Positions 1 through 55,032 of a DNA stretch of 55,032 nucleotides are shown one piece after another; the first letter of the stretch is position 1, and every line of letters starts with the position of its first letter. The notes below the pieces were generated by a model. That model ran no database searches, was not told the DNA's origin, and was given only the letters and a program-made list of their open reading frames with translations. A program made the position numbers and the translations under genes. This stretch comes from Planctomycetales bacterium (GTDB lineage: Bacteria; Planctomycetota; Planctomycetia; Pirellulales; S012-138): contig WFOE01000167.1 in NCBI GenBank assembly GCA_015488215.1, positions 1 to 55,032 of the forward strand, in the 5' to 3' direction.

Positions 1-7
1 CCGCAAA

Positions 8-24
8 TCGTTATAAAATAACGA
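8..24. repeat. Perfect 7-bp inverted repeat upstream of infA
   Basis: TCGTTAT (8-14) and ATAACGA (18-24) are exact reverse complements around AAA. The site lies about 70 bp before the infA start and is AT-rich in a GC-rich region. It could be an operator, part of a promoter (it contains TATAAA) or the end of a terminator from a gene outside the window. Function is not determined by the sequence. Confidence 0.35.
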
Positions 25-94
25 GTAAAGGAAATCCCTGCCCGGACGCATCAGCGTTCCATTATGTGTTCGACCTCGTAGCACAGGAGGAGCT

Positions 95-316
95 ATGCCC
101 AAACAGAAAGACACCATCGAAGTGGAAGGTGTGGTCACGCAAGCACTTGCGAACACCCAATTCCGGGTCAAGATCGAAGGAGACCACGAGATTCTGGCCT
201 ACGTGGGCGGGCGGATGCGCAAGAACTTCATTCGCATCGTGCCCGGGGACAAGGTCCGCGTAGAATTGTCTCCCTACGATCTGACCAAGGGACGGATTAC
301 CTACCGAGAACGTTAA
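95..316 (+). CDS. infA: Translation initiation factor IF-1
   Basis: This 73-residue protein is a full-length IF-1, the S1-like OB-fold factor that binds the A site of the 30S subunit and assists IF-2 and IF-3 during initiation. The sequence shows the family pattern: [14 protein letters not shown] at the start, [22 protein letters not shown] in the middle and [17 protein letters not shown] at the end. A strong Shine-Dalgarno AGGAGG at 85-90 sits four bases before the ATG and fixes the start. It is not next to ribosomal protein genes here; the next gene downstream is a secreted DUF1080 protein 246 bp away, so it is probably transcribed alone. Confidence 0.97.
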
Positions 317-369
317 GCCCGCCTGCTGTTTCCCCCGCTGTTGCCTTCTGCGTGGTCTTCTGGATTCGG

Positions 370-411
370 CCCGGGAGGGTCGCACTGCGCGCCTGGCATC
401 CCGGGTTCTTT
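370..411 (+). terminator. Possible terminator downstream of infA
   Basis: CCCGGGA (370-376) pairs exactly with TCCCGGG (399-405), and the right arm is followed by TTCTTT. The loop is long (22 bases) and the T-tract is interrupted, so this is only a candidate terminator. Confidence 0.3.
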
Positions 412-433
412 GAACTAGGCTCTCCGAAGCTGC

Positions 434-462
434 AAGACAAGCTCTCGCAGCCGTGCTACAAT
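434..462 (+). promoter_or_regulatory. Candidate sigma70-type promoter for the DUF1080 gene
   Basis: A -10-like TACAAT at 457-462 is preceded, after a 17-bp spacer, by AAGACA at 434-439, which matches four of six -35 positions. It lies about 100 bp before the DUF1080 start. The same GCTACAATCG-like -10 recurs before other genes in the window. Confidence 0.4.
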
Positions 463-562
463 CGCAGTTAGCGCGGTGGGTTCTGCGCAGCAGGAAAAAA
501 CAAGAGCGATTTTCCCCGCTCCCAGTGCCCAGCAACTTTAGACGAGTCCAGGAGCAAACCCG

Positions 563-1411
563 ATGTCCCAGTCGCTTCGGCCAATGGTTGTTTTGTTGTG
601 GGCTGTACTTCTCTGCCCCGGCCAGGTGCAGGCCCAGGAAGAAGCCAAGGACCCTCGCCCCCGGGCCATCCGGCCCACTCGGGTTATCAAGCTGTTCAAT
701 GGCAAGGACCTTTCCGGTTGGGTCACCTGGCTTCGGGACACAAAGCACGAAGACCCCCGGCACGTGTTCCGCGTAACCGACGGGATGCTGCACATCACCG
801 GCAACGGCTTTGGCTACATTCGCACCAAGGAGGACTACCGCGACTATCACCTGGTGGCCGAGTTTCGCTGGGGTACGCGCACCTGGGAGCCTCGGAAGAA
901 TCGGGCCAAGGATTCCGGAATCCTGATCCACTGCGTCGGTCCGGACGGCAACTACGGCGGCACCTGGATGGCATCCATCGAATATCAAATCATCCAGGGC
1001 GGCGTGGGCGATCTGCTGGTGCTGCGCGGCAAGTACGCCGACGGTTCGGTGGTCCCCACCCGGCTCACTTGCGAAGTAACCCGGGACCGCGACGGCGAAT
1101 GGGTCTGGCACCGCGGCGGCATGCGGCGCACCTTCACCCGGGGCCGGATTAACTGGTTCGGCCGCGACCCGGACTGGAAAGACGTGCTGGGGTTCCGCGG
1201 CCGCAACGACGTGGAAAGCCCCGGCCAGCAGTGGACCCGGTGCGAAATCATCTGCCGCGGCGGGCACATCCAGGCGCTGGTCAACGGCGTGCTGGTCAAC
1301 GAAGGGTTCGACGCCTTCCCTTCGGCCGGCAAGATTCTCATCCAGACCGAAGGGGCCGAGCTGTTCTTCCGCCGTGTGGAGCTGCACCCGCTGAAAGACG
1401 AGAAACCGTAA
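563..1411 (+). CDS. Secreted DUF1080 (3-keto-disaccharide hydrolase-like) protein
   Basis: A 282-residue protein with a Sec signal peptide ([25 protein letters not shown], cleavage probably after residue 24 or 25) followed by one DUF1080 domain, a concanavalin-like beta-sandwich. Visible hallmarks are [10 protein letters not shown] near the start of the domain, the [11 protein letters not shown] segment, and IEYQIIQGG. Some members of the family hydrolyse 3-keto-glycosides; many planctomycete members have unknown substrates, so a role in periplasmic glycan breakdown is inference. AGGAG at 550-554 supports the start. The DUF255 gene follows after 31 bp, so the two may be co-transcribed. Confidence 0.88.
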
Positions 1412-1442
1412 CCATTCCGCTCCCGGCTATCGCGAGAAAACG

Positions 1443-3551
1443 ATGACCGCTCCCTGCCGGTGCCTCTTGCTGGGCCGAAGCTGGCTGCTGCTCGTACTGC
1501 TTGGGCTGGCAGCAGCTTGCACCCCTTCGGGAACTCCTTCGGACGACTCCTCCCCCGAGGGAAAACAGACTTCCGGCAACGCCGCGGGCAAACCGGCCCG
1601 GCCACCGGGCAATGCGCACTCCGGCGGCTCCGAAACGTCCAAAAAGCACACCAACCGCCTGGCCCAGGAAACCAGCCCCTATCTGCTGCTGCACGCCCAC
1701 AACCCGGTGGACTGGTACCCCTGGGGCCCCGAAGCCCTGGAAAAAGCCCGAAAGGAAAACAAGCTCATCTTTCTCTCCATCGGCTACTTCAGTTGCCACT
1801 GGTGCCACGTGATGGAACGGGAGACGTTTTCCGATCCGGAAGTGGCCCGGTTCCTCAACAAGCACTTCGTCTGCATCAAGGTGGACCGCGAAGAACGGCC
1901 CGACGTGGACGAAGTGTACATGACCGCTCTGCACGTGTATTACCAGCTCACGGGCAACCCTTCCGGGGGCGGATGGCCGCTTTCGATGTTTCTTACGCCC
2001 CGGGGGCTCCCCTTTGCCGGAGGGACCTACTTCCCTCCGCGTCCCAAGCGGGGTTTGCCCGGTTTTCTGGACGTGGCCCGGCGGATGCAGCAGGCGTGGG
2101 AAAAGAATCCCCGACAGGTGGAGCGGATGGCCGACGTGCTGGCCCAGGCGGTGCGCCGGGCGCTTTCGGCCCCGGTGGTGCTCAAAGAAATCGAGCTTTC
2201 CGACGAACCAATCCAGAACCTGCTCGACGAGCTGGGCGAACAGTTCGACCCGGACTACGGCGGTTTCGGCTACACGCCGGGGCAGGACCACCGGCCCAAG
2301 TTCCCCGAGCCGGGCAACCTGTTCTTTCTGCTGCACCGCTGGCGGCAGCATCGGGACGAGCAGGCAGGCCGGATGCTCGTCAAAACCCTGGACGAAATGG
2401 CCGCCGGCGGGATTCGGGATCACCTGGGCGGCGGGTTCCACCGCTACTCGACCGACCGCCGCTGGGAAGTGCCGCACTTTGAAAAGATGCTCTACGACAA
2501 CGCCCAATTGCTGGAACTCTACGCTCTGGCCTGGCACCACACCCGGCAGCGGCGTTACCGCCGCGTGGCGCAGCAGACGGCCGAGTTTCTGCTCCGCCGC
2601 ATGCGCAGCCCCCAGGGGGCCTTCTACGCCGCTTTGCACGCCGAAAGCGAAGGCCAGGAAGGACGCTACTACGTTTGGACCCGGGAAGAACTGGCTCCGT
2701 TCCGCAAGCACCCGCACTACCCACTGCTGGCCGAACTTTACGGGCTGGACGGGCCGCCCAACTTCGAGGGCCGCTGGGTGCTCCGCTGGCGCCGCCGTCC
2801 GGAGCAGGTGGCCGCCCGGCACAACATCTCCTTGGAAGAACTCTGGCGGCGGATTGATCCCCTGCGCAAGCAAATGCTTCAGCAGCGCAGTGGCCGCAAG
2901 CGGCCCGGCACCGACGTGAAGATTCTCACCGCCTGGAACGGGCTGGCCATCGCCGCTTTTGCCCGGGCCGGCCAGTACCTGGAAGAGCCACGTTACACCC
3001 AGGCGGCCGCCGAAGCGGCCACCTTCGTGCTAAAACACCTGCGCCGACCCGACGGCAAACTGTACCGCACCTGGACAAGCGGCAAGGCCCAACTGCCCGG
3101 CTATCTGGTGGACTATGCGGCTACCATCCGCGGCCTGGTGGTGCTCCACGAGGTAAGTGGCCAAGCAAAGTGGCTCCGCCCGGCCAAGGAACTTGCCGAC
3201 AAACAACGGGAACTCTTTGCCGCCCCGCAGGGGGGGTTCTACTACACCAGCGAAGAACACGACGAGCTGTTCGTGCGGATTCGCGGACCGGCCGACGGGC
3301 CGGTGCCCTCGGGCAATTCGCTTGCCGCCCTGGGGCTGCTTCGCCTGGGTCGGTTAACCGCTCAGCGAAGCTACCCCGAGCAGGCCCGCGGCACGTTTCG
3401 CGCTTTCTGGCCCGAGCTAGAAAACATGGCCCAAGCCTACCCCTGGCTGGTGCTGGCCTTGGACCGCTACCTGGACACACAGCCCAAGCGGGAGCAATCG
3501 CCCCGGGGTCCCCAACCCCAACTGCCCTTGGTAGCCCCGGGGCCTAAGTAG
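1443..3551 (+). CDS. DUF255 thioredoxin-like protein (YyaL/SPATA20 family), predicted lipoprotein
   Basis: A 702-residue protein. Residues 1-26 form a lipoprotein signal with the lipobox LAAAC (Cys26), then comes a Ser/Pro/Gly-rich linker. The family signature [20 protein letters not shown] and the SCHWCHVM motif near residue 118 define the N-terminal thioredoxin-fold DUF255 domain. The remainder resembles the alpha/alpha six-barrel found in this family ([27 protein letters not shown]). DUF255 proteins are widespread and poorly characterised; thiol chemistry and an N-acylglucosamine-2-epimerase-like barrel are family knowledge, not demonstrated here. The lipobox suggests an envelope location, whereas many family members lack a signal. 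It lies 31 bp after the DUF1080 gene. Confidence 0.9.
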
Positions 3552-3581
3552 CTTGCCGCGATTTGATTTCGCGGCGGCAAG
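3552..3581 (+). terminator. Stem-loop after the DUF255 gene
   Basis: CTTGCCGCGA pairs with TCGCGGCGGCAAG with a small bulge, directly after the stop codon. There is no T-tract, so it is at most a weak or Rho-assisted terminator, or an mRNA-stabilising hairpin. Confidence 0.3.
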
Positions 3582-3656
3582 TGCCCGTGCCATCCCGGTC
3601 GACCTTGGGAGCAAATGCCGGAGGCTTGCTACGCGGGAAGACAACAGGTGTTCGTC

Positions 3657-6626
3657 ATGTCCGCACGACCCTTGCCAGAGAAAAACCGTTCGGCGGACGA
3701 CCGGCTGCAACGACGTTGTGCCGAAACGGCATGGAACCAGTGGTCTGCCGTTGCCATCTTGCTGCTTTGGCTTTGCGGTTTTTCGGCGCTGGTGGGGCAG
3801 GCGCAGGCGGAACCCGCGGGAGAAAAGTCCCGGGGGCTGGAACCGCTCAAGCAGGCCCACTTGCTCTGGCTCGCCGGGCGGTACCAAGAAGCCGAGCAGC
3901 AGTTTCGCAAGCTGTTGCCCCGGCACGGAGACGAGGCCGCGGTGGGGCTGGCCCGGGTGTTGCTGGCCACCGGCAAACGCCAGCAAGCCCTCAAGCTGCT
4001 GCAAAAACGGGCCCCGGCAAGCAAAAACGCCTCTCTACATGCGCTGCTTGGCCGCATCCATCTGGACCGGGGTGATTGGGACGCGGCGGAAAAAACCCTC
4101 GGGCAAGCGCTGCGTCTGGAACCTGACTGCCTGCCGGCCCTCTGGTACCAGAGCGAGCTGCACCTGCTGCGCGGTCAACTGGACCAGGCAGCCGAAATCT
4201 ATCGCACCGTCGTGCAGCACTATCTGGACCACCAGGAGCAGCTTTCGGCCGAGGAGTTGCTGTTCGTGGCCCTAGCCGGGGCACAGCACGCCCGCTGGAA
4301 CAAGCTGCACGACCAGTTCAGCTTCCTGGTCAACGAGCTGCTGCCGGACGTGCTCCGGCTCCAGCCGAAGGACTACCGGGCGTGGTACCAGTCGGGACGG
4401 CTGTTTCTGGAAAAATACAATCGGGCCGAAGCCCTGCGCTGCCTGCAAAACGCGCTGAAGCTCAACCCGCGCGCAGCCGAAGTGCTGGCCGCTCTGGCCG
4501 AATTGGCGTTGCAGACCTATCAACTGGACCGGGCAAGGCTCTACCTGAAACGAGCCGAGGCAATCAACCCGGAACTGGTCCAAGTGCATCGGCTGTGGTG
4601 CGACTGGCACGTGGCCAACTTCGACCTGACGGCGGCTCAGGAAGCCATCCGGCGCGCCGCAAAGCTCAACCCGCGGGATCCGGAAACCCTGGGCCGTCGT
4701 GTGGCCCTGTGGGTGCTGCGTCATGGGATGCCGCCAGCAGACGGTTGGAACCGCTCTCCGCTGGTGAAGCAGCTCGCGGAGGTGGAGTCGCGCTGCCCGC
4801 GGCCCGGGCGGTTCTATTACGCGGCCGGAGTGCTGCTTTCGCGCAGCAACCAGTTGGACGCGGCGGCGTTCTTCCTCCGCCGTGCAGCCGAAGCCGTGCC
4901 GCAGATGCCCGGCCCTCAGGCCGAACTGGGCCTGCTGTTCATGCGTCTGGGCGAAGAAGCCGAAGCGGCCCCCCTGTTGCGGCGGGCTTTTGACCAGGAC
5001 CCGTTCCACGTGCGGGTCAACAACATGCTCCAGGTGCTCGACCTGCTGGCCGGCTACGCCACACTGGAGACGGAGCATTTCGTGATTCGCTTCGACCGGG
5101 GCCAGGACGAGCTGCTGGCCCGGACCGTGGCCCAGGTGCTGGAACAGGAAGTCTATCCCCAGTTGTGCAAGAAGCTGGGCTACGAGCCGCAGGGCAAGAC
5201 GCTTTACGAGATATTCAGCCGGCACGGGGGGACCTCGGGCCACCAGTGGTTCAGCGCCCGCACCGTGGGATTGCCTTACGTAGGCACCGTGGGAGCCTGC
5301 ACCGGCGGGATGGTGGCGCTGGTTTCGCCGCTGGAGATGGACAAGCCGTTCAACTGGGGCCGGGTGGTGCGGCACGAGTTCGTGCACGTGCTCAACTTGC
5401 AGCAGACGCGGTTCCGCGTCCCGCACTGGCTGACCGAAGGGCTGGCCGTGGAACTGGAAGGCTACCCGCCTCCGCCCCGGTGGAAGCCGCTGCTGCGCAG
5501 GCGCTGGCAGGAAAAGACCCTGTTTACGCTCAAGAACATCAACCTGGGCTTCATCCGCCCGGGCGACGGCGACGATTGGCACCTGGCCTACTGCCAGTCG
5601 TGGCTTTACGTGCAGTATATGAAGGAGCGGTTCGGCTCCCGCGGGCCGATGAAACTGCTGCAAGCCTACGCCGCCGGTCCCGATACGCCGGAGGCCATTC
5701 GGCGTGCGTTCGGGCTGTCGCTTCAGGAGTTCGAAGACGGCTACCGCCACTACGTAGAACGGTATGTGAGGCAACTGCCCGTCGCTTCAGCCCAAGAGGA
5801 AACGGCGCCGCTTGCCCAACTGGAAGCCCGGCTGGCCAAAGACCCCCAAAATGCCGACCTGGCGGCCCAGGTGGCCCAAGGGCGGCTGAAGCTGCGTGAT
5901 TACGCCGGGGCGCGCAAGCTGGCCCAACGGGCCTGGGACCGACAGCCCGGTCATCCGCTGGCCGGATACGTGCTGGCTCGGGTTTTTCTGACCATCGGCG
6001 AAACAGACCAGGCACAACAGTACCTGGAAAAAGCGTTGGACCGCCAAAAGCCGCATCCGCGCGTGGTGGCCTTGCTGGCCGCGCTGGCGGTCAAGTCGGG
6101 GCAGTTGGCCCGGGCCGAAGAACTCTACCGCCTGGCCCACCAGGCCCAACCACTGGAAGCCCGCTGGCTCAAGGCCCTGGCCGGCATCTACCTGAAACGG
6201 AACGAGCCGGAAAAACTCCGGCGGGCGCTCGAACAACTGGCCGCCCTGGAAAGCGATAACGCGGTGATTCGCAAAAAACTGGCCCAACTGGCCCTGGCTC
6301 GCGGGCAGGTGGAGCAGGCGCTTCGCTGGGCAAACCAGGCCGTGCAGATTAACGTAAAAGATGAGCTGGGCTGGCGTCTGGTGGCCCAGGCCGCGTCGGC
6401 TGCGCAGCAGTGGTCGCAAGCGGCGTTTGCCTGGGAAGCGGTAACGAGGCTCCGCCCCCGGGACCAGCAAGCACAGTTGGAGCTTGCCCGCTGCCTGGTG
6501 CGGCTGCAGCGTTGGCCGCAGGCCCGGGCCGTGCTCCAGCTGCTGCTCCAGGCCCCTGACCCACCGCCGGAAGCTCGCCGCTTGTGGCAATCGCTTCCGG
6601 CCCCCGGTGCTTCGTCTCCTGAATAA
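3657..6626 (+). CDS. Large TPR protein with an HExxH peptidase-MA-like domain
   Basis: About 989 residues from the ATG at 3657; an in-frame ATG at 3615 would add 14 residues. A hydrophobic stretch (AVAILLLWLCGFSALVGQAQA) is an N-terminal anchor or signal. Repeated helical pairs (for example RALRLEPDCLPALWYQSELHLLRGQLDQA) give TPR arrays before and after a central domain. That domain carries HEFVH at about residues 573-577 followed by WLTEGLAVELEG, the gluzincin arrangement of the peptidase MA-like family (zinc ligands His, His and a downstream Glu). The likely role is an envelope scaffold or protease; the substrate is unknown. The MazG-like gene starts 11 bp downstream. Confidence 0.82.
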   Translation: MSARPLPEKNRSADDRLQRRCAETAWNQWSAVAILLLWLCGFSALVGQAQAEPAGEKSRGLEPLKQAHLLWLAGRYQEAEQQFRKLLPRHGDEAAVGLARVLLATGKRQQALKLLQKRAPASKNASLHALLGRIHLDRGDWDAAEKTLGQALRLEPDCLPALWYQSELHLLRGQLDQAAEIYRTVVQHYLDHQEQLSAEELLFVALAGAQHARWNKLHDQFSFLVNELLPDVLRLQPKDYRAWYQSGRLFLEKYNRAEALRCLQNALKLNPRAAEVLAALAELALQTYQLDRARLYLKRAEAINPELVQVHRLWCDWHVANFDLTAAQEAIRRAAKLNPRDPETLGRRVALWVLRHGMPPADGWNRSPLVKQLAEVESRCPRPGRFYYAAGVLLSRSNQLDAAAFFLRRAAEAVPQMPGPQAELGLLFMRLGEEAEAAPLLRRAFDQDPFHVRVNNMLQVLDLLAGYATLETEHFVIRFDRGQDELLARTVAQVLEQEVYPQLCKKLGYEPQGKTLYEIFSRHGGTSGHQWFSARTVGLPYVGTVGACTGGMVALVSPLEMDKPFNWGRVVRHEFVHVLNLQQTRFRVPHWLTEGLAVELEGYPPPPRWKPLLRRRWQEKTLFTLKNINLGFIRPGDGDDWHLAYCQSWLYVQYMKERFGSRGPMKLLQAYAAGPDTPEAIRRAFGLSLQEFEDGYRHYVERYVRQLPVASAQEETAPLAQLEARLAKDPQNADLAAQVAQGRLKLRDYAGARKLAQRAWDRQPGHPLAGYVLARVFLTIGETDQAQQYLEKALDRQKPHPRVVALLAALAVKSGQLARAEELYRLAHQAQPLEARWLKALAGIYLKRNEPEKLRRALEQLAALESDNAVIRKKLAQLALARGQVEQALRWANQAVQINVKDELGWRLVAQAASAAQQWSQAAFAWEAVTRLRPRDQQAQLELARCLVRLQRWPQARAVLQLLLQAPDPPPEARRLWQSLPAPGASSPE

Positions 6627-6637
6627 CTCCAAACGCG

Positions 6638-7033
6638 ATGAGTCATCCCCACAGGTCCGAATCGGCAAACACGTCTTCGGCTCAGGCTGCTCCTTCGTCC
6701 CCGGCGGCGCAATCGCCCTCGCCGGCCCAGGAGGTAACGCTGCGCGGGTTCCAGGAACTTATCCGGCGGATGTACGTGGAGAAGGACATCCAGCGCGGCG
6801 TGGACGGCACGTTCATGTGGTTGATCGAGGAAGTGGGCGAGCTGGCCGCCGCCTTGCGCAGCGGCACCCCGGAACAACAGCGCGAAGAGTTCGCCGACGT
6901 GCTGGCCTGGCTGACCACAATCGCCAACGTGGTGGGTGTGGATCTGACGCAGGCCATTTTGGAAAAATACGGCCAGGGCTGCCCGGGCTGCGGCCACTGG
7001 GAATGCACGTGCAGCGACGAGGAGAAACCCTGA
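6638..7033 (+). CDS. MazG-like nucleotide pyrophosphohydrolase
   Basis: A 131-residue protein with a Ser/Ala/Pro-rich N-terminal 30 residues and a single MazG-type all-alpha NTP pyrophosphatase domain. The metal-binding motifs are visible as WLIEEVGELAAAL and EEFADVLAWL, the EExxE and ExxD elements of the superfamily. The C-terminus ends with a cysteine cluster of pattern C-P-x-C-x(4)-C-x-C, probably a small zinc knuckle. Family members hydrolyse noncanonical or excess nucleoside triphosphates; the substrate here is unknown. Its stop codon overlaps the next start (TGATG at 7031-7035), indicating translational coupling with the membrane protein downstream. Confidence 0.88.
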   Translation: MSHPHRSESANTSSAQAAPSSPAAQSPSPAQEVTLRGFQELIRRMYVEKDIQRGVDGTFMWLIEEVGELAAALRSGTPEQQREEFADVLAWLTTIANVVGVDLTQAILEKYGQGCPGCGHWECTCSDEEKP

Positions 7034-9306
7034 TGACGTGGTTCCCGCTGCGGGCACGGGGCCGCTTCCGCGTTTCGGTCCGGCTTGCGCTGGTGGTGCT
7101 GCTCGTGTTGGGCTCGGCACTGGACGTCCCGGCGGCCGATGCCGAGCCGAAGCTTCGGGCTTATCTGGGCTTTCAGGGCCGCTGGCGTGTGGGTTTCTGG
7201 ACGCCTCTGCGGGTGGAACTGACCGCCGGCAGTAAGCCGCTGGCCGGATACGTCTTTGCCGAAGTGAGCGACCCGGATCACACGCTGGGCCGCGTGGTGG
7301 CTCCGAAACGGATTGAACTGGCTCCCGGCCAACGAGCCACGGTGCGGCTGCTGGTGCGTCCCGGGCGGGTGGTGCCGGTGGTGCGAGTGGGGCTGGTCGC
7401 CCGGCCGGAGGACGCTCGTCCCATTTGGGTGCAAAACGTCCCCAGCGACGTTCTTGTGGAACAAGCTCGCCAGGGACTGGGCGTGGCTCGGGCACTGCCC
7501 ACCCACCACGTGCTGGTGGTGGCCGTCGGGTCGGTGGAGCTGGAATCGCTGGTGCGCCTGTTGCCTAAGGACGCGCCGACTCGGATTGTCGTGGCCGCCT
7601 TGGACGACCCGAAGCGGCTACCCGCCCAGTGGCTCGGCTACGAAGGAGTGGACCATTTGCTACTGGCTCTGGGCGACAAACAACTGGTTGCCCGATTCCC
7701 CGCTCGGCAGGCGCAGGCCATCGACCGCTGGCTGCATCGCCAGGGGCGTGTGACCGTGGTGCTGGCCCCCGGGGCCGAAGCAGCCTACGAAGCGGGCCAT
7801 CCCCTGCGCCCCCTGGTGTTGGGCACCTGGAACCATTGGGGGGGACTTCGCCGCAGCAACGCCTTGGAAGAGTTTGCCGACACGAGCGTGCCGGTGGCCC
7901 TGGGGCCGGTGTTCGGGCCGCGGCGAGTACACGTGGCGCTGCTCGACCCCGGTTCGGCCCAAGTGGTGCTGCGTCAGGACACGTTGCCGCTTTTGCTTCG
8001 GGAAAGCCGCGGGTTCGGCATCCTAAGCTGCCTGACGGTGGACATGCAGGCCGAACCCCTGCTGAAGTGGCGGGGTCGGGGCAAGTTCTGGCTGCGGCTG
8101 TTGGAGTTGCATCCGCTGCTGGGAAGCGAAAGCGGCGGCGTGTCCCGACCGGCCCGATTCAGCCACGTGGGCGTAACCGATCTGGCCGGGCAGTTGCGCG
8201 GAGCGCTGGAACAGTTCGAGGAAGCCCCTGCGGTTTCGTTCATGGTGGTGTCGTTGCTGATTCTTGGCTACTTGGTGCTGGCCGGGCCGGTTCCGTATCT
8301 GTTCTTTCGCCGCTGGCCGCAATACAGTCCGTGGAGCTGGGTCGTCTTGGCGTTGTTGCTGCTGGCAGCAGCGGGGCTGGCCCACCTGCTGGCTGCGCAA
8401 TGGAAAGCCCAACGCCTGCTGGCCAACCAGGTGGACCTGGTCGATGTGGACCAGGAAACCGCCACGGCTCGTGCGACTTCCTATGCGGTGCTCTACACTC
8501 CCGAGATGCTTAGCGGCCAGGTGCAATGGCGCGCCCGGCTCGAACCGCTGCGGCCTTCTTCTCCCTGCCGGGGCTATCTCTCTTGGCTGGGTCACCCGGG
8601 CACGGCACTAGGCGGGATGGCCAGCGGGGCACCGGCCACGTCGCGCAACGACGTCTATCTGTTCGATCCCCAGCAGATGCGGATGCGTCAATTGCCCCTG
8701 TGGCAGTGGAGCACGCGGAGTTTTGTCGCCCGCGGCTTCGCCCCGCTGGAACAGCCGCCGCTGGAAATCCAGATGGCAGTTTATCGGGACGAGTTTCCTC
8801 GCGGCTACCTGGTGAATCGCTCGCCGTGGCGGTGGCAGGATGCCTGGCTGGCCTACCAGCGCTGGGTTATTCGTCTGGGGGAGGTGAAGCCAGGCCAGCG
8901 GATCGACCTGGAGATGGACGACCTTCCGCGGCGGGAACTCCAGAACGAGCTGATGGGCCGCGAGATGTACTACGACACCAAAAGCCGCAAGATGCGCAGT
9001 CGGTTGCGGCCTTACGATCCCCAGAGCTTCGATGTGCCCAGCATCGTGCGGCAGATGTTTTTCCACCGGGCTACAGGGGGTCGGGAATACGCCCAGTTGT
9101 GGCATCGCTACCAGGGGTTTGTCGATTGGAGCGAGCATTTAGAATTGAAACAGGGGGTGCTCGTGGCCCGAGTGGCCCCTCGGCTCAGCCAGCTTGAAGT
9201 GAACGGGCAGCCGCTGGACGCGTCGGCCGTGCGGCATTGGAGCTGGTTGCGAATCAAGTTCCCACTTCGAACGGGTTCTCCGCCCACCACCGCCCAAGTG
9301 CCATGA
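7033..9306 (+). CDS. Large membrane protein of unknown function coupled to an ABC ATPase
   Basis: A 757-residue protein. The start is the ATG overlapping the MazG-like stop. It begins with a signal or anchor (LALVVLLVLGSALDVPAADA), then a beta-rich region, then an alpha/beta segment (HHVLVVAVGSVELESLVRLL to RWLHRQGRVTVVL) resembling the glutamine-amidotransferase-like fold seen in envelope proteins of the BatA type. Two adjacent membrane helices follow (FMVVSLLILGYLVLAGPVPYL and WVVLALLLLAAAGLAHLLA), then a long extracytoplasmic C-terminal region. No enzyme motif is recognised. The stop overlaps the ABC ATPase start (ATGA), so the two proteins probably work together, this one possibly substituting for a conventional permease partner. 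Confidence 0.75.
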   Translation: MTWFPLRARGRFRVSVRLALVVLLVLGSALDVPAADAEPKLRAYLGFQGRWRVGFWTPLRVELTAGSKPLAGYVFAEVSDPDHTLGRVVAPKRIELAPGQRATVRLLVRPGRVVPVVRVGLVARPEDARPIWVQNVPSDVLVEQARQGLGVARALPTHHVLVVAVGSVELESLVRLLPKDAPTRIVVAALDDPKRLPAQWLGYEGVDHLLLALGDKQLVARFPARQAQAIDRWLHRQGRVTVVLAPGAEAAYEAGHPLRPLVLGTWNHWGGLRRSNALEEFADTSVPVALGPVFGPRRVHVALLDPGSAQVVLRQDTLPLLLRESRGFGILSCLTVDMQAEPLLKWRGRGKFWLRLLELHPLLGSESGGVSRPARFSHVGVTDLAGQLRGALEQFEEAPAVSFMVVSLLILGYLVLAGPVPYLFFRRWPQYSPWSWVVLALLLLAAAGLAHLLAAQWKAQRLLANQVDLVDVDQETATARATSYAVLYTPEMLSGQVQWRARLEPLRPSSPCRGYLSWLGHPGTALGGMASGAPATSRNDVYLFDPQQMRMRQLPLWQWSTRSFVARGFAPLEQPPLEIQMAVYRDEFPRGYLVNRSPWRWQDAWLAYQRWVIRLGEVKPGQRIDLEMDDLPRRELQNELMGREMYYDTKSRKMRSRLRPYDPQSFDVPSIVRQMFFHRATGGREYAQLWHRYQGFVDWSEHLELKQGVLVARVAPRLSQLEVNGQPLDASAVRHWSWLRIKFPLRTGSPPTTAQVP

Positions 9307-10244
9307 TTCAGACCGAACAACTCACCAAGCAGTACGGCGACTTGTTCGCCGTCAAGGAGCTTACGCTCAAGCTGGAAGAAGGCGACATCTTCGGCTTCAT
9401 CGGCCCCAACGGCTCCGGCAAAACCACCACGATGCGGATGCTGGCCACGTTGCTTCAGCCCACCTGGGGCGAAGCCTACGTGTGCGGCTACTCCATCTAC
9501 ACCCACCCTAAAGAAATCCGCCGCATGGTGGGCTTCATGCCGGACTTTTTCGGGGTGTACGACGACATGACGGTAACGGAGTATCTGGAGTTTTTTGCCG
9601 CGGCGTATCGTATTTCCGGGCCGGTCCGCCGCCGTCGGTGCCAGGAGCTGCTGGAGCTGGTCGATCTGGCGTTCAAGCGCGATGCTCCGGTAACGAGCCT
9701 TTCCCGAGGCATGACGCAGCGTCTGGGCCTGGCCCGCGTGCTGCTGCACGATCCCCAGGTGTTGCTGCTGGACGAACCGGCCAGCGGGTTGGACCCGCGC
9801 GCCCGGATCGAAATCCGCCGCCTGCTGCAACAGTTGCGGCAGTTGGGCAAGACGATCATGGTTTCCAGCCACATCCTGCCCGAGCTGGCCGACGTGTGTA
9901 ACAAGATCGGCATCATCGAACAGGGCCAGTTGATCGTCAATGCCGACGTGGCCGACGTGATGCGGCGCGTGCGGCAGCGAGTCGTGCTGCATATCGGCCT
10001 GGCCGGAGGGGATCCGGACGCGGCCGCCCGACTGCTGGAACAGCACGACCTGGTCCACCAGGTGGATCAGCGAGACGGGCGCCTGGTGGTCACCTTGCAA
10101 GAAAACGTGGAAGACTACAGCGAACTGCCCACGCTGCTGGTGGAAAACGGCCACCGGCTCAACCTGTTCCGGGAAGAAGAAGTCAATCTGGAAACCGCGT
10201 TCCTGGTGCTGACCAAGGGGATGTCCGCCCAGGCCGGCGCGTAA
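9303..10244 (+). CDS. ABC transporter ATP-binding protein
   Basis: A 313-residue cytoplasmic ABC ATPase. Walker A is GPNGSGKTT (residues 34-42), the signature is LSRGMTQRLG, Walker B is VLLLDEPASGLD and the switch histidine lies in IMVSSHILPEL. A C-terminal region of about 90 residues (VRQRVVLHIGLAGGDPDAAARLL onward) resembles the accessory domain of exporter-type ATPases of the CcmA/NatA/Gld class. It overlaps the upstream membrane protein by four bases. No gene for a typical six-helix permease is adjacent on either side, so the membrane partner is either the upstream 757-residue protein or encoded elsewhere. Confidence 0.93.
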   Translation: MIQTEQLTKQYGDLFAVKELTLKLEEGDIFGFIGPNGSGKTTTMRMLATLLQPTWGEAYVCGYSIYTHPKEIRRMVGFMPDFFGVYDDMTVTEYLEFFAAAYRISGPVRRRRCQELLELVDLAFKRDAPVTSLSRGMTQRLGLARVLLHDPQVLLLDEPASGLDPRARIEIRRLLQQLRQLGKTIMVSSHILPELADVCNKIGIIEQGQLIVNADVADVMRRVRQRVVLHIGLAGGDPDAAARLLEQHDLVHQVDQRDGRLVVTLQENVEDYSELPTLLVENGHRLNLFREEEVNLETAFLVLTKGMSAQAGA

Positions 10245-10385
10245 GCCGAGTGACGCCGGGCGACTGGCAAACCGAGGGACGATTGTTTCTAATAGGAAAG
10301 TAGCTAGAAAGCGGGCCAGGGGCGTTCTGCCCCTAGGATCGGGGTGGAGTTTGCGTCTGTACCACCGTGCAGCGGAGGAACCTTC

Positions 10386-11534
10386 ATGGCGACGGACAAA
10401 GTGGAAGTGCAGGCTTCGGACGACGTGAAAAAAAACGAAAACGAAATCGACAAGTACTTCCGCGCACTGGTCAAGTACGAAGGAAGCGACCTGCACATGA
10501 AGGTGGGCCACCCGCCGTTTATCCGCGTGCGGGGAAAGCTCCAGCCGCTCAAGGCCCCCAAAATCACCGACGAGCAGATGCGGCGGATGTGCTTCGGCAT
10601 GATGAACCGCCGCACCCGCGAAATCTTCGACCGCGACGGTGGGGCTGACTTCGCCTACACTGTGGACGTAGACGGCGTGGAATGGCGGTTCCGCGTCAAC
10701 GTGTTGCAGCAGATGGGGCACATGGGCGTGGTGGCCCGGCGAGTCAACCGCTTCATCCCCGACTTTGAAAAACTGAACCTGCCTCCCGTGCTGGAAAAAC
10801 TCTGCCAGTACGACCAGGGGATGATCCTGCTGGCCGGGGTGACCGGGTCGGGGAAATCGACCACTATCGCTTCGATGCTCAACTGGATTAACCGCCACTA
10901 CTACAAGCACATCCTCACGCTGGAAGACCCCATCGAGTTCGTCTTTACCGAAGACAAGTGCCTTATCAACCAGCGGGAGATCGGGCTGGACGTGAAGGAC
11001 TTCGCCATCGGCATGAAGCACGCCGTGCGGGAAGACCCGGACGTGATGCTGGTGGGCGAGATGCGGGACGAGGAAACCTTCATGACGGCCATCCACGCGG
11101 CCGAAACCGGGCACTTGGTCTTCGGGACCATTCACGCTTCCAGCGCCCCGAGCACCATCGGCCGTATTTTGGACCTGTTCCCGCAGGAGATGCACCCGGC
11201 GCTGCGCAGCGCGATTGCCTTCAACATGAAGGCCATCATCGCCCAGAAGCTGCTGCCGTCAATCGACCCGCGTTTCCCCCGCGTGCCCACCGTGGAAATC
11301 ATGATTTTCAATCCCACGGTACGCAAGCTCATCCTGGAAGAACAGGACGACAAGCTGGCCGACGCCATTCGCATGGGCGCCAACGAGGGAATGCAGGACT
11401 TCACCATGAGCCTAACCGATCTGGTGAAGCGGCAACTGGTCGATATGAAAGTGGCGCTGGAAGTGGCCCCGAACAAGGACGCGCTGAAGATGGCCCTCAA
11501 GGGAATCAACGTCTCCCAGCCGGGCATCCTGTAG
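10386..11534 (+). CDS. PilT/PilU-type twitching motility or retraction ATPase
   Basis: A 382-residue secretion-ATPase family protein. GGAGG at 10374-10378 fixes the ATG at 10386 rather than an upstream in-frame ATG at 10344. Motifs: Walker A GVTGSGKST (residues 151-159), the Asp box LTLEDPIEFVFTE, Walker B VMLVGEMRDEETF and the His box TGHLVFGTIHASSA. These are the PilT-branch versions, which power pilus retraction at the inner membrane. The usual retraction motif near the C-terminus is replaced by NEGMQDFTMSLTDLV. No other pilus gene is nearby, so it is an orphan here; the partner machine must be elsewhere. Confidence 0.92.
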   Translation: MATDKVEVQASDDVKKNENEIDKYFRALVKYEGSDLHMKVGHPPFIRVRGKLQPLKAPKITDEQMRRMCFGMMNRRTREIFDRDGGADFAYTVDVDGVEWRFRVNVLQQMGHMGVVARRVNRFIPDFEKLNLPPVLEKLCQYDQGMILLAGVTGSGKSTTIASMLNWINRHYYKHILTLEDPIEFVFTEDKCLINQREIGLDVKDFAIGMKHAVREDPDVMLVGEMRDEETFMTAIHAAETGHLVFGTIHASSAPSTIGRILDLFPQEMHPALRSAIAFNMKAIIAQKLLPSIDPRFPRVPTVEIMIFNPTVRKLILEEQDDKLADAIRMGANEGMQDFTMSLTDLVKRQLVDMKVALEVAPNKDALKMALKGINVSQPGIL

Positions 11535-11670
11535 CGGACTTTCCGCCGAAGCTGCGCTCTCCGCTTACTGCAGCAGCCAGCGACACCGTTCGACGCGTCG
11601 CCGAACGGGGAGCGACGTCGGCTTTGCAGGCGGCTATGGTCGTATCGCCCCGCGGCCTGAGTAGGTCCAG

Positions 11671-11743
11671 CGCGCCTGGAGGGATTCGAACCCCCGACAC
11701 GCGGTTTAGGAAACCGCTGCTCTATCCCCTGAGCTACAGGCGC
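11671..11743 (-). tRNA. tRNA-Arg (anticodon CCT)
   Basis: On the minus strand the sequence folds as a cloverleaf: acceptor GCGCCTG/CAGGCGC, D arm GCTC/GAGC, anticodon arm GCGGT-TTCCTAA-ACCGC giving CCT, a five-base variable region, and T arm GGGGG-TTCGAAT-CCCTC. The discriminator base is G and no CCA is encoded. It reads AGG codons. It is transcribed opposite to the PilT gene, which ends 136 bp away. Confidence 0.96.
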
Positions 11744-11927
11744 TGCGGTGGGGGAACCTGGCACGCGCTGCGAGCCCGTCCTCTGGCGGCCTGGGTCCCG
11801 CAGACAGCCAGCCCCCGCACCTAAGTATGGCTGTCTAGGGACTGAGATTCAATTGGTCCCGCTCCCCATCGCCCCTTCCTCCATCGAAACTGGGGGGCAA
11901 AGTTTGAGGGATACCCCGCCAGATACC

Positions 11928-13094
11928 TCAGCCCTCGGAAGCCCATTGGAAGAAAAACAGCGGCGAGTGGTTGCCCACGTACTTGCCGTTTCGGAGCTGT
12001 CGCCCGTTGCCGTTGCTGCCCGAGTTGGTGCCGGCGACGACCAACAGCGGCCACTTGGGATGACGGGCCAGCGCGTGGCAGTTGATTGGTCCGCGGGCGG
12101 TGAAAAACGGCTTCTCCTCGCCCTCGCGGTGCAGGTGCAGCCGTCCTGTGCCCGGGGTGCCGCTGGTGGCCACGGCCAGGAACCCGGCTTCGTGGAACAG
12201 CAGATCGCAGACGAAACACTCGTTCTTGGGGCCCAGAGAGAGCTCCGCATGCGGTTTGCCGCTTTCCCAATCGAACAGCAACACGGTAGGCACGCCCTGG
12301 ATGGTGGCTCCGTTGTTGGGGCGCGTGCCAGCCACGGCCAGTCGTTTCCCATCGGGAGCAAACCGCAACACGCGCACTCCACCGCAGTCCTGGAGCCGGT
12401 GCAGCTTGTACAGGGCCGAGGCGTCCAGTTCCCGTACCTTGCGGCCCGATGGAAACTCCCAGTGCAGCACGCGGCCGAACAGGTCGCCGGAGACGACCGC
12501 GTCGCCCCGGGGGTGGAACGCCACGGCCAGCACTTCGCTTCCCCCGTGGCCTTCCAGGCGGCGGAGCAGCTTGCCGCTGCCGGTTTCCCACAGGGCCACC
12601 GTGCCGTCCACCCCAGCGGTGGCCAAGTGACGGCCATCCGGCGAGAGAGCCATGTCGGTGATCCAGCCGTCGTGGGCCTGCGGCTGCTGCCACCGGGGCT
12701 TGGGCTCCTGGGGACCTTCGTAGCCCCAAGCGCACAGCCGCCCCCAGCTATCGGCCGAAAAGGCGATCCCGCCCTGCGGGTGCACTTCCAGGGCGGTTAC
12801 CCAACCGCCGTGGCTTTTGAACCGCTCCAGCGGCCGCCAGGGGGCTTCGGGCACGCCGCGGCGACGGGACTTGCCCTCGGATTGCTTGGCGTTTTCTTCC
12901 TGGGGCGGTTCCTCGTACTGCCAGCGCCACACCGTGCCGTCGTATCCGCCGCCGAGCAGAAACTTGCCGCACGGCGTAAACCGTAACCGGGCAATCTGCC
13001 GGTCCGGTTCCAGCCGGCCGGTGAGTTTGGGCGTCCAGCGCTGCCGGAACGCTTCGGCCGCGTCGGCCGCTTTCTTTTCTGGCTTGGTTGTCAT
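11928..13094 (-). CDS. WD40 repeat protein
   Basis: A 388-residue protein made almost entirely of WD40 blades, seen as repeated units such as RLRFTPCGKFLLGGGYDGTVWRW, ALEVHPQGGIAFSADSWGRLCAW and DMALSPDGRHLATAGVDGTVALW. No signal peptide is evident at the N-terminus (MTTKPEKKAADAAEAFRQ), unlike its neighbours, so it may be cytoplasmic. It is the last gene of a minus-strand set after the DUF1549/DUF1553 and DUF1501 genes, with a 59-bp gap to DUF1501, an arrangement common in planctomycetes. Its binding partner and role are unknown. Confidence 0.87.
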   Translation of the reverse strand: MTTKPEKKAADAAEAFRQRWTPKLTGRLEPDRQIARLRFTPCGKFLLGGGYDGTVWRWQYEEPPQEENAKQSEGKSRRRGVPEAPWRPLERFKSHGGWVTALEVHPQGGIAFSADSWGRLCAWGYEGPQEPKPRWQQPQAHDGWITDMALSPDGRHLATAGVDGTVALWETGSGKLLRRLEGHGGSEVLAVAFHPRGDAVVSGDLFGRVLHWEFPSGRKVRELDASALYKLHRLQDCGGVRVLRFAPDGKRLAVAGTRPNNGATIQGVPTVLLFDWESGKPHAELSLGPKNECFVCDLLFHEAGFLAVATSGTPGTGRLHLHREGEEKPFFTARGPINCHALARHPKWPLLVVAGTNSGSNGNGRQLRNGKYVGNHSPLFFFQWASEG

Positions 13095-13153
13095 GCCACG
13101 TTCTCCGCGTCGGTTTCGGTCGTGCCGCCTACCGCTTCAGCCCAACAGTGGCT

Positions 13154-14449
13154 TTAGCCCAACAGTTCCTTGATTGGGAAGCAGTCGTCGTGGGCGATGG
13201 GCAGCGGCTGGCCGTTGTTGTCGTATTCGGTGTGCTGGCTGTCGATTCCCAGGGCCGTAAACCACGTGTGGAACAGGTGGCCGATGTCGTAAGGCTCGGT
13301 CTTGACGAACACGCCCTGCTGGTCGGTGGCCCCGATGACGGCTCCTCGCTGGAGTCCGCAGCCGCCGGTCAGCACGCTCCAGGCTTCGGGCCAGTGGTCG
13401 CGGCCCACGTGCCCGTTGATCCGCGGCGTGCGTCCGAACTCACTCATGGCGATTATCAGCGTGTGTTCGATCCGGCCGGAGGCCACCAGGTCGTCGATCA
13501 CGGCCGCCAGCGCCCGGTCGAACTTGGGCACCAGCGAGCGGTGGGCCAGGAAGTTGTCCCCGTGGGTGTCCCAGCCGTAGCTGGTCACCTGGACGAATCG
13601 GGCTCCGGCTTCCAGCATCCGGCGGGCGACGATCATGTGCTGGCCAATCTGCGTGCGGCCGTAGCGGTCCCGTTCCTCGTCGCTGATGGTGGATTCGTCG
13701 AACAGCTTGCGGCGGCTCATCAGCGCCTGGGCCATGTGGTAGGCGTGTTCGTAGGCGTCGTTGATCTGGGCGTTTCGACCAGCGACGAAGTGCCGGTTGA
13801 CCAGCCGTCGCAGTCGGTGCCGGTCGTGCAGGTCTTGCTCGGGCAGGTCTTTGGGCGGCAGCAGATTTTGCGGCGGGCGGCCCTCGCCCAGGGCCAGCGC
13901 CCCGTACTTGGGACCCAAGAACCCGGCGTACTTGTCGATGAATCCGCCGCTTCCCGGCTTGACCCAAATGTAGGGCGGCATTCCCGAAGGACACGGTCCC
14001 AACAGCTTGGCCACCGCCGAGCCCAAGTAGGGATAGACCACACCGCGGTTTTTCGGGTCGCCCCGCAGGATGCGAGGCACGCCGGCCGAATGGGAGTTGT
14101 CCTTGGTGGAAACACTGCGTACCACCGCCACGTGGTGCATGCGTTTGGCCATCTCCGGCAGCAACTCGCAGATGTGCAACCCCGGCACGCTGGTGGCGAT
14201 GGCCCGAAACGGACCGCCAAACTGGGTGCCCGGTTTCGGATCCCAGCTTTCCAACTGGGAAAGCCCTCCGTCGAGCCAGACGAAGAGCACCTGCCGGGGC
14301 GGTTCTTTTCCCTCGGCGGCAAAGGCGGCACTCAAGCCCCGGTGCCGCAGTCCCCACCACGCCCCGGCACACAGGCCCAGGGCCCCCTGAAGCACCCGGC
14401 GGCGGGAAAGGCGGTGTTGTTCGGCGTTACAGCGAGGGTGGCGATTCAT
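13154..14449 (-). CDS. Tat-exported DUF1501 protein
   Basis: A 431-residue protein with a twin-arginine-type signal (SRRRVLQGALGLCAGAWW) followed by a DUF1501 domain, a sulfatase/alkaline-phosphatase-like fold. Typical pieces are FVWLDGGLSQLESWDPKP, HHVAVVRSVSTKDNSHSAG, QVTSYGWDTHGDNF, and MSEFGRTPRINGHVGRDHWP. The function of DUF1501 is not established; a role in periplasmic turnover of sulfated or other polymers is often proposed because of the fold. The gene lies between the DUF1549/DUF1553 gene upstream and the WD40 gene downstream, all on the minus strand; the 295-bp gap upstream is filled by repeats. Confidence 0.92.
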   Translation of the reverse strand: MNRHPRCNAEQHRLSRRRVLQGALGLCAGAWWGLRHRGLSAAFAAEGKEPPRQVLFVWLDGGLSQLESWDPKPGTQFGGPFRAIATSVPGLHICELLPEMAKRMHHVAVVRSVSTKDNSHSAGVPRILRGDPKNRGVVYPYLGSAVAKLLGPCPSGMPPYIWVKPGSGGFIDKYAGFLGPKYGALALGEGRPPQNLLPPKDLPEQDLHDRHRLRRLVNRHFVAGRNAQINDAYEHAYHMAQALMSRRKLFDESTISDEERDRYGRTQIGQHMIVARRMLEAGARFVQVTSYGWDTHGDNFLAHRSLVPKFDRALAAVIDDLVASGRIEHTLIIAMSEFGRTPRINGHVGRDHWPEAWSVLTGGCGLQRGAVIGATDQQGVFVKTEPYDIGHLFHTWFTALGIDSQHTEYDNNGQPLPIAHDDCFPIKELLG

Positions 14450-14500
14450 CGTTCCTGGCGACTTTTTGGGGAGTGTTCGTTTTGACGGCTATTCTTTGCA

Positions 14501-14551
14501 GCGGAGCGGCAGCTCCCGCGCAAGACGCACGGCGCAAGCCGCAAGCCGATT
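14501..14551 (+). repeat. GGAA-loop hairpin repeat module, copy A1
   Basis: GGAGC-GGCA-GCTCC (14503-14516) is followed by a GCGCAAG/CGCAAGCCGATT tail. The same hairpin-plus-tail occurs at 14621, 27960-28165 and 35551. It lies in the gap inside the DUF1549-DUF1501 gene set. Confidence 0.75.
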
Positions 14552-14580
14552 CCTGATTGCCGATAATGAGCTGCCGATTA

Positions 14581-14666
14581 CGAGTACGAGTACGAGCACG
14601 AGACGAACGCTTGCTTTTCCGCTGGAGCGGAAGCTCCCGCGCAAGTCGCACGGCGCAAGACGCAGG
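14581..14666 (+). repeat. CGAGTA hexamer run and hairpin repeat module, copy A2
   Basis: Three and a half CGAGTA/CGAGCA units at 14581-14602 are followed by ACGAACGCTTGCTTTTCC and a GGAGC-GGAA-GCTCC hairpin (14624-14637), then the CGCAAG-type tail. The same order of hexamers, CGAACGCTTGCTT and hairpin occurs at 28090-28142. Confidence 0.75.
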
Positions 14667-14744
14667 ACCTCTTGCATGGCGGCTCTCCGGCGGGCAATGT
14701 CGTCGGCGGCACCGCGTCCGCTCCAAAACCAACTTGTTCTCCAC

Positions 14745-16400
14745 CTAGTGGTTCACGCGGAACTCCACGCTGGCCAGCAGCGCCCAGAGCAGGTTTTTCA
14801 CTGCCCGGGCACGATCCGGGTGGGAAGCCAGGTAGGAGGCCATTTCCCTTTGTTCCTCTTTGTCCGGCAGACGGCACAGCACGGCCAGGTAAGCGGTGCG
14901 CACCGCCTGGGCGTTGTCCTTTTGTTCAAGGAGCCGGGCGCTCAAGTTGCCCGGACGCGGCTCCAGCAGTTCCAGCACCAGCGGATCGTTCATTACGAAC
15001 AGGGTCCCTTTGACCGCCGGGATGAAGTCCACTTCGGCTTGTTTGGCCGGGCCGGCAAACGCCTTCTGGAACCGCTGGCGATACTCGCTCCAGGCCCGAG
15101 GCGGCGAAGCTCCCGCGGTGCGAACGGCCTCCGCCGGCAGTTGCTTGGCCTGCTTGGGGGCCAGGACGCCCATTTGCACCAGGTCCAGCCGATGCCCGGT
15201 GGCCACCAGCACGGCCGCGGCCAGTTGTTCCGGCGACAAGGGCTTCTGGTGGAAGGTCAAGAACGTCTCCGGCGGCGTGGGGCCTGTCTTGGGCCACGTG
15301 CCGGGCTGCTGGTAGGTGCGGCTGGCGGCCAGATGGGCCAGGTAACGCCGCAGGTCGAACCGCTCCTCAACCAACGTGCGGCCCAGCTCATCAAGCAGTT
15401 CCGGATGCGAAGGGGGATTGTCCGAGTGGAAGTAGTCCAGCGGATGCACCAACCCTCGCCCCAGCATCAGAAACCAGAACCGGTTGGCACTGTTGAGCAC
15501 AAAGGGGCGGTTCCCGGGCACGGGCAGGTTTTCGGCCAGCAGCTTGCGCGGCGAAAACCGCGGCACGCCCGGCGTGCGCTTCTTGCGGTCCGGCGGTTCC
15601 AGATACTCCTGGCCCTTGTCGAACTGGGGAACCGGAAACGCCTTGCCTCCCGGCAGCCGCGGTCCGGTGGTGTGCGGCACCTTGTCGAACACGGAAGCAA
15701 ACTCAAGCGGAGCGTTCATCACGCGTTCGGCCACCACCCATTTGTTCCCCTGGCGATGCAAGAAGGTGTTCACCGTAAAGGCGTGCAGCCCGCGGTAATC
15801 CAGTTGCTTGTAGTCGTCCACGAACGGATGGTCGTGGCAGTTGGCACATTCCAGGTCCCGGCCCAGGAAAAACCGGCCCACGTCCCGAGTCAGCCCGTCC
15901 TGGTCCGGCGGCACCTGCCCGTATCGCTTCAGCCGCACTACGTAAAAGAACTCCACCCCCTCCAGGTCGCCTTCGGGACCGGGCGTGCCGGCCAGCACCT
16001 CGCGCACCAGTTGGTCCCAAGGCTTGTTCTGCAAAAACGACCGCCGCAGGTAGGCCATCCAGCGGGCATCCTCGCCGCGGCGTTCGATGAGCATCACGTT
16101 GATTGCCTCGCTCATCCGGTGCGCCCACCAGGGGCTTTGCAACAGGCGCTGGATCAGAAGGCGGCGCTTGTCGCTGCGGGAATCGCCGACGAATTGCTCG
16201 AGCTCCGCCAGCGTAGGCACGCGGCCGGCCAGGTCCAGATAAACGCGGCGGAGGAACTCGTAATCGTCCGTGGCGGGTCGAAGAGTGCGCCCGGCCCGTT
16301 GCTCAATCTTCTGGTCGATTACCTCTTCCAGCGGGGGAGCGGCCCAGGCTCCGGCAGAACAAAGCACCACAAACCAGCAGAGCAAGCCGGCGGTCCGCAT
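14745..16400 (-). CDS. Secreted DUF1549/DUF1553 protein
   Basis: A 551-residue protein with a Sec signal peptide (MRTAGLLCWFVVLCSAGAWA). The DUF1549 half starts at about residue 25 (IDQKIEQRAGRTLRPATDDYEFLRRVYLDLAGRVPT) and contains the haem-like motif CANCHDHPF. The DUF1553 half includes NRFWFLMLGRGLVHPLDYFHSDNPPSHPELLDEL and LAASRTYQQPG. It is shorter than the 1112-residue paralogue at 28222 and lacks that protein's N-terminal Ig-like and cytochrome region. A strong promoter candidate lies 112 bp upstream. These families are proposed to be part of planctomycete periplasmic redox or glycan-degrading assemblies; the activity is unknown. Confidence 0.92.
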   Translation of the reverse strand: MRTAGLLCWFVVLCSAGAWAAPPLEEVIDQKIEQRAGRTLRPATDDYEFLRRVYLDLAGRVPTLAELEQFVGDSRSDKRRLLIQRLLQSPWWAHRMSEAINVMLIERRGEDARWMAYLRRSFLQNKPWDQLVREVLAGTPGPEGDLEGVEFFYVVRLKRYGQVPPDQDGLTRDVGRFFLGRDLECANCHDHPFVDDYKQLDYRGLHAFTVNTFLHRQGNKWVVAERVMNAPLEFASVFDKVPHTTGPRLPGGKAFPVPQFDKGQEYLEPPDRKKRTPGVPRFSPRKLLAENLPVPGNRPFVLNSANRFWFLMLGRGLVHPLDYFHSDNPPSHPELLDELGRTLVEERFDLRRYLAHLAASRTYQQPGTWPKTGPTPPETFLTFHQKPLSPEQLAAAVLVATGHRLDLVQMGVLAPKQAKQLPAEAVRTAGASPPRAWSEYRQRFQKAFAGPAKQAEVDFIPAVKGTLFVMNDPLVLELLEPRPGNLSARLLEQKDNAQAVRTAYLAVLCRLPDKEEQREMASYLASHPDRARAVKNLLWALLASVEFRVNH

Positions 16401-16511
16401 CAGAGCGACTCCTCAACCTGTCGGCCGGTGGGTCCCCTCTTCGAGTTCTGTTCCGACCGGGCAGACACAGGGGGCGGGATACGTTGTTTTCAGGCAGGAA
16501 CAACAAACTGG

Positions 16512-16541
16512 AATATAGGTGTTGCGGCAAAGCCGGGTCAA
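16512..16541 (-). promoter_or_regulatory. Sigma70-type promoter for the DUF1549/DUF1553 gene
   Basis: Read on the minus strand, TTGACC (16541-16536) and TATATT (16517-16512) are separated by 18 bp, close to the sigma70 consensus. It points toward the gene starting at 16400 and gives a leader of roughly 100 nt. It is in the 309-bp divergent gap 16401-16709; I see no equally good promoter for the oxidoreductase on the other strand. Confidence 0.6.
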
Positions 16542-16709
16542 GAAAATTTCGAGTCCAACCGGCGCGACGGCGTGAATCCGCTTCCACGGCTTGGTAAACT
16601 ATCAGGGCCGTAACGGTTTTCATCACATGGTCTTCGTCAGGGAAAAACCTTCCGCCTGAGCAAGCTGGCCCCCCTGTACGCCCTTTGAGATTCGTAAGGA
16701 GTGTCCGCC

Positions 16710-18011
16710 ATGAAATCCGACCGCCGTCAGTTCCTGGCTCAATCCACCGCCGCCGCCGGTGTGACCGTGGCCGCGTTGAGCAACGCCCAACTGCTGCGGG
16801 CGCTGGAAGCTCCCAACCAGCGTCTGGTGGTGGGCGTGATGGGCGTCAACGGCCGGGGCACCGCGTTGGCTCGCGGGTTTGCCCGGCTGCCCGGCTGCAC
16901 CGTGGGTTACATCTGCGACGTGGACACCCGCGCCGTGGACAAAGCCGTGCAGGCCCTGGAAACCTTGGGCGCGCCGCGGCCGAAAACCGTAACCGACTTC
17001 CGGAAGATTCTGGACGATAAGGATGTGGACGCTCTGGTCATCGCCGCCCCGGACCACTGGCACGCTCCGGCGACAATCCTGGCCTGCAAAGCGGGCAAGC
17101 ACGTCTATGTGGAAAAACCCTGCTGCCACAATCCGCGCGAAGGCGAACTGATGGTGGCCGCCGCCCGCAAGTACCGCCGCGCGGTGCAGATGGGCAACCA
17201 GCGGCGCAGTTGGCCCAAGCTGCAAGAAGCCATGAAGGCCCTGCACGAAGGAGTAATCGGCCGCGTGTATTACGCCCGGTGCTGGTACGCCAATGTGCGG
17301 GGTTCCATCGGCCGAGGACGCGAAGTACCGGTCCCCTCGTACCTCAACTACGAGCTGTGGCAGGGCCCGGCTCCCCGACGCCCCTATCGCAGTAATGTCA
17401 TCCACTACAACTGGCACTGGTTCTGGCACTGGGGCACCGGCGAACTGGGCAACAACGGGGTGCACGCCATCGACCTGGGCCGCTGGGGCCTGGGGGTCGA
17501 TTACCCGATCCAGGCCAGCGCCGTGGGCGGCCGGTTCCATTGGAACGACGACCAGGAAACCCCCGATACGCTGGTGGCCACGTTCCGCTTTCCCGAGGGC
17601 AAGTCGCTCACCTGGGAAGGGCTTTCCTGCAACCGCTACGGACCGGACGGCTCCACCTTCGGGGCCACGTTCCACGGCGAACGCGGCACGCTGGTGCTGA
17701 ACGAACGCACGCGCGGCTACACCATCTACGACAAGTCCCGCCGCAAGGTCAAAGAAGTGGATGGCCGCGGCACCGCCCTGGATCGGGACCACCTGGGCAA
17801 CTTCCTGGACGCCATCCGCTCCGGAGCCCGGCTCAACTCCGAAATCGAAGAAGGCTTCAAGAGTACCCTGTTGTGCCTGCTGGGTAACATCTCCTACCGC
17901 ACCGGACGAACCGTCCACCTGGACCCCACCACGCGCCAGGTGGAAAACGATCCGGAGCAACGCCAGCTCTGGAGCCGCGAATACGCCAAAGGGTGGGAGC
18001 CGACGCTCTGA
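16710..18011 (+). CDS. Tat-exported Gfo/Idh/MocA family oxidoreductase
   Basis: A 433-residue protein. AAGGAG at 16696-16701 selects the ATG at 16710 over a GTG three codons upstream. The N-terminus SDRRQFLAQSTAAAGVTVAALS is a Tat-like signal. The NAD(P)-binding Rossmann domain follows (VVGVMGVNGRGTALARGF), with the family motifs APDHWHAPATILACKAGKHVYVEKP spread over residues 109-135. The C-terminal alpha/beta domain includes GELGNNGVHAIDLGRWGL. Members oxidise or reduce sugars and inositols; the exported planctomycete group is large and its substrates are mostly unknown. A paralogue begins at 53852. Whether the enzyme is secreted with bound cofactor, as in glucose-fructose oxidoreductase, is inference. 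Confidence 0.93.
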   Translation: MKSDRRQFLAQSTAAAGVTVAALSNAQLLRALEAPNQRLVVGVMGVNGRGTALARGFARLPGCTVGYICDVDTRAVDKAVQALETLGAPRPKTVTDFRKILDDKDVDALVIAAPDHWHAPATILACKAGKHVYVEKPCCHNPREGELMVAAARKYRRAVQMGNQRRSWPKLQEAMKALHEGVIGRVYYARCWYANVRGSIGRGREVPVPSYLNYELWQGPAPRRPYRSNVIHYNWHWFWHWGTGELGNNGVHAIDLGRWGLGVDYPIQASAVGGRFHWNDDQETPDTLVATFRFPEGKSLTWEGLSCNRYGPDGSTFGATFHGERGTLVLNERTRGYTIYDKSRRKVKEVDGRGTALDRDHLGNFLDAIRSGARLNSEIEEGFKSTLLCLLGNISYRTGRTVHLDPTTRQVENDPEQRQLWSREYAKGWEPTL

Positions 18012-18084
18012 CTGAGTAGAGAGCAACTGGCTTTGAGCAGGCACCGGTGGTATAGCTCTCCGGCAAGCCGACTTCGCTGGTCGT

Positions 18085-18140
18085 GAAGGCTTGGAGGCGT
18101 GAGCGGGGGCTTCCGCACCGGGCGGAAATCGGCCAGCGGC
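18085..18140 (+). repeat. Partial intergenic repeat upstream of rarA
   Basis: GGCTTGGAGGCGTG and CCGGGCGGAAATCGGC match, on the opposite strand, the module at 28155-28215 (CCACGCCTCCAAGCC and GCCGATTTCCGCCCGG). This shows that the open frame upstream of 18239 is repeat DNA rather than part of RarA. Confidence 0.55.
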
Positions 18141-18238
18141 CCCGTTGCATGACACCCGGCGGCGGTTCTGTTATACAGAAGTTTGAAGAGGCGGTTGCCT
18201 TCTTCCCCCGAGGTAGTTTTTGCGGGAGCCTGCAGGTC

Positions 18239-19609
18239 GTGGCCCGGTCGCAGAACGAAACCCAGTCGCTCTTTGCCCGGCAAGAGGAGGCGCATCGCCG
18301 CGCCGCCCAACCGCTTGCGGCCCGAATGCGCCCCCGTAGCCTGGAGGAGTTCGTCGGCCAGCAGCATTTTCTGGGGCCCGGCAAACTGCTGCGGCGGTTG
18401 CTCCAGGCCGATCGGCTCACTTCGGCCGTGTTTTACGGTCCCCCGGGTACCGGTAAAACGACGCTGGCCCGGGTCATCGCCGCCGAAACCCAAAGCCACT
18501 TCGTGCAGCTCAACGCGGTCACCAGCGGTGTGAAGGAGCTGCGCGAAGTAATCCGGGAAGCTCAGAGTGAACTGGCCCGCTCTGGCCGCCGGACCGTGCT
18601 GTTCGTGGACGAAATCCACCGCTTCAACAAAGCCCAGCAGGACGTGCTGCTGCCCCACGTGGAAGAAGGGACCGTGGTGCTGCTAGGCGCCACGACGCAG
18701 AATCCCTTCTTTGCCCTCACCAGCGCCCTGGTCAGCCGCAGCCATGTGTTTGAGTTTCGCCCCCTGAACGAAGAGGAAATCCTGGAAGTGCTCCGCCGGG
18801 CGCTAAGGGATCCGGAGCGAGGACTAGGGGCCGAGCCGGTCCAGGCCGACCCGGAAGCCCTCCGCTGGCTGGCCCAAGTGTCCGACGGCGATGCGCGCCG
18901 GGCGCTTTCGGCCCTGGAAGTGGCCGTGCTCTCCAGCGACCAGCGCCCGGTGCGGCTCACCCGGGAACTGCTGGCCGAATCCGTGCAGCGCAAGCCCGTG
19001 GTCTATGACCGCCAGGGAGACGCCCACTACGACGCGGCCAGTGCGCTGATCAAAAGCATCCGCGGCTCCGACCCGGACGCAGCCCTGTACTGGCTGGCCT
19101 GGATGCTGGAAGGGGGCGAAGACGTGCGGTTTATCACCCGGCGGCTGGTCATCCTGGCCAGCGAGGACATCGGCAACGCCGACCCGCAGGCCCTTCCCCT
19201 GGCCGTGGCCGCGATGCAGGCGTGCGAGTTCGTCGGCTTGCCCGAGTGCCAACTGACGCTGGCCCAGGCGGTTACCTACCTGGCCTGTGCTCCCAAAAGT
19301 AACGCCGCCACCGAGGCGATTGCCCAGGCCCGAGCCGACGTCCGCCAGGGCCGCCTGGTTCCCGTGCCGGTTCACCTGCGGGACAGGCACTACGCCGGGG
19401 CCAAGCGGCTGGGCCACGGCGAAGGCTATCAGTACGCCCACGCTTCGCCGGAAGGGGTGGTGGCCCAGGACTACCTGGGCGTGGACCGCATCTACTATCG
19501 CCCTCGCCCGCGCGGTTTCGAGCAGGAACTGGCCCGACGGCTGGAACACATCCGCAAGGTGCTTCGCCAAGGACGCACCTCGCCAGAGGAGCAGCAACCG
19601 ACCGAGTGA
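18239..19609 (+). CDS. rarA: Replication-associated recombination protein A (RarA/MgsA AAA+ ATPase)
   Basis: A 456-residue AAA+ ATPase that acts at stalled replication forks, homologous to E. coli RarA and yeast Mgs1. The chosen start is GTG at 18239 because the protein then begins MARSQNETQSLF and reaches PLAARMRPRSLEEFVGQQH at the family's usual distance; the open frame extends to 18083 but that stretch overlaps an intergenic repeat. Walker A is GPPGTGKTT (residues 67-75), Walker B is VLFVDEIHRFN, sensor 1 lies in LLGATTQNPFFALTSAL with its arginine finger in the following SRSHVFEF. The C-terminal MgsA tetramerisation domain is intact (YDAASALIKSIRGSDPDAALYWLA, YQYAHA). Confidence 0.94.
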   Translation: MARSQNETQSLFARQEEAHRRAAQPLAARMRPRSLEEFVGQQHFLGPGKLLRRLLQADRLTSAVFYGPPGTGKTTLARVIAAETQSHFVQLNAVTSGVKELREVIREAQSELARSGRRTVLFVDEIHRFNKAQQDVLLPHVEEGTVVLLGATTQNPFFALTSALVSRSHVFEFRPLNEEEILEVLRRALRDPERGLGAEPVQADPEALRWLAQVSDGDARRALSALEVAVLSSDQRPVRLTRELLAESVQRKPVVYDRQGDAHYDAASALIKSIRGSDPDAALYWLAWMLEGGEDVRFITRRLVILASEDIGNADPQALPLAVAAMQACEFVGLPECQLTLAQAVTYLACAPKSNAATEAIAQARADVRQGRLVPVPVHLRDRHYAGAKRLGHGEGYQYAHASPEGVVAQDYLGVDRIYYRPRPRGFEQELARRLEHIRKVLRQGRTSPEEQQPTE

Positions 19610-19806
19610 GGAACGCATCGCTTGCGGCTGCGGTTTTTCCGACGCGGCCTGGCGGCACCTCGGACCATGCGCCGCCGGGTTCTTCGGCCGGATTGAGTTG
19701 TCGCCCCCGGTGCTTCGGCGGAAAATAACTTGGGAGGGAGTGCGGTCCCCTGGCCCCGGCCGGTTTCGTGGTTTCCGGTACTCGTCCTGGAAAAGGAGCA
19801 TCTCCG

Positions 19807-20919
19807 ATGAGCCTCCGCTGGCAACTGCTCACCGTGGCCGCGTTGCTCCTGATAAGCGGGACGATTATCTGGGTACTGGCCAGTTCGTCGCCCACCCCGG
19901 AGCCGGAATCGCACCGCGGGCAACAGGCGTCGCTGACTCCTGCTGCGGTGGCTTCGCAAAAGCCTTCCTTTCCAAGGGGCACCGGCGACACTCAGCCTCG
20001 GCCGCCCGAGGGTACCGGGAATCCCCAACCCGAACAACCGATCTCCAGCCCCAAAGAACCGCCCCGGCAGTCCATTCCGCCCCGCGAAGACAAACCGGCC
20101 GGCGAGGTAGCCCAGCCCGCGGAACGACTCCCCTTGGTGGCGCCCCCTTCCCGCGCAAACGACCCCCTGGCTCTTTATCCTGGCGAAGAGGAACCTCCCG
20201 CGGGCGAGGAGCAGACTTACGAGGATATCTGGGCCCGGCCGATACCCGTTCCCCCGGAGGCCAAGGGGCTCAAGCGGCTAACCAAGCACAACGGCGTGTG
20301 GATTGACCCGCAGCGGAAGCGGATTGTGATTGCCGGGCGCGTCGTCTGCCGCCGCGGGGCGTTGGAGATGTTCGCCTGCCCCAAACAAACCAAAGAGCAC
20401 GAATCGGTCGTGGCGGTCAACACCAAGGCTTTTGTGGTCCATGCCGCGTTGCTGGCCCTGGGGGTAGAGCCGGGCCGTCCGGTGCAGTTTGCTCCCGATT
20501 ATCGCCCCGCCCAGGGACCGGAAATCCGTGTGCTGGTCTGTTGGACCGATCCCCAAGGGAAACGCCGCTGTGTGCCTGCGCAGAAATGGATTCGCAACGT
20601 GCGCACCGGGCGCGAAATGCAGCAGCCCTGGCTCTTTACCGGCAGCCAGTGGTGGGAAAGCCCCGACGGCAAACAACGCTACTACATGGCCGAGCAGGGG
20701 GATTTCATCTGCGTGTCCAACTTCCCCACGGCGATGATGGACCTGCCCATTCGCAGCAGCAACGCCGCGTCGGCCCTGCTGTTTGCTGCGTTTACCGAAA
20801 GAATCCCCCCGCTGGGAACCGACGTGGCCGTGATCCTGGAACCGGTCAAAAAACCGGCGGCAAAGCCCCGTACCGGCAAAGACAAATCCTCCAAGATGTC
20901 CCCGGCCCCCAAGTCCTAA
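19807..20919 (+). CDS. Membrane-anchored YdjY-domain protein
   Basis: A 370-residue protein. AAGGAG at 19793-19798 sets the start. One N-terminal helix (LLTVAALLLISGTIIWVLA) anchors it; residues of about 30-130 are a Pro/Glu/Ser-rich linker. The C-terminal 240 residues match the planctomycete YdjY-type domain: RKRIVIAGRVVCRRGALEMFACP, KEHESVVAVNTKAFVVHAALLALG, and ADFICVSNFPTAMMDLPI-like text (here GDFICVSNFPTAMMDLPI). E. coli YdjY is a small iron-sulfur-associated lipoprotein; the function of the planctomycete group is unknown. It is followed after 161 bp by another secreted unknown protein. Confidence 0.82.
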   Translation: MSLRWQLLTVAALLLISGTIIWVLASSSPTPEPESHRGQQASLTPAAVASQKPSFPRGTGDTQPRPPEGTGNPQPEQPISSPKEPPRQSIPPREDKPAGEVAQPAERLPLVAPPSRANDPLALYPGEEEPPAGEEQTYEDIWARPIPVPPEAKGLKRLTKHNGVWIDPQRKRIVIAGRVVCRRGALEMFACPKQTKEHESVVAVNTKAFVVHAALLALGVEPGRPVQFAPDYRPAQGPEIRVLVCWTDPQGKRRCVPAQKWIRNVRTGREMQQPWLFTGSQWWESPDGKQRYYMAEQGDFICVSNFPTAMMDLPIRSSNAASALLFAAFTERIPPLGTDVAVILEPVKKPAAKPRTGKDKSSKMSPAPKS

Positions 20920-21080
20920 GCTCCCGCGACAACCGGCCTGTCGGCGTCATTTCGTGGGCGGTTGTCCTTCGTCCGCTTCTCGTGGGAAAGGGGCAGAAAA
21001 TGCAGTAGGATAGAAATATCCGGCGGCATGCCGTTTTCACGGGGCTAGGTCCCCTGCCCGGGGCATAGGAGTGTGTGGCG

Positions 21081-22388
21081 ATGAGCTTCCGGCCGAGCTT
21101 TCCCTCCGTTCTGGTTCTTGGCGCGGTGTTGGTTCTGGTCGTAGCCGGACCGGGGTGGCCGAGTGTGCTGGCCGAACAAGAGCCTCCCTCGGCCCAGCAG
21201 GTTCGCCGCCTGGTCCGCCAATTAGGCAGCCCCCGGCTGGAACAGCGCCAGCAGGCCGAACAGGAACTGATCCGGCTCGGACCGACCGTGCTGCCGCTGT
21301 TGCCTCGGGCCGAATCGCTTCCGGCCGAAGTGGCCAACCGCCTGCGCCGCATCCGGCATCAGCTCCAGTTACGCCAGGCGGAACAAATGGTTTCCGGCAG
21401 CCGGGTCACCCTGCAAGGAGAGATGACGCTAGCCCACGCCCTGCAAGTTTTACAAAAACAAAGCGGCAACCGGATGCTGGACTACCGGGAACGCTTCGGC
21501 CAGCAGGCCGACAACCCCAGGCTCAAGCTCGACATCGGCCGCCGGTTGTTCTGGCAGGCAGTGGACCAACTGTGCGACCAGGCCGGATTGACCGTTTACG
21601 GCTATCCGGAACAACCAGCCGTGGCCCTGGTGGTCCGCCCGCCCGACGTTCTGCCGATGAAAGAGCGCATCGTTCATTACCATGGCGCTTTCCGGTTCGA
21701 GGCCCTGAGCTGCTTTGCCGTGCGGCAGTTGCAGCAGCGGGGAGCATCGCACACTTCGGTCAAGTTGCAGGTGGCTTGGGAACCCAAGCTCCAGCCCGTA
21801 GCGCTGGAACTCCCCTGGGAGTCGGTCGAAGCCCGGACCGACGGGGGGCAGGCGCTGCGGCTCGACCGGCCCGGTTCGCTGGTGGTGGAGCTAGTGCCGG
21901 GAGCCCCGTCGGAAATCACCCTGCCGCTGGGCGAGGTCCCCCGAGCTGCCCGCCGCCTGGAGCATCTACGAGGCCGGCTCCAGGTGTTGCTGGCCGGAAC
22001 CCGCGAAAAGTTCGTCTTCGATCCACTGATGAAATCCGTGGGCAAATCGCAGCGGCGCGCTTCGGTGGTGGTTACACTGCACGGGGTGGTACCCAACAAC
22101 CAGACGTGGCAAGTGATGCTGCTGGTGCAGTTCGAAAAGACCGAAGGGGCGCTGGAATCGCACCGCACCTGGATTCTGGACAACCCGGTGCATCTGATCG
22201 ACCCGCAAAACCGCAAAATCCCGCCCGACGGGATGGAAACCTTCCTGCACGAGGAGGACAAAATCGGCATTTCTTACTTCTTCGGTTTGGACCACAAGCC
22301 GGAAAAGTACAAACTTGAATACGAAACCCCGGTGGTGATCCTCAAACAAAACGTGCCGTGGGAACTGAAGAATATCCCGTTGCCCTGA
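21081..22388 (+). CDS. Secreted protein of unknown function
   Basis: A 435-residue protein whose family I do not recognise. TAGGAG at 21066-21071 favours ATG 21081 over GTG 21075. A signal peptide (VLVLGAVLVLVVAGPGWPSVLA) is followed by a short helical repeat-like stretch (QQVRRLVRQLGSPRLEQRQQAEQELIRLGPTVLPLL) that resembles the HEAT-like opening of many secreted planctomycete proteins. The rest is beta-rich and ends in an immunoglobulin-like segment (GVVPNNQTWQVMLLVQFEKTEGALESHRTWILDNPVHLID). It lies 29 bp before the parvulin gene, so the two are probably co-expressed and it could be an isomerase client. Confidence 0.75.
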   Translation: MSFRPSFPSVLVLGAVLVLVVAGPGWPSVLAEQEPPSAQQVRRLVRQLGSPRLEQRQQAEQELIRLGPTVLPLLPRAESLPAEVANRLRRIRHQLQLRQAEQMVSGSRVTLQGEMTLAHALQVLQKQSGNRMLDYRERFGQQADNPRLKLDIGRRLFWQAVDQLCDQAGLTVYGYPEQPAVALVVRPPDVLPMKERIVHYHGAFRFEALSCFAVRQLQQRGASHTSVKLQVAWEPKLQPVALELPWESVEARTDGGQALRLDRPGSLVVELVPGAPSEITLPLGEVPRAARRLEHLRGRLQVLLAGTREKFVFDPLMKSVGKSQRRASVVVTLHGVVPNNQTWQVMLLVQFEKTEGALESHRTWILDNPVHLIDPQNRKIPPDGMETFLHEEDKIGISYFFGLDHKPEKYKLEYETPVVILKQNVPWELKNIPLP

Positions 22389-22417
22389 ACCCACGGACCA
22401 GACAGGGAGCTTGGCAC

Positions 22418-23389
22418 ATGGCCTGGGGCCGATTGCTGCTTTGCTGTTGCATTCTGTTGGGCTGGCCGTGGGCTTGGGCTGCGGCGCAGCCGGGGCAGGA
22501 CTCCGCCGACCAGGCCACCGAAACGGTGGTCGCCTACGTAAACGACCAGCCGGTCTATCTTGCCGAGCTGGATTACCTGATCCGCACCACGTTCCGTCGG
22601 GCGAAGATTCCCCCGGCCGCGTTGCAAAAGCTGCGCACCTGGGCGCTGGAAACCACTGTGCGGCGGATGCTGCTGCTGGACCATCTGCGGCAGCAGGGGA
22701 AAGCCGTCTCGCGGGAAGAGCTAGATAGCCACCTGCGCGACTTTCGTCGCCGCCTGGAAGCCAATCGTTTGAGCCTCCGACAGCATCTGGCCGAAATCGG
22801 GCTGAACGAGGAACAGTTTCGCCGGGCGGTGGATTGGAAGCTCTCCTGGGCCCGGTTCCTGGCGCGCGAGCTGACCGAGGAGAAGCTCCGCCGCTACTTC
22901 GAGCAGCATCGGAAGGAATTCGACGGCACGCGGCTCCGTGTGGCCCATCTGCTGCTGAAAGCCGCGCCGGAGGACACCCAAGCCCGGCAGCGGCTGCGCC
23001 GCCAGGCGGAGCAGTTGCGGCAGCAAATTGTCGAGGGCCGGTTGAGCTTCGAAGAAGCCGTGGCCCGGTACTCCCAAGGAACCCGGCAAAACGGCGGCCA
23101 GTTGGGCTGGATTGCCCGGCACGGTGATATGCCCGAGCCGTTCGCCCGAGCGGCGTTTGCCTTGGAGCCGGGGCAGCTCAGCCCGGCGGTGGAAACCCCG
23201 GCCGGAATCCATCTACTCCGCGTGCTGGAGGTGAAGCCTGGCGAAAAGACGTTCGAGCAAGTTCGAAGTGCGGTGCGTCGGGCGGCCGCCCGAGAGCTGT
23301 TTTGGAAACTTTCCACGCCGCTTTTGCAGCAGGCCCAAATCCGCACCACAGGCCGAGTGCCCTGGCCTTCCCGGACCGGGAGCCGCTAA
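22418..23389 (+). CDS. Periplasmic parvulin-type peptidyl-prolyl isomerase (SurA/PrsA-like)
   Basis: A 323-residue protein with a signal peptide (MAWGRLLLCCCILLGWPWAWA). An N-terminal SurA-like helical chaperone region (VVAYVNDQPVYLAELDYLI to LTEEKLRRYFEQHRKEF) precedes one rotamase domain at about residues 175-272, with VAHLLLKA, FEEAVARYSQGT, NGGQLGWIARHGDMPEPFARAAFAL and GIHLLRVLEV. Such proteins assist folding of exported proteins. AGGGAG at 22404-22409 supports the start. Only one rotamase domain is present, where E. coli SurA has two. It follows the unknown secreted protein by 29 bp. Confidence 0.9.
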   Translation: MAWGRLLLCCCILLGWPWAWAAAQPGQDSADQATETVVAYVNDQPVYLAELDYLIRTTFRRAKIPPAALQKLRTWALETTVRRMLLLDHLRQQGKAVSREELDSHLRDFRRRLEANRLSLRQHLAEIGLNEEQFRRAVDWKLSWARFLARELTEEKLRRYFEQHRKEFDGTRLRVAHLLLKAAPEDTQARQRLRRQAEQLRQQIVEGRLSFEEAVARYSQGTRQNGGQLGWIARHGDMPEPFARAAFALEPGQLSPAVETPAGIHLLRVLEVKPGEKTFEQVRSAVRRAAARELFWKLSTPLLQQAQIRTTGRVPWPSRTGSR

Positions 23390-23464
23390 AGTAAGCACAA
23401 GCTGCGGCAGCTTGCCCGGCGGGCAAGTTCACGCCTTCCAGGCTTTTCGAGGGTCCACTACGCG

Positions 23465-24169
23465 GTGAGTCTCCACGAATCTCCGCCCCCGGCACAGGAA
23501 CCGCCGGATGATTACGAGTGGTGGCAACTGGAGCTATTCCCGCCTCCCGGGGCCACGCGGCAGCACCACGTGGTGCTGGAACCGTACAGCCGGCGGCCGC
23601 CGGGGCTGGTGTTCGCTCTGGGGATTCTGGCCGCGGTGTTCGGTGGCGTGGCCACGCTGGAACACCGCAGCGGCCTGACCCAGCAAGTGATGGGAGCCGT
23701 GGTGCTCTTTGCCGGGACGGCGGCTACCGCCCGGGCGTGGTGGATTATCCGCACCCAGCGCCGCAGCGGTCCTCCGCGGCTGGTTGTTTCGGTCCAGCCG
23801 GTTTTCATCGGCGAGCGGTTCACGGTTCGGTTCGAGCAGTTTTATCGCCGCAGATGTTCGTTGCAGCACGTGGCGTTGTACCTGCGCTGCGTGGAAGAAG
23901 CCCGCTGGCAAAAAGGAGAGCAGCGCCTGCGCGAGCAGGTGGAAATCCACGCTCGGCAGCATCTGCTCGTTCCGGCCAGAGAAGTGGCCCCCGGAACGCG
24001 CCTCAACGGCAAGGTAGAGTTGTGTGTGCCGGACCAGGCCATGCACAGCTTTTCGGCCCCGCACAACCAGGTCCGCTGGCTGTTGGAGCTGGAGATTGCC
24101 GTTGCAGGCCGCGAGGCCTATCGGGAACAATTTCCCCTGCTGGTGGCTCCTCGCCGCGTAGGAAGCTGA
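23465..24169 (+). CDS. Two-helix membrane protein with an arrestin-like C-terminal domain (A)
   Basis: A 234-residue protein starting at GTG 23465 with only a weak ribosome site. A Pro-rich cytoplasmic N-terminus (about 45 residues) is followed by two membrane helices (about 47-65 and 73-95) and a C-terminal beta-rich domain (104-234). That domain begins RLVVSVQPVFIGERFTVRFEQ and ends with VPDQAMHSFSAPHNQVRWLLELE and FPLLVAP. The same opening and ending occur in the next gene and, in shorter form, in the third gene; the pattern (P-x-S/H-x-x-G/A ... W-x-l-E-v ... F-x-l) is that of arrestin/Spo0M-fold proteins. Function unknown. The next gene is separated by a 349-bp repeat-filled gap. Confidence 0.72.
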   Translation: MSLHESPPPAQEPPDDYEWWQLELFPPPGATRQHHVVLEPYSRRPPGLVFALGILAAVFGGVATLEHRSGLTQQVMGAVVLFAGTAATARAWWIIRTQRRSGPPRLVVSVQPVFIGERFTVRFEQFYRRRCSLQHVALYLRCVEEARWQKGEQRLREQVEIHARQHLLVPAREVAPGTRLNGKVELCVPDQAMHSFSAPHNQVRWLLELEIAVAGREAYREQFPLLVAPRRVGS

Positions 24170-24191
24170 CCCGAGGGAAACCGTCGGCCCC

Positions 24192-24308
24192 GGCGAGCCG
24201 CCGACTTGAGTCGGCGGAGGACGGCAGGGCCGTCGGCGACTGGGTGCTTCCGCACCGAGGGCGTGGAGGCATGGAGACGTGGGGAGATGGGGGGAGAGCT
24301 TCCGCTCC
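24192..24308 (-). repeat. Composite intergenic repeat, hairpin and GGAA-loop modules
   Basis: Read on the minus strand this has GGAGC-GGAA-GCTC at 24308-24295, a purine/pyrimidine-biased run of TCTCCCCAC-type text, GTGC-GGAA-GCAC (24255-24244), CAGTCGCCGACGGC, and a 20-bp palindrome CCGCCGACT-CA-AGTCGGCGG (24217-24198) closed by GGCTCGCC. The same order occurs at 27990-28055 and 28170-28215. Confidence 0.75.
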
Positions 24309-24339
24309 AACGCAAGGAGAAACGATGATTCTCGCAAAC

Positions 24340-24426
24340 GGCGAGCCGCCAGCTTTAGCTGGCGGAGGAAAAACACCAATAAGCGCTTTTCACCGGTTCT
24401 TCCCGGACTGAAGTCCGGGGCTCGCC
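24340..24426 (-). repeat. Two-hairpin intergenic element, copy 1
   Basis: An 87-bp element bounded by GGCGAGCC (24340-24347) and GGCTCGCC (24419-24426). It contains the palindromes CCGCCAGCT-TT-AGCTGGCGG (24346-24365) and CCCGGACT-GA-AGTCCGGG (24402-24419), with a spacer that on the minus strand reads ACCGGTGAAAAGCGCTT and TTTTTCCTCC. Copies with the same architecture are at 35422, 37652 and, degenerate, 46151. The 349-bp gap 24170-24518 consists almost wholly of this and the preceding repeat. Confidence 0.85.
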
Positions 24427-24518
24427 GTGAAGGCCCAGGGCTCGCCGAAGCGCCGAGGGGAACGTCAGTTAGCATGTTCAAAGACGATTGGCTGGGTACT
24501 TAAAAAGGACACAATCCA

Positions 24519-25247
24519 ATGAGCGACACGGGAGGAAAAGTCGTTGTCGTTTCTTCACCCGACGCGATGCAACGGCTGTACGGGTTGCAAGGCCCGTTCC
24601 CTTCGCCCCACGCCCCTCGGGAAACCCAAGTGGCGCTCAAACCCGCCTCGGGCTGCGGTCTGGCCGTGTTGCTGGCGGTGGGGCTGGCTTTTGTAATGGC
24701 TGGGATCGGCTGGAGCGTGATGCTGCTGATGGACAAAGGGGAGTTCTGGTTCGTCTGGATTTTTGTCGCCGTGTTCGAGCTGGTGGGCCTGGTAATCGTA
24801 GGCGTCGGCGTGGCGCAACTGCTGGCCCGGCGCAAGGTGGAACCGCCCGAGCTGGTCGTTTCGGTCCAACCGCTTTACCTGGGCGAAACGTTCACGGTGC
24901 GCCTGCGCCAGCCGTTCAAAGGGGACTGCCAACTCAACGGAGTAGCCCTGAAGCTGATTTGCCGCGAGGAAGCGACTTACCGCCGGGGCACCAACACCCA
25001 TACGGATCGGCACGAGGTGTTCACCGAATCCTATCCGGTGTTCGGAGCCCAGCACGCTCCGGCCGGCACCGTGTTGGAAAGCGAGATTTCTCTACAGATT
25101 CCCGAAGACGCCATGCACACCTTCGTCGCCTTGCGGAACAAGATTCTGTGGTTGCTGGAGGTCCACGTGGACATCGCCTCCTGGCCGGACTACCGGGAAG
25201 AGTTCCAACTCCAGGTGGCCCCGCGCCGGATGGAATCGGCCACCTGA
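24519..25247 (+). CDS. Two-helix membrane protein with an arrestin-like C-terminal domain (B)
   Basis: A 242-residue paralogue of the protein encoded at 23465. Layout is the same: about 45 residues of N-terminal tail, two membrane helices (about 46-70 and 77-103), and a C-terminal domain from residue 110 that begins ELVVSVQPLYLGETFTVRLRQ and ends with IPEDAMHTFVALRNKILWLLE and FQLQVAP. AAGGA at 24505-24509 precedes the ATG by nine bases. It is followed after 42 bp by the soluble arrestin-like gene and then the ATPase gene, so genes B, C and the ATPase form a tight operon. Function unknown; the fold assignment is inferred from the motif pattern, not from a search. Confidence 0.75.
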   Translation: MSDTGGKVVVVSSPDAMQRLYGLQGPFPSPHAPRETQVALKPASGCGLAVLLAVGLAFVMAGIGWSVMLLMDKGEFWFVWIFVAVFELVGLVIVGVGVAQLLARRKVEPPELVVSVQPLYLGETFTVRLRQPFKGDCQLNGVALKLICREEATYRRGTNTHTDRHEVFTESYPVFGAQHAPAGTVLESEISLQIPEDAMHTFVALRNKILWLLEVHVDIASWPDYREEFQLQVAPRRMESAT

Positions 25248-25289
25248 ACCGTTTGCGAGAAGGAATCATTCGCTAGAAGGAATACTCGC

Positions 25290-25682
25290 ATGGGCAAACC
25301 TACCGCCACCATCGAGCTGGATCCCGGCCCCTGGGCCGACGATCCTCAGTGGGCCGACTGCCGTCCGGCCGAAGGCAACCTGAGCGGCCGCGTGCGGGTG
25401 GATGTGGACGAACCGCTCAACCCGCGGCGGGTCATCTTACGCGTAAAATGGTACACCGAAGGCCGGGGAGATCGGGACGAAGGAATCCTCTGGGAAGAAG
25501 TGGTTCACCAAGGACCGCTTGTCGGTGGGGAGGAGTTCCCCTTTGAAGTCCAACTGCCCGAAGGGCCGTTGAGCTATTCGGGACGGCTAATCAAGATCAT
25601 TTGGGCCGTCGAGGTGCATTTTGACATCGCGTGGCGCAAAGACCCCAAGTTCGAGCAGCGTTTTCGACTGGTCCTGGCCTGA
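25290..25682 (+). CDS. Small soluble arrestin/Spo0M-like protein (C)
   Basis: A 130-residue protein with no signal peptide or membrane helix. The sequence reads as a single beta-sandwich: GNLSGRVRVDVDEPLNPRRVILRVKWYTEGRGDRDEG, then FPFEVQLPEGPLSYSGRLIKIIW and AVEVHFDIAWRKDPKFEQRFRLVLA. The segment with L-P-x-G-P-x-S-Y-x-G followed by I-x-W-x-V-E-V is typical of Spo0M/arrestin-fold proteins. It aligns by eye with the C-terminal domains of the two upstream membrane proteins. AGAAGGA at 25275-25281 supports the start. The ATPase gene begins 13 bp after its stop. Confidence 0.75.
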   Translation: MGKPTATIELDPGPWADDPQWADCRPAEGNLSGRVRVDVDEPLNPRRVILRVKWYTEGRGDRDEGILWEEVVHQGPLVGGEEFPFEVQLPEGPLSYSGRLIKIIWAVEVHFDIAWRKDPKFEQRFRLVLA

Positions 25683-25695
25683 GGCGGGTAAGGCG

Positions 25696-26427
25696 ATGCC
25701 CACGGCCCCTGGAATGCTCGGCTCTTCCAGCTTCAGCCGCTTGCGCGATGCCGGCGAGCTGCGCTGGCGGCAGTTGGGGCTGCAGGGCAATCCGTTCAAT
25801 ACCCTGACGGTCGAAGAAGAGATTGGCGTTTTGGACCACCTGGAACCCCAGGCCCGGCAAATCGCTCCTCTGGCCCAGCGGCCCGGTTTTTCGGCCCTGG
25901 TGATTCAGGCTCCCCGGGGCTGGGGCAAATCGACCCTGCTGCGGCTCTGGCAGCAGGAGCTCTCCGACCGGGGAATCGCCTGGCACCACCAGGTGCTTCG
26001 GCCGGGGGATCGATTGCAACCCCTAGGTGATGTCCCGTGGCTGCTGCTGGACGAAGCCCAACGGCTCTCCCGGGCGGATCGCCGCCGCCTGGTCCGCTGG
26101 TTGCGTGCACCGGGACACCGGCTGGTCGCTACCACGCACGAGCGGTTGCACTCCTGGCTTCCGGGAAACGTGGTCCAGTGGTCTCTCCGCGGTCCTACGC
26201 GTCAGGGGTTGCACCGCTGGTACGCCTGGCGTCTGGAACGTGCTGGCGCCCAGCCGGGACAGTTCCAGTTGACCGACGAGGCGGCCTGTTGGCTGCTGCG
26301 CCGCTGGGCGGGCAATCTGCACGATATCTTACGCGTTCTTTACTACCTGTTTCAAACCGCTCCGGTAGAGCAGTTGCTGCGGCTGGAAGCAGCAAGCTGC
26401 CAGGCCGCCGAGCAGGTGAACACCTGA
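25696..26427 (+). CDS. ExeA/TniB-like P-loop ATPase at the end of the arrestin-like cassette
   Basis: A 243-residue cytoplasmic ATPase. The N-terminus has LGLQGNPFNTLTVEEE (residues 27-42), reminiscent of the G-L-x-x-N-P-F opening of ExeA-type AAA proteins. The P-loop is APRGWGKST (residues 72-80), with Ala in place of the usual first Gly. Walker B is VPWLLLDEAQRLS (residues 113-125), and a sensor-1-like position is HRLVATTHERL. The C-terminal part is a helical lid (LTDEAACWLLRRWAGNLHDILRVLYYLFQ). Start ATG 25696 follows GGGTAAGG. Tight spacing to the arrestin-like genes suggests a joint function, which is not described to my knowledge. Two 14-bp palindromes lie at its 3' end. Confidence 0.78.
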   Translation: MPTAPGMLGSSSFSRLRDAGELRWRQLGLQGNPFNTLTVEEEIGVLDHLEPQARQIAPLAQRPGFSALVIQAPRGWGKSTLLRLWQQELSDRGIAWHHQVLRPGDRLQPLGDVPWLLLDEAQRLSRADRRRLVRWLRAPGHRLVATTHERLHSWLPGNVVQWSLRGPTRQGLHRWYAWRLERAGAQPGQFQLTDEAACWLLRRWAGNLHDILRVLYYLFQTAPVEQLLRLEAASCQAAEQVNT

Positions 26428-26442
26428 CCGGTTCTTGAACCG
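26413..26442. repeat. Pair of adjacent 14-bp palindromes at the 3' end of the ATPase gene
   Basis: CAGGTG-AA-CACCTG (26413-26426, overlapping the stop codon) and CGGTTC-TT-GAACCG (26429-26442) are both perfect with 6-bp arms and two-base centres. They sit between convergent genes and lack T-tracts. They may help end transcription or bind a protein. Confidence 0.4.
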
Positions 26443-26565
26443 CCCGTACACGGCTGCCCCGATGGACCAGAGTGAGCAAACGGCAAGCACTCTTCGAGAA
26501 GCGGGCAAGGGGACCGGATCGCCGAGGCCCTTACAGAGCGGCACAGCGCGGTTCTGCCGCCGGGC

Positions 26566-27531
26566 TCAAAGCCCCAGCAAACGCCGGGCGTTGTCCCGAA
26601 AGATCCGCTGCTGCACATCCTGGGGCAGGTCCAGCTTGGCCATCAGCTCGAACTGGGGAACCGGTTGGCCCGGGTACAGAAAGTCGGTGCCGAAAAGGAG
26701 CTGCCGCGAGCGGCGAATGAGAAACTCCCGGCCGAACTTCGGGTCCCGAGCAATCGCGTTGGCCCCACTTCCGGCCGACAGATCGCCGTAGAGGTTGGGA
26801 TACTTCTCCATCAATCGGTCGATTGCCCCGCCGGGGACGACCGGCCCACGCGGGTAGCTTTGCATTTCTTTTTTGGTCACCTGGCCCGAGATACTGGCCC
26901 ACCAGCCCGGCCCGTGGCCGATGAACACCCCATCGGGCACTTCGCGGAGCACTTTTTCCAGGCCCGGCAGCCCCGGCCGGTCCCAGTTCCGCTGGTTATC
27001 CAGGTGGAACAGCACGGGCAGGCCCACTTCGGCACACGCCTTGAACAAGCGGATGTTCCTGGGATCGTCGATGGGCACCCCCGGCTTGTGTTCCCCGAAG
27101 CCCCGGCAGCCCTGGTCCCGATACCGCTTGAGCATTCCCACCAGCCCCCGATGCCCGCCCTGATAGCTGGTGCGCGGATCGATGGAACAGAACGGAATGA
27201 GCCGCTGGCGATGCTCGCGGGTAACGCGGAGCACGAACTCGGTGGTCAGTGGATAGGAAGAGGCTTCCGGACTGACTAGCGGCAGCACCACCGCCTGAGC
27301 CACCCCGTGGGCGTCCATCCAGCGAAGCAGCTCGGTGGCCGAAAGCGGCGGGCGCGTGTTCCACGTCTGTCCCAGATGCGTATGTACGTCCACGAAGGTT
27401 CCCGGCGGGAAGCCTTTCGGTTGAGCCGAAACGCTCCCGGGGCAAACCACCGCGGCGGCAGCAGCCGAGGCGGCCTGAACCAGCAAACGGCGACGCGACA
27501 AGCTCGGGCGGGACGAACGCGAACAGCTCAT
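26566..27531 (-). CDS. Exported amidohydrolase-family metal-dependent hydrolase
   Basis: A 321-residue protein with a Tat-like signal (SRRRLLVQAASAAAAAVV) and an amidohydrolase-2-type TIM barrel. Metal-binding motifs are visible: DVHTHLG near the start of the domain (H-x-H), VLFHLDNQ, IGHGPGWW and LLFGTDFLYPG near the C-terminus with the catalytic Asp. The family hydrolyses or decarboxylates cyclic and aromatic substrates; this one's substrate is unknown. It ends ARRLLGL, the usual family terminus. It is convergent with the ATPase gene and divergent from the tRNA-Ser gene. A -10-like TACAAT reads on the minus strand at 27612-27607, about 75 bp upstream. Confidence 0.88.
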   Translation of the reverse strand: MSCSRSSRPSLSRRRLLVQAASAAAAAVVCPGSVSAQPKGFPPGTFVDVHTHLGQTWNTRPPLSATELLRWMDAHGVAQAVVLPLVSPEASSYPLTTEFVLRVTREHRQRLIPFCSIDPRTSYQGGHRGLVGMLKRYRDQGCRGFGEHKPGVPIDDPRNIRLFKACAEVGLPVLFHLDNQRNWDRPGLPGLEKVLREVPDGVFIGHGPGWWASISGQVTKKEMQSYPRGPVVPGGAIDRLMEKYPNLYGDLSAGSGANAIARDPKFGREFLIRRSRQLLFGTDFLYPGQPVPQFELMAKLDLPQDVQQRIFRDNARRLLGL

Positions 27532-27711
27532 CAGAGCAGCCTCTCAAACTGGGGGATTAACAACGAAGCAGCGGCCGGAAGCCCCAAGGCTCCGCGCCAC
27601 GTACCGATTGTACCTGCCGCCACCGGAGCTTGCATCCAGCCGGGCACATTGGCGGCAGGGCCACTCGCTTTTGGGGAAAGTGCCGAGCGGCTCGGTCTCG
27701 GGCATGCGCTC

Positions 27712-27740
27712 TTATCCGGCAGGAGCGGTTTGCCTAAAAT
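27712..27740 (+). promoter_or_regulatory. Candidate promoter for tRNA-Ser
   Basis: TAAAAT at 27735-27740 is a good -10 and TTATCC at 27712-27717 a weak -35, with a 17-bp spacer. The tRNA begins 47 bp later, an acceptable distance for a processed precursor. The rest of the 255-bp gap 27532-27786 shows nothing else. Confidence 0.4.
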
Positions 27741-27786
27741 ACGAAACAGGCCGCCGGGGGCGTGCGTCTTCCGGCGGTCTGGGGTT

Positions 27787-27874
27787 GGACGGGTGGCCGA
27801 GTGGTCGAAGGCGGCGGTCTTGAAAACCGCTGTACCCTCACCGGGTACCGTGGGTTCGAATCCCACCCCGTCCG
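27787..27874 (+). tRNA. tRNA-Ser (anticodon TGA)
   Basis: An 88-nt class II tRNA: acceptor GGACGGG/CCCGTCC, anticodon arm GCGGT-CTTGAAA-ACCGC giving TGA, long variable arm (GTACCC-TCACC-GGGTAC), and T arm GTGGG-TTCGAAT-CCCAC (27850-27866). The discriminator is G, as expected for Ser; CCA is not encoded. TTTTT follows at 27876-27880. It reads UCA and related codons. Confidence 0.97.
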
Positions 27875-27940
27875 CTTTTTCAGCCGAAACACGGTTGGGG
27901 TTTTCTCTCCGCCGAGTGTGAGAGTTGGCGTCTATTCTCG

Positions 27941-28215
27941 CATCGGTGCGGAAGCACTTGGCGCAAGCCGCAAGCCGATTCGTGCACCGGAGCGGAAGCA
28001 ACCAGTCGCCGACGGCTCCGCCGCCTCCGTCGACTGAAGTGGGCGGCTTGCCGATTCGTGCTCAGCGATGATGGTCTGCCGGTTCCGAATCGAGTACGAG
28101 CACGAGTACGAACGCTTGCTTCTCCACCGGAGCGGAAGCTCCTCGCGCGAGGCGCAAGCCGATTTCCGCCCGGAGCCGCAGCTCCTCCCCACGCCTCTAA
28201 GTCTCCACGCCTCCA
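27941..28215 (+). repeat. Large composite intergenic repeat
   Basis: The gap 27875-28221 is mostly repeat DNA. It holds GGTGC-GGAA-GCAC (27944-27957), CGCAAGCCGCAAGCCGATT, GGAGCGGAAGC with CAGTCGCCGACGGC, a degenerate CGACTGAAGT-type palindrome (28030-28048), CGAGTA/CGAGCA hexamers (28090-28110), GGAGC-GGAA-GCTCC (28129-28142), GCGCAAGCCGATTTCCGCCCGG, and a CCACGCCTCCAAGCC tail. Each part recurs elsewhere in the window in the same local order. Confidence 0.75.
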
Positions 28216-28221
28216 AGCCCT

Positions 28222-31200
28222 CTAGTAGTTGAACAAGAACGCCGGGCTGTTGATCAGCGCCCAGGCCAGGTCTTGGGCTCCGCGGAGCCGGGCTTTGGGG
28301 GCTTCGGCCTCAAGCTGCTTGACCCCTTGCAGCAGCCGCTGGTATTGCTCCTCCTGTTCCTTGTAATAGTCGAGCACTAGTTTGCGCTGCTCGGCAGTCC
28401 ACTTCGACTGCGGCTGACGCACCACCTGGGCCACTTTCGGGGGCAGCGCGTCGGACGCGGGGTCTAGCTTGCCCGGGCTGGTGGTCGCCGCCAGGCGGAA
28501 GTGCCCCAGCGTATGGGCTGCACCCCAGTGCTGAACCAGCGTCAGTTCCAGCACGGCCCCTGCGGGAAGCTGGAGCGGTTCCAGGAACTGGAACACGGCC
28601 ACATGGCGCTGGCCGAACCGCGGAGCGATGGCCCAGCCGCGGCGGGGGTGCGCCTTTTCTTCGATGGCGTGCATGGGCGAAAAGCCCGATTGGGTGAATG
28701 TGGCCTTGGCCCGCAGGAACGTAACCGGTCGGCGTTTTCCGTCCGGGGCGATTACGTCCAGGCGGAACTGGTTGAGCACCAGGTTGCCGTTATCAGCCCG
28801 CCCGGGCCCCTTGGCCGGTAGGCTTTCGTGCGGCAGCAGCTCAAGCCGCAATCCGGTGGCTCCCTGCGGCACCCCGGCCAGGCGAAGGATGTACGTATCC
28901 TTCGGTGGGCGTTTGCCGGTGGCCAGCACCGAGCCGTCGGCGGAGACTTTCAACGCCGCTCCGCCGGAAGAGCGAGCTTCGGTTACTTCGACCGGCGTCC
29001 AGGTGGTTTGCTTTTGCACCCGCTGGAGCCAGGTGGCGAACCGTTTGGGCAGTTGTTCTTTTTCGAACCTGGCCAGCTCCCGGCGGCGGGCTTGCAGTTC
29101 CGCATGGTAGGAGCCGCGCACGGCTTCCACCCCCACTTTGAGCTGTTCCGGAGTGGGGAACCGCGACCAGATGGCCAGATACAACTGCCGCACTAGCTCC
29201 TCGTCGTCCTTGTACTTGTTGACAAGCTGCTCAATGCGGTTGCCAGGCTGGTTGATCGCCTCGGCCACCGTGGGTCCGTTGACCAGGTTGAGCACCGGAG
29301 CCAGCATCACTCCGGTGGTGCGTTCGCACTCGCAGGAGCTTTCCCGCGGGGGCTTGCCGAACAGGTTGAAGAACCCATCGGGCATGCGCACGGCCGAGTC
29401 GGGCATCTGCACCGCCCGCAGCCCCGGTGGCAGACCGGGCAACCGCCGCGTGGCCCCGGTAACCGCGTAGATGGTGTCGTAAAGCACCTCGGCCGGCAGG
29501 CGTTTGGGATAGGCGTGGGAGTAGTTCAGCTCGTCGTCCTGGTTCCAGCGGTTCGTCTTGACCGAAAGCTGATACACCCGCGACTTGCAGATAAGCCGCA
29601 TCAGGTGCTGCACGTCGAAGCCGCTGTCGATGAACTCCTGGGTTAGCCGGTCGAGCAGCTCGGGATTGCTGGGCGGGTTGCCGGCTCGGATGTCGTCCAC
29701 TGGTTCGATGAACCCTCGCCCCAACAGGTAGGCCCATACGCGATTGACGAAGCTCTTGGCGAAGTAGGGGTTCTCCTTGGCGGTGATCCACCGGGCAAGC
29801 TGCTCGCGCCGACTGGCCTTCGCGGGCACTTTGCCCGGGTGCTCGAAGGGGAACTTCGGCGGAGTCACCTGGCCGGTGCGGGCATGCTTCACTTCGCCGC
29901 TTGGCTTGTCGTAAACGATTTCCACCAGCGGCTTGGCCCCTTCGACAGCCGTTCCCTGAATCTTGCGGTCGGCGAACCGCGGATCGGGTTTCAGACCCAC
30001 ACGGGCAAAATAAGCGGCCAGTTGGTAATACTGGTCCTGGGTCCAGCGTTCGAACGGGTGGTCGTGGCACTTGTTGCAGTTGAAGCGGATGGCCAGGAAC
30101 ACCTGGGTGGTGTTTTCCATGATGTCCTCCGGCGTGCGGAGGATTTTAAAATACGAAGCGGGCGGATTTTCCAGGTTGGAGCCCCGGGCGGTGAGAATCG
30201 TGTAGGCGAACTTGTCATAAGGCATATTCGAGGCTACCGCCTGACGGATCCAGTTGCGGAAAGCCCAGGCCCCTTCTTCGCCCAGGAACTTGCGGTTAAC
30301 CATGAACAGGTCGGCCCATTTGTTGGTCCAGTACTCCACGTAGGCGGCGCTGCCCACCAGGCGATCCACCAGGGCGTCGCGTTTTTCTTTCGAGGGACGC
30401 GGGTCTTTCAGAAACGCCAGCACTTCTTCCGGTTCCGGTGGCAGTCCGGTCAGGTCCAGATACACGCGGCGAATGAACTCTTCGTCGGTGCAAAGCGGGC
30501 TGGGCAGCACTTTCACTGCCTGCATTTTCTTGTAGGCCAACTGGTCGATGAAGTTGTAAGCCGGCACATCGACCCACTTGTACCCGGACCGGTCGCCCAT
30601 GACGATGACCGTGGCCGCCGCATAGCGTCCTTCGTATCGGGCCAGCACGGCCGCTTCGCCGCGGCGCAGCGCGGTGGCCAGTCCCCCGGGAGCCAGCTCC
30701 AGCACTTCGGTGTTGCTGCTTTCGGTAAAGGCTTCCTGGGACACATCGCGCACCGTGCCGTCCTCGTAGGTGGCCAGCACGGCAAACTGCTGCTTCATGC
30801 CCGGCAGTTGGATGACCACCTTCTCCGGCACGATGCGGATGCTGGTTACCCGCGGATGCTCCAGGTCCAGCGGCACGCCGTCGGCAATCCACTGCCGCAC
30901 CAGCTCGTAGTAGGGTTCGCCGGGTCGGGTGCGCACCCCGCCCACGTGCGGAACACCACCAGAAGCCTTGAGCAGCATGAGGCTTTGGTCGGGAGCCGCC
31001 CGGTTAATTCGCCGCCCAGCCAGATCGTCCACCAGCGCCCGGTGGTCGAACTCCGGGTCGTAGCCGCGCAGCGAGAGTTTGAAGCCGTTCTTGCCCTTGG
31101 CTGCCCCGTGGCAAGTGCCCAGGTTACAACCCATCCGCGAAAGGGCCGGCATCACGTCGGCCACGAAGCTGGGATGGTACGGTTCCCGCTGGCCGCTCAC

Positions 31201-31560
31201 CTTGACCGGCACTTCCACGTGCTGCTCTTGCAATGCGAGCCGGATTGTGCCCTGCCCGTCGCTTTGCGGGCGGACCACCCCGGTGGGGCTTACCTGGACC
31301 ACCAGGGGGGCTTCCACCTTCACCAGCCGGGTGACGTCGGCGGTGGTGCCGTCGGCCAGATGGGCCGTCACGAGCAACTGCCGGTAGGCGAACCGGTGGG
31401 GCAGTTCGATCTGCCGGGGGAACGCTTCCAGCCGCACCACTTTGGCCCCGGGCGGAAGCTTTTCCTTGCCGGGCTTTTCCTCGGCTCGGGCCTGCACTGC
31501 CGGCAAAGCCGCCAAGGCGGCCACGCTTGCCACCAGTAACACGCGGAACCGAAGTCGCAT
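28222..31560 (-). CDS. Large secreted DUF1549/DUF1553 protein with N-terminal Ig-like and cytochrome-type regions
   Basis: A 1112-residue protein with signal peptide (LLVASVAALAALPAVQARA). Residues of about 35-125 form a bacterial Ig-like domain (VRLEAFPRQIELPHRFAYRQLLVTAHLADGTTADVTRL). A haem-like motif follows in GCNLGTCHGAAKG. A second Ig-like region (IRIVPEKVVIQLPGMKQQFAVLATYEDGTVRDVS) leads into DUF1549 (FIRRVYLDLTGLPPEPEEVLAFL, with CNKCHDHPFERW) and DUF1553 (FVNRVWAYLLGRGFIEPVDDIRAGNPPSNPELLDRL). The C-terminal 300 residues add a beta-rich insert and end in DLAWALINSPAFLFNY, the usual family terminus. AGGAGG precedes the ATG. A role as an extracytoplasmic haem protein in polymer degradation is a proposal for the family, not proven. 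Confidence 0.92.
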   Translation of the reverse strand: MRLRFRVLLVASVAALAALPAVQARAEEKPGKEKLPPGAKVVRLEAFPRQIELPHRFAYRQLLVTAHLADGTTADVTRLVKVEAPLVVQVSPTGVVRPQSDGQGTIRLALQEQHVEVPVKVSGQREPYHPSFVADVMPALSRMGCNLGTCHGAAKGKNGFKLSLRGYDPEFDHRALVDDLAGRRINRAAPDQSLMLLKASGGVPHVGGVRTRPGEPYYELVRQWIADGVPLDLEHPRVTSIRIVPEKVVIQLPGMKQQFAVLATYEDGTVRDVSQEAFTESSNTEVLELAPGGLATALRRGEAAVLARYEGRYAAATVIVMGDRSGYKWVDVPAYNFIDQLAYKKMQAVKVLPSPLCTDEEFIRRVYLDLTGLPPEPEEVLAFLKDPRPSKEKRDALVDRLVGSAAYVEYWTNKWADLFMVNRKFLGEEGAWAFRNWIRQAVASNMPYDKFAYTILTARGSNLENPPASYFKILRTPEDIMENTTQVFLAIRFNCNKCHDHPFERWTQDQYYQLAAYFARVGLKPDPRFADRKIQGTAVEGAKPLVEIVYDKPSGEVKHARTGQVTPPKFPFEHPGKVPAKASRREQLARWITAKENPYFAKSFVNRVWAYLLGRGFIEPVDDIRAGNPPSNPELLDRLTQEFIDSGFDVQHLMRLICKSRVYQLSVKTNRWNQDDELNYSHAYPKRLPAEVLYDTIYAVTGATRRLPGLPPGLRAVQMPDSAVRMPDGFFNLFGKPPRESSCECERTTGVMLAPVLNLVNGPTVAEAINQPGNRIEQLVNKYKDDEELVRQLYLAIWSRFPTPEQLKVGVEAVRGSYHAELQARRRELARFEKEQLPKRFATWLQRVQKQTTWTPVEVTEARSSGGAALKVSADGSVLATGKRPPKDTYILRLAGVPQGATGLRLELLPHESLPAKGPGRADNGNLVLNQFRLDVIAPDGKRRPVTFLRAKATFTQSGFSPMHAIEEKAHPRRGWAIAPRFGQRHVAVFQFLEPLQLPAGAVLELTLVQHWGAAHTLGHFRLAATTSPGKLDPASDALPPKVAQVVRQPQSKWTAEQRKLVLDYYKEQEEQYQRLLQGVKQLEAEAPKARLRGAQDLAWALINSPAFLFNY

Positions 31561-31724
31561 CGCTTGTCCTCCTGGGTAGGACCGGCCCTCGCTTGGGCCG
31601 GCAGAGTCCGGGGATTCAGGGCTTGGGGGTCCGATTTATGGTAGCAGTTTCCGGGTCCGGAATCTACGAGATTCTTCGGCCCCGAGGGCGCCGGTTCCAC
31701 AGGCTGCCGCCTGCGGAGTGAGGG

Positions 31725-33191
31725 TCAGGGCGCCTGTGCCACTTTCTCCAGCGGTACGGCCCAGAACTCGTGCAATCGCTTGCCGCTCTGGGCGTCGAAG
31801 ATGCGCACCTTGCCGTCGAAGCCGACGGTGGCCACGCGGCGTCCGTCGGGGCTGAAGGCCACGTCGTAGATGGCCGATTGCTGTTCCAACTGGCAGATGA
31901 TCTTGCCGCTGTCGGCCTCGTAAACGCGGCCCATCCCCAGCCGCACCTTGGGCGGCTGGTCGTAGCTGCTTCCGGCCACGAAGCGTTTCCCGTCGGGACT
32001 GAAGGCCACGCCGTAAATTCGCCCGGGCATTTTTTCAAACGCCCGGATCAGGTTGTAGTTGTCGCCGATGCGCCGCTGTTTGGTCCGGTGGATGCGAAAG
32101 ATCTGCGGCGTGCCGTCGGAACCGCCCACGACGATCTGGTCGTCCTTGGGATTTTTGATCCCCGGGCGAATATCGACCGAGATAAGCCCCCCTTTGAGCG
32201 CCCCGGGGGTGATGCTCGTGATGTTGTCCACAAACCGGCCCGTGGCCACCTCGGTCAGTTTGGCCGTCATGTCGCGGCTGACCGAAACCAGGTGCGAATC
32301 GTCGCTGGAAAAGACGGTGTCCAGCACCCAGTCGTTGTGGGCTCCTTGTTGCAGCAGTTGTTTCCCCGTCTTGGCGTCGATCATCCGCACGGTATTGTCC
32401 GGGCAGCCGAAGGCGACCCAGCGACCGTTGTGGGACCAACTGGCCCCGTAGATCGTGTCGAAGCCCACCTGGATGGAAAGTTCCAGTTTCTTCTCGGGCA
32501 GGTTCCAGATTTGCACTTCGCCGAACCGGCCCGGCGACCCGCCGGTGACGGCCAGGCGTTTGCCATCGGGAGAAAAGACGGCCGACTCAATCCGCTCCGA
32601 AAGCCCCACCAACCGGGCGACGATTTCCGAGCCGTCGGCCTTGTGGATGAGCACTTCGTGGTAGCCGGAAACGGCCAGCAGCTTTCCATCGGGCGAATAA
32701 TCCACCGAGGTGAGCACGGGAGCCAACTCGTACCGCGGCGGGTTTTTCATCGTGTAGGTGACTTTCATCGATTCGGGGGTATCGTCCTTGGCCCCCTGGA
32801 GAATCCAGCGGCGAATCTTTTCCACCTCCGCCGGCGAAAGCGGCGGGGCGTCCTTGGGCATCAGCGGCTCTTCCCCTTCTTCGGCCACCACGTAGGTGTA
32901 GAGGGTACTCTCCTCCGGCTTGCCGGGCACCACGCCCGGTTCTTCGCTTTCGCCCCCTTTGCGCAGCCCCTGGTAGCTCGTAAGCACCAGCCCCCCGCCG
33001 GGCTTGGCCGGCTGGTGGCACCCTTGGCAGTGTTCCACCAGGATGGGACGAATATCGCGGAAGTAGCTCACCGGCGTTTGGGCGTCGGGCTGGTCCGCCC
33101 GGGGTTCTTCGGCCTGACTCCAGGAGCCAAGCAGCAGCCACACCGCCAACAGCCACGTAAGGAAACCCAACCGCTTGCCGAACCGAATCAT
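31725..33191 (-). CDS. Secreted planctomycete cytochrome c domain / WD40 protein
   Basis: A 488-residue protein starting at the ATG at 33191, which has GAGGAG seven bases upstream; an in-frame ATG at 33230 would add 13 residues before the signal. Signal peptide: LGFLTWLLAVWLLLGSWSQA. The cytochrome c-like domain (PSCyt1 type) has HCQGCHQPAKPGGGL with a CxxCH haem site and ends in EVEKIRRWILQGAK. Residues of about 150-488 are WD40 blades (SVDYSPDGKLLAVSGYHEVLIH, GVAFSPDGKRFVAGSS, DVAFSPDGRRVATVGFDGKVRIFD). It lies 165 bp upstream of the 1112-residue DUF1549 gene on the same strand, a pairing common in planctomycetes. Confidence 0.92.
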   Translation of the reverse strand: MIRFGKRLGFLTWLLAVWLLLGSWSQAEEPRADQPDAQTPVSYFRDIRPILVEHCQGCHQPAKPGGGLVLTSYQGLRKGGESEEPGVVPGKPEESTLYTYVVAEEGEEPLMPKDAPPLSPAEVEKIRRWILQGAKDDTPESMKVTYTMKNPPRYELAPVLTSVDYSPDGKLLAVSGYHEVLIHKADGSEIVARLVGLSERIESAVFSPDGKRLAVTGGSPGRFGEVQIWNLPEKKLELSIQVGFDTIYGASWSHNGRWVAFGCPDNTVRMIDAKTGKQLLQQGAHNDWVLDTVFSSDDSHLVSVSRDMTAKLTEVATGRFVDNITSITPGALKGGLISVDIRPGIKNPKDDQIVVGGSDGTPQIFRIHRTKQRRIGDNYNLIRAFEKMPGRIYGVAFSPDGKRFVAGSSYDQPPKVRLGMGRVYEADSGKIICQLEQQSAIYDVAFSPDGRRVATVGFDGKVRIFDAQSGKRLHEFWAVPLEKVAQAP

Positions 33192-33352
33192 GGGAAAGCT
33201 CCTCGGAAGGAGGCGGGAAAACACGCTCATCTTGCCGTCGATGGAGGGTGTCGTCCAACGGGGAGGGAAGTCCGACTCGCAATCTTCCTGCGGGGGAGGG
33301 ACAAACCCGGTGCGGAGGAAAGCACTGCGGCACCGGAGGAAGCTTTACATTA

Positions 33353-33382
33353 AGTGTACCGTGCCCCCGGGCGGTCTTGCAA
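33353..33382 (-). promoter_or_regulatory. Promoter candidate for the cytochrome/WD40 gene
   Basis: On the minus strand TTGCAA (33382-33377) and TACACT (33358-33353) are separated by 18 bp. This gives a leader of about 150 nt before the ATG at 33191. It lies in the 361-bp gap 33192-33552. Confidence 0.5.
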
Positions 33383-33464
33383 CGAATTGTTCCGCTCGAA
33401 TCGCCCTGGGGCGGGCACACCCCAAGCGGCGACCATAGGTTTTGCCGGCCTAGGACCGGCCTAT

Positions 33465-33506
33465 TGAAAAAGCGGCTGTTCCCGGGTGGTCAGGAAACAG
33501 CCGCTT
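33465..33506 (-). terminator. Rho-independent terminator of the small secreted protein gene
   Basis: On the minus strand AAGCGGCTGTT (33506-33496) pairs perfectly over 11 bp with AACAGCCGCTT (33480-33470), followed by a five-base T-tract. It lies 47 bp after the stop of the gene ending at 33553. A second near-palindrome GCCGGCCTAGGACCGGC is at 33444-33460. Confidence 0.8.
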
Positions 33507-33552
33507 GGGAGGGGAAACCTCCGCTAGCCGAGGCGGGGAAAACGCCGAAGGG

Positions 33553-34050
33553 TCAGAACCCGATGTGAATCCCGAACCGGCGACCGTGAATCATGATGCC
33601 ACCGTGATGGGGAACGACCGGACCCGGGACATAGAGCGTTCCTCCGTGGTGAGGCACCGGCTGGAACTGGGCTTGTTCGTGTTCCAAAGCGTCCACCAGC
33701 TCTTCGTACACTTCGTCCAGATCGCACGGAGCGTGGGTTTGCAAGGCGCGATGCAGATGGGCCAAGGCATGCCGCAGGTGGCGCCGGGTGACGAAAGTGC
33801 ACGATTCGTTCAGAGCACGGTGGATCTCCCGATCCGTGCGGCCCATCCAGTAATCGAACGCGCCGTGGTGCCGGGCCTGGAAGGCTCGTTCCAGGTAGTC
33901 CAAGGCGCGGATCATGTGCACTTCGCCGGGGCAGCCCACCCGAGGGCCGGTCCAACGGTAACTCCGGTGTCCGGCCTGGGCCGAATCGGCCGCCAGCGGG
34001 GTGAGCGTGGCCAGGGCCAGCGTTACCAGCAGGGTGTTCATGCGGGTCAT
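33553..34050 (-). CDS. Small secreted His-rich protein of unknown function
   Basis: A 165-residue protein. GGAGG on the minus strand about nine bases before 34050 selects this ATG; the open frame continues upstream to 34191 but those residues do not look coding. Signal peptide: MTRMNTLLVTLALATLTPLAADSAQA. The mature part is helical (VHMIRALDYLERAFQARHHGAFDYW, ALAHLHRALQTHAPCDLDEVYEEL) with three Cys residues, and ends in a His/Gly-rich tail with a repeated PHHGG unit. The family is not recognised. Metal binding by the His-rich tail is a guess. It has its own strong terminator. Confidence 0.7.
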   Translation of the reverse strand: MTRMNTLLVTLALATLTPLAADSAQAGHRSYRWTGPRVGCPGEVHMIRALDYLERAFQARHHGAFDYWMGRTDREIHRALNESCTFVTRRHLRHALAHLHRALQTHAPCDLDEVYEELVDALEHEQAQFQPVPHHGGTLYVPGPVVPHHGGIMIHGRRFGIHIGF

Positions 34051-34464
34051 CGTGTGCTCCCTCCTGTTCGAGTGTGGTGGCGAAGCCCCTGTGTCCTGTG
34101 CTTGCCAGTTCTGAAGTCGCAGCCAGCGTGCCAATTGCCTGGCTCCCAGGTCGAAGAAAATGGCATCTTGTATCGCAAGGATTTGCAGCAAAGTAACTTA
34201 AGAAAATCAGGCCACATGGCACCGGTCAGGAGAACCCAACAAGCCACAACCTGGGATACTCGAAGTGATGCCATTGTGATGGCGCATGCAGAATCCAACT
34301 GATTCCTTTCACCGCCCTCATTTCCGGCAAAATCGCTAAATCTTCCCGACCCACTGGTCCGATATCGCAAGCAACGCGGCGAGGACCGCAGCCGGCGGGT
34401 CGCTGCGCCGCCTTGGAAACGGGGCCGACAAAATCCAGAACGCGGAATTGACCGGAGAGCAACC
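34051..34464. other. Divergent intergenic region, 414 bp
   Basis: This gap separates two divergent genes for secreted proteins. Its centre (about 34170-34345) is clearly more AT-rich than its surroundings and contains minus-strand GATACAAGAT and plus-strand GCTAAATC, which could be -10 elements, but no convincing -35 partners. I see no open reading frame with a ribosome site. Confidence 0.4.
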
Positions 34465-35226
34465 ATGCGTGGGACCATCCCCGGACTGCTGGCAGGCTTG
34501 GCCTTGGGGCTGCTGGTTTCGCAGGCTTCGGCTCAGGGGCTTTGGGGCCGAGGCGGCGGGCGGCAAGGCATCCAGGCTTCGTGGAACAACCATTCCCGAT
34601 TGCAAGGGCTGGGAACCGTTTCCCCCGGGAGCAACATGCCCGCACCGCGTGCCGAGGCGTCCGATCTCTCGCCGCGGGGGCTGGCTCGTTCGCTGCTGTG
34701 GCCTTTCGGCTCCGGGCGTTCTGAGCAGCCGCAGGCTTCCCAACTGCCGGTCCAGCCCTGGCCCGCCCAACCGGTTCCCGGAGCCGGTTACCCGAACACC
34801 CAGCCGTTTGGCCAGCCGGGAAGCCGTTGGACCGGCGGGCCGGCTGCTTCTGGTGCTCCGGGCTTGCCGGGTGCGGTGCAGATGCCCGCTCAACTCCCCC
34901 CGACGGCTTATCAAATGCCCACTAGCGTCTATCACCAATGGACGCCTCAACAGGCCAGTCCTGCCCTCTACCAGCGGTCCTATCCGCCGGCCGGGCCCAG
35001 CGGCGTGGTGCCCGCACAGCAGATGACCCAGGTTCCACCTCGGCCGGGTTATCCCAGCCAAAGCGTTCCGACTCCGGGACGGTTTCAGCCAGGACAGACA
35101 GCCTCGCCAGCGGGGCTTCCCGGACGCAGCATCCAGCCGCAGGTGGTCGGGACTGTGAATCGCCAGCAGCTCGAAAAACCAAGCTGGTGGCAGCGGTTCC
35201 GAAGCCTGTGGCCTTTCGGCCGGTAG
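34465..35226 (+). CDS. Secreted Pro/Gln/Gly-rich protein of unknown function
   Basis: A 253-residue low-complexity protein with a signal peptide (MRGTIPGLLAGLALGLLVSQASA). The mature part is rich in Pro, Gln, Gly and Ser without cysteines and has no recognised domain. A short aromatic motif appears twice, as SLLWPFGSGR near residue 75 and as RFRSLWPFGR at the very C-terminus, suggesting a repeated binding or anchoring element. GGAGAG about nine bases before the ATG supports the start. A strong terminator follows 40 bp after the stop, so it is monocistronic. A structural or surface role is speculation. Confidence 0.7.
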   Translation: MRGTIPGLLAGLALGLLVSQASAQGLWGRGGGRQGIQASWNNHSRLQGLGTVSPGSNMPAPRAEASDLSPRGLARSLLWPFGSGRSEQPQASQLPVQPWPAQPVPGAGYPNTQPFGQPGSRWTGGPAASGAPGLPGAVQMPAQLPPTAYQMPTSVYHQWTPQQASPALYQRSYPPAGPSGVVPAQQMTQVPPRPGYPSQSVPTPGRFQPGQTASPAGLPGRSIQPQVVGTVNRQQLEKPSWWQRFRSLWPFGR

Positions 35227-35265
35227 GTGGTTCAGGCCGGTAGGTTCAAGCTTGAAAGCAGCTTC

Positions 35266-35300
35266 GGCCCGGGAAGCTTCGTCCCGGGCCCGGCGTTTTT
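35266..35300 (+). terminator. Rho-independent terminator
   Basis: GGCCCGGG (35266-35273) pairs perfectly with CCCGGGCC (35283-35290) around a nine-base loop, then CGGCG and TTTTT (35296-35300). It ends transcription of the Pro/Gln-rich protein gene. Confidence 0.75.
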
Positions 35301-35421
35301 CAGCATAAAGCGTTTCGGAACGGGAGCCGCTTTCTCCTCCAGGACAAGCGGCTCAAACTGTGTCGTAAGTACCTGAACAAGTTTTTTGAGCAAATCAGCA
35401 GACAGCTCTGTTCGGTGCTTC

Positions 35422-35517
35422 GGCGAGCCCCGGACTTCAGTCCGGGGAGAGCCAGAGAAACCGGAGAAAAACGCTTGCTCGTTCTTTTCCTCCGGGAGCT
35501 AAAGCTCCCGGATCGCC
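35422..35517 (+). repeat. Two-hairpin intergenic element, copy 2
   Basis: GGCGAGCC (35422) opens the element. Hairpin 1 is CCCCGGACT-TC-AGTCCGGGG (35428-35447). The spacer reads ACCGGAGAAAAACGCTT then TTCTTTTCCTCC. Hairpin 2 is CCGGGAGCT-AA-AGCTCCCGG (35492-35511), closed by ATCGCC. It lies in the 566-bp gap 35227-35792, which holds only the terminator and repeats. Confidence 0.85.
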
Positions 35518-35550
35518 GGTTGCCAATTCCAAGAATTAGCGTTTGTTCTT

Positions 35551-35630
35551 GCATCGGAGCGGAAGCTCCCGCGTAAGGCGCAGGACGCAAGCCGCAAGCC
35601 GACTCTTGCCCGGTGCGGAAGCACACAGTG
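35551..35630 (+). repeat. GGAA-loop hairpin repeat module, copy C
   Basis: GGAGC-GGAA-GCTCC (35556-35569), a CGCAAGCCGCAAGCCGA tail, and GGTGC-GGAA-GCAC (35612-35625) occur in the same order as at 14501-14666 and 27941-28142. It ends about 160 bp before the chorismate-lyase-like gene. Confidence 0.7.
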
Positions 35631-35792
35631 GTTGCGGCCTGTTTCACTGCGGCCGATTGAACGTTGCCGAAGTTGCAATCGCAGCCCCCGGGGGGCACAA
35701 TGGAACTGTCGCCCTGCGGCGGCCAGTTTCCCTCCTTTGCACCGAACGTGGCCCCCCTGTTTCGTTCCTGCCTTGGAGAAGAGGATCGGAAC

Positions 35793-36332
35793 GTGACCCC
35801 GCCCCGGCAAATCGTTCCCGAGCTGGAAGAGCTCACCCGGCTGTTTCACGAAACGCTGCTCCCCCTGGGCCGTTTCGAGGAAGTGGAGCAGGACCAGATG
35901 CCGCTTACCTATCGGCAACTGCTGGCTCACGACCATCACATGACCGTTACCGTCGAGAATCACTACGGCGAACCGGTCCGCGTGGAAGTGCTCCAGCGCC
36001 GCAGCGACCAGAACCGCTACGCCCGCGAAATCCTGCTGCGGCTGCAAAACTCCGGTCAGGTGGTGCAGTACGGCATCATGCGGGTGGACCTGGAGCAGAT
36101 CCCTGAGCCGGGACGCAAGGCGATCCGCAGCGAACAGGTACCCCTGGGCCGCGTGCTCATCCAGCATGTGGAGCTGCGTCAGGTGCGGCTGGATACGCTC
36201 TACCGCATCCAGCCCGGCGCCCGACTGGCCCGGCTGCTGGAACTGCCCCCGGGCCGGATTATCTACGGCCGCACGGCGCTGATCTGCCTGAACGGGCACC
36301 CGGCCGTGGAATTGCTGGAGGTGGTCAAGTAG
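35793..36332 (+). CDS. Chorismate lyase-like (UbiC/DUF98 fold) protein
   Basis: A 179-residue protein if GTG 35793 is used; GGAGAAGAGGA lies eight bases upstream. Earlier in-frame ATG codons (35664, 35700) add residues that look non-coding. The sequence fits the chorismate-lyase-like fold: LLAHDHHMTVTVENHYGEPVRVEVLQ, REILLRLQNSGQVVQYGIMRVDLEQI, a conserved EQVPLGRVLIQHV segment, and RIIYGRTALICLNGHPAVELLEVV. UbiC converts chorismate to 4-hydroxybenzoate and pyruvate; planctomycete members are uncharacterised. The FAD reductase gene starts 25 bp downstream, so both probably act on the same aromatic or polyene product. Confidence 0.8.
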   Translation: MTPPRQIVPELEELTRLFHETLLPLGRFEEVEQDQMPLTYRQLLAHDHHMTVTVENHYGEPVRVEVLQRRSDQNRYAREILLRLQNSGQVVQYGIMRVDLEQIPEPGRKAIRSEQVPLGRVLIQHVELRQVRLDTLYRIQPGARLARLLELPPGRIIYGRTALICLNGHPAVELLEVVK

Positions 36333-36357
36333 CGCCTGCTGAACAGGAGGCCCGGCC

Positions 36358-37617
36358 ATGACGACCCCTTACGATTGCGTGGTTCTGGGGGCCGGTCCGG
36401 CCGGCACCACCACCGCCGCGTTGGTGGCCCAGGCCGGTTTTCGCACGCTGGTGGTGGAACGGGACCGCTTCCCCCGTTTTCACGTGGGCGAGTCGCTCAT
36501 GCCGGAAACCTACTGGGTGTTCCAGCGTCTGGGCGTGCTGGACCGGCTGAAGCGAAGCAGTTTTCCCAAGAAGTACAGCGTGCAGTTTGTCAATCACGCG
36601 GGCAAAGAGTCGGCCCCGTTCTACTTTTTCGAGGCGGATCCCCGCGAGTGTTCGGTCACCTGGCAGGTGCTGCGTAGCGACTTCGACCAACTGATGCTGG
36701 AAAACGCCCTGGACAAAGGGGCCGAATGCTGGCAGGAAACCCGCGCATTGGACGTGCTGACCGAGGGGGAGCGGGTCGTGGGTGTGCGCGTGCAACGCAG
36801 GGGCCAACCGCCCCAGGAGGTGCCCGCCCGCGTGGTGGTCGATGCCACCGGGCAGCAGTCGTTTCTGGCCCATCGCTTCGGGCTGCGCGAAGAACTGCCC
36901 GGGCTGCGCAAGGCTTCCGTGTGGACGTATTTCCGGGGGGCGTATCGCGACCCGGGTATCGACCAGGGAGCCACTGTCATCCTGCACACGCAGGACCGCC
37001 AGGCGTGGTTCTGGTACATTCCGCTGCCGGACGACATCACCAGCGTGGGCGTGGTGGGCGATACGGACTATCTGCTCTCCGGCGGCAAGTCGCCCCAGCA
37101 GGTCTTTGCCGAACAGGTGAGCCGCTGCCCGGCCGTGGCGCGGCGGATTGAAGGAGCCGAACAGGTGGAACCGGGCCCGGGCGAGCCTCGCTATCGGGTA
37201 ATCCGCGATTTTTCCTACCTGACCCGACGCCCGGCCGGTCCCGGTTGGGTGCTGGTGGGCGACGCGTTCGGGTTCCTGGACCCGATCTATTCTTCCGGAG
37301 TGTTTCTGGCCCTGGTGTCCGGCCAATGGGCAGCCGAAGCGATCATCCATGGGCTGGAAAGCGGCAACCTTTCCGCCGAGCAGCTTGGCCGCTGGGCCGA
37401 GCCGCTCCGGCGAGGCATGAAGTGGATTCACAAGCTCATCCGCGCCTTCTACACCCCGGGCTTCAGCTTCGGCCGGTTCATTCGCGCCTATCCCCAGCAC
37501 CGCAACAACCTGACCGATCTGCTGGTGGGCAAGGTGTTCCACCAGGAGGCGGGCCGGATTTTCGACGACCTGGACCCCTGGCTGGAACGCCTGACAGCCA
37601 CCGGTTCGGCAAACTGA
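36358..37617 (+). CDS. FAD-dependent oxidoreductase (geranylgeranyl reductase / halogenase-like)
   Basis: A 419-residue flavoprotein. The N-terminal dinucleotide-binding motif is CVVLGAGPAGTTTAALVAQ, followed by VVERDRFPRFHVGESLMPE, typical of the tryptophan halogenase/geranylgeranyl reductase group. The second FAD motif is WVLVGDAFGFLDPIYSSGV. The halogenase lysine motif G-W-x-W-x-I-P is only partly matched (AWFWYIPLPDD), so a reductase or hydroxylase is more likely than a halogenase. No signal peptide. AGGAGG is present seven bases before the ATG. It is the second gene of an operon with the chorismate-lyase-like protein. The substrate is unknown. Confidence 0.88.
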   Translation: MTTPYDCVVLGAGPAGTTTAALVAQAGFRTLVVERDRFPRFHVGESLMPETYWVFQRLGVLDRLKRSSFPKKYSVQFVNHAGKESAPFYFFEADPRECSVTWQVLRSDFDQLMLENALDKGAECWQETRALDVLTEGERVVGVRVQRRGQPPQEVPARVVVDATGQQSFLAHRFGLREELPGLRKASVWTYFRGAYRDPGIDQGATVILHTQDRQAWFWYIPLPDDITSVGVVGDTDYLLSGGKSPQQVFAEQVSRCPAVARRIEGAEQVEPGPGEPRYRVIRDFSYLTRRPAGPGWVLVGDAFGFLDPIYSSGVFLALVSGQWAAEAIIHGLESGNLSAEQLGRWAEPLRRGMKWIHKLIRAFYTPGFSFGRFIRAYPQHRNNLTDLLVGKVFHQEAGRIFDDLDPWLERLTATGSAN

Positions 37618-37651
37618 GTCCCCCGCCAAGAGTCTGAGCACACCGGCAATT

Positions 37652-37745
37652 GGCGAGCCCCGGACTTCAGTCCGGGGAAGCCGGAAGGAACCGGAGAAAA
37701 CGCTTTCGTTGTTTCTCCTCCGCCGACTAAAGTCGGCGACTCGCC
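37652..37745 (+). repeat. Two-hairpin intergenic element, copy 3
   Basis: GGCGAGCC (37652), hairpin 1 CCCCGGACT-TC-AGTCCGGGG (37658-37677), spacer ACCGGAGAAAACGCTT and TTGTTTCTCCTCC, hairpin 2 CGCCGACT-AA-AGTCGGCG (37721-37738), closed by CTCGCC (37740-37745). It sits between convergent genes. Confidence 0.87.
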
Positions 37746-37801
37746 GGGGAACTGTGCCGTTGCGTTTATACAAACGAATCGCTCTGCCCGCTCTGGCGGT
37801 G

Positions 37802-38428
37802 CTACGGTTCGTCGTACACGATCAGGCAGCCTACAGCCTGGGTTTGCCGCCGAGGGACCGGTTTTCCACCCAGCAGGGCGTCCAGAGCCTCGGCCAGATC
37901 ATGATGCCGGGGCCGGGGGCGCTTCCGGCCGTAATCGACATAGGTATCGTCAATCCGCCCGCGATAAACCACCCGGCCTTGCCGGTCGATGACGAATGCC
38001 TCGGGCGTGACCTTGGCCTGTACGGCCCGGGCCAGCCGCTGCTTGGGATCCATCACCACCGGCATGGGAATGCGGTACTGGCGCACGTGCTCCCGGGCCA
38101 TCTGAGGCGTCACGGCCGGATCGCTATGTACCTGGAAGAACCGCACGCCGCGAGGAGCGTACTTCTGGTGCAATCGCCGCAGTTCCGGCTGGTAGTAGTT
38201 GGCGATGGGACAGTCCACGTTGGTGAACACCAACACCACGGCCTTGGTGTCCGCGGAGTCCCAAGGACGATGGCGCTTGCCGTTCAGATCGACCATCTCG
38301 TCCCAGGGATGCCCGGCCCGGGCCACAGCGGGCCAGAACAAAATCCCAGCGACCAAAACCGCACCCAGCAGACGATAGCGGCTTGGGATCCGCGGCACAT
38401 TGCCACAAAGGGGGGCCATTAGAGACAT
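37802..38428 (-). CDS. Secreted redoxin/thioredoxin-like protein with one conserved Cys
   Basis: A 208-residue protein starting at 38428, where GAGGAG precedes the ATG by seven bases. Signal peptide: YRLLGAVLVAGILFWPAVARA. The thioredoxin-fold core shows VVLVFTNVDCPIANYYQPELRRLHQKY, VMDPKQRLARAVQAKVTPEAFVIDRQGRVVYRGRIDD, the arrangement of AhpC/TSA-type redoxins. Instead of CxxC there is one Cys in DCPIANYY, and the cis-Pro segment is VTPEAF. It is 44 bp downstream of the haem/monooxygenase-like gene on the same strand, a combination seen in planctomycetes, suggesting thiol or copper/haem handling for that protein. Confidence 0.87.
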   Translation of the reverse strand: MSLMAPLCGNVPRIPSRYRLLGAVLVAGILFWPAVARAGHPWDEMVDLNGKRHRPWDSADTKAVVLVFTNVDCPIANYYQPELRRLHQKYAPRGVRFFQVHSDPAVTPQMAREHVRQYRIPMPVVMDPKQRLARAVQAKVTPEAFVIDRQGRVVYRGRIDDTYVDYGRKRPRPRHHDLAEALDALLGGKPVPRRQTQAVGCLIVYDEP

Positions 38429-38472
38429 GGCGGCACTCCTCTCAGGCGGCGGAAGCGGGCCGACGCGGCGGC

Positions 38473-40038
38473 TCAGGAAGACTTGGCGGGCTTGGAAGCC
38501 GCTTTCCACAACGCGCGGATCTCGTCGGGGTCCAATTGACCGTTTTCGTTGAAGTCCCAACGGAGCAGGATTTTCTCGCGGGCCTGCTCGGGCAGCTCTT
38601 CGCGCTGGAGGATGCCGTCCTTGTTCCGGTCCAGTCGCAGGAACAGCCGGGCGGCGATTCGTCGCCCGCGTTCGGGGGCAAAATGGTCCATCCAGCGGCG
38701 GAACTCGCGGCGCTGCTCGCGCGTCAGCCGCGGCACGTAGCCCAGGTCCAGGTTGCGGTAAATGCCGGCAACCAGTTTGGGTAGGTCTTTTTCGCGGGCG
38801 GGAACGGCCAGCACGGTGATGCTGCCCATCTCGTCATAAGACTCCAATCCCCAGCGAATCCGCCGCGGGGGATTGAAAGGGTTGCGGGGATTGTCGGCCG
38901 AGTTGTCATAGACCAGCACCGTTTCCAGCACGGTTCCTTCGGGCAGGAAGAGCGGCTTGCGGTAGTAGTAGCGATCCTGCCAGTTCAGGTCCCAATCGTC
39001 GATCTGAAGCAGGTTCTTCTTCGTTCCGTCCGGCAGCGTGGCGGTCATCTGCATCTTTACGCACACGTAGTGGGCGTGGCCGCCGATGGAGATAAGCTCC
39101 ACGTCGGTCGGCAGGGTCAGTTGGCCGCGCACCACGTAGTGCTTTTCTCCGGGGGGGATGTCAATCCCGGCGAACCGGCCGAACATCCGCGGCACCTGGA
39201 ACGGCACCAGCGTGCGCGTGGGCGGCTTGTCGGCAAAGTACAAGGCCAGTTCGGATTGCTCTACTTCTTCCTTGCCGGTGGGATGGAAGTGCGTCTGGAT
39301 AATCAGATCGGCCCCCTTGGGCAGCGGCATGGCCAGTCCCTCGGGTAGCTCGTAGGGGAAAGTGCCCGGCACGTAGCCGCCCAGGCTGCCCGAAATCGGC
39401 ACGTCCATCCCCGGCACGCCCGGCTGCCCGTCGCGCCCGTCGCGGCGGCGAGCCAGGCCGGTGGTGTCGAAGAAGAACAGCGCATGATGTACCACCTGGC
39501 GGCTGCTGGGACGCAGCTCCACGGCCCGAACCCACTTGTCTTCCGGCAAATCCAGCGGGATGACGAACGAACGGTAGATGTCCGGTCCGGTGGCCGGCAC
39601 GCGGAACGGCTTGGGCATCTTCACCACCAGATCGGGCTTGCCCAGGTACCATTCGTCCGGAAACTGCGGCACGGGCGGCTTTTTCTCCGCTGGGCCTTCC
39701 GGGCAACCGGCCTGGATCCAGCGAAGCAGCGTGGCCTTTTCCTGCTCGGGCAGCTTGCGCGAGTTGGCAAACATCCCCGGGTCGTTGACCGGCTTCCAGG
39801 GGGGCATGTATCCGCTTTCAAGCACCGCCTGGATGGTCAGGCTCCGCCGTTTCACGTCGCGATAGCTAAGCAAGGGAAATGGCGCCACCTGCCCCGGCCG
39901 GTGGCAGGTGGCACAACGCCGGTAGATGATCGAAGCCACGTGTTCATTGAAGTTGGGCGCCGGCTCGGCCCGAAGCTCCCAGGGCAGAAGCAGCACGCCT
40001 ACCGAAACGCTCCACACGGCCAAAAGAATCCGTTGCAT
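38473..40038 (-). CDS. Secreted haem c / copper monooxygenase-like / EF-hand protein
   Basis: A 521-residue protein from the ATG at 40038. Signal peptide: MQRILLAVWSVSVGVLLLPWELRA. An N-terminal cytochrome-like segment has YRRCATCHRPGQVAPFPLLSY (CxxCH). The central region resembles the ascorbate-dependent type II copper monooxygenase fold, with HHALFFFDTT, IIQTHFHPTG and GGHAHYVCVKMQM supplying His and Met ligands as in peptidylglycine hydroxylating monooxygenase. The C-terminus has two EF-hand loops, DRNKDGILQREE and DFNENGQLDPDE. The redoxin gene follows after 44 bp. The reaction and substrate are unknown. Confidence 0.85.
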   Translation of the reverse strand: MQRILLAVWSVSVGVLLLPWELRAEPAPNFNEHVASIIYRRCATCHRPGQVAPFPLLSYRDVKRRSLTIQAVLESGYMPPWKPVNDPGMFANSRKLPEQEKATLLRWIQAGCPEGPAEKKPPVPQFPDEWYLGKPDLVVKMPKPFRVPATGPDIYRSFVIPLDLPEDKWVRAVELRPSSRQVVHHALFFFDTTGLARRRDGRDGQPGVPGMDVPISGSLGGYVPGTFPYELPEGLAMPLPKGADLIIQTHFHPTGKEEVEQSELALYFADKPPTRTLVPFQVPRMFGRFAGIDIPPGEKHYVVRGQLTLPTDVELISIGGHAHYVCVKMQMTATLPDGTKKNLLQIDDWDLNWQDRYYYRKPLFLPEGTVLETVLVYDNSADNPRNPFNPPRRIRWGLESYDEMGSITVLAVPAREKDLPKLVAGIYRNLDLGYVPRLTREQRREFRRWMDHFAPERGRRIAARLFLRLDRNKDGILQREELPEQAREKILLRWDFNENGQLDPDEIRALWKAASKPAKSS

Positions 40039-40518
40039 GGGCTCTCTCTTCGACGGGGCGAGTTGACGACCAGATTCTAGTAGTATGAACCCCTCCACCA
40101 CAAAAAAGTACCGTACATCCTGTGGCGGAGTTTCGCTAGCTCCCGCACCGAAACGCAGCGGGATCTTCTCAGACCGCCTGGGGACTTCGCCAGCGGGAGG
40201 CCGGCATTTTCGGCTAATTTGTCTGTCAATTTATCTGCGGCAAATTACCTTCAGCAATCCAGAGCCAAGCACCGGCTTCGGCAAACGCGCCGTGTCCGCG
40301 TTCTTCGAAGCACCGCCTGCACGATTGGGGGGCTTCTCGCCCCCCCGGACCGGCAGACCTTTGAAGAGGCGCGAGCAGGCGAGTTGTGTCGGTGGCAACG
40401 CTAGCTGCGGCATGAGAGAATGGCAACCGCAATAGTCCTCGTCGGCGGCGATTCTTCTGCCTGGGATTGCTGCCACGGGATCGAATGACGCTTGGCGAAA
40501 GAACTAGGAGCCATGTTC
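40039..40518. other. Divergent intergenic region, 480 bp
   Basis: Between the monooxygenase-like gene (minus) and the peptidase-glycosidase gene (plus). It holds the minus-strand promoter at 40074-40103, an AT-rich stretch at about 40214-40256, and a perfect 7-bp hairpin GGGGGGC-TTCTC-GCCCCCC at 40327-40345. No coding sequence with a ribosome site is convincing. Confidence 0.4.
40074..40103 (-). promoter_or_regulatory. Candidate promoter of the monooxygenase-like gene
   Basis: On the minus strand TTGTGG (40103-40098) and TAGAAT (40079-40074) are separated by 18 bp, 35 bp before the ATG. The -10 belongs to the recurrent CTAGAAT type of this window. Confidence 0.45.
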
Positions 40519-42663
40519 ATGTTTGGCCGACATCGTTTGGCGTTTGGTTGGGTGGCCATGCTGATTGGCCTGGGGGCCGTGCCAGCCGCGGGTGGGGAGC
40601 GCCCGCTGGTGGCTCCGGAGCCGATTCCCCCGGAATACTGCGTGCGCCAGGTGCAGGGCTGGACCGTGCTGGTCCACCGGCGGCTTCTCGAGCAGCACGC
40701 TCAGGCCACCGCCCGGGCGCTCGAACTGTTGGAAGAGCAACTGCGATTTGTAGTCCGGCACGTGCCGCCTCGGGCCGTGCGGCGATTGAAACGGGTGCGA
40801 TTGTGGTTCTCGCCGCCGTATCCGAACACGCAGCCCAAGGCCGAATATCACTCCCATCCCGCTTGGCTTCGGCAGCACGGACGTCCCGAAGCGATGGCCC
40901 GCGGCGTGGAGTTCACCAACGTGTTCATCTTCGCCCGCGAAGTGAAACGCATGCCCGTGTTCGTTCTGCACGAGCTGGCTCACGCCTACCACCACCAGGT
41001 GTTGGGCTGGTCTCACCCCGACATCCAGGCGGCTTATCAGGCGGCGGTGTCCTCGGGCCGGTATCGGCAAGTGCTGCGAAACGACGGCCGCATCGTGCGG
41101 GCTTACGCCCTGACCAACCCTCAGGAATACTTCGCCGAGCTAACCGAAGCCTTCTTCGGCCGAAACGACTTCTTCCCCTTCGACCGCCGCCAGCTTGAAC
41201 AGTACGATCCGAGGGCCTATCGCCTGCTGGCCCGGCTCTGGGGAGTGGTCGCCGAGGAAGAAAACCTTGCCGTCCGCCACGAACCCATCCGCCTGCACCC
41301 GCAGAACCCCCACTACTTCCTCTGGCGAGGCAAGCCCACCGTGTTGGTAACCGCTGGGGAACACTACGGGGCGGTCATCAATCGGGCGTTCGACTACCGG
41401 GCCTACTTGCAGGAGCTGAGCCGCTGGGGATTCAATCACACCCGCGTTTTTTCCGGCGTGTATCGGGAACTGCCCAGTTCGTTCCGCATTACGGACAATC
41501 CTCTGGCCCCCAAGCCGCAGGATTACCTGTGCCCCTGGCCCCGGAGCAACCAGCCCGGAGCAGCCGACGGAGGCAACCGCTTCGACCTGGAACGGTTCGA
41601 TCCGGCGTACTTCGACCGCTTGCGGGCTTTCCTGCGCGAAGCGAGCCGCCGCGGCGTGGTGGTGGAGCTGGTGCTTTTCTGTCCGTTTTATCGGGACGAC
41701 GTGTGGAACATCTCCCCGCTGAACCACCGGAACAACGTCAACGGAGTGGGCCGCTGCCCACGGACCGAGGTCTATACGCTCAAACATCCCCGGATGCTCC
41801 GCGTCCACCTGGCCGTTACGGAGCAGATCGTGCGGGCCGTGAACGAGTTCGACAATCTTTACTTCGAAGTGTGCAACGAGCCCTACTTCGCCGGCGTAAC
41901 CGACGCCTGGCAGCGGCGGATCATCCGCCAGATTGTCGAAACCGAGCGGCGGCTGCCTCGGCGGCATCTGATTTCGCTCAACGTGGCCAACTACGCCAAA
42001 CAGGTTGGGAACCCGCCGCCGGAAGTGTCCATCTTCAACTTCCACTACTGCGTGCCGCCGGTCACGGTGGAGATGAACTACGGGCTGAACAAGGTCATCG
42101 GCGAGAACGAAACCGGCTTTCGCGGCCGGGCGGACATCCTTTACCGCACCGAAGCCTGGGACTTTCTGCTGGCAGGCGGCGGGCTATTCAACCACCTGGA
42201 CTACTCGTTTTCGACCCGGCATCCCCGGGGAACGCTCCGCGATTACCGCTCCCCTGGCGGCGGCAGTCCCGAGCTGCGGCAGCAGCTCAGCGTGCTGAAG
42301 CGTTTTCTGGAAAGCTTCGACTTCCTGCGGATGAAGCCGGACCGCCATAGCGTGCAGAGCGCGGAGCCGAAGCTGACCCACTACGTGCTGAGCGAGCCGG
42401 GACGGCAGTATGCCGCGTATTTCCACGTCCCCTTGCCGCGGCGGCCCAAGCGAGTGGAAGACCATCTGCGCCGGGGGATCAAGCTGCGCGTCCGGTTGGC
42501 CCTTCCGCAGGGCAACTACCGCGTGGAGTGGATCAGCCCTCTGACGGGCCGGCAGTTGGCTGCCCAAGTGCTGAAGCACACCGGCGGTGCGTGCGAGCTT
42601 CGCTCGCCGCAGTTCGACAACGACGTGGCGCTACGTATCTCCGCCGAGGCAACAGGAAATTGA
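40519..42663 (+). CDS. Secreted fusion of an HExxH metallopeptidase domain and a clan-A glycosidase-like barrel
   Basis: About 714 residues. TAGGAG at 40505-40510 is eight bases before the ATG at 40519; ATG 40513 is too close. A signal peptide (LAFGWVAMLIGLGAVPAAGG) is followed by a peptidase-like domain to about residue 260 with HELAH at 151-155 and a possible third ligand Glu207 in EYFAELTEAFFG. From about 265 a TIM-barrel-like region follows (YFLWRGKPTVLVTAGEHYGAVINRAFDYRAYL). It has the acid/base motif FEVCNEPYF (Glu454) and a nucleophile candidate in IGENETGF (Glu531, or Glu529), as in GH5-like enzymes. The C-terminal 100 residues are beta-rich. A bifunctional glycoprotein- or glycopeptide-degrading enzyme is inference. 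Confidence 0.8.
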   Translation: MFGRHRLAFGWVAMLIGLGAVPAAGGERPLVAPEPIPPEYCVRQVQGWTVLVHRRLLEQHAQATARALELLEEQLRFVVRHVPPRAVRRLKRVRLWFSPPYPNTQPKAEYHSHPAWLRQHGRPEAMARGVEFTNVFIFAREVKRMPVFVLHELAHAYHHQVLGWSHPDIQAAYQAAVSSGRYRQVLRNDGRIVRAYALTNPQEYFAELTEAFFGRNDFFPFDRRQLEQYDPRAYRLLARLWGVVAEEENLAVRHEPIRLHPQNPHYFLWRGKPTVLVTAGEHYGAVINRAFDYRAYLQELSRWGFNHTRVFSGVYRELPSSFRITDNPLAPKPQDYLCPWPRSNQPGAADGGNRFDLERFDPAYFDRLRAFLREASRRGVVVELVLFCPFYRDDVWNISPLNHRNNVNGVGRCPRTEVYTLKHPRMLRVHLAVTEQIVRAVNEFDNLYFEVCNEPYFAGVTDAWQRRIIRQIVETERRLPRRHLISLNVANYAKQVGNPPPEVSIFNFHYCVPPVTVEMNYGLNKVIGENETGFRGRADILYRTEAWDFLLAGGGLFNHLDYSFSTRHPRGTLRDYRSPGGGSPELRQQLSVLKRFLESFDFLRMKPDRHSVQSAEPKLTHYVLSEPGRQYAAYFHVPLPRRPKRVEDHLRRGIKLRVRLALPQGNYRVEWISPLTGRQLAAQVLKHTGGACELRSPQFDNDVALRISAEATGN

Positions 42664-42673
42664 AGCACACACG

Positions 42674-42690
42674 GTGGGGCTTTGCCCCAC
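42674..42690 (+). terminator. Hairpin after the peptidase-glycosidase gene
   Basis: GTGGGGC-TTT-GCCCCAC is a perfect 7-bp stem starting 10 bp after the stop codon. Only TGGGTTT follows, so intrinsic termination is possible but not strong. Confidence 0.45.
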
Positions 42691-42922
42691 TGGGTTTCCC
42701 AACCGGATTGGCGGGGCAGAAAGCCGTCGGGGACGTTCCCAAAGACGCGGCTGCCATCGTTGGCTGGCACCTGTCGTTTGAGCAAACACGTCGGGACCGG
42801 GCGACGCTACCAAGGGGGCTGCGGTTCCCCTGGTGGAAGTTACAATAAAACCTGTTCAAAGCGACGCACGGCCCAGATGGCCGGCCGGTTGTGTATCCTC
42901 CCTTCCAGCGATTGCCGTTTGT

Positions 42923-45900
42923 ATGCTGTTTCGGATTCGCTCTTGCTCGCACCGGGAAAGTTCCTCCCGGCAAAGAAACACGCTAAAGATTGCTCCCGGA
43001 TGGTTTGTCGCCCTGGCGGCGCTGGTGCTCGGTGTGCCGGACGCGGCGGCCCAGTCGCCCTTGCCGCGGCTGGACCGCCTGGAACAAGAGAAAGAAAAGC
43101 TCATCCGCCGCGTGCCGCCGCGGTCGCCGCAGGAGTCTCAGCAGGCGTTGCACTTGGCTCCCGGCTTCGAAGCCCAACTGGTGGCCGCCGAGCCGCTGGT
43201 TTACGACCCGGTGGACCTGTGCTTCGATGCCCGAGGGCGGCTCTACGTGTGCGAGATGCGTTCCTGGCCGCTGGACGCGAAGAAACGCCTGTGCCGGATT
43301 CGCCTGCTGGAAGACACCGACGGGGACGGCCGGATGGACCGCGCCACGGTGTTTGCCGACCAGTTGGCGTTTCCCGTTTCGGTGTGCTGTTACCGGGGCG
43401 GGGTGTTCGTGGCTGCTTCGCCAGACATCTGGTATATGAAGGACACGGACGGGGACGGCCGGGCCGATCTGCGCCGTAAGGCGCTGAGCGGTTTTCGCGT
43501 CATCTATTCCACCCATCCAGTGGCTTGCCTGCGGTGGTATTTCGACGGGCGAATCTACGGCGTGGCTCGCTCCGGCGGCACGGTGCGTTCGCTCATGTGG
43601 CCTAAGCAGCACGGCGTAACGCACCAGGTGCAGTTGCCCATGTACCACCATTTCAGCTTCGATCCTCGCACCGGGGATCTGCGGGTGGAAAGCGGCGGAG
43701 GGCAGTTCGGCCTGGGCATCGCTCCCTGGGGAGAGATGTTCACCTGTGCCAACAACTCCTATCCGCTGCTGCAACTGGTCTATCCGCTGCGCTACGTTCG
43801 CCGCAACCCGCACGTGTCGTTTCCCCGGCCGGCGGTGCCCATCTTCGACCCTGACAAGGGAATGGAAATCTACCGCCGCAGTCCCGTGGAAGGCTGGCGC
43901 GTGCTGCGGCAGTTGCGTCGGGTGCGGGACAATCTGCCGGGAGCCGACGAAGCGGGCGGGCGGCCCTCGGGAACGTTCACTGCGGCTTCCGGAGCGACGA
44001 TCTACACCGGAGACCAGTATCCCCGGTTCGGCCTGACGGCCCTGATTGGCGACACTACGAGCAACCTCATCCACCGCAAACGCCTGGTGCGCCAAGGGGT
44101 GCTTTACCGCGGCAAGCGCATCGACCGGGAGAGCGAGTTCCTCGCATCTGAAGAAAACTGGTTCCGCCCGGTGATGATGACCAACTCTCCCCACGGCGTG
44201 CTCTACGTGGCCGACATGTACCGCGAAATCCTGGAATACATCGGCTCCATCCCGGAAGAAGCCCTGCGGGTGATCGACCTGACCGCGGGGCGGGACCGGG
44301 GCCGCATCTGGCGGATCGTCCCCCGGGGCTATCGCCAGCCGAAACGCCCCGTGGACCTGACTCGACTGACCGACGCCCAACTGGTGGCGCTGCTGGGCCA
44401 TCCCAACGGCTGGCATCGGCTCACCGCGCACCGGCTGCTGGTGCAGCGCAACCATGCGGAGGCAGTGCCGCTGTTGGAACGCCAGGTGCGCCAGGGGCCG
44501 CCCCTGGGCCGAATGTTGGCCCTGTGGGTGCTGCGGGCCACCGGACGACTGCGGCCCGAGGTGCTGTTGGAGGCGATGCAGGACAAACACCCACGGGTTC
44601 GGGAACACGCAGTGGAGGTGGCCCAGGCGTTTCTGGAACACGAAGCCGTGCGGCGGCGGCTTTACCGTCTGGCCGACGATTCCGAGCTGCTGGTCCGCTA
44701 CCGAACGGCGTTCGTGCTGGGCGAGCTGCCCACGCCGGAGGCCACCGCGGCCCTGGTGCGCATCGCCCTGGCCGACGTGGACCAACCGTGGGTGCGGGTA
44801 GCCGTGCTCAGTTCCGCCCCGGGCCGAGCTGGCCGGATGGTAGCCCAACTGGCCCGGCGCGCCTCCTGGGTTCGGCACCCGCAGGCCCCCGAGTTTCTGC
44901 AAGGGCTGGCTCGCACCGCCGGAGGCGAAGGCCGGGCCGAGCAGATACGGCAGGTGATCGACTCGCTGGAGGAGTTGCAACGGCTGGAACCGACCGCGGC
45001 CCTGGCGACCGCTCGGGGCCTTTACGCTCCGCTGGCCCGACGACGAGGACCAGCCTGGCGGCGGTTCGCCGGAGAAGGAGGGCCGTTGCGAAAACTCATG
45101 CAACGCGTCTTCGACCAGGCCAAACGCCTGGCCCGCGACGCCAGCGCCCCGCTTGCACAACGCCGCGAAGCCTTGCAGACGCTGGCCGTGGCTCCCTGGG
45201 AGGAAGCGGCCCCGGTGCTCCGCGAGCTGTTGGACCCTCGCCAGCCGCCCCAGGTGCAAGTGGCCGCCCTGAACGTGCTGGGGCGGTTCTCCCGGCCGGA
45301 GGTGGGGCAATGGGTCCTTCAGCGTTTTGCCGCCTTCTCGCCCCAAGTCAAGCAAGCCGCCCTGGACGTGCTGCTGGGCCGGCCGGAGCGCGTGGCGCTG
45401 CTGCTACGGTGGATCGAACAGGACCGCCTGCGGGCCAATCAGCTTACGCTCTCGCACCGGCGGCGGCTGCTGCGGTTCGCCCGTGGCGAGCTGCGCAGCC
45501 GGGCCGAAAAGCTGCTGGGCGCTACGCCGGCGGCCAGCCGGGCCGACGTGGTGGCTCGCTACCAGGCCGCTCTCCGGCTGGAGGGCGATCCGCAGCGCGG
45601 CAAGCAGGTGTTTGCCAAGCACTGCGCGGCGTGCCACCGTTTTCGCGGGCAGGGGTACGCTTTGGCTCCGCCGCTGGAAGGGGTGCTCAATCGCGGGCCG
45701 GCGGGCGTGCTGCTGGACATCCTGGACCCGAACCGGCAAGTTGACCCGGAGTTCGTCAACTACACCGTCCTGCTGGACGATGGGCGGACCACCAGCGGCA
45801 TCCTGGCCGAGGAGACACCCAGCCACATCACGCTGCGGCGCGGCCAGGACCAGCAGGAACGGCTGCCCCGAGCCCGGATTGAAGCGATGCAGAACACCGG

Positions 45901-45991
45901 CACTTCCCTCATGCCTGAGGGGCTGGAACAGCAGATTAGCGTGCAGCAGATGGCCGATCTGCTCAGCTACCTGTTCCAGTCGGGCTCCTAA
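42923..45991 (+). CDS. PVC-type membrane-bound dehydrogenase with HEAT repeats and C-terminal haem c
   Basis: About 1022 residues if ATG 42923 is used; no clear ribosome site exists and the start is uncertain (the frame is open from 42833). The signal's hydrophobic core is GWFVALAALVLGV. The N-terminal 450 residues are a six-bladed propeller of the PQQ-dehydrogenase-like planctomycete family, with VYDPVDLCFDARGRLYVCEM, two calcium-loop-like D-T-D-G-D-G-R motifs and RPVMMTNSPHGVLYVADMYREILEYIGS. The middle is HEAT-like repeats. The C-terminus is a cytochrome c domain with the haem site CAACH (residues 901-905), FRGQGYALAPPLEGV and LMPEGL. TACAAT at 42841-42846 may be its -10. Sugar oxidation feeding electrons to the haem is the family model. 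Confidence 0.92.
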   Translation: MLFRIRSCSHRESSSRQRNTLKIAPGWFVALAALVLGVPDAAAQSPLPRLDRLEQEKEKLIRRVPPRSPQESQQALHLAPGFEAQLVAAEPLVYDPVDLCFDARGRLYVCEMRSWPLDAKKRLCRIRLLEDTDGDGRMDRATVFADQLAFPVSVCCYRGGVFVAASPDIWYMKDTDGDGRADLRRKALSGFRVIYSTHPVACLRWYFDGRIYGVARSGGTVRSLMWPKQHGVTHQVQLPMYHHFSFDPRTGDLRVESGGGQFGLGIAPWGEMFTCANNSYPLLQLVYPLRYVRRNPHVSFPRPAVPIFDPDKGMEIYRRSPVEGWRVLRQLRRVRDNLPGADEAGGRPSGTFTAASGATIYTGDQYPRFGLTALIGDTTSNLIHRKRLVRQGVLYRGKRIDRESEFLASEENWFRPVMMTNSPHGVLYVADMYREILEYIGSIPEEALRVIDLTAGRDRGRIWRIVPRGYRQPKRPVDLTRLTDAQLVALLGHPNGWHRLTAHRLLVQRNHAEAVPLLERQVRQGPPLGRMLALWVLRATGRLRPEVLLEAMQDKHPRVREHAVEVAQAFLEHEAVRRRLYRLADDSELLVRYRTAFVLGELPTPEATAALVRIALADVDQPWVRVAVLSSAPGRAGRMVAQLARRASWVRHPQAPEFLQGLARTAGGEGRAEQIRQVIDSLEELQRLEPTAALATARGLYAPLARRRGPAWRRFAGEGGPLRKLMQRVFDQAKRLARDASAPLAQRREALQTLAVAPWEEAAPVLRELLDPRQPPQVQVAALNVLGRFSRPEVGQWVLQRFAAFSPQVKQAALDVLLGRPERVALLLRWIEQDRLRANQLTLSHRRRLLRFARGELRSRAEKLLGATPAASRADVVARYQAALRLEGDPQRGKQVFAKHCAACHRFRGQGYALAPPLEGVLNRGPAGVLLDILDPNRQVDPEFVNYTVLLDDGRTTSGILAEETPSHITLRRGQDQQERLPRARIEAMQNTGTSLMPEGLEQQISVQQMADLLSYLFQSGS

Positions 45992-46092
45992 TCCCTGCCG
46001 GCAAAGCCGAAAGGACAGGGGCCAACAGCGGCCGGAACACCAGAGCCGCTGAATTGGGGGGGCTTGCGTCTTGGGCCTTGTGTCTTGAGCAA

Positions 46093-46256
46093 GGTGCTTC
46101 CCCACCAGGTATGAATAAACGCCGATTCTTGCAAACGGAAACGACAAGCTGGGAGCTGCTGCTCCCGGAAAAGAAACAAAAGGAAGCGTTTCCGATTCGT
46201 TTTTCCTCCCCGGATGGAAATCTGGGGTTCGCCGTGAAGTCCAGGGCTCGCTAATG
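46093..46256 (-). repeat. Degenerate composite repeat including two-hairpin element, copy 4
   Basis: The 523-bp gap 45992-46514 holds this degraded copy. On the minus strand: AGCGAGCC-type end, TTCACGGCGAACC, an imperfect hairpin CCCCAGAT/ATCCGGGG (46227-46208), GGAAACGCTT, TTTGTTTCTTTTCC, then GGGAGC-AGCA-GCTCCC (46166-46151). Beyond it GGTGGGGAAGCACC (46106-46093) is a mutated GGAA-loop hairpin. No other signal is evident in the gap except a TACGAT near 46446. Confidence 0.65.
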
Positions 46257-46514
46257 ACACGGCGGAACATCGCCGGCCATCTCGCCGCGGCGCCAAACGA
46301 CGAATTGGGGTGTGTCCCCGTTCGCTCAAGACCCAGGACGCAAGACACAAGACCCTTTCGTCCGGAGCCCAAACGGCAACTGTCAGGCCACCGCCGTTCC
46401 TGTTGCGGTTTTCTCCGGGTGGTTCTCTCCAGCGGCAAGGAGCGGTACGATGAAAGCGGCCCTTGGCAACTCCCGGGCCGGACTACGGAGCATCTTCGCC
46501 GCGGGTAATCCGGA

Positions 46515-48854
46515 ATGAACGACTCTCTGCTGGAAGAACTCAACGAGCAACAACGCCTGGCCGTCCGCACGACCGAAGGCCCGTTGCTCATCCTGGCCGG
46601 ACCCGGCAGCGGCAAAACGCGCGTGGTCAGCCATCGTATCGCCTATCTGCTGCACCAGGGGGTACCCGAACAGGCCATCGCCGCGCTGACCTTCACCAAC
46701 AAAGCGGCCGACGAGCTGGCCGCCCGCGTGGAACGGCTCGCCCCGGGGCGGCGGGTCTGGACCAGTACGTTCCACCGCTTCTGCGCCCATCTGCTGCGGT
46801 TATACGGCCAGCGGATTGGTTTGCCGCAGCCGTTTGTCATCTACGATGCGGAGGACAGCCGCCGGGTGCTCAAGCAGGTCGTGGAAATGTACGAAGGCCC
46901 GCTGATGCAAGCCAGCGTGCAAAAGTTGGCCTGGCGCATTTCCCAGGCCAAGAACGCCCTGATCGGAGCGGACGAGTTTTGCGAAAGCCGCACTCCGTTG
47001 GATCGCGTCGTTTGCGACATCTATCCGCTGTACCAGCAACGGCTGCTGGAGTGCGCGGCGCTGGACTTCGACGACCTGCTCTTTTACACCGTCCGGCTGC
47101 TGGAACAGGACGAGGAACTCCGCCGCCGGCTGGATCGCCACTACCGCTACCTGATGGTGGACGAGTACCAGGACACGAACCTGGCCCAGTACCGCATCGT
47201 GCGCCTGCTGAGCCAGGAGGAGCCGAACCTGGCCGTAACCGGCGATCCGGACCAGTCGATTTACGGCTGGCGTGGGGCCGATATTCGCAACATCCTGGAG
47301 TTCGAAGCTGATTTTCCCCAGGCCCGGGTCGTCCGACTGGAACACAACTACCGTTCCACGGCACGGATTCTCCGCGCAGCAGATTGCCTGATTGCCCACA
47401 ACCGCCACCGCAAGCCCAAACGCCTGGTTACGCACAAGCCGCCGGGAGAACCGGTACGGGTGTTCCGTCTGGCCGACCAGCAGCAGGAAGCCGAAGCGGT
47501 GGCCTGGTGGATCCGCTCCCAGGTGGCCTCGGGCCGACGGCGCTACCGCGATTTTGCCGTGTTTTACCGCGTCAACGCCCTTTCCCGCACGCTGGAACAC
47601 GCGCTGCGGAACCACGGGATTCCGTACCAGGTGGTCAATGGGCTGGAGTTCTACCAGCGGCGCGAAGTGAAAGACGTGCTGGCCTACCTGGCCCTGTTGT
47701 GGAATCCCCGGGACGACATGGCGTTTTTGCGCATCGTGAACACTCCGCCCCGGGGCATCGGCCGCCGCACGCTGCAAGTGGTGCAGCAAGCCGCCCGGGC
47801 CGATGGCCGTTCGCTGTGGGAAACCGCCCGGGAAGCGGAACGCCTGGACGGGCTGTCCGCCCGGGCAAGCAAGGCCCTGGCCGGATTCGCGGCCCTGATG
47901 GAACGCCTGCGGCAGTTTGTCGACCAGGAGGTGGAAGTCGTTCTGCGGCAGGTGCTCGAACAGACCGGCTACAAGCAGCTCTACGCCACCGAGAGCGAAG
48001 AGGACCAGCAGCGGCGTTCCAACATCGAGGAGTTGCTGACCGCCGCCGCCGAGTTCGACCGAAACCACGAACCCGGCTCGCTGGGCCTGTTCCTGGAGCA
48101 AACGGCCCTGGTCAATGACACCGACCGCTGGAACAACGCGGCCGATTATGTTTCGCTAATGACGCTCCACGCGGCCAAGGGGCTGGAGTTTCCTGCCGTG
48201 TGGATTCTGGCCCTGGAAGACGGGCTGCTGCCGCACGAACTCTCTCGCTACGAGGAATCGCTGCTGGAAGAAGAACGCCGGTTGCTGTTCGTGGGCATCA
48301 CCCGGGCCCAGGAACAACTGTGCCTTTCGCTGGTGGATCGCCGGCAGTTTCGCGGCCGCACCGCTACCGCGGTGCCCAGCCGTTTCTTGCAAGAGCTGCC
48401 GCTGGAAGAGCTGGAAGTCTGGGGCAACGAGGCTCCCTGGGCCGAAGAGCCGCAGGGGCTGAGTGCCCAGACGATGGAGGGTATCTTCAGTGGCCGCATT
48501 GTGCAGCCCACGAGCGATGCGCCGCTGGAGCCTTCCGCCGGGCAGCCACAAGCAGGCGACAGCACACCGCGGAGCAAACGCACCGCCGCAGGGGGTGCCT
48601 CCGCGGTCGGAGCATTGGGCTCCGTGCTGGTTACGGCAGCCGAGCTTTTGCAGCAAGCCGGCGCAAATGAGGACCAGCCCTTGCCGGAACGGTTCGCCGT
48701 GGGCCAGGTGGTGCTGCATCCGCAGTACGGGCCGGGCCGGATTGTTAAGCTGAGCGGTCAAGGCCCCCGGCAGCAGGCGACGGTGGATTTCGGCCACCAG
48801 CACGGTACGCGCACGTTTGTGCTGGCCCATGCGCCGCTACGGCCACTAGGGTGA
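46515..48854 (+). CDS. UvrD/PcrA-type ATP-dependent 3'-5' DNA helicase
   Basis: A 779-residue superfamily 1A helicase. Motifs are intact: Q motif LNEQQRLAV, motif I AGPGSGKTR, Ia LTFTNKAADEL, motif II LMVDEYQDTN, motif III GDPDQSIYGWRGA, motif IV region LEHNYRST, motif V MTLHAAKGLEFPAVW, motif VI EERRLLFVGITRAQEQL. The C-terminus has the Tudor-like domain that in PcrA/UvrD binds RNA polymerase (FAVGQVVLHPQYGPGRIVKLSG to the end). Length and the C-terminal domain favour the PcrA/UvrD group over Rep. It acts in nucleotide excision repair, replication restart and removal of RecA filaments. The upstream gap is repeat-rich, so it is probably transcribed alone. Confidence 0.94.
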   Translation: MNDSLLEELNEQQRLAVRTTEGPLLILAGPGSGKTRVVSHRIAYLLHQGVPEQAIAALTFTNKAADELAARVERLAPGRRVWTSTFHRFCAHLLRLYGQRIGLPQPFVIYDAEDSRRVLKQVVEMYEGPLMQASVQKLAWRISQAKNALIGADEFCESRTPLDRVVCDIYPLYQQRLLECAALDFDDLLFYTVRLLEQDEELRRRLDRHYRYLMVDEYQDTNLAQYRIVRLLSQEEPNLAVTGDPDQSIYGWRGADIRNILEFEADFPQARVVRLEHNYRSTARILRAADCLIAHNRHRKPKRLVTHKPPGEPVRVFRLADQQQEAEAVAWWIRSQVASGRRRYRDFAVFYRVNALSRTLEHALRNHGIPYQVVNGLEFYQRREVKDVLAYLALLWNPRDDMAFLRIVNTPPRGIGRRTLQVVQQAARADGRSLWETAREAERLDGLSARASKALAGFAALMERLRQFVDQEVEVVLRQVLEQTGYKQLYATESEEDQQRRSNIEELLTAAAEFDRNHEPGSLGLFLEQTALVNDTDRWNNAADYVSLMTLHAAKGLEFPAVWILALEDGLLPHELSRYEESLLEEERRLLFVGITRAQEQLCLSLVDRRQFRGRTATAVPSRFLQELPLEELEVWGNEAPWAEEPQGLSAQTMEGIFSGRIVQPTSDAPLEPSAGQPQAGDSTPRSKRTAAGGASAVGALGSVLVTAAELLQQAGANEDQPLPERFAVGQVVLHPQYGPGRIVKLSGQGPRQQATVDFGHQHGTRTFVLAHAPLRPLG

Positions 48855-49000
48855 TGGAGTACTGACCCGAGTACAAATCAACCCACTGAAGACATAACAG
48901 GAGCGATCGGCGAGCTTGAACAAGGGCAGATGCTCCGCAACCCCACAAAACGGCAGCACGGAGAGGGTCCGGCAGTAAAGGAAATCTCCCGATTGCCGGT

Positions 49001-51640
49001 TCAGTCGTCGTCCCCGTCATCTTCGTCGTCGTCTTCGTCGTCGCCCTCCTCGTCGTCATCGTCCTCGGGGAGCACCATCAGGAACGAGGCGCGTACCGGG
49101 GCGGGCATCACCGAGTGCGGCCCGTGTACGCTCTGCCACACCAGGCGGTTGAGCACCAGGTCATCAGCCGCGTCGGCCCGACTGAAATCTAACTCCGCCG
49201 AAATCTTCGCTCCCAGCGTGCCGCCGGGGTTGCGGGCGTTCAGGTCCACCTGGGCCGGGCGGTGCTTGTAAGGACGCAGGTCGGGCTTGGCCTGGAACGA
49301 GTTGTACATGGGCGTGGCCGCCGCGTCGAACTGGCTCATCGGCGGCATGCCCAGAATCAGCTCCATCGTACGCAACATGCTGGCCGTGGAATAAAGCGTG
49401 GAATCCACATGGCCCCGCTTCGTGTAGGGGCTGATGACCAGGGCCACCGTGCGATGGGCGTCCACGTGGTCCGGGCCGTTCTGGGCGTCGTCTTCCACCA
49501 CGAAGATGGCCGTCTCTTTCCAGAATCGGCTGTGGCTTACCGCTTCGACAATCATCCCCAACGCCTGGTCGTTGTCGGCCACCATGGCCGTGGGCGTGCG
49601 TTTGCCGGCCCGAAGGCCGTAGGTGTGGTCGTTGGGCAGTTGCAGAATAACCATCTGCGGCATGGAGCCTTTGGCTTCCCAGTCCTTGAGCACCTGGGCG
49701 AACCGCTTGGCCCGGTCGATGTCCATGTAGTCCATGTCCCAGGGACGGTACAGCGGATCGAAGTGGCCCTTGACCACGTCGAACCTGGGCCGGGCCGGGT
49801 CTCCCACCCGGGCGGGCGTTTCCAGCCACATGCCGAAGATGAAAAAGTCCACGCCGTGCCGGTGGCAGTGGTCCCACAGATAGCCGTGCTTGGGATAGGC
49901 GATGGGGTAGTTCCCGTCGCCCAGGTAGTTCATCACCCGCCGGGCCTGGCCCCGGTACAGCAGCGGCCAGCTCTTTTCAATGAAATCGGTGGCGTAGGCG
50001 GCCAGGGACCACTCCTGCCCGTCGGCGCTGACCTCGCCGTTGACGTAGAAGTTGTCCAACAGCACGAACTCCCGGGCCAGGGCGTGATGGTTGGGCGTGA
50101 CCCGTTCCGGGAACAGGCACAGCCGGGGATCGCCGTTGCCCTGGGGCATATCGCCGAACACCTGGTCGTAGGTGCGGTTCTCCTTGATGATGTAAATGCA
50201 GTGCTTGATGGGGCTAGGATCGCCTACTTTGGCCGGAATGGGATTACCCGGGGGCGGCTGCGTGGGCGGAAGCAAGTCTTTTCGCAAGGGGCTGGCCTTC
50301 CGGGCCTGCTGCGTGTACTGGGCCAGTTGCTTCGGCCCGGGCATCCGCACTTCCTGCAGCGTGCCCTGGAACAGCTTGCCGATGTATTCTCGCACCGTCT
50401 TGGGGGGTTCGCGTTCCGGCTGGGGGCCCAGCGGATTGGCCCGAGAGCCCAACCCCTTGCCGTTCGCTACGTAGATCGTCTTCCGCCGGGCGTGATAGCG
50501 CACGCAGGTGGGATACCAGCCCGTGGGAATCAGTCCCAGCGAAACGCTTTTGCCCGGGCGGCTCACGTTGAACACGGCCACCGTGTTGTTGTTCGCGTTG
50601 GCCACAAAAAGCACCTGCCCCTCGGGAGTCAACGCGATGCTGTTGGGCGTGGTGCCCGTGGGCATGGGAGCACCGGGATAGAGCGCCGCGCTGATGACTT
50701 CCAGCGTGCGTCCCTTTTGTGTGTCGATGACATGGACCGAGTTGCTGTTGGCGCAGGCCACAAACAGCACCTTCCCGTCGGGCGAGAGCAGCATTTCGGT
50801 CGGGTGCAGGTCGGTCTTCCAGGTGGCAAGCTGCTTGCCGCTTTGGGCGTCCAGCACGGCCACCGCGCCGGATCCCCAAAGACTGACAAAGAGCCGTTTG
50901 CCTTCCCGGTCCGGAAGTACCAGGTAGGGATAGCTTTCCCCGGGCAGGGACCACTCCTGCAACTGCTCGGGATTTTCCAGGGGGATGCGGCTTACCGTAT
51001 CGCCCCAGGCGTTGGCCGAGTAGAGCACCTTGCCGTCGGCCGAGAGGGCAAGCCCGGTGGGAATGAACCGGTTCTTCTTGGCCCGCGTGGCCGGCACGTC
51101 CTTCCGCCGGACGAGGTAGCCGTCCTGGAACTCGAAGCGGTAGATGAACTGCTGCGTGCCGCCGCTGGCATAGACGTAACGCCCCTGGGGATCCATCGCC
51201 AGACCCAGGTAGGTTTCCCGAAGCTCGGCTCGGGACACCACGCGGCGCGAAGCCAGGTCCACGACCACCAGCTCATGCGTGCCCCAACCGCCGTGAGAAA
51301 CCACGGCCCAACGCCCCGAGGGATGAAACACCACGTTGACCGGAAAATCGCCCAGGGGGATTTGCCTGCCCACCGGACGCAGCGACCAGCCGTTGGGCAG
51401 CAGCATGGCCCCACCGGGCAGTTGGCCAGGCCAGCGAAGGGCGGGACCGGCCTCCTGCCGGGCTTTCGCCCCTTGCGATTTGCCGCCCTGCTGTGCCCCA
51501 GCCGGCAAAGCAGCCAGCAACACAAAAGCCACCGGCAGCACAAAAACCACCGCCGGTAAAAGCCGGCGCCGTCGAATGCCAGAACGGACAAACCTCCCGC
51601 ACAAGTTCCAACGACCAACGGCAGCAACACGGCGTTTCAT
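49001..51640 (-). CDS. Secreted YncE-like beta-propeller / alkaline phosphatase-fold phosphoesterase
   Basis: About 879 residues from the ATG at 51640 (frame open to 51784; the ribosome site is weak). The signal's core is LLPAVVFVLPVAFVLLAALPAGA. The N-terminal half is a YVTN/YncE-type propeller (VNVVFHPSGRWAVVSHGG, GLALSADGKVLYSANAWGDTVSRI, SPDGKVLFVACANSNSVHVID, LTPEGQVLFVANANNNTVAVFNV). The C-terminal half has the phosphoesterase opening CIYIIKENRTYDQVFGDMPQG and the metal-ligand segments LPNDHTYGLRAG and VVEDDAQNGPDHVDAHR. The last 22 residues are only Asp, Glu and Gly apart from a leading Pro, a feature not needed for catalysis. The substrate is unknown. It is convergent with the helicase gene. 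Confidence 0.9.
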   Translation of the reverse strand: MKRRVAAVGRWNLCGRFVRSGIRRRRLLPAVVFVLPVAFVLLAALPAGAQQGGKSQGAKARQEAGPALRWPGQLPGGAMLLPNGWSLRPVGRQIPLGDFPVNVVFHPSGRWAVVSHGGWGTHELVVVDLASRRVVSRAELRETYLGLAMDPQGRYVYASGGTQQFIYRFEFQDGYLVRRKDVPATRAKKNRFIPTGLALSADGKVLYSANAWGDTVSRIPLENPEQLQEWSLPGESYPYLVLPDREGKRLFVSLWGSGAVAVLDAQSGKQLATWKTDLHPTEMLLSPDGKVLFVACANSNSVHVIDTQKGRTLEVISAALYPGAPMPTGTTPNSIALTPEGQVLFVANANNNTVAVFNVSRPGKSVSLGLIPTGWYPTCVRYHARRKTIYVANGKGLGSRANPLGPQPEREPPKTVREYIGKLFQGTLQEVRMPGPKQLAQYTQQARKASPLRKDLLPPTQPPPGNPIPAKVGDPSPIKHCIYIIKENRTYDQVFGDMPQGNGDPRLCLFPERVTPNHHALAREFVLLDNFYVNGEVSADGQEWSLAAYATDFIEKSWPLLYRGQARRVMNYLGDGNYPIAYPKHGYLWDHCHRHGVDFFIFGMWLETPARVGDPARPRFDVVKGHFDPLYRPWDMDYMDIDRAKRFAQVLKDWEAKGSMPQMVILQLPNDHTYGLRAGKRTPTAMVADNDQALGMIVEAVSHSRFWKETAIFVVEDDAQNGPDHVDAHRTVALVISPYTKRGHVDSTLYSTASMLRTMELILGMPPMSQFDAAATPMYNSFQAKPDLRPYKHRPAQVDLNARNPGGTLGAKISAELDFSRADAADDLVLNRLVWQSVHGPHSVMPAPVRASFLMVLPEDDDDEEGDDEDDDEDDGDDD

Positions 51641-52019
51641 AGGCGAAACCTTGCTCTGGGCACACATTCGGGCGGAAACCAACCTCCAAGGGCAATCCAC
51701 GGGAGCAGCCGCACCCGGCGGCACGCTGCTCCTCGGCTCAGGCAGCAGCGGGAACTGGCCATCGACTGCTCCGGGATACATCACCTGCTGCCAAACACCC
51801 TAGACGCTCGCGAAGCGGAAAACAATGCTTTGCTTTCAAACGGCGGCCCTTTCCCGCTCGGCCTGGCACCGGCTGGTGCCCCCGAGAGGTTGCGTCCTGC
51901 GGCGGGCGAACGTGTGGTGCAATTCCGTTTCGTCCTGCGGCGGCTAGAATGAAGGAGAAGGCCGGAGCGTGCCTACCGTTCCGGCTGCGGCAGTGCGTCT
52001 GCGAGCGAGGGAGTGTCCA
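51641..52019. other. Divergent intergenic region, 379 bp
   Basis: Between the phosphoesterase gene (minus) and the histidine kinase gene (plus). It contains the plus-strand promoter candidate at 51923-51950 and no clear minus-strand promoter. Both genes have uncertain 5' ends, so part of it may be translated. Confidence 0.35.
51923..51950 (+). promoter_or_regulatory. Candidate promoter of the histidine kinase gene
   Basis: TAGAAT at 51945-51950 within GCTAGAAT is preceded by TTCCGT at 51923-51928 with a 16-bp spacer. The -35 is weak; the -10 matches the recurrent form before other genes here. Confidence 0.4.
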
Positions 52020-53741
52020 TTGGCTTCGCTGTTTGTCATCTGGGGAAACGACCAGGGAACGCGGTTCGAGTTGTCCGAAACGCGCGTGCGGATCGGTCGC
52101 GACGCGGACAACACAATCCAACTGCACGATGCGGAAGCCTCGCGCCACCACGCCCAGCTGCAGCGCGAAGGCTCCCACTGGGTGCTGCTGGACTGCGGCA
52201 GTTCCAACGGCACGTTTGTCAACAGCCGCCGGGTGCAGCGGCACGTGCTCCGGAGCGGCGACCAGATCCAGGTGGGCCGCACGCTGATGCTCTTTACCGC
52301 CGAGGAAGAACAAGCCGGCGACGGCACCGGCGTGCAAATCCGCCGCGAATCGCCGGAAGAACCTTCCCGCATCATCCACACGGTCCGCCAGGAACAGGGG
52401 AGCCAAATTCTTCAGCAAGCTCTGCTGGGGCCGGCCGAGCTGGAAAGCCCCCATGCCCGAGCCTTGCGCCTGGTGTACGAGGCGGCCCGAACCGCCACCG
52501 GCACGCTGGACATCCACCAGTTGCTCCAGCGGATTCTGAAGCTGGTGTTCGAGTTCGTCCACGCCGACCGGGGCTGCGTGCTGCTGGCCGAAGGAGACGA
52601 CGGACATCTGCAACCGGCCGTCCAAATGACCCGTGGCACCCGGCAGCAGGAACCGCTTGTCATCAGCCAGACAATCCTGGACTACGTGCTCCAGCACCGC
52701 CAGGGCGTGCTTACGACCAACGCCCAGGCTGACCAGCGCTGGACCGATGCGGCCAGCGTCCGCCGGCTGGGCATTCGTGAGGCGATTTGCGTGCCGATGC
52801 TGGGCCGTTACGGGCTGGTGGGGGCCATGTACATCGACACGGCCGCGGCCGTGCACGAAGTGTTAAAGGCCCGGGACCAGCAAGTACGCTTTACTCCAGA
52901 GCACCTGACGCTGCTCATGGCCATCGCCCACCAGACGGCCCTGGCCGTGGAAGACACTCGCTACTACCAGGCGATGGTGCAAGCAGAACGCCTGGCTGCA
53001 ATCGGCCAGGCGGTGGCCATGCTTTCGCACCACATCAAAAACATCCTTCAGGGAATCCGTGGCGGCAGCTTTCTCATCAAGGACGGCCTCCAGCGCGGCG
53101 ACGAGCAGATGCTCCGCCGCGGCTGGGAGTTCGTCGAAAAGAACCAGCAGCGCATCTCCGACCTGGTGCTCAACATGCTCACCTTCAGCAAGGAGCGGGA
53201 GCCCGAGCTGGCCCAGACCAATCTGAACCAACTGGTTCAGGACGTGGTGGAACTGGCGGCCAACCGAGCCCGCGAAATGGAGGTCCAACTGCAATTCGAA
53301 CCCTGCCCGGAACTCCCCCTCTGGTACGTGGACCCGGACGCCATCCATCACGCCTTGCTCAACGTGGTAATCAACGCCGTGGAAGCCTGTGCCGGAGCCG
53401 AACCGGCCCGCGTGCTGGTCCGAGTGCACTACCATCCGCACAGACAAGAAGCGGAGATTGCGGTGCAGGATACTGGGCCGGGAATCCCGCCGGAGCAGCT
53501 CCAGCGCATCTTCGAGCCTTTCGTCTCGACCAAGGGGAACCGCGGCACGGGACTGGGGCTGCCGGTGAGCCGCAAGCTCCTGCGCGAACACGGCGGCGAT
53601 ATCCGCGTGGAATCCACGCCCGGCCAAGGAAGCACGTTCCGCCTGGTGATCCCCGCGGCCAAGCCGGCCGCCAGGGAATCCACCGGGGAAAAATCTTCCG
53701 CCAACGAACCGGCCACCGGCGAATCCGCCATCGGCGAGTGA
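52020..53741 (+). CDS. FHA-GAF sensor histidine kinase
   Basis: About 573 residues from TTG 52020, with AGGGAG at 52008-52013 six bases before it; GTG 51969 is an alternative. The TTG start gives MASLFVIWGNDQGTRFEL, the usual opening of planctomycete FHA domains, with the phosphothreonine-binding signature IGRDADN, SRHHAQL and GSSNGTFVN. A GAF domain follows (about residues 155-315). The kinase has an H box in AMLSHHIKNILQG (His337 or His338), N box NVVINAVEAC, G1 DTGPGIP, F box and G2 GTGLGL. No membrane segment is seen, so it senses a cytoplasmic signal. No response regulator gene is adjacent. Confidence 0.9.
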   Translation: MASLFVIWGNDQGTRFELSETRVRIGRDADNTIQLHDAEASRHHAQLQREGSHWVLLDCGSSNGTFVNSRRVQRHVLRSGDQIQVGRTLMLFTAEEEQAGDGTGVQIRRESPEEPSRIIHTVRQEQGSQILQQALLGPAELESPHARALRLVYEAARTATGTLDIHQLLQRILKLVFEFVHADRGCVLLAEGDDGHLQPAVQMTRGTRQQEPLVISQTILDYVLQHRQGVLTTNAQADQRWTDAASVRRLGIREAICVPMLGRYGLVGAMYIDTAAAVHEVLKARDQQVRFTPEHLTLLMAIAHQTALAVEDTRYYQAMVQAERLAAIGQAVAMLSHHIKNILQGIRGGSFLIKDGLQRGDEQMLRRGWEFVEKNQQRISDLVLNMLTFSKEREPELAQTNLNQLVQDVVELAANRAREMEVQLQFEPCPELPLWYVDPDAIHHALLNVVINAVEACAGAEPARVLVRVHYHPHRQEAEIAVQDTGPGIPPEQLQRIFEPFVSTKGNRGTGLGLPVSRKLLREHGGDIRVESTPGQGSTFRLVIPAAKPAARESTGEKSSANEPATGESAIGE

Positions 53742-53761
53742 TTACTCCGCCAAACAAACCG

Positions 53762-53792
53762 TTGGCCGTGGCGGCCGATCTCCTGCTAGAAT
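53762..53792 (+). promoter_or_regulatory. Candidate promoter of the second Gfo/Idh gene
   Basis: TTGGCC (53762-53767) and TAGAAT (53787-53792, within GCTAGAATCGG) are separated by 19 bp, slightly long. The gene starts 60 bp downstream. Confidence 0.35.
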
Positions 53793-53851
53793 CGGGCGGA
53801 CGGCAACGGTTCGTTCTCTCCCGGTGGTGTTTTCGGCAAAGGGGTTCCGCG

Positions 53852-55032
53852 ATGAAACGACGCGCGTTTCTGCAAACCGGCACGGCGGCGACACTGGGCA
53901 CCTGGATTGCTTCGGCTCCCGTGGCCAAGGCGGCTCCCAGCGAGCGGATCAAAGTGGGCGTGATGGGCGTGCGGGGGCGCGGGGCGGCGCTGCTGCGCAG
54001 CTTCGCCACTCAAAGCGACGTGGAGCTGACCCACGTTTGCGACGTGGATGCCAACGTGCTTGCCGCCCGGGTGGATTCCGTAACGCGGCTCACCGGACGG
54101 CGGCCCAAGGCGGTGGAAGACTTCCGCCGCATTCTCGACGCCGGAGTGGACGCTCTGGTCATCGGCACGCCGGATCATTGGCATGCCATTCCCACTATTC
54201 TTGCCTGCCAGGCCGGCGTGGACGTGTACGTGGAAAAACCCGACGGGTACAACGTGGAAGAAAGTCGCCGCATGCGGCAGGCCCAACAAAAGTACCGCCG
54301 CGTGGTGCAGTTGGGCACCCAGGCCCGAAGCGACCCCCAAATGCACGCCCTGATCCGCTACCTGGCCACCGGGGCCATCGGCACTCCGCGAATGGCCAAA
54401 GCCTGGGAAAGCACCCGGCAGGCCAACATCGGCCACCCGCCCGATTCCCAGCCGCCCCCAGGTGTGAACTATGATCTGTGGCTGGGACCGGCTCCCCTGC
54501 GTCCCTTCAATCGCAACCGGTTCCACGGTTCGTGGCGGTGGTTCTTCGACTACGGCACGGGCGACCTGGGCAACGACGGCGTCCACCGGCTCGACATCGC
54601 CCGCTGGGCCTTGGATGCGGCGCTGCGGGCCGCGGGGCAGTCGCCGCTGGGCTGGCCCGAGCGGATTGCGGCCCTGGGCGGCAAGTATTACTTCGACGAT
54701 GCTCAGCAGTGGCCCGATACGCTTATGGTCACCTACGACTATCCTCGTAACCGTTGCCTGATTACCTACGAGTTGCGTATCTGGAACCGCTACCCGATGC
54801 ACGGCGAAGGCGAGGGAGCGGCCGTCTATGGCGACGGTGGTTACGTGGTCATTGGCAATCGCCGCTGGCGAGCCTACGACCAGCGAGGCCGCCTGATCCG
54901 CGAAGAAAAACGCGCTGATGCCACCGTCCAGCACGTGCGCAATTTCCTGGAAGCGATCCGTTCCCGAAAACCCACCTCCGCCGATCTGGCCAGCGTGGGC
55001 CACGTAAGCAGCATGTTGTGCCACCTGGGCAA
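53852..55032 (+). CDS. Tat-exported Gfo/Idh/MocA oxidoreductase (3' end beyond window)
   Basis: The reading frame from ATG 53852 stays open to the last base, giving at least 393 residues. The N-terminus MKRRAFLQTGTAATLGTWIASAPVAKA is a Tat-type signal. The Rossmann motif is VGVMGVRGRGAALLRSF, then GTPDHWHAIPTILACQAG and VYVEKPDGYNVEES with the catalytic-type EKP. The C-terminal domain contains YGTGDLGNDGVHRLDIARWAL and a beta-sheet region ending in AVYGDGGYVVIGNRRWRAYD. It is a paralogue of the gene at 16710 with the same layout (for example GDLGNDGVH against GELGNNGVH). The substrate is unknown; family members act on sugars and cyclitols. Confidence 0.9.
   Translation, partial: MKRRAFLQTGTAATLGTWIASAPVAKAAPSERIKVGVMGVRGRGAALLRSFATQSDVELTHVCDVDANVLAARVDSVTRLTGRRPKAVEDFRRILDAGVDALVIGTPDHWHAIPTILACQAGVDVYVEKPDGYNVEESRRMRQAQQKYRRVVQLGTQARSDPQMHALIRYLATGAIGTPRMAKAWESTRQANIGHPPDSQPPPGVNYDLWLGPAPLRPFNRNRFHGSWRWFFDYGTGDLGNDGVHRLDIARWALDAALRAAGQSPLGWPERIAALGGKYYFDDAQQWPDTLMVTYDYPRNRCLITYELRIWNRYPMHGEGEGAAVYGDGGYVVIGNRRWRAYDQRGRLIREEKRADATVQHVRNFLEAIRSRKPTSADLASVGHVSSMLCHLG

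Follow-up and report, generated by a model that had tools for sequence, protein, structure and literature searches.

A planctomycetal gene cassette encoding a putatively split, membrane-tethered arrestin/Vps26-like protein and a P-loop ATPase

A cassette of four genes in a Planctomycetales bacterium encodes proteins that correspond to the two lobes of one arrestin, followed by a P-loop ATPase. Judged by structure models and by fused relatives, the soluble arrS protein matches the N-lobe and the membrane-anchored arrB and arrA proteins match the C-lobe of a single bilobed arrestin, which appears to be split across genes in the window (the whole stretch of 55,032 nucleotides that was analysed, contig WFOE01000167.1). 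By modelled fold, the arrestin-type cassette proteins belong to the arrestin clan, which comprises Spo0M, Vps26 and the arrestins (PMC2515105). The most likely arrangement, supported by the existence of one-chain fusions and by modelling, is that arrS and the membrane C-lobe proteins would contact each other and reconstitute a bilobed arrestin on the membrane.

Table 1. Positions of the cassette genes and of the motifs discussed in the text
Feature	Position	Strand	Description
arrA	23465-24169	+	Open reading frame with translation; 234 aa; diverged membrane-anchored paralogue, putative arrestin C-lobe
Gap between arrA and arrB	24170-24518		349 bp; palindromic repeats at 24345-24366 and 24401-24420
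arrB	24519-25247	+	Short N-terminal tail; two-helix hairpin at aa ~38-104; putative arrestin C-lobe at aa ~109-242
arrS	25290-25682	+	130 aa; soluble, predicted single arrestin N-lobe
NPF-motif P-loop ATPase gene	25696-26427	+	243 aa; NPF, Walker A, Walker B, TTH
NPF motif of the ATPase	25789-25797	+	aa 32-34; invariant in 30 homologues
Walker A core GWGKST of the ATPase	25918-25935	+	aa 75-80
Walker B LLLDEAQ of the ATPase	26041-26061	+	aa 116-122; catalytic Glu present

As had been stated in the preliminary description, four open reading frames follow one another; all are on the plus strand and start at 23465, 24519, 25290 and 25696 (Table 1). The intergenic gaps are 349, 42 and 13 bp, so that the ATPase gene indeed starts 13 bp after arrS. 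Because of the 349-bp gap with its palindromes in front of arrB, arrA is probably coupled less tightly than the other three genes. One of these palindromic repeats recurs elsewhere in the window, and the gap is far smaller in the congeners G003 and G004. Both of these other genomes of the genus have an arrA orthologue, and among the genomes examined this second membrane gene was found in the window genus only. The cassette of four genes is present as described, but its core consists of three.

The arrS product had been taken for a free-standing domain of the arrestin type, and this was borne out. It matched Pfam Arrestin_N with an E-value of 1.5e-5, just over the cut-off, and AlphaFold with 31 homologues predicted one confident arrestin lobe (pLDDT 93.6). 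When this model was compared with the PDB by Foldseek, the closest solved structures were the N-lobe of ARRDC3 (2.3e-9), Spo0M (1.2e-7) and Vps26 (about 1e-6). A profile search with the sequence alone returned TXNIP, ARRDC3 and Vps26, all weakly, and members of the arrS family match Arrestin_N, Arrestin_C and Vps26 by profile score. With the Pfam Spo0M model the window proteins reached 14.3 bits, below the cut-off of 23. No NCBIfam family was assigned to the arrestin-type proteins.

The relation between the domains became apparent in relatives that carry them on one chain. At ten loci from eight families (L080, L081, L104, L106, L109, L110, L111, L114, L117 and L118), a single open reading frame encodes an arrS-type domain, a membrane hairpin and an arrB-type domain, and in L115 the two domains are fused in the reverse order. 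The fused L110 protein scored over the Pfam cut-offs for both Arrestin_N (53.6 bits) and Arrestin_C (49.3 bits), with the best stretch for Arrestin_N in its first half and that for Arrestin_C in its second half. L110 and L080 were also over the cut-off for Pfam Spo0M (43.6 and 23.2 bits). L110 was modelled from an alignment that took in arrS, arrB and arrA of the window. The model (pLDDT 91.3, pTM 0.83) consists of a lobe at residues 4-122, helices at 138-218 and a second lobe, the C-lobe, at 222-344, with which arrB aligns. The structure prediction that had been proposed as a check thus gave an arrestin fold for arrS and for the fused relative. The top PDB match of L110 was Vps26 across the full target (E 4.5e-17) with a TM-score of 0.52 on the target, compared with about 0.36 for arrS alone. 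Since the score of L110 exceeds that of the single lobe, the two lobes are probably placed roughly as in Vps26, with a large rmsd of 7-12 A. The fused relatives have the N and C lobes in the order that is typical of the arrestin clan; in the window, the lobes are on separate genes. The preliminary description had treated the three proteins as equivalent adaptors. Our results argue against this and for the N-lobe and the C-lobe of one arrestin.

The two membrane proteins were confirmed as paralogues (36% identity, E 1.3e-32). In each, a short tail at the N-terminus is followed by membrane helices and by a beta domain at the C-terminus, and the two share the opening LVVSVQPxxxGExFTVR and the ending YREEF/YREQF...VAPRR, as had been noticed before. 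The two membrane helices claimed for each protein are clear in arrB, where hydropathy places them within residues 38-72 and 74-104, but in arrA only the first is above the threshold and the second is suggested by eye. A conserved YRxGTxTxT motif is missing from arrA in the alignment. By alignment to the modelled C-lobe of L110, the lobes of both proteins are predicted to have the arrestin fold.

The membrane members occur in a short form like that of the window, with two membrane helices and no DUF3592, and in a long form that is common in the order and has four membrane helices with a DUF3592 insert before the lobe. DUF3592 was matched in 21 of 35 membrane members and sits between helices 1 and 2 of the four. 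Since the helix number is four in the long form and two in the short form, and is mostly even in the members at large (2 or 4), the N-terminus and the lobe are predicted to be on one side of the membrane. Likewise, the hairpin between the lobes of the fused form would keep both lobes on the same side. By inspection, arrS and the ATPase have no export signals, which points to the cytoplasmic side. The net charge past the last helix was an inconsistent indicator of topology.

We then considered how strictly the genes are kept together. A relative of arrB was found in 166 of 197 sampled genomes of the order, and in 140 of the 160 good-quality ones. The linkage was examined by six-frame scans with our own profiles at 41 loci, namely 40 loci of the order and the second copy of the window's own genome. 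The arrS gene was present at all 41, and an NPF-ATPase was found within 1.5 kb at 35, always on the same strand and in 33 of these cases downstream of arrS. Among 25 loci from other parts of the phylum, 17 had an adjacent ATPase, likewise on the same strand in every case, several of the remainder having short flanks. In relatives, the open reading frames of the cassette frequently overlap by 4 bp. Other NPF-ATPases were rare in the scanned sequence, with one in 614 kb to about 0.69 Mb, and this one was inside a second cassette of L088. In a phylum-wide sample of 294 genomes, arrS was detected in 35. In sister genera of the family, the arrestin pair occurs with no adjacent ATPase. Four genomes with no adjacent ATPase (G001, G002, G008 and G125) each had one strong orthologue elsewhere, with E-values from 5e-43 to 8e-71.

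Where this was examined, the genes were also lost together. Among 16 genomes picked because no arrB was found in them, arrS was absent from all 16 and the ATPase from 14-15. The two ATPase matches were a fragment of 65 residues at the end of a contig and a weak match within a RarA-like frame of 478 residues. RarA is also encoded in the window. Some of the 16 genomes keep diverged or truncated remnants of the membrane gene, the piece in G051 lying at a contig edge. As many of these genomes are from one family, they are not independent; they were also selected on the absence of arrB, and we regard the co-loss of arrB, arrS and the ATPase as support but not as proof. The linkage of the ATPase to the arrestin genes, which had been named as the second check, thus holds in relatives, both in adjacency and in joint absence. 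Genes for a UvrD-like protein, an RNA polymerase alpha-CTD-like protein, a PQQ-repeat protein and PolX are conserved neighbours. They were rejected as parts of the system and judged to be a legacy of ancestral gene order, as the neighbours differ in other families and in the other types.

The protein encoded after arrS was confirmed as a P-loop ATPase by its Walker A and Walker B motifs, which are accompanied by the NPF motif and a sensor-like TTH. We take the window protein, described before as ExeA-like, to resemble the ExeA/TniB type in its P-loop, in the DEAQ of its Walker B and in an N-terminus of the NPF type, but it is short and has no peptidoglycan-binding or transposase context, and its scores were under the Pfam cut-offs for AAA_22 (18.1 against 27 bits) and AAA_16 (22.7 against 32.6 bits). 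Most members of the ATPase family match AAA_16 and AAA_22 weakly, and the profile likeness is equally to AAA+ proteins of the clamp-loader, RarA and Hda type. Membership in ExeA is not supported by the curated scores and is kept here as a resemblance only.

We propose that the cassette encodes a split arrestin/Vps26-like adaptor, tethered to the membrane, and an ATPase dedicated to it that acts on the assembly, a reading that we hold to be evenly balanced between right and wrong. At the cytoplasmic face, the C-lobe of arrB, and probably that of arrA as well, would be the docking site of the arrS N-lobe. This docking would restore the bilobed arrestin that is a single chain in relatives, where the hairpin separates the lobes. 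The NPF ATPase would then act on the adaptor assembly by ATP binding, and in the window, where Walker B is intact, possibly also by hydrolysis. The adaptor, or a client recruited by it, could in this way be loaded, released or remodelled. From linkage and co-loss, we infer that the ATPase controls the assembly of the adaptor or its client; we likewise infer the sidedness of the lobes, the role of ATP and the contact of the ATPase. The distances of ATPase and arrS correlate over 53 cassettes (r 0.78, permutation p 0.0005, shared species history included), and both this correlation and the co-loss count less because they partly reflect shared ancestry.

The mode of action may differ between types. 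In the ATPases examined, Walker B reads DG in 39 and DS in 3, as against DE in 7. DE is found in the fused type, in the window genus and in L059, whereas 42 of the other rows have DG or DS, the Glu having mostly changed to Gly in the DUF3592 type. Since most DUF3592-type ATPases are without the Walker B Glu, hydrolysis cannot be the general mode, and in the canonical type the important step may be the binding of ATP and not its hydrolysis. The same observation suggests a nucleotide switch and is consistent with transmembrane sensing, a possible but rather unlikely alternative. Here, an extracytoplasmic DUF3592, which lies between helices 1 and 2 in the long form, would sense the state of the envelope and signal through the helices to cytosolic lobes; the ATPase would be a switch-like output and not a motor, and the window copy would be a derived one that has lost its sensor. 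However, the window, fused and cyanobacterial forms are without DUF3592 and still keep the ATPase. DUF3592 itself has no known ligand and is mentioned in a single paper of the open-licence literature searched.

The family is wider than had been supposed, since it includes the long form with DUF3592, the fused form and a cyanobacterial copy. The genome of the window holds two systems, the window cassette and a canonical operon of DUF3592-arrB, arrS and ATPase on contig C4, and both congeners likewise carry two ATPases of the NPF family. In trees of the ATPase and of arrS, the window genus groups with the fused type, apart from the canonical type (SH-aLRT 98 in each); the trees were quick ones, with a long branch in the ATPase group and few columns for arrS.

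Among bacteria, the arrestin clan has been known mainly from the solitary Spo0M, whereas the cassette presents the clan as a multi-gene membrane system that is kept through most of an order. Vps26, the closest structure to the fused relative when both lobes are compared, shares the bilobed arrestin fold with the system. Unlike the cassette, Vps26 is a soluble single chain that has no membrane segment and works with Vps35 and Vps29; the system described here instead has a hairpin between its lobes, which in the window are encoded separately, and is accompanied by a P-loop ATPase. Relatives of Vps35 or Vps29 were not found in the cassette or in the neighbouring genes examined, and by composition the cassette is not retromer. 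Alpha-arrestins (ARRDC/TXNIP) share the N-lobe fold, the ARRDC3 N-lobe being the top match of arrS, but are eukaryotic, soluble, have two lobes per chain and recruit ubiquitin ligases via PY motifs. Spo0M is a bacterial protein of the same fold, as reflected in the Foldseek match of arrS and in the Pfam scores of the fused relatives, but it is a soluble single chain with no reported hairpin or ATPase, and by score the window proteins are not Spo0M.

Spo0M of B. subtilis is nevertheless the nearest characterised bacterial protein with an arrestin fold, and it reportedly interacts with division proteins and affects membrane morphology (PMC5325327). The cassette could accordingly serve as a scaffold in cell division or in organising the envelope, with the ATPase controlling its assembly at the septum or membrane. 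We consider this improbable, since Spo0M has both lobes on one soluble chain and no reported ATPase partner, and since the loss of the whole set from some genomes shows that it is not essential.

In the open-licence literature searched, we found no account of arrestin lobes with a membrane hairpin between them, of a split arrestin or of an operon of arrestin and ATPase, in agreement with the earlier statement that no system of this composition was known. The proteins are arrestin/Vps26-like by fold, and the multi-gene system appears to be real but undescribed in this literature. Some genomes encode the protein as a single polypeptide and others divide it between two or three genes, which amounts to a natural experiment on its architecture. 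The system also offers a context for a number of hypothetical protein families, many DUF3592 proteins among them. Should the lobes assemble and be acted on by the ATPase, the cassette would be a small, testable model of arrestin-type adaptors outside eukaryotes. A stronger version of our proposal, in which the ATPase controls the reversible assembly of the split adaptor and the adaptor selects membrane clients, as a bacterial parallel to eukaryotic sorting adaptors, seems unlikely to us at present. The findings bear on claims of eukaryote-like membranes in the phylum, and a tie to such membrane organisation (PMC2799638, which makes no mention of arrestins, Vps26 or retromer) is a possibility; the data imply no trafficking.

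A copy outside the phylum was found on a plasmid of Anabaena cylindrica PCC 7122, with an arrB of 233 aa, an arrS of 117 aa and an ATPase that is interrupted by a transposase. The copy lies near cas1/cas2/csx18/WYL genes, and PADLOC gave weak P-loop matches of the window ATPase to defence ATPases and nothing more. An anti-phage defence or mobile-element module is very improbable and was rejected, as the arrestin proteins had no PADLOC match, the cassette is present in most genomes of the order in a conserved housekeeping neighbourhood, and no viral contigs were found. Searches among plasmids with the fused chain and with the canonical arrS gave no matches, and a scan of named genomes with arrS returned a congener and nothing beyond. 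The plasmid copy was located with the window arrS as the query, and its gene order agrees with that of the window.

The sequence profile that we had built from the cassette ATPases also matched a RarA/MgsA-type AAA+ protein in the window and is therefore non-specific by itself; the NPF motif and the context are needed for assignment. On the Anabaena cylindrica plasmid pANACY.03 (L122), a transposase has inserted into the cassette ATPase gene and splits it. A few kb away from this cassette lie cas1, cas2, csx18 and a WYL-domain gene.

The L088 genome has, besides its canonical cassette, another one of the fused type at a distance of about 5 kb. Several fused-type proteins (L080, L081, L111, L117) continue past the C-lobe with an extra region for which Pfam gave no match.

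The canonical operon (arrB with DUF3592, arrS and the ATPase) is recurrently flanked in L064, L065 and L068 by a UvrD-like helicase, an RNA polymerase alpha-CTD-like small protein and a PQQ-repeat protein. A downstream protein, also recurrent at these loci, had no Pfam match.

Features and their coordinates
Feature	Location	Remark
RarA/MgsA-type AAA+ protein	window 18083-19606	
Interrupted cassette ATPase	L122 5257-7762	
Second cassette	L088 14395-16001	ATPase and N-lobe; continues past end of stretch examined
Extra C-terminal region	L080 aa 330-478	likewise L081, L111, L117
Small palindromic repeats	window 24345-24420, 35428-35447, 37658-37677	CCGGACTGAAGTCCGGGG and a related sequence

The palindromic repeats are scattered in the window, and their number exceeded the chance expectation in a shuffling test. 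The first set lies in the intergenic gap that separates the membrane genes arrA and arrB.
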